Origin: Chloroflexota bacterium
GTDB taxonomy: Bacteria > Chloroflexota > Limnocylindria > Limnocylindrales > CSP1-4
NCBI GenBank assembly: GCA_021785115.1
Contig: JAJYGO010000492.1
Span: forward strand, 1 to 10,977
Length of the DNA: 10,977 nt
Direction: 5' to 3'
In this document: positions 1 to 10,977 of the stretch, piece by piece
Numbering within the stretch: position 1 is the first letter of the stretch
Layout of the letters: the number at the start of each line of letters is the position of its first letter
Position numbers and translations under genes: made by a program
The notes under the pieces: generated by a model
Databases searched by the model: none
What the model saw: only the letters and a program-made list of their open reading frames with translations
What the model was told of the DNA's origin: nothing

Positions 1-102
1 TCCCGATCCGCTGGCGAGGGAACGTGTCAGGGGTTCGCCCGGTCAAACGAACGCGTCTCGGGAGGCTGAGGCTCTCGACAGCACTCTCGTGAATGATTGG
101 GG

Positions 103-312
103 CTAGTCCGTGCTCTCGGGCTTCTCTCCGGACTCCCGGTGCGCGGACCCCTCGTCCGTCTCGGCGGTCGAGTCCTCCCGAAGGCCCTTCTGGAACTCGC
201 TCTTCGCCTGACCGAGCGACCGCGCAAGGTGGGGGATCCTGCTGCCCCCGAACACCACGATCACCGCCAGGATCACGATCACGAGCGTCTCGGGGCTCAC
301 CATGGCGAGCAT
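103..312 (-). CDS. tatA: Twin-arginine translocase subunit, TatA/TatE family
   Basis: A 69-residue TatA-family protein, which forms the size-adjustable pore of the Tat system that exports folded, cofactor-loaded proteins across the cytoplasmic membrane. The sequence shows a short N-terminal segment, one hydrophobic helix (about residues 9-20), the FG hinge (F21-G22), an amphipathic helix containing RIPHLARSLGQAKSEF, and an acidic, low-complexity tail. The layout and length are normal for TatA; TatB is usually longer. The start is the ATG at 312 because AAGGAG (plus-strand 319-324) lies six bases upstream; a second ATG at 303 is too far from it. The gene ends in TAG, 28 nt downstream of the DUF6457 gene on the same strand, so the two are probably one transcript. 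The divergent neighbour encodes a Tat substrate, suggesting functional pairing. No tatC is in the window. Confidence 0.9.
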   Translation of the reverse strand: MLAMVSPETLVIVILAVIVVFGGSRIPHLARSLGQAKSEFQKGLREDSTAETDEGSAHRESGEKPESTD

Positions 313-340
313 GACGATCTCCTTGCTCTCCGCACGGCGC

Positions 341-586
341 CTACCCCAAACCCTCGGCCGCGGGAAGCAGCGTGAGGATCGTCTCGTAGGCGGCTCGGAG
401 ACCCTCCTCGCGCGGCGCCGCGGACGCCGCCGCAACCCCTGCGAGAAAGGCCGAGAGCGGGGCCTGGCGACGATCTCCGGTTCCGTGGGAGACGTCCCGC
501 GCCAGATCCAGGACGACCTGCACCTCCTGATCCGTCATGGGGCCGATGCCCAGTGCCTGCGCCGCCTCCCCGATCCAGTCGACCAC
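341..586 (-). CDS. DUF6457 family protein (small, function unknown)
   Basis: A small 81-residue, probably cytosolic protein that I recognise as DUF6457-like, a short family found mostly in actinobacteria. Visible family traits are the N-terminal VDWIGEAAQALGI helix, a central VVLDLARDVSHGT segment and a following PLSAFLAGVAAA helix; no cysteines and no catalytic motif are apparent. The start is the GTG at 584-586, with a strong AAGGAGG (plus-strand 592-598) five bases away; the open frame continues much further upstream, but that extension is only the antisense shadow of the molybdoenzyme operon. It is the first gene of a two-gene unit with tatA. From memory such genes are often near molybdenum-enzyme or cofactor genes, which fits the neighbourhood; no biochemical role can be deduced. 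Confidence 0.75.
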   Translation of the reverse strand: MVDWIGEAAQALGIGPMTDQEVQVVLDLARDVSHGTGDRRQAPLSAFLAGVAAASAAPREEGLRAAYETILTLLPAAEGLG

Positions 587-671
587 CGCGTCCTCCTTCC
601 ACCGCCGACGTGCTGCCCGCGGGCCCTGCGGCCGGGCCCCGGCGCGATCCACGCGGGCCGCTCGGCCACAC

Positions 672-740
672 GACCAAAGTAGAAGTATGTCACTCAACAA
701 ACTGCGACGATGGTCCCGCCCACGATGGGCCCATGGTCCC
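672..740. promoter_or_regulatory. Divergent intergenic control region with ATGGKCCC repeats
   Basis: The 225-bp gap between the divergent DUF6457 and molybdoenzyme genes must hold promoters for both directions. The only relatively A+T-rich stretch is about 672-704 (CCAAAGTAGAAGTATGTCAC and following). On the minus strand it offers TACTTT/TACTTC as weak -10 candidates; no convincing -35 is visible for either direction. Just downstream lie three copies of ATGGKCCC at 710-717, 725-732 and 733-740, the middle one forming the perfect 10-bp palindrome ATGGGCCCAT (725-734). This looks like an operator, but no regulator family can be assigned. A GGGCCC...GGGCCC hairpin (621-639) lies in the predicted leader of the minus-strand transcript. 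Confidence 0.35.
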
Positions 741-793
741 TGCCGCCCGGGAAGGACCGCCACAAGACTCTGAGCCACGAATCTCGCCCTCGC

Positions 794-802
794 GGAGAGG
801 AG
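794..802 (+). promoter_or_regulatory. Ribosome binding site of the molybdoenzyme catalytic gene
   Basis: GGAGAGGAG nine bases before GTG 812-814. It decides the start: the frame is open upstream to 710, but only from 812 does the protein begin with a twin-arginine signal placed at the very N-terminus (VRPITRRKFLGG). Confidence 0.75.
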
Positions 803-811
803 ACGACGACC

Positions 812-2830
812 GTGCGACCGATCACTCGTCGGAAGTTTCTCGGAGGGGCCGCGGGAGGCGTGGGGGCGCTCGCCATCGCAAGTCGGCTCCGGTTCCTGGA
901 GTCCGTGCCCTCTGCGTACGCCGATTCCGGCCAGACGCTCACCGGCCCGAGTCAGGTCTTTCGCACGGGTCACTCGAACAACTGCGACGGCGCCTGCGGC
1001 CACCTCGTGCACGTGACGGACGGGCGTGTCACGTTCGTCGGACCAGCGCCGTGGGACGCCACGACGATCGCGGGCCAGCCGGCTCCCCAGATCAACCAGC
1101 GCATCTGCCTGCGCGGGGTGAGCCAGATCCAGAACACCTACAGCCCCGACCGGGTGAAGTATCCCTACAAGCGGGTGGGGCCCCGCGGGTCGGGGAGATG
1201 GCAGCGGATCTCGTGGGACGAGGCGACCTCCCTCATCGCCGAGAACTTCCAGAAGGTTCAGGCGCAGTACGGGGAGAAGTCGGTCTGGATCGCCCCCTAC
1301 ACGGGATCCCTCAGCATCCTCGAGGGCGTCGTGGGCGCAGGATTCCGCCTGGCGAGCGCCATCGGGGCGTCCGCCGGAGATTTCGAGGGCGACAACGAGG
1401 GCGACAGCGCCACGCCGGCGGGATGGAACTACGTGCTGGCCAACCCGGAGATGACCGCCGGCGGGATCTTCGACGGGCACGAGATCACGGACTTCCTGAA
1501 CGCCAAGGTCATCGTGCTGTGGGCGAACAACGTCGCCGAGACCTCCATCCCGGACTGGCGGATCATCGGCGACGCCCGTCGGGGCGGCACGCGCCTCGTC
1601 TCCGTGGACCCGCGCTTCACCCCAACCTCGGCCTCCGCCGACTTCTGGCTCCCGGTCCGGCCGGGCGCCGACACGGCGCTCATCGACGGGGTCATCAACT
1701 ACCTGATCACCACCAAGCAGTACGACGCCGCGTATCTCAAGGCCTACACGGTCGCGCCGTTTCTCGTCGATCCGAACACGAAGCGGTTCCTCCGCGCCTC
1801 GGACCTCCCGTCGGGCAGCGGGAACGACTACGTGGTGGTCGATGCGGCCGACGGCGTGGCAAAGCCCGCGAAGGGGGTCCGAAACCCGGTCCTCTCCGGC
1901 GCTCACACGGTGGCGGGAAGGAAGGCCCCGACAGCCTTCCAGGCCCTCGCCGATGCGATGGCAGAGTACACGCCAGCGCACGTCGCCTCCCTCACCGACC
2001 TCCAGCCGAGCCAGGTGGTCCAGCTCGCGCAGCTCTGGGGGCAGAACCACCCGGTGGCGGTGCGGGCCGGATTCGGCCTCTCGCACTGGGGCCGGGGCGA
2101 TCTCACGATGCAGGCCCTCCTCACCCTGCAGGCCCTGACCGGCAACATCGGCGTCCACGGCGGCGGGGTCACGACCTTCGCGGGCGGGCTCACCACCACC
2201 GCCTTCGACCTCGGGACGTGGTGGTCGCCGGGCGGCAAGACCTTCACGGTGCTCGAGCCGATGGAGTTCTGCGGCGCCGCCCTCGACGGCACGCCCTATC
2301 CGGTCAGGGCCGCCTGGTTCATGGTCGACAACTTCGCCCAGCAGATGTCCGATCGCAATCGGGTCGTGCGGGCCATGCGGTCGCTCGACTTCGTCGTGGT
2401 GTCCGACTACGTGATGTCGGCCACGGCGGACCTCGCCGACGTCGTCCTGCCGGCGTGCACGTACGTCGAGAAGACCGACCTGCTGTCGTCGAACAACTTC
2501 TACCTGCAGTACATGCCGAGGATGATCGAGCCCCTGTGGGAGTCGAGGTCCGATCTGGACGCGATCACCATGGTCGCCCAGAAGATGGGCGTCGGGCAGT
2601 ACTTCGACAAGACCCCGGACGAGTACCTGAAGGAGATCCTCCACATCGGGGATCCGAACGCGGACGCCAACGTCCGGGGACTCACCTGGGAACAGGTCAC
2701 GACCGGCGCGCCGCACCTCAACACCCCGACCGTCCCCTACGTCCCCTTCTTCGACAAGCAGTTCCCGACCACGTCGGGACGGATCGAGTTCTACGTGGAG
2801 ATGCTCATCCCCTACGGGCAGGAGCTGTAG
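812..2830 (+). CDS. Tat-exported molybdopterin oxidoreductase catalytic subunit (DMSO reductase family), ended by in-frame TAG
   Basis: Catalytic subunit of a complex iron-sulfur molybdoenzyme, expected to bind a bis-pterin Mo or W cofactor and one Fe-S cluster and to act outside the cytoplasmic membrane. Residues 5-24 hold the Tat motif TRRKFLGG and a hydrophobic stretch, with an AYA cleavage site near residue 37. The cluster motif is H54-x3-C58-x3-C62 and a later C99: His instead of the first Cys is the hallmark of type II family members such as NarG and the selenate, chlorate and ethylbenzene enzymes. D198 in GDSATPAG is a candidate metal ligand (alignment by eye). Pterin-binding segments follow (VIVLWANN, RLVSVDPRFT, a long middle domain, ADLADVVLPACTYVEKTD). 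The frame stops at TAG 2828-2830 after 672 residues, whereas relatives continue through a C-terminal domain, encoded here just downstream in the same frame. Substrate unknown. First gene of the operon. Confidence 0.9.
   Translation: MRPITRRKFLGGAAGGVGALAIASRLRFLESVPSAYADSGQTLTGPSQVFRTGHSNNCDGACGHLVHVTDGRVTFVGPAPWDATTIAGQPAPQINQRICLRGVSQIQNTYSPDRVKYPYKRVGPRGSGRWQRISWDEATSLIAENFQKVQAQYGEKSVWIAPYTGSLSILEGVVGAGFRLASAIGASAGDFEGDNEGDSATPAGWNYVLANPEMTAGGIFDGHEITDFLNAKVIVLWANNVAETSIPDWRIIGDARRGGTRLVSVDPRFTPTSASADFWLPVRPGADTALIDGVINYLITTKQYDAAYLKAYTVAPFLVDPNTKRFLRASDLPSGSGNDYVVVDAADGVAKPAKGVRNPVLSGAHTVAGRKAPTAFQALADAMAEYTPAHVASLTDLQPSQVVQLAQLWGQNHPVAVRAGFGLSHWGRGDLTMQALLTLQALTGNIGVHGGGVTTFAGGLTTTAFDLGTWWSPGGKTFTVLEPMEFCGAALDGTPYPVRAAWFMVDNFAQQMSDRNRVVRAMRSLDFVVVSDYVMSATADLADVVLPACTYVEKTDLLSSNNFYLQYMPRMIEPLWESRSDLDAITMVAQKMGVGQYFDKTPDEYLKEILHIGDPNADANVRGLTWEQVTTGAPHLNTPTVPYVPFFDKQFPTTSGRIEFYVEMLIPYGQEL
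2828..2830 (+). other. In-frame amber codon inside the molybdoenzyme gene
   Basis: The TAG follows ...IPYGQEL and is followed without any frame change by IGKDQLEASPNNPL, which reads as the normal continuation into the C-terminal domain. It is thus a single nonsense codon, not a frameshift or deletion. TAG is also the terminal stop of tatA, the DUF6457 gene, this gene's own full frame (3278-3280), the M50 protease gene and the isochorismate synthase gene, so general reassignment is unlikely. Possible explanations are a point mutation, a sequencing or consensus error, or readthrough. Confidence 0.9.
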
Positions 2831-3280
2831 ATCGGCAAGGATCAGCTCGAGGCGTCTCCGAACAACCCCCTGTTCGAGAAGTACCCGCTCGTCTTCCTCT
2901 CCACCCACACGCGGTTCCGCACCCACTCGCAGTACTGCAACCTGCCGTGGCTGAAGGAGATCAACAACGGGGGCGAGGGCTTCCTCGAGATCAACCCGGT
3001 CGACGCCGGATCGCGAGGGATCGGCAATGGGGACGTCGTGAGGATCTTCAACGACCGCGGCGACATGAAGGTCCGCGCGCGGCTGACGGAGGGCATCAAG
3101 CCGGGGGTCGTGAACTGCTATCAGGGCGGCTGGGACACGATCAGGGTGAAGCACTACATCGAGGGTCACCCCAACAACCTCACGCACCAGATCGCGAACC
3201 CCGTCCAGTCGGTGATCCCCAATTTCCGGTCCAACGCCGCGTACTTCGACTGCCTGGTCCAGGTCGAGCGCGCAGGGTAG
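2831..3280 (+). pseudogene. Detached C-terminal pterin-binding domain of the molybdoenzyme
   Basis: 149 codons in the same frame as the catalytic subunit, directly after its TAG. The translation contains the hallmarks of the C-terminal molydopterin-dinucleotide-binding domain of the DMSO reductase family: PLVFLSTHTRFRTHSQY, EINPVDAGSRGIGNGDVVRIFNDRG, GIKPGVVNCYQGGWD and GHPNNLTHQIANP, ending FDCLVQVERAG. The family needs this domain to close over one of the two pterins, so the truncated product would probably not hold its cofactor. No ATG, GTG or TTG occurs in frame until GTG 3038, about 70 codons in, so independent translation of the whole domain is unlikely. Codon use matches the upstream part and no second lesion is seen, suggesting a very recent mutation, an error or readthrough. 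Together with the upstream part the gene would encode about 822 residues, normal for the family. Confidence 0.8.
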
Positions 3281-3289
3281 GTGAGAGCC

Positions 3290-4015
3290 ATGGGCAAGCA
3301 CTGGGCGATGGTGATCGACCAGAGCCGCTGCGTCGGTTGCTGGACCTGCGCGGTCGGCTGCAAGGAGGTCAACAACGAGCCCCTCGGCTACTGGTGGAAC
3401 CGCATCCTGACGGGAGCGCCCGCGGACGCGTCGGGTGAGGTCTCGGAGGCGCTCCGGGGCCCCGCCAGCGAGAACATCGACGTTCCCTCCGGCACCTGGC
3501 CCGACCTCGAGATGTCCTACCTCCCGGTGGCCTGCCAGCAGTGCAACGACGCGCCCTGCGTCAAGGTGTGCCCTGTGCAGGCGACCTTCCGCCGAGACGA
3601 CGGGACCGTGCTCGTCGACTACGAGCGCTGCATCGGGTGCAGGTACTGCATCGCCGCGTGCCCCTACGGCGTCCGGATCTTCAACTGGGGCGACGCGATC
3701 CACGACCCCGGCTTCGTGGTCGGGTACGGGAAGGACTACCGAGCCGATGGGCGCCTGGTCTTCACGCCGGACCGTCCCAAGGGGGTCGTCGAGAAGTGCA
3801 CGTTCTGCGTCGAGCGGATCGACGAGGGCGAGGTGCCGTTCTGCGTGGAGGTGTGCCCGGCCGGGGCGCGGGTCTTCGGGGACCTCGACGATCCGACGAG
3901 CGACGTGTCGCAGGCGATCAACGGCCAGGGCGCCGTGCAGCTGCTCTCGGACCTCGGCACGAACCCCAACGTGTTCTACCTGCCGGTCCGCAAGATCAAC
4001 AGGATGCAGGTCTGA
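3290..4015 (+). CDS. Four-cluster [4Fe-4S] electron-transfer subunit (DmsB/NrfC/PsrB-like)
   Basis: Electron-transfer subunit that passes electrons between the catalytic subunit and the membrane anchor. The 241 residues carry four cysteine groups: C14-x2-C17-x2-C20-x3-C24; C82-x2-C85-x4-C90-x3-C94; C114-x2-C117-x2-C120-x3-C124; and C170-x2-C173-x11-C185-x3-C189. This is the usual DmsB-type set of four [4Fe-4S] clusters, and no ligand is missing. There is no signal peptide of its own, as expected for a subunit exported with its Tat-signal partner. The ATG at 3290 is chosen because AGGTGA lies five bases upstream; GTG 3281 is possible and adds three residues. The start is 9 nt after the full-frame stop of the catalytic gene, and the end is 17 nt before the membrane subunit gene. 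An intact gene here argues that the complex is, or was recently, functional. Confidence 0.9.
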   Translation: MGKHWAMVIDQSRCVGCWTCAVGCKEVNNEPLGYWWNRILTGAPADASGEVSEALRGPASENIDVPSGTWPDLEMSYLPVACQQCNDAPCVKVCPVQATFRRDDGTVLVDYERCIGCRYCIAACPYGVRIFNWGDAIHDPGFVVGYGKDYRADGRLVFTPDRPKGVVEKCTFCVERIDEGEVPFCVEVCPAGARVFGDLDDPTSDVSQAINGQGAVQLLSDLGTNPNVFYLPVRKINRMQV

Positions 4016-4032
4016 GGAGGAGGGTGCCGACC

Positions 4033-5277
4033 ATGGCAGTGCAGACTGCGACTCCCGCGGGCGAGCCGTCCTCCTCGACGAGATCGCGAACGTGGCTCGC
4101 GACGCTCTCCGTCGTCTTCCTGTGGGGGGTGGCGGCCTGGGGCTACCAGCTCGCTCACGGCCTCGCCGCGACCGGCATGCGAGACGTCGTGTCCTGGGGC
4201 ATGTACATCTTCACCTTCGCATTCTTCGTCGGCCTCTCGGCGGGCGGGCTCATCATGGCCTCGTCCGCAGAGGTGTTCGGCGTCGAGGCCCTGCGCCCGC
4301 TGTCGAAGCTCGGCGTCCTCACGGCCGCGGCCTGCGTCGCGATCGCCGCGATCATGATCGTTCCGGACCTCGGACGTCCCTTCCGCCTGCTCAACATCGT
4401 GCTCCATCCCAACTGGACCTCGCCGCTCGTCTGGGACATCGTGATCATCAGCATCTACTTCCTGTTCTCGGTGGTCGACCTGTGGGTCATGACCCGGCGG
4501 GGAACGCGCCCCTCGTCCCGAGCGAAGGCGCTCCGGGTCCTCGCCTACGTGGGTCTTCCCACCGCCGTGCTGCTGCACTCGATCACGGCATGGATCTTCG
4601 GGCTCCAGATCGCGAGGTCGTGGTGGAACACGGCGCTCATGGCCCCGCTGTTCGTGGTCTCCGCGATCCTCTCGGGAACGGCGCTGATCGCGCTGATCGC
4701 GCTCGCGGCCACACGCTTCGACAAGGTCGTCGTTCCCGAGCGGACCTGGCGGCTCCTGGCCGGGCTTCTCGCGGTCGGCATCGCCGTCGACCTGTTCTTC
4801 GTGGCGAGTGACTACATCACGATCCTGTGGGGCAACGTCCCGCGCGAGCGCGCGGCCCTGAACCTGATCCTGCCCGGGGGCAGCTGGCAGTGGCTGTTCT
4901 GGCTGGAGTGGGTGGCCGGTGGCATCGTGCCGTTCCTGCTGCTCGTGATGCCCTCCACCAAGCGACGGCTCGGGATGATGGGGCTCGCCTCCGCGCTGAT
5001 CCTCGTCGGTGTCTATGCGTTCCGCATCGAGCTCGTCGTGGGCGGCATGCTGCGCCCGATGCTCGACTTCCCGCCTGGGAACGCGCTCGGCACCTACACG
5101 CCCGGCCGGAGCGTGTTCCAGTTCGGCGGCGTCTACCACCCCACCTGGGTCGAGTACTCGATCGTGGCGGGGCTCATCGCGCTGTTCGCCCTCATCGTGA
5201 CCGTCGGGTACCGGAAGCTTCGCGTCATGGAGTCCGCCGACGAGGGGCCGCGTCCGGGGATGCCCGAGGATGTCTGA
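4033..5277 (+). CDS. NrfD/PsrC-type membrane anchor, quinone-interacting subunit
   Basis: Integral membrane subunit that anchors the molybdoenzyme and exchanges electrons with the quinone pool; family members are haem-free. The 414 residues show about ten hydrophobic segments (roughly 21-40, 52-78, 91-111, 131-153, 168-190, 199-227, 239-267, 285-306, 312-338, 374-394), which matches the ten-helix HybB/ActC-like branch better than the eight-helix PsrC form. Characteristic NrfD features are the early glycine-rich SAGGL segment (69-73) and DLGRPFRLLNIVLHP followed by SPLVWD. The start ATG has GGAGGAGGG nine bases upstream. The gene overlaps the TorD-like gene by 8 nt (ATGTCTGA), implying translational coupling. 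Since menaquinone is the usual actinobacterial quinone, it is the probable partner (inference). Confidence 0.88.
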   Translation: MAVQTATPAGEPSSSTRSRTWLATLSVVFLWGVAAWGYQLAHGLAATGMRDVVSWGMYIFTFAFFVGLSAGGLIMASSAEVFGVEALRPLSKLGVLTAAACVAIAAIMIVPDLGRPFRLLNIVLHPNWTSPLVWDIVIISIYFLFSVVDLWVMTRRGTRPSSRAKALRVLAYVGLPTAVLLHSITAWIFGLQIARSWWNTALMAPLFVVSAILSGTALIALIALAATRFDKVVVPERTWRLLAGLLAVGIAVDLFFVASDYITILWGNVPRERAALNLILPGGSWQWLFWLEWVAGGIVPFLLLVMPSTKRRLGMMGLASALILVGVYAFRIELVVGGMLRPMLDFPPGNALGTYTPGRSVFQFGGVYHPTWVEYSIVAGLIALFALIVTVGYRKLRVMESADEGPRPGMPEDV

Positions 5278-5893
5278 GACCGACGGCGTCACCGTGCAGC
5301 TCGAGGAGGCGGCAGGGGCCGCAGAGCTGATGGCGCACTGGTGGAGTCGGCCGATCGACGAGGAGCGTGCATCGTGGGCGCAGCTCGGCGGGCATGCCGC
5401 GGAGATCGTCGCCGGGATCGGCCTCGACGCGGACGCGGCCGAGTGGGCCGCAGGGATCGCGACGACCCGCGAGGAGGGCATGCTCGAGGAGTACGAACGC
5501 CTCTTCGTCGGGCCCGGCCGAACCCCCTGCGCGCCCTACGAATCGCTCTGGCGAGCCGACGCGCCGCGCCGGGAGCGCGGCCTGCTGATGGGGCCGGCCA
5601 CGATCGAGGTTCAGGCCCTGTGTCGAGAGATGGGCCTCACGATGCGGGCGGAGGTCCACGAGCTGCCCGACCACGTCGTCGTCGAGTGGGAGGCCCTCGC
5701 GTTTGCCCTGGCGGAGGGAAGGCTGGAGCCGGGACGCCGGCTCCTCGTCGAGCACCTCGCGATCTGGCTGCCGGAGCTCTGCGACGCCATCGTCCGGGAG
5801 ACGTCGAGCCCCTTCTACTCCGAGCTCGCCGCCCGGACCCCTTCCTGGGTGCGAGCCCTCGGGAGCAGCCTGGAGCTTGCCGTCGCCGGGTGA
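5270..5893 (+). CDS. TorD/DmsD-family molybdoenzyme assembly chaperone
   Basis: Cytosolic redox-enzyme maturation chaperone, expected to bind the Tat signal and folding intermediate of the catalytic subunit and hold it until the cofactor is inserted. The 207-residue, largely helical protein has the family signatures EEYERLFVGPGRTPCAPYESLW (about 73-94, key residues Y75, F79, P88 and Y90) and ELPDHVVVEWEALAFAL (131-147, equivalent to the E-x-PDH motif of TorD). The length is typical and nothing is missing. It starts inside the last codons of the NrfD gene and ends 14 nt before the next gene. Its presence within the operon supports the interpretation that the catalytic subunit is a true Moco enzyme requiring dedicated maturation. 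Confidence 0.88.
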   Translation: MSETDGVTVQLEEAAGAAELMAHWWSRPIDEERASWAQLGGHAAEIVAGIGLDADAAEWAAGIATTREEGMLEEYERLFVGPGRTPCAPYESLWRADAPRRERGLLMGPATIEVQALCREMGLTMRAEVHELPDHVVVEWEALAFALAEGRLEPGRRLLVEHLAIWLPELCDAIVRETSSPFYSELAARTPSWVRALGSSLELAVAG

Positions 5894-5900
5894 GGAGAGG
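5894..5900 (+). promoter_or_regulatory. Ribosome binding site selecting a TTG start
   Basis: GGAGAGG immediately after the TorD-like stop codon and seven bases before TTG 5908. It favours TTG over the upstream GTG at 5890, which lies outside the range of this site and has only a distant GGAG. Confidence 0.6.
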
Positions 5901-5907
5901 CGTCGCG

Positions 5908-7557
5908 TTGGCAACCGCACCCGAGCGAGTCGGCACTGCAGGGTCCGGGCGCACCCCTCGGGCCGTGCACGTGCTGTGCGAGCGACTCGAGCGGATGGGA
6001 GAGGGACTCGATCTCCGGCACATAGGGGCCCACCTGAGGTGGATCGATCCGTCCGCGCAGGTCACGACCGCAGACCTGTGCGCGGAGCCCGGGGCGGTCG
6101 CGATGGCGGTGAACGAGGCAGGGGCACCCCTCGCGGTCATCGGATCCTGCGGCGGCGCCTGCGCCGGCCGTGAGCCCGTCCTCTGGGCACGACGCGGTGG
6201 GGCCGGACCGTTCAGCGTGGAGACCGTCGATCTGGCGCGGTTCACGCGGGAGGTGGGCGGGGAGACACGTTCCCGAGGGGCGGCCCGGGACCTGATTGCG
6301 GCCGTCGCCAGGGTCCGCGCCCTTCGACCCGACGACGAGGCATCCTTCCGTGTGACGGCGCCCCGTGGAGGGCTTTCGCGACGTGGTCTCGCCCTGATGT
6401 TGGGAGCGCTCGACCGCGTGCCGGTTCCCACGATCGACCACGCACGGTGCGCAGGGACGCGATGGTGCCGGCGCTGCAGGGATGCATGCCCAACCGACGC
6501 GCTCACCCTCGACGGCGGTCGCATCCACGTTCAGCCATCCGCATGTCGAGGGTGCGGGCTCTGCGTGACTGCCTGCCCGACACAGGCCATCGGCCTCGCA
6601 GGCTCCGCCCTCCCCCAGATCGAGGCCCAGCTCGAAGCCGCACTGACCGCCCTGCCCGGCGAGCATGCGGACGCTCGAAGAGGGATCCTTCTCGCCTGCC
6701 GCGGCGCCGATCCGGCCTCCGAGGACCAATCCCTCGCGGCCTACGCCGCCGTCGAGGTCCCGTGCGTTCGGATGGCGACGCCCGGATGGGCGCTGCAGGC
6801 ACTCGCCGCGGGGGCCTCGAGCGTGGTCGTCGACCCCTGCGGTGAGACGTGCCGAGCCATCTGGCACCAGCGTGCGGCGGCCGTCGTTCGGATCCTGGCC
6901 TCTCTGGCCATCGGCGACGCAGACGAGAGAGTCCGGGTGGTCCCGACGGGGCACCCCGCCTCGAACCCCGGAACCTTCCACCTGCCGCCAGCGCTCGTGG
7001 AGCCCGGAGGCATGCCGATAACGCTCGCGGAGCCGGAGGCCACGGCCCGGGCGATCGCCCACCTGGCTCCCCGTGGGAGACGCCCCTCCCCCACCCGCGT
7101 CGAGCTGCAGGAGTCGGTCATCGGCGTCGCGCACGTGGTCGAGGACGCGTGCACGCTGTGCGGTGCCTGCGCCCAGGCCTGTCCCACCGGCTCGCTCTCG
7201 CAGGTCGAGGACGAACGCATCCGCCTGCTGTTCGACCCATGTCGCTGCGCCGCCTGCGCGGCGTGCGTGGCCGCCTGCCCCGAGCGGGCCATCTCGGTGG
7301 AGGCGGTGGTGGACCCGACAGTCGTCCTCGGCGGGATCGCCGCGCTCGCGGCCGCCGAGCGGCAGGCCTGCGAGCGCTGTGGGGGAGCGCTGCCTCCCCC
7401 AGGGATGAGGGCGCGCATCTGGGAGACGCTCGGTGGATCCGACGAATCCAGACCGCTCGACATGAGCATCTGCGTCGCCTGCGGGCTCTCCGCGTCTTCG
7501 GGCGCGAGGGCCCCGAGCGCGGGGGCCGCGAGCGCCGGGGCCGGTCCGCGAGGGTGA
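5908..7557 (+). CDS. Mosaic iron-sulfur protein: HdrA-N-like, ferredoxin, MvhD-like, ferredoxin, zinc-ribbon-like
   Basis: Probable cytosolic electron-transfer protein of 549 residues. Residues ~19-112 resemble the N-terminal domain of heterodisulfide reductase HdrA (C24, C58 in DLC, C81 in GSC, then REPVLWARRGGAGPFSVETVDLA). A dicluster ferredoxin follows: C181-x5-C187-x2-C190-x3-C194, then C213-x2-C216-x2-C219-x3-C223. Residues ~258-335 resemble MvhD, the hydrogenase Fe-S subunit (C264, C286, G-A-SSVVVDPCGETC with C311 and C315). A second dicluster ferredoxin has C415/C418/C421/C425 and C447/C450/C453/C457. Two CxxC pairs (C488/C491, C522/C525) suggest a zinc ribbon or rubredoxin-like knuckle; the tail is Ala/Gly-rich. 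No GxGxxG flavin domain, signal peptide or membrane segment is seen. It lies 14 nt after the TorD-like gene and overlaps the YwiC-like gene by 4 nt. Partner and direction of electron flow are unknown; homology is judged by eye. Confidence 0.8.
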   Translation: MATAPERVGTAGSGRTPRAVHVLCERLERMGEGLDLRHIGAHLRWIDPSAQVTTADLCAEPGAVAMAVNEAGAPLAVIGSCGGACAGREPVLWARRGGAGPFSVETVDLARFTREVGGETRSRGAARDLIAAVARVRALRPDDEASFRVTAPRGGLSRRGLALMLGALDRVPVPTIDHARCAGTRWCRRCRDACPTDALTLDGGRIHVQPSACRGCGLCVTACPTQAIGLAGSALPQIEAQLEAALTALPGEHADARRGILLACRGADPASEDQSLAAYAAVEVPCVRMATPGWALQALAAGASSVVVDPCGETCRAIWHQRAAAVVRILASLAIGDADERVRVVPTGHPASNPGTFHLPPALVEPGGMPITLAEPEATARAIAHLAPRGRRPSPTRVELQESVIGVAHVVEDACTLCGACAQACPTGSLSQVEDERIRLLFDPCRCAACAACVAACPERAISVEAVVDPTVVLGGIAALAAAERQACERCGGALPPPGMRARIWETLGGSDESRPLDMSICVACGLSASSGARAPSAGAASAGAGPRG

Positions 7558-8255
7558 GCGGGGCAAGACCCGAGCCAGCGGCGGGAGCCCGACCGGTCAG
7601 CCGGCGTGGTCGCCTGGGATTCGTCCCGCGCGAACACGGGGCGACCTTCATCTCGGTGCACGCCTTGCTGCTCGGGCTGATCGGGGGGCTCGTGGCCGGC
7701 CGGGTTGGCTGGCACGCGCTGTGGGGGGCGCTGTGCGCGGCGGCCTTCGTCGCGATGCTGCTCCCCCTCGCCGCCGCCGTGGCGGTCTGGAGCCATCCGG
7801 CGCTCGGCCCCCTGGCCCGGCAGCGGGCCTGGCGGCTGCTCCCCGCCCTCGCCATGGTCGGCGCGGCCGCGCTTGCGATCGGCCCCCGGGCTCAGATCGT
7901 CGCCCTCGGGTGCGCTGGGGGCGGGTTGGGCGCGGCCTACCTGGCCGTACGCCGGCGGTGGGGACCGAGATCCGCCGGCGCGGAGCTCGCGGCCATCGCG
8001 GCCATCGGCCTCGTCGGACCGCTGGCCTGGATCCTGGTCGGGGGCGCGAGCGCTCGCTGGTACCTGGCGGCCCCAGCCATGTTCCTCGCGGCCGGTGGCA
8101 CGGTCCCGTATGTGCGGGAGCGAGTGCGCCGACGGCCGGTTCGCGACCTCCGCCTACGGCGTCGGGTCCGCCGAGGCGCTCCGGCCCTGCTCTGGCAGGC
8201 GGCGCTCGCCGGCCTCGCCCTCGCCGGTGCCGGCGCCGGCGCCGGGCCGAGGTGA
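7554..8255 (+). CDS. YwiC-like membrane protein
   Basis: A 233-residue multi-pass membrane protein resembling the YwiC family. The diagnostic mark is PREHGATF (25-32) just before the first hydrophobic segment; about five or six further hydrophobic stretches follow (35-55, 57-79, 97-117, 118-131, 144-164, 170-185). The family function is unknown; in Bacillus subtilis ywiC sits in the nar/fnr region, so association with anaerobic respiration recurs. The start is GTG 7554, overlapping the preceding stop by 4 nt (GTGA), with only GCGAGG directly before it, implying translational coupling. The C-terminus is odd: after a basic stretch (RRRPVRDLRLRRRVRRG) the last helix breaks off in an Ala/Gly run, AGLALAGAGAGAGPR, encoded by GCCGGC repeats. 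It may be shortened relative to the family. Confidence 0.75.
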   Translation: MSGARPEPAAGARPVSRRGRLGFVPREHGATFISVHALLLGLIGGLVAGRVGWHALWGALCAAAFVAMLLPLAAAVAVWSHPALGPLARQRAWRLLPALAMVGAAALAIGPRAQIVALGCAGGGLGAAYLAVRRRWGPRSAGAELAAIAAIGLVGPLAWILVGGASARWYLAAPAMFLAAGGTVPYVRERVRRRPVRDLRLRRRVRRGAPALLWQAALAGLALAGAGAGAGPR

Positions 8256-8332
8256 GCGCCCGGAGCCGCCGGACGCCGACGGCCCGCAGGAGCGGGGACC
8301 TTCGGTTCTCCGCGCGCTGCGGAGGAGGCCGC

Positions 8333-8338
8333 TAGGAT
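8333..8338 (+). promoter_or_regulatory. Possible -10 element (TAGGAT) upstream of the M50 protease gene
   Basis: GCTAGGAT fits the TANNNT pattern of actinobacterial -10 boxes and lies 32 bases before the ATG, in the 115-bp gap that separates the protease gene from the molybdoenzyme operon. No recognisable -35 sits at 16-19 bp spacing, so the call is weak. The rest of the gap holds no gene or clear hairpin terminator. Confidence 0.3.
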
Positions 8339-8370
8339 GGAACCGGAGGGGCCGAGAGGAAGGCACCGCC

Positions 8371-9495
8371 ATGTTCGGTCGTTCGTTCCGGGTCGGACGG
8401 ATCGGTGGCGTCGAGATCCGCGTCGACGCCTCGTGGACCGTCATCGCCCTGCTGATCACCTACAGCCTGTTCCTGCAGTTCACGGCCGCGTACCCGACCC
8501 TGACCAGCCCAGCGGGGTTGGCCCTTGCCCTTGCGGCCGCCGTGCTGTTCTTCGGCTCGGTGCTCACCCACGAGATGACCCACGCGCTGGTCGCCCGCAG
8601 GGTCGGCATCCCGGTCATGGGGATCACCCTGTTCATCTTCGGGGGAGCCACTCACGCGGACGTCGCGTCCAAGGGACCGAAGGACGAGTTCGTGGTGAGC
8701 GTGGTGGGCCCGCTCTCGAGCCTCGCCCTCGGTGGGATCTTCTGGAGCCTCTCGATCCTCGCGCACGCCCTCCTCCTTCCCCGCCCCCTCCAGGGAGCGC
8801 TGGGATACCTCGGATGGGTGAACGGGCTGCTCGCCGCCTTCAATCTCCTCCCGGGGTTCCCTCTGGACGGGGGGCGCGTGTTCCGCTCGGCCGTGTGGGG
8901 CGCGACGCACAGCCTCGAACGCGCAACCCGGGCGGCCAGCATCCTCGGGGAGACCATCGGCTACCTCATGGTCGCCGGTGGCTTCGTCCTGGTGTTCGGG
9001 GCCGCCGTCGTGTCGGGCATCTGGTTCGCGGCCATCGGCTGGTTCCTGGCCCAGGCGGCACGGGCGTCGTGGCGGGAGTTCGAGGTCCGCGGCCTGCTGG
9101 CCGGGGCCGAGGTCGAACAGGTCATGGAGCCCCACCCGATCGCGATCCCGGCGGACCTCCCGCTCAGCGAGGCCGTCGACCACTACCTGCTCCCTCACGA
9201 CCAGGGGGCGTTCCCGGTGGAGGAGCTCGGGCGGACCGTCGGGATGCTCACCATCGGCCTGGTGAGGGCCGTCCCGAGGAGCGCGTGGGAGCGGCGCACC
9301 GTCCGGGAGGCGATGGCCCCGGTCGACGAGCGCACGATCGTGGGGCCCCACACCCCGATGGCCGAGGTCCTGAAGCGGCTCGAGGAGCAGCCCTCCGGGT
9401 TCGTCCTGGTCATGGCCGACGGCCAGATCGAGGGCGTGGTTACGGTCGCCGACCTTGGCACGTGGCTCCATCGACGGCAGTCGCTCGCGGCATAG
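8371..9495 (+). CDS. Site-2-protease-type M50 zinc metalloprotease with two CBS domains
   Basis: Intramembrane metalloprotease of the SpoIVFB/Rip3-like branch, 374 residues. The zinc motif HEMTH (H67, E68, H71) lies in the second hydrophobic region, and the third ligand is D166 in NLLPGFPLDGGR (158-169), the NxxPxxPLDGGR signature of this branch. Further helices occur at about 20-40, 107-135 and 192-228. The C-terminal third carries two CBS modules (about 248-303, starting VMEPHPIAI, and 311-366, starting AMAPVDERTIV), which usually bind adenosyl ligands and control activity. The length is typical. The ATG has GAGAGGAAGG seven bases upstream. In relatives the substrates are anti-sigma factors or membrane proteins; none is encoded nearby, so no link to the molybdoenzyme can be claimed. 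It is in the same direction but probably separately transcribed. Confidence 0.9.
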   Translation: MFGRSFRVGRIGGVEIRVDASWTVIALLITYSLFLQFTAAYPTLTSPAGLALALAAAVLFFGSVLTHEMTHALVARRVGIPVMGITLFIFGGATHADVASKGPKDEFVVSVVGPLSSLALGGIFWSLSILAHALLLPRPLQGALGYLGWVNGLLAAFNLLPGFPLDGGRVFRSAVWGATHSLERATRAASILGETIGYLMVAGGFVLVFGAAVVSGIWFAAIGWFLAQAARASWREFEVRGLLAGAEVEQVMEPHPIAIPADLPLSEAVDHYLLPHDQGAFPVEELGRTVGMLTIGLVRAVPRSAWERRTVREAMAPVDERTIVGPHTPMAEVLKRLEEQPSGFVLVMADGQIEGVVTVADLGTWLHRRQSLAA

Positions 9496-9530
9496 GCCGT
9501 GCCGCCCCGGGCGGCCCATGGATCGCTCGC

Positions 9531-9536
9531 TATGAT
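9531..9536 (+). promoter_or_regulatory. Probable -10 element (TATGAT) of the isochorismate synthase gene
   Basis: CGCTATGATTTC contains TATGAT, one mismatch from the TATAAT consensus, in the 84-bp gap after the protease gene. A start of transcription near 9543 would give a leader of about 20-37 nt. The -35 position (around 9508-9513, CGGGCG) does not match the consensus. Confidence 0.4.
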
Positions 9537-9579
9537 TTCGCTCCTTGACCGGGAATCGACCGTGACGACGGGCGCCCAC

Positions 9580-10827
9580 ATGGCGACGGCCCACCGGCTC
9601 GTGGCGAGCACGGTGGAGCTTCGGGCCGAGGTGGACCTCGCCCGGGTCGCCGGCCCGGACGGCGTGCTGTGGGAGCGCGACGGCGCTGGGTTCGCGGGCC
9701 GGGGCGCGGCCCTCACCGTGGCGGTGCCGCCCGGAGGCCTGGCCGCGGCGGCGGCCGAGGTGGCCGATCTCCTGTCGAGCATCGAGGTCCGCGGCCCGCG
9801 TCTCCCGGTCGCCGTCGGGGCCCTCCCGTTCGCCACGTCGGCCGCCGGCGAGATGGTCGTCCCCGAGATCCTGGTCCGGCGCGACCCCGACGGGTCCGGC
9901 TGGCTCACCGTCGTCGGGGCGGACCCGGAGCCCGGCTCGGCGGCCAGGCGGCTCGTATCGGTCGAGACGCTCGAGCCCCTCGGGACGGTCGCACGGGGCG
10001 AGCGGCCGACCGAGTACCGGGTGACCGCCTCGACCAGCGTGGACGAGTGGTGCGAGTGGGTCGCCGACGCCGCCGACGCCGTCGCGGCCGGGCGGCTGGC
10101 CAAGGTCGTGCTGGCCCGCGAGGTGACGGTGACCTCCGACCGGGCCATCGCGGTGGTCGACGTCGCCCGAAGGCTGCGGTCCGCGTACCCGTCGTGCATG
10201 GTCTTTGCCGTGGGCGGGTTCGTCGGGGCGAGCCCGGAGCTGCTGGTCGCCCGCGAGGGGGACAGGGTGTGGTCGGAGCCCCTCGCCGGCACGGCCCCGC
10301 GCCACGACGTGCCCGGGTCGGGCCCCGAGCAGGCCTCGTCGCTGCTGTCGTCCCCCAAGGACCGCGAGGAGCACCGCCTGGTGGTGGAGGCGGTCGCCGA
10401 GGGGCTGGCCGGGTACTGCCACGACCTCGCGGTGCCCGCGACGCCGTCGCTCGTCTCGGTGGGGAACATCGCCCATCTCGGGACGGAGGTCGAGGGGCGG
10501 CTGTCCGACCCACGGACGTCGGTGCTCGAGCTGGTCGCCGCCCTGCACCCGACGCCCGCGGTGGCGGGCACCCCGACGGGGGCCGCCCTCGACTACCTCG
10601 CCGCCGTGGAACGCATCGACCGCGGCCGCTACGCCGGGCCGGTGGGCTGGGTGGACGCCGCCGGCGACGGCCGGTGGGCGGTCGGCATCCGCTCGGCGGA
10701 GATCGCGGATCGCCGAGCGCGGCTGCTCGCCGGAGCGGGCATCGTGGCCCAGTCGACTCCCGAGGCGGAGCTGGCCGAGACCGAGCTGAAGCTGCAGCCC
10801 ATGCTGAACGCCATCGTGCGTCCGTAG
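9580..10827 (+). CDS. menF: Isochorismate synthase (chorismate to isochorismate)
   Basis: Cytosolic Mg-dependent enzyme that isomerises chorismate to isochorismate, the first step to menaquinone or to salicylate/catecholate siderophores. The C-terminal half carries the full chorismate-binding domain: GRLAKVVLAREV (K175, aligning with the MenF/EntC general base), FVGASPELLV (E220, aligning with the general acid), SEPLAGTAPR, SSPKDREEHRLVVE, LHPTPAVAGTP, YAGPVGWVDAAGDGRWAVGIRSAE and AGAGIVAQSTPEAELAETELK. At 415 residues the length is normal. ATG 9580 is chosen by position relative to the conserved LVAST start; GTG 9562, with GGGAAT five bases upstream, is nearly as good and adds six residues. 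No other men or siderophore gene is visible, so the menaquinone role is inferred. It probably has its own promoter. Confidence 0.9.
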   Translation: MATAHRLVASTVELRAEVDLARVAGPDGVLWERDGAGFAGRGAALTVAVPPGGLAAAAAEVADLLSSIEVRGPRLPVAVGALPFATSAAGEMVVPEILVRRDPDGSGWLTVVGADPEPGSAARRLVSVETLEPLGTVARGERPTEYRVTASTSVDEWCEWVADAADAVAAGRLAKVVLAREVTVTSDRAIAVVDVARRLRSAYPSCMVFAVGGFVGASPELLVAREGDRVWSEPLAGTAPRHDVPGSGPEQASSLLSSPKDREEHRLVVEAVAEGLAGYCHDLAVPATPSLVSVGNIAHLGTEVEGRLSDPRTSVLELVAALHPTPAVAGTPTGAALDYLAAVERIDRGRYAGPVGWVDAAGDGRWAVGIRSAEIADRRARLLAGAGIVAQSTPEAELAETELKLQPMLNAIVRP

Positions 10828-10840
10828 GCGGAGCGGCGCC

Positions 10841-10861
10841 CGCGCGGCGCGGCCCCGCGCG
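10841..10861. terminator. Possible bidirectional GC-rich hairpin between convergent genes
   Basis: CGCGCGG (10841-10847) and CCGCGCG (10855-10861) can form a perfect 7-bp stem with a 7-nt loop in the 34-bp gap between two convergent genes. There is no T-run on either side, so this is not a canonical intrinsic terminator. In such GC-rich DNA short stems also occur by chance. Confidence 0.3.
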
Positions 10862-10977
10862 TCAGCTCGCGCGGTGCCCCTCGCCCTCGAGGGCGGCGGC
10901 CACCTCGGCGTGGACCTCCTCGTGCACGGCGACGTTGCCCCGCCGGTCGGTTCGAGCGACGAGCACCGTGAGCCCGC
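10862..10977 (-). CDS. C-terminal end of an unrecognised protein (partial)
   Basis: The last 37 residues of a minus-strand reading frame that runs off the window edge and ends at TGA (plus-strand 10862-10864). The translation GLTVLVARTDRRGNVAVHEEVHAEVAAALEGEGHRAS is split here only for reading: a short hydrophobic strand (LTVLVA), a charged turn (RTDRRGN) and a helix (HEEVHAEVAAALEGE). Codon use is typical of the window, and the convergent arrangement with a 34-bp gap supports a real gene end. The fragment is too short to assign a family. Confidence 0.55.
   Translation of the reverse strand, partial: GLTVLVARTDRRGNVAVHEEVHAEVAAALEGEGHRAS

What the first reader, a model, noticed from the sequence alone, without database searches (positions are those of the whole stretch)
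2828..2830. Single in-frame TAG splits an otherwise complete molybdoenzyme gene
The frame is continuous across 812-3280 except for one TAG between ...IPYGQEL and IGKDQLEASP. The 149 following codons encode a well-formed C-terminal pterin-binding domain with no further lesion, and no ATG/GTG/TTG occurs in frame for about 70 codons, so separate translation of the whole domain is unlikely. The downstream partner genes are intact. Five genes here, including this one, end in TAG, arguing against genome-wide recoding. Options are a recent nonsense mutation, a consensus error, or true amber readthrough or suppression (Sec is excluded since that uses TGA).
Basis: partly seen in the sequence, partly recalled or inferred. 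Interest (0 to 1): 0.72.

Follow-up and report, generated by a model that had tools for sequence, protein, structure and literature searches.

The report
Sequencing-adapter scrap mimicking a stop codon
The stop codon that seems to cut this bacterial enzyme gene in two sits in a seven-letter patch that spells the start of a standard Illumina sequencing adapter, while a nearly identical copy of the gene in another record is intact, so it is most likely an assembly error and not biology.

Summary
The TAG at 2828-2830 is really in the record, and the frame 812-3280 is otherwise open. The lesion is wider than one codon. A near-identical intact copy in another public record (P0001, on an 11,522-base contig) matches the read-through window protein at 819 of 822 residues when the GTG start is read as M. 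The three differences are contiguous, residues 673-675: the TAG and the next two codons. The residues implied by the two codons after the TAG occur in 0 of 119 listed relatives. At least six of the seven bases 2829-2835 cannot encode the intact copy's residues. Those seven bases read AGATCGG, the first seven of a common Illumina adapter (printed in PMC10038132; the name TruSeq is recalled). Start, end and orientation of the altered block fit an untrimmed adapter tail; length and frame are unchanged. None of the 18 closest genomic loci has a stop in the aligned gene. Most likely a short adapter remnant entered the contig consensus, and the organism makes a normal full-length DMSO-reductase-family enzyme. 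A genuine multi-base null allele is possible but unlikely; amber readthrough has no support. Raw reads, which would settle it, were not available.

The parts
2829..2835 (+). Altered 7-base block AGATCGG, identical to the first 7 bases of the common Illumina adapter; with the T at 2828 it creates the TAG
   Evidence: At least 6 of 7 positions (2829, 2830, 2831, 2832, 2834, 2835) cannot encode the residues of the intact sister copy P0001; 2833 undetermined; the flanks 2828 and 2836 are compatible. Adapter sequence printed in PMC10038132.
2828..2830 (+). Apparent in-frame TAG, residue 673 of the read-through frame
   Evidence: 119 relatives have C 57, P 55, A 7 here.
812..3280 (+). Molybdopterin oxidoreductase catalytic subunit with twin-arginine-type N-terminus (motif recalled), DMSO-reductase family; interrupted only by the block
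   Evidence: PF00384 in residues 114-589 of the part before the TAG and PF01568 in the part after it; intact sister P0001, 822 aa.
3281..4015 (+). 4Fe-4S subunit
   Evidence: PF13247. Protein P0121 is listed on 2 contigs, the longest of 11,522 bases, and is letter-identical to the window over its 241 aa.
4033..5277 (+). NrfD-type membrane subunit
   Evidence: PF03916, E 1.1e-49.
5270..5893 (+). DmsD/TorD/NarJ-type maturation chaperone
   Evidence: PF02613, E 2.1e-21; below cut-off to DmsD NF008632, 50 of 162 bits.

Best explanation
The TAG is an assembly artefact. A sequencing read from a short fragment ran through its insert into the Illumina adapter. Seven adapter bases, too few for some trimmers, stayed on the read or contig end. 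When that end was aligned over the neighbouring sequence, by contig merging, overlap consensus or read-back polishing, the seven foreign bases replaced the true seven without changing length. Shown here: the block, its exact identity to the adapter prefix, the intact near-identical copy elsewhere, and the absence of stops in the closest relatives. Inferred: that the match is causal, and the pipeline step at which the replacement happened. The living organism most likely has an intact catalytic subunit.
For: P0001 from another record agrees at 819 of 822 residues, and the three differences are contiguous at 673-675; three random differences would be contiguous with probability about 9e-6. Definite base differences start at 2829 and end at 2835, and 2829-2835 is AGATCGG; a given 7-mer has probability 4.5e-5 to 6.1e-5, about 3.7e-4 if six common adapter ends are allowed. 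The orientation is that of an adapter at the 3' end of a read on the + strand. The residues implied after the TAG occur in 0 of 119 listed relatives. 0 of the 18 closest loci has a stop in the aligned gene. [quoted passage not shown]
Against: Only 7 bases match; the adapter does not continue in the window (C at 2836 where the adapter has A), so the identification rests on position as much as on length. Longer adapter remnants mostly sit at contig ends (121 of 125 near and outward), while this one is interior. The 11,522-base contig is not the very same consensus: its isochorismate synthase differs from the window's at 2 of 431 residues, A59T and A64R, the latter needing at least two adjacent base changes, so real strain variation exists between the two records. 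The DNA of the intact copy was not available, only its protein. No reads were available.
Confidence: 0.91

Rival explanations
1. A genuine null allele: the sampled strain carries a real multi-base replacement (clustered mutation, template switch or recombination) that truncates the enzyme before its molybdopterin-dinucleotide-binding domain, making a recent pseudogene.
For: The two records come from slightly different strains (2 of 431 residues differ in isochorismate synthase, one by an at least two-base change), so real differences occur. The PF01568 domain lies wholly downstream of the TAG (residues 693-799 of P0001), so a real stop would probably inactivate the enzyme.
Against: The replaced block is exactly an adapter prefix in adapter orientation. 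No template longer than 8 bases covering it exists in the window; the 8-base one (minus strand, 9763) does not extend further. The 147 residues after the block equal those of the intact copy, and the next three genes show open frames with their expected domains.
Confidence: 0.06
2. A sequencing or assembly error of some other kind, not adapter-derived, such as a low-coverage consensus tangle between strains.
For: The strain differences seen make consensus trouble plausible, and an in-register error with no indel fits a consensus step.
Against: Any other error source would have to hit the adapter 7-mer by chance, about 5e-5. The implied residues match no listed relative (0 of 119), so the block does not look like sister-strain sequence.
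Confidence: 0.025
3. True amber readthrough, suppression or pyrrolysine insertion at the TAG.
For: The downstream frame is open and codes for a recognisable domain.
Against: 0 of the 18 closest loci has a stop in the aligned gene. Two neighbouring residues are wrong as well, which recoding would not explain. TAG ends five genes in the window. PylS: 0 of 4 genomes carrying relatives is over the cut-off; sub-cut-off matches occur in 4 of 4, as they do in most controls (13 of 14, 1 over the cut-off). Those genomes are not the window's organism. No tRNA in the window.
Confidence: 0.005

Closest known systems
Illumina adapter read-through remnant (AGATCGGAAGAGC..., TruSeq by recall)
   Same: The altered block is the first 7 adapter bases, in the orientation expected at a read 3' end, with exact start and end.
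   Different: Only 7 bases long, interior to the contig rather than at its end, and followed in register by true sequence.
DmsABC/PsrABC-like membrane-anchored molybdoenzymes (DMSO-reductase family) with DmsD/TorD-type chaperone
   Same: Gene order catalytic subunit, 4Fe-4S subunit, NrfD membrane subunit, chaperone; Pfam PF00384, PF01568, PF13247, PF03916, PF02613.
   Different: The catalytic subunit is far below the cut-off of the best NCBIfam model (TIGR03479, 357 of 985 bits) and of the other 24 shown of 27. The 4Fe-4S subunit is just under the DsrO cut-off (199.1 of 200 bits) and the membrane subunit well under DsrP (141 of 350). The substrate is unassigned. The close relatives are mostly MAGs of actinobacterial lineages.

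Membership tests
Illumina adapter remnant in an assembly | Altered bases equal an adapter prefix, beginning at the first altered base | tested here: met
   2829-2835 = AGATCGG; definite differences begin at 2829 and end at 2835; adapter printed in PMC10038132.
Illumina adapter remnant in an assembly | Independent sequence of the same gene lacks the block | tested here: met
   P0001, 819 of 822 residues, differs only at 673-675; at protein level only, and from a sister strain rather than the identical consensus.
Illumina adapter remnant in an assembly | Reads at the place end in adapter, other reads cross with true sequence | not testable with these tools
   No reads held; the window's genome is not held.
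Natural pseudogene by nonsense mutation | Single change from a sense codon of the closest copy | tested here: not met
   At least 6 of 7 adjacent bases differ from what the intact copy needs.
Amber readthrough / pyrrolysine gene | In-frame TAG conserved at the same place in relatives | tested here: not met
   0 of the 18 closest loci has a stop in the aligned gene; only the window's own protein among the 120 listed is truncated.
Amber readthrough / pyrrolysine gene | Suppressor tRNA or PylS/pylT in the genome | tested here: inconclusive
   Own genome not held; no tRNA in the window; 0 of 4 genomes carrying relatives over the PylS cut-off.
DMSO-reductase-family molybdoenzyme | PF00384 plus PF01568 in one polypeptide | tested here: met
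   Both domains in intact P0001; split by the block in the window.

The most novel reading that the evidence does not exclude
A strain of this uncultured, probably actinobacterial, organism truly carries the TAG and reads it through, or regulates the enzyme through it, and the match to the adapter prefix is coincidence.
Probability: 0.01. Interest if true: 0.45.

Novelty: not a real feature. Interest (0 to 1): 0.06.

Why it matters
It suggests a practical check for genome scans: before calling a lone in-frame stop recoding or a pseudogene, see whether the codons beside it also disagree with relatives and whether the altered block spells an adapter prefix. Because this adapter begins AG, a remnant that follows a T in the first codon position reads TAG, so such remnants can imitate amber codons. 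Here the truncated protein is listed in a protein collection as P0002, the window's own.

Tried and rejected
Searched for the same species in held whole genomes. The window's genome is not held. The isochorismate synthase gene against 399 genomes of G001's class matched 291, with the best-scoring place only 71% identical over 479 aligned query bases; the match list was cut. P0001 against 101 genomes of G001's family gave 1 of 101 over the threshold, G001 itself at 75% identity. Considered a local template switch as the source of the block: no template over 8 bases in the window. Considered that the other two occurrences of the 7-mer, on the minus strand (2550, 9764), are also remnants: rejected, since the window protein agrees with the sister proteins across both. 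Considered selenocysteine (wrong codon) and pyrrolysine (0 of 4 over cut-off). A composition-only argument was rejected: AGATCGG is not rare in the window (3 found, 2.81 expected). Rfam found nothing in the window. Paper searches on adapters in contigs were seen as listings only, none plainly about adapter remnants making false stops; this is not a claim that nothing is in print. Only PMC10038132 was opened (passages, section 16). The interior adapter 15-mer in L153 reads like ordinary sequence and is not used as a precedent; a third one more than 250 bases from a locus end, in L181, was not looked at.

Full report
Observation. The window encodes, at 812-3280 on the + strand, a molybdopterin oxidoreductase catalytic subunit with a twin-arginine-type start (motif recalled) and one in-frame TAG at 2828-2830. 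The part before the TAG carries PF00384; the part after it is the PF01568 molybdopterin-dinucleotide-binding domain.

What the lesion really is. A search with the read-through protein (X at the stop) returned 619 proteins among the 7,996 candidates scored, the best 120 listed. The best, P0001, is an intact 822-residue protein on an 11,522-base contig of another public record. It equals the window protein at 819 of 822 residues with the GTG start read as M, and the three differences are residues 673, 674 and 675, side by side. The window's two codons after the TAG are therefore out of line too: in 119 relatives (120 listed less the window's own), I is never seen at 674 and G never at 675. At DNA level at least six of the seven bases 2829-2835 cannot encode the intact residues, base 2833 is undetermined, and both flanking bases are compatible. 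The block is in register: no base is gained or lost.

The block spells an adapter. 2829-2835 reads AGATCGG, the first seven bases of the Illumina adapter that PMC10038132 prints (passages; the name TruSeq is recalled). The match begins at the first altered base, ends at the last definite one, and has the orientation of an adapter at a read's 3' end. A given 7-mer has probability about 5e-5 here, and about 4e-4 if six common adapter ends are allowed. The 7-mer itself is common enough in the window (3 found, 2.81 expected); the coincidence lies in its filling the altered block. The other two occurrences, 2550 and 9764 on the minus strand, lie where the protein agrees with the sister proteins and are taken as natural.

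Relatives. The 18 closest genomic loci, at 64% identity or more in tblastn, show no stop in the aligned gene; looser relatives among the loci held were left out. Their codon at residue 673 is TGC in 8, TGT in 4, GCC in 3, CCC in 2 and CCG in 1. Their titles name uncultured Actinomycetota such as Solirubrobacterales and Acidimicrobiales, two carrying genus names (Nakamurella, Jatrophihabitans). Among the 120 listed proteins only the window's own is shorter than 700 residues.

Is the intact copy from the same organism? Nearly. The 4Fe-4S subunit P0121 is letter-identical over its 241 residues and is recorded on two contigs, the longest of 11,522 bases. The isochorismate synthase P0241, again on an 11,522-base contig, agrees at 429 of 431 residues (A59T, A64R). 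So the two records look like sister strains, not the same consensus. This counts somewhat against a pure artefact reading, since real differences exist, but those two are single-residue swaps and nothing like a three-codon block with a stop.

Control for adapters in public contigs. They hold 125 matches: 122 within 250 bases of a locus end, 123 pointing towards the nearer end, 121 both (a locus end is taken here as a stand-in for the contig end). Of the exceptions, L113 is a complete 33-base adapter with further tail in the middle of a contig, with other sequence continuing after it; L153 looks natural; L162 and L181 were not looked at. So adapter remnants survive in published assemblies, mostly at ends. 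An interior remnant such as the one proposed here needs a further step, such as merging contig ends or consensus polishing; that step is inferred. Very short tails are described as sometimes difficult to detect (PMC10038132, passage; trimmer comparison in section 16).

Alternatives. A real clustered mutation would have to hit the adapter prefix by chance, and no template longer than 8 bases exists in the window. Amber recoding explains neither the two wrong neighbours nor the lack of the stop in relatives. PylS matches in 4 genomes holding relatives were all under the cut-off (0 of 4 over; controls ring in 13 of 14, 1 over); this is a weak test because the window's own genome is not held.

Verdict. 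Not a biological feature: most likely a seven-base adapter remnant in the contig consensus. The gene in the organism is probably an intact catalytic subunit of a DMSO-reductase-family complex with a 4Fe-4S subunit, an NrfD membrane subunit and a DmsD/TorD-type chaperone. Its substrate is not assigned: the 25 NCBIfam models shown (of 27) for the catalytic subunit score below their cut-offs, and the 4Fe-4S subunit comes just short of the DsrO cut-off (199.1 of 200 bits).

Noticed in passing
window 2549-2556: A TCCGATCT (reverse complement of the adapter's first 8 bases) ends 272 bases before the altered block, in codons for S-D-L that P0001 and P0003-P0005 share. It could be a mispriming site for library primers; probably coincidence.
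   Followed up: partly
window 5902-7557: A 551-residue protein with two 4Fe-4S regions, weakly like HdrA and RnfB ferredoxin parts and below their cut-offs, follows the chaperone gene. Possibly an electron-transfer partner of the molybdoenzyme.
   Followed up: partly
window 3281-4015: The 4Fe-4S subunit scores 199.1 bits against the NCBIfam DsrO cut-off of 200, a borderline likeness to the DsrMKJOP electron-transfer complex.
   Followed up: no
window 7617-8255: A 212-residue hydrophobic protein with an REHGA motif near its start has no Pfam match up to E 1. It resembles YwiC-like membrane proteins by recall only.
   Followed up: partly
window 103-435 and 341-595, minus strand: A TatA-type translocase gene (PF02416) and a DUF6457 gene (PF20058) sit divergently beside the twin-arginine-type molybdoenzyme operon.
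   Followed up: partly
window 9706 and 9721: The isochorismate synthase differs from its sister P0241 at A59T and A64R, the latter needing at least two adjacent base changes; evidence of strain variation between the two records.
   Followed up: partly
L113 3889-3951: A published IMG/VR contig holds a complete 33-base Illumina adapter with what reads (by recall) as index and flow-cell tail in its middle, followed by further sequence: a chimeric or misassembled record.
   Followed up: no
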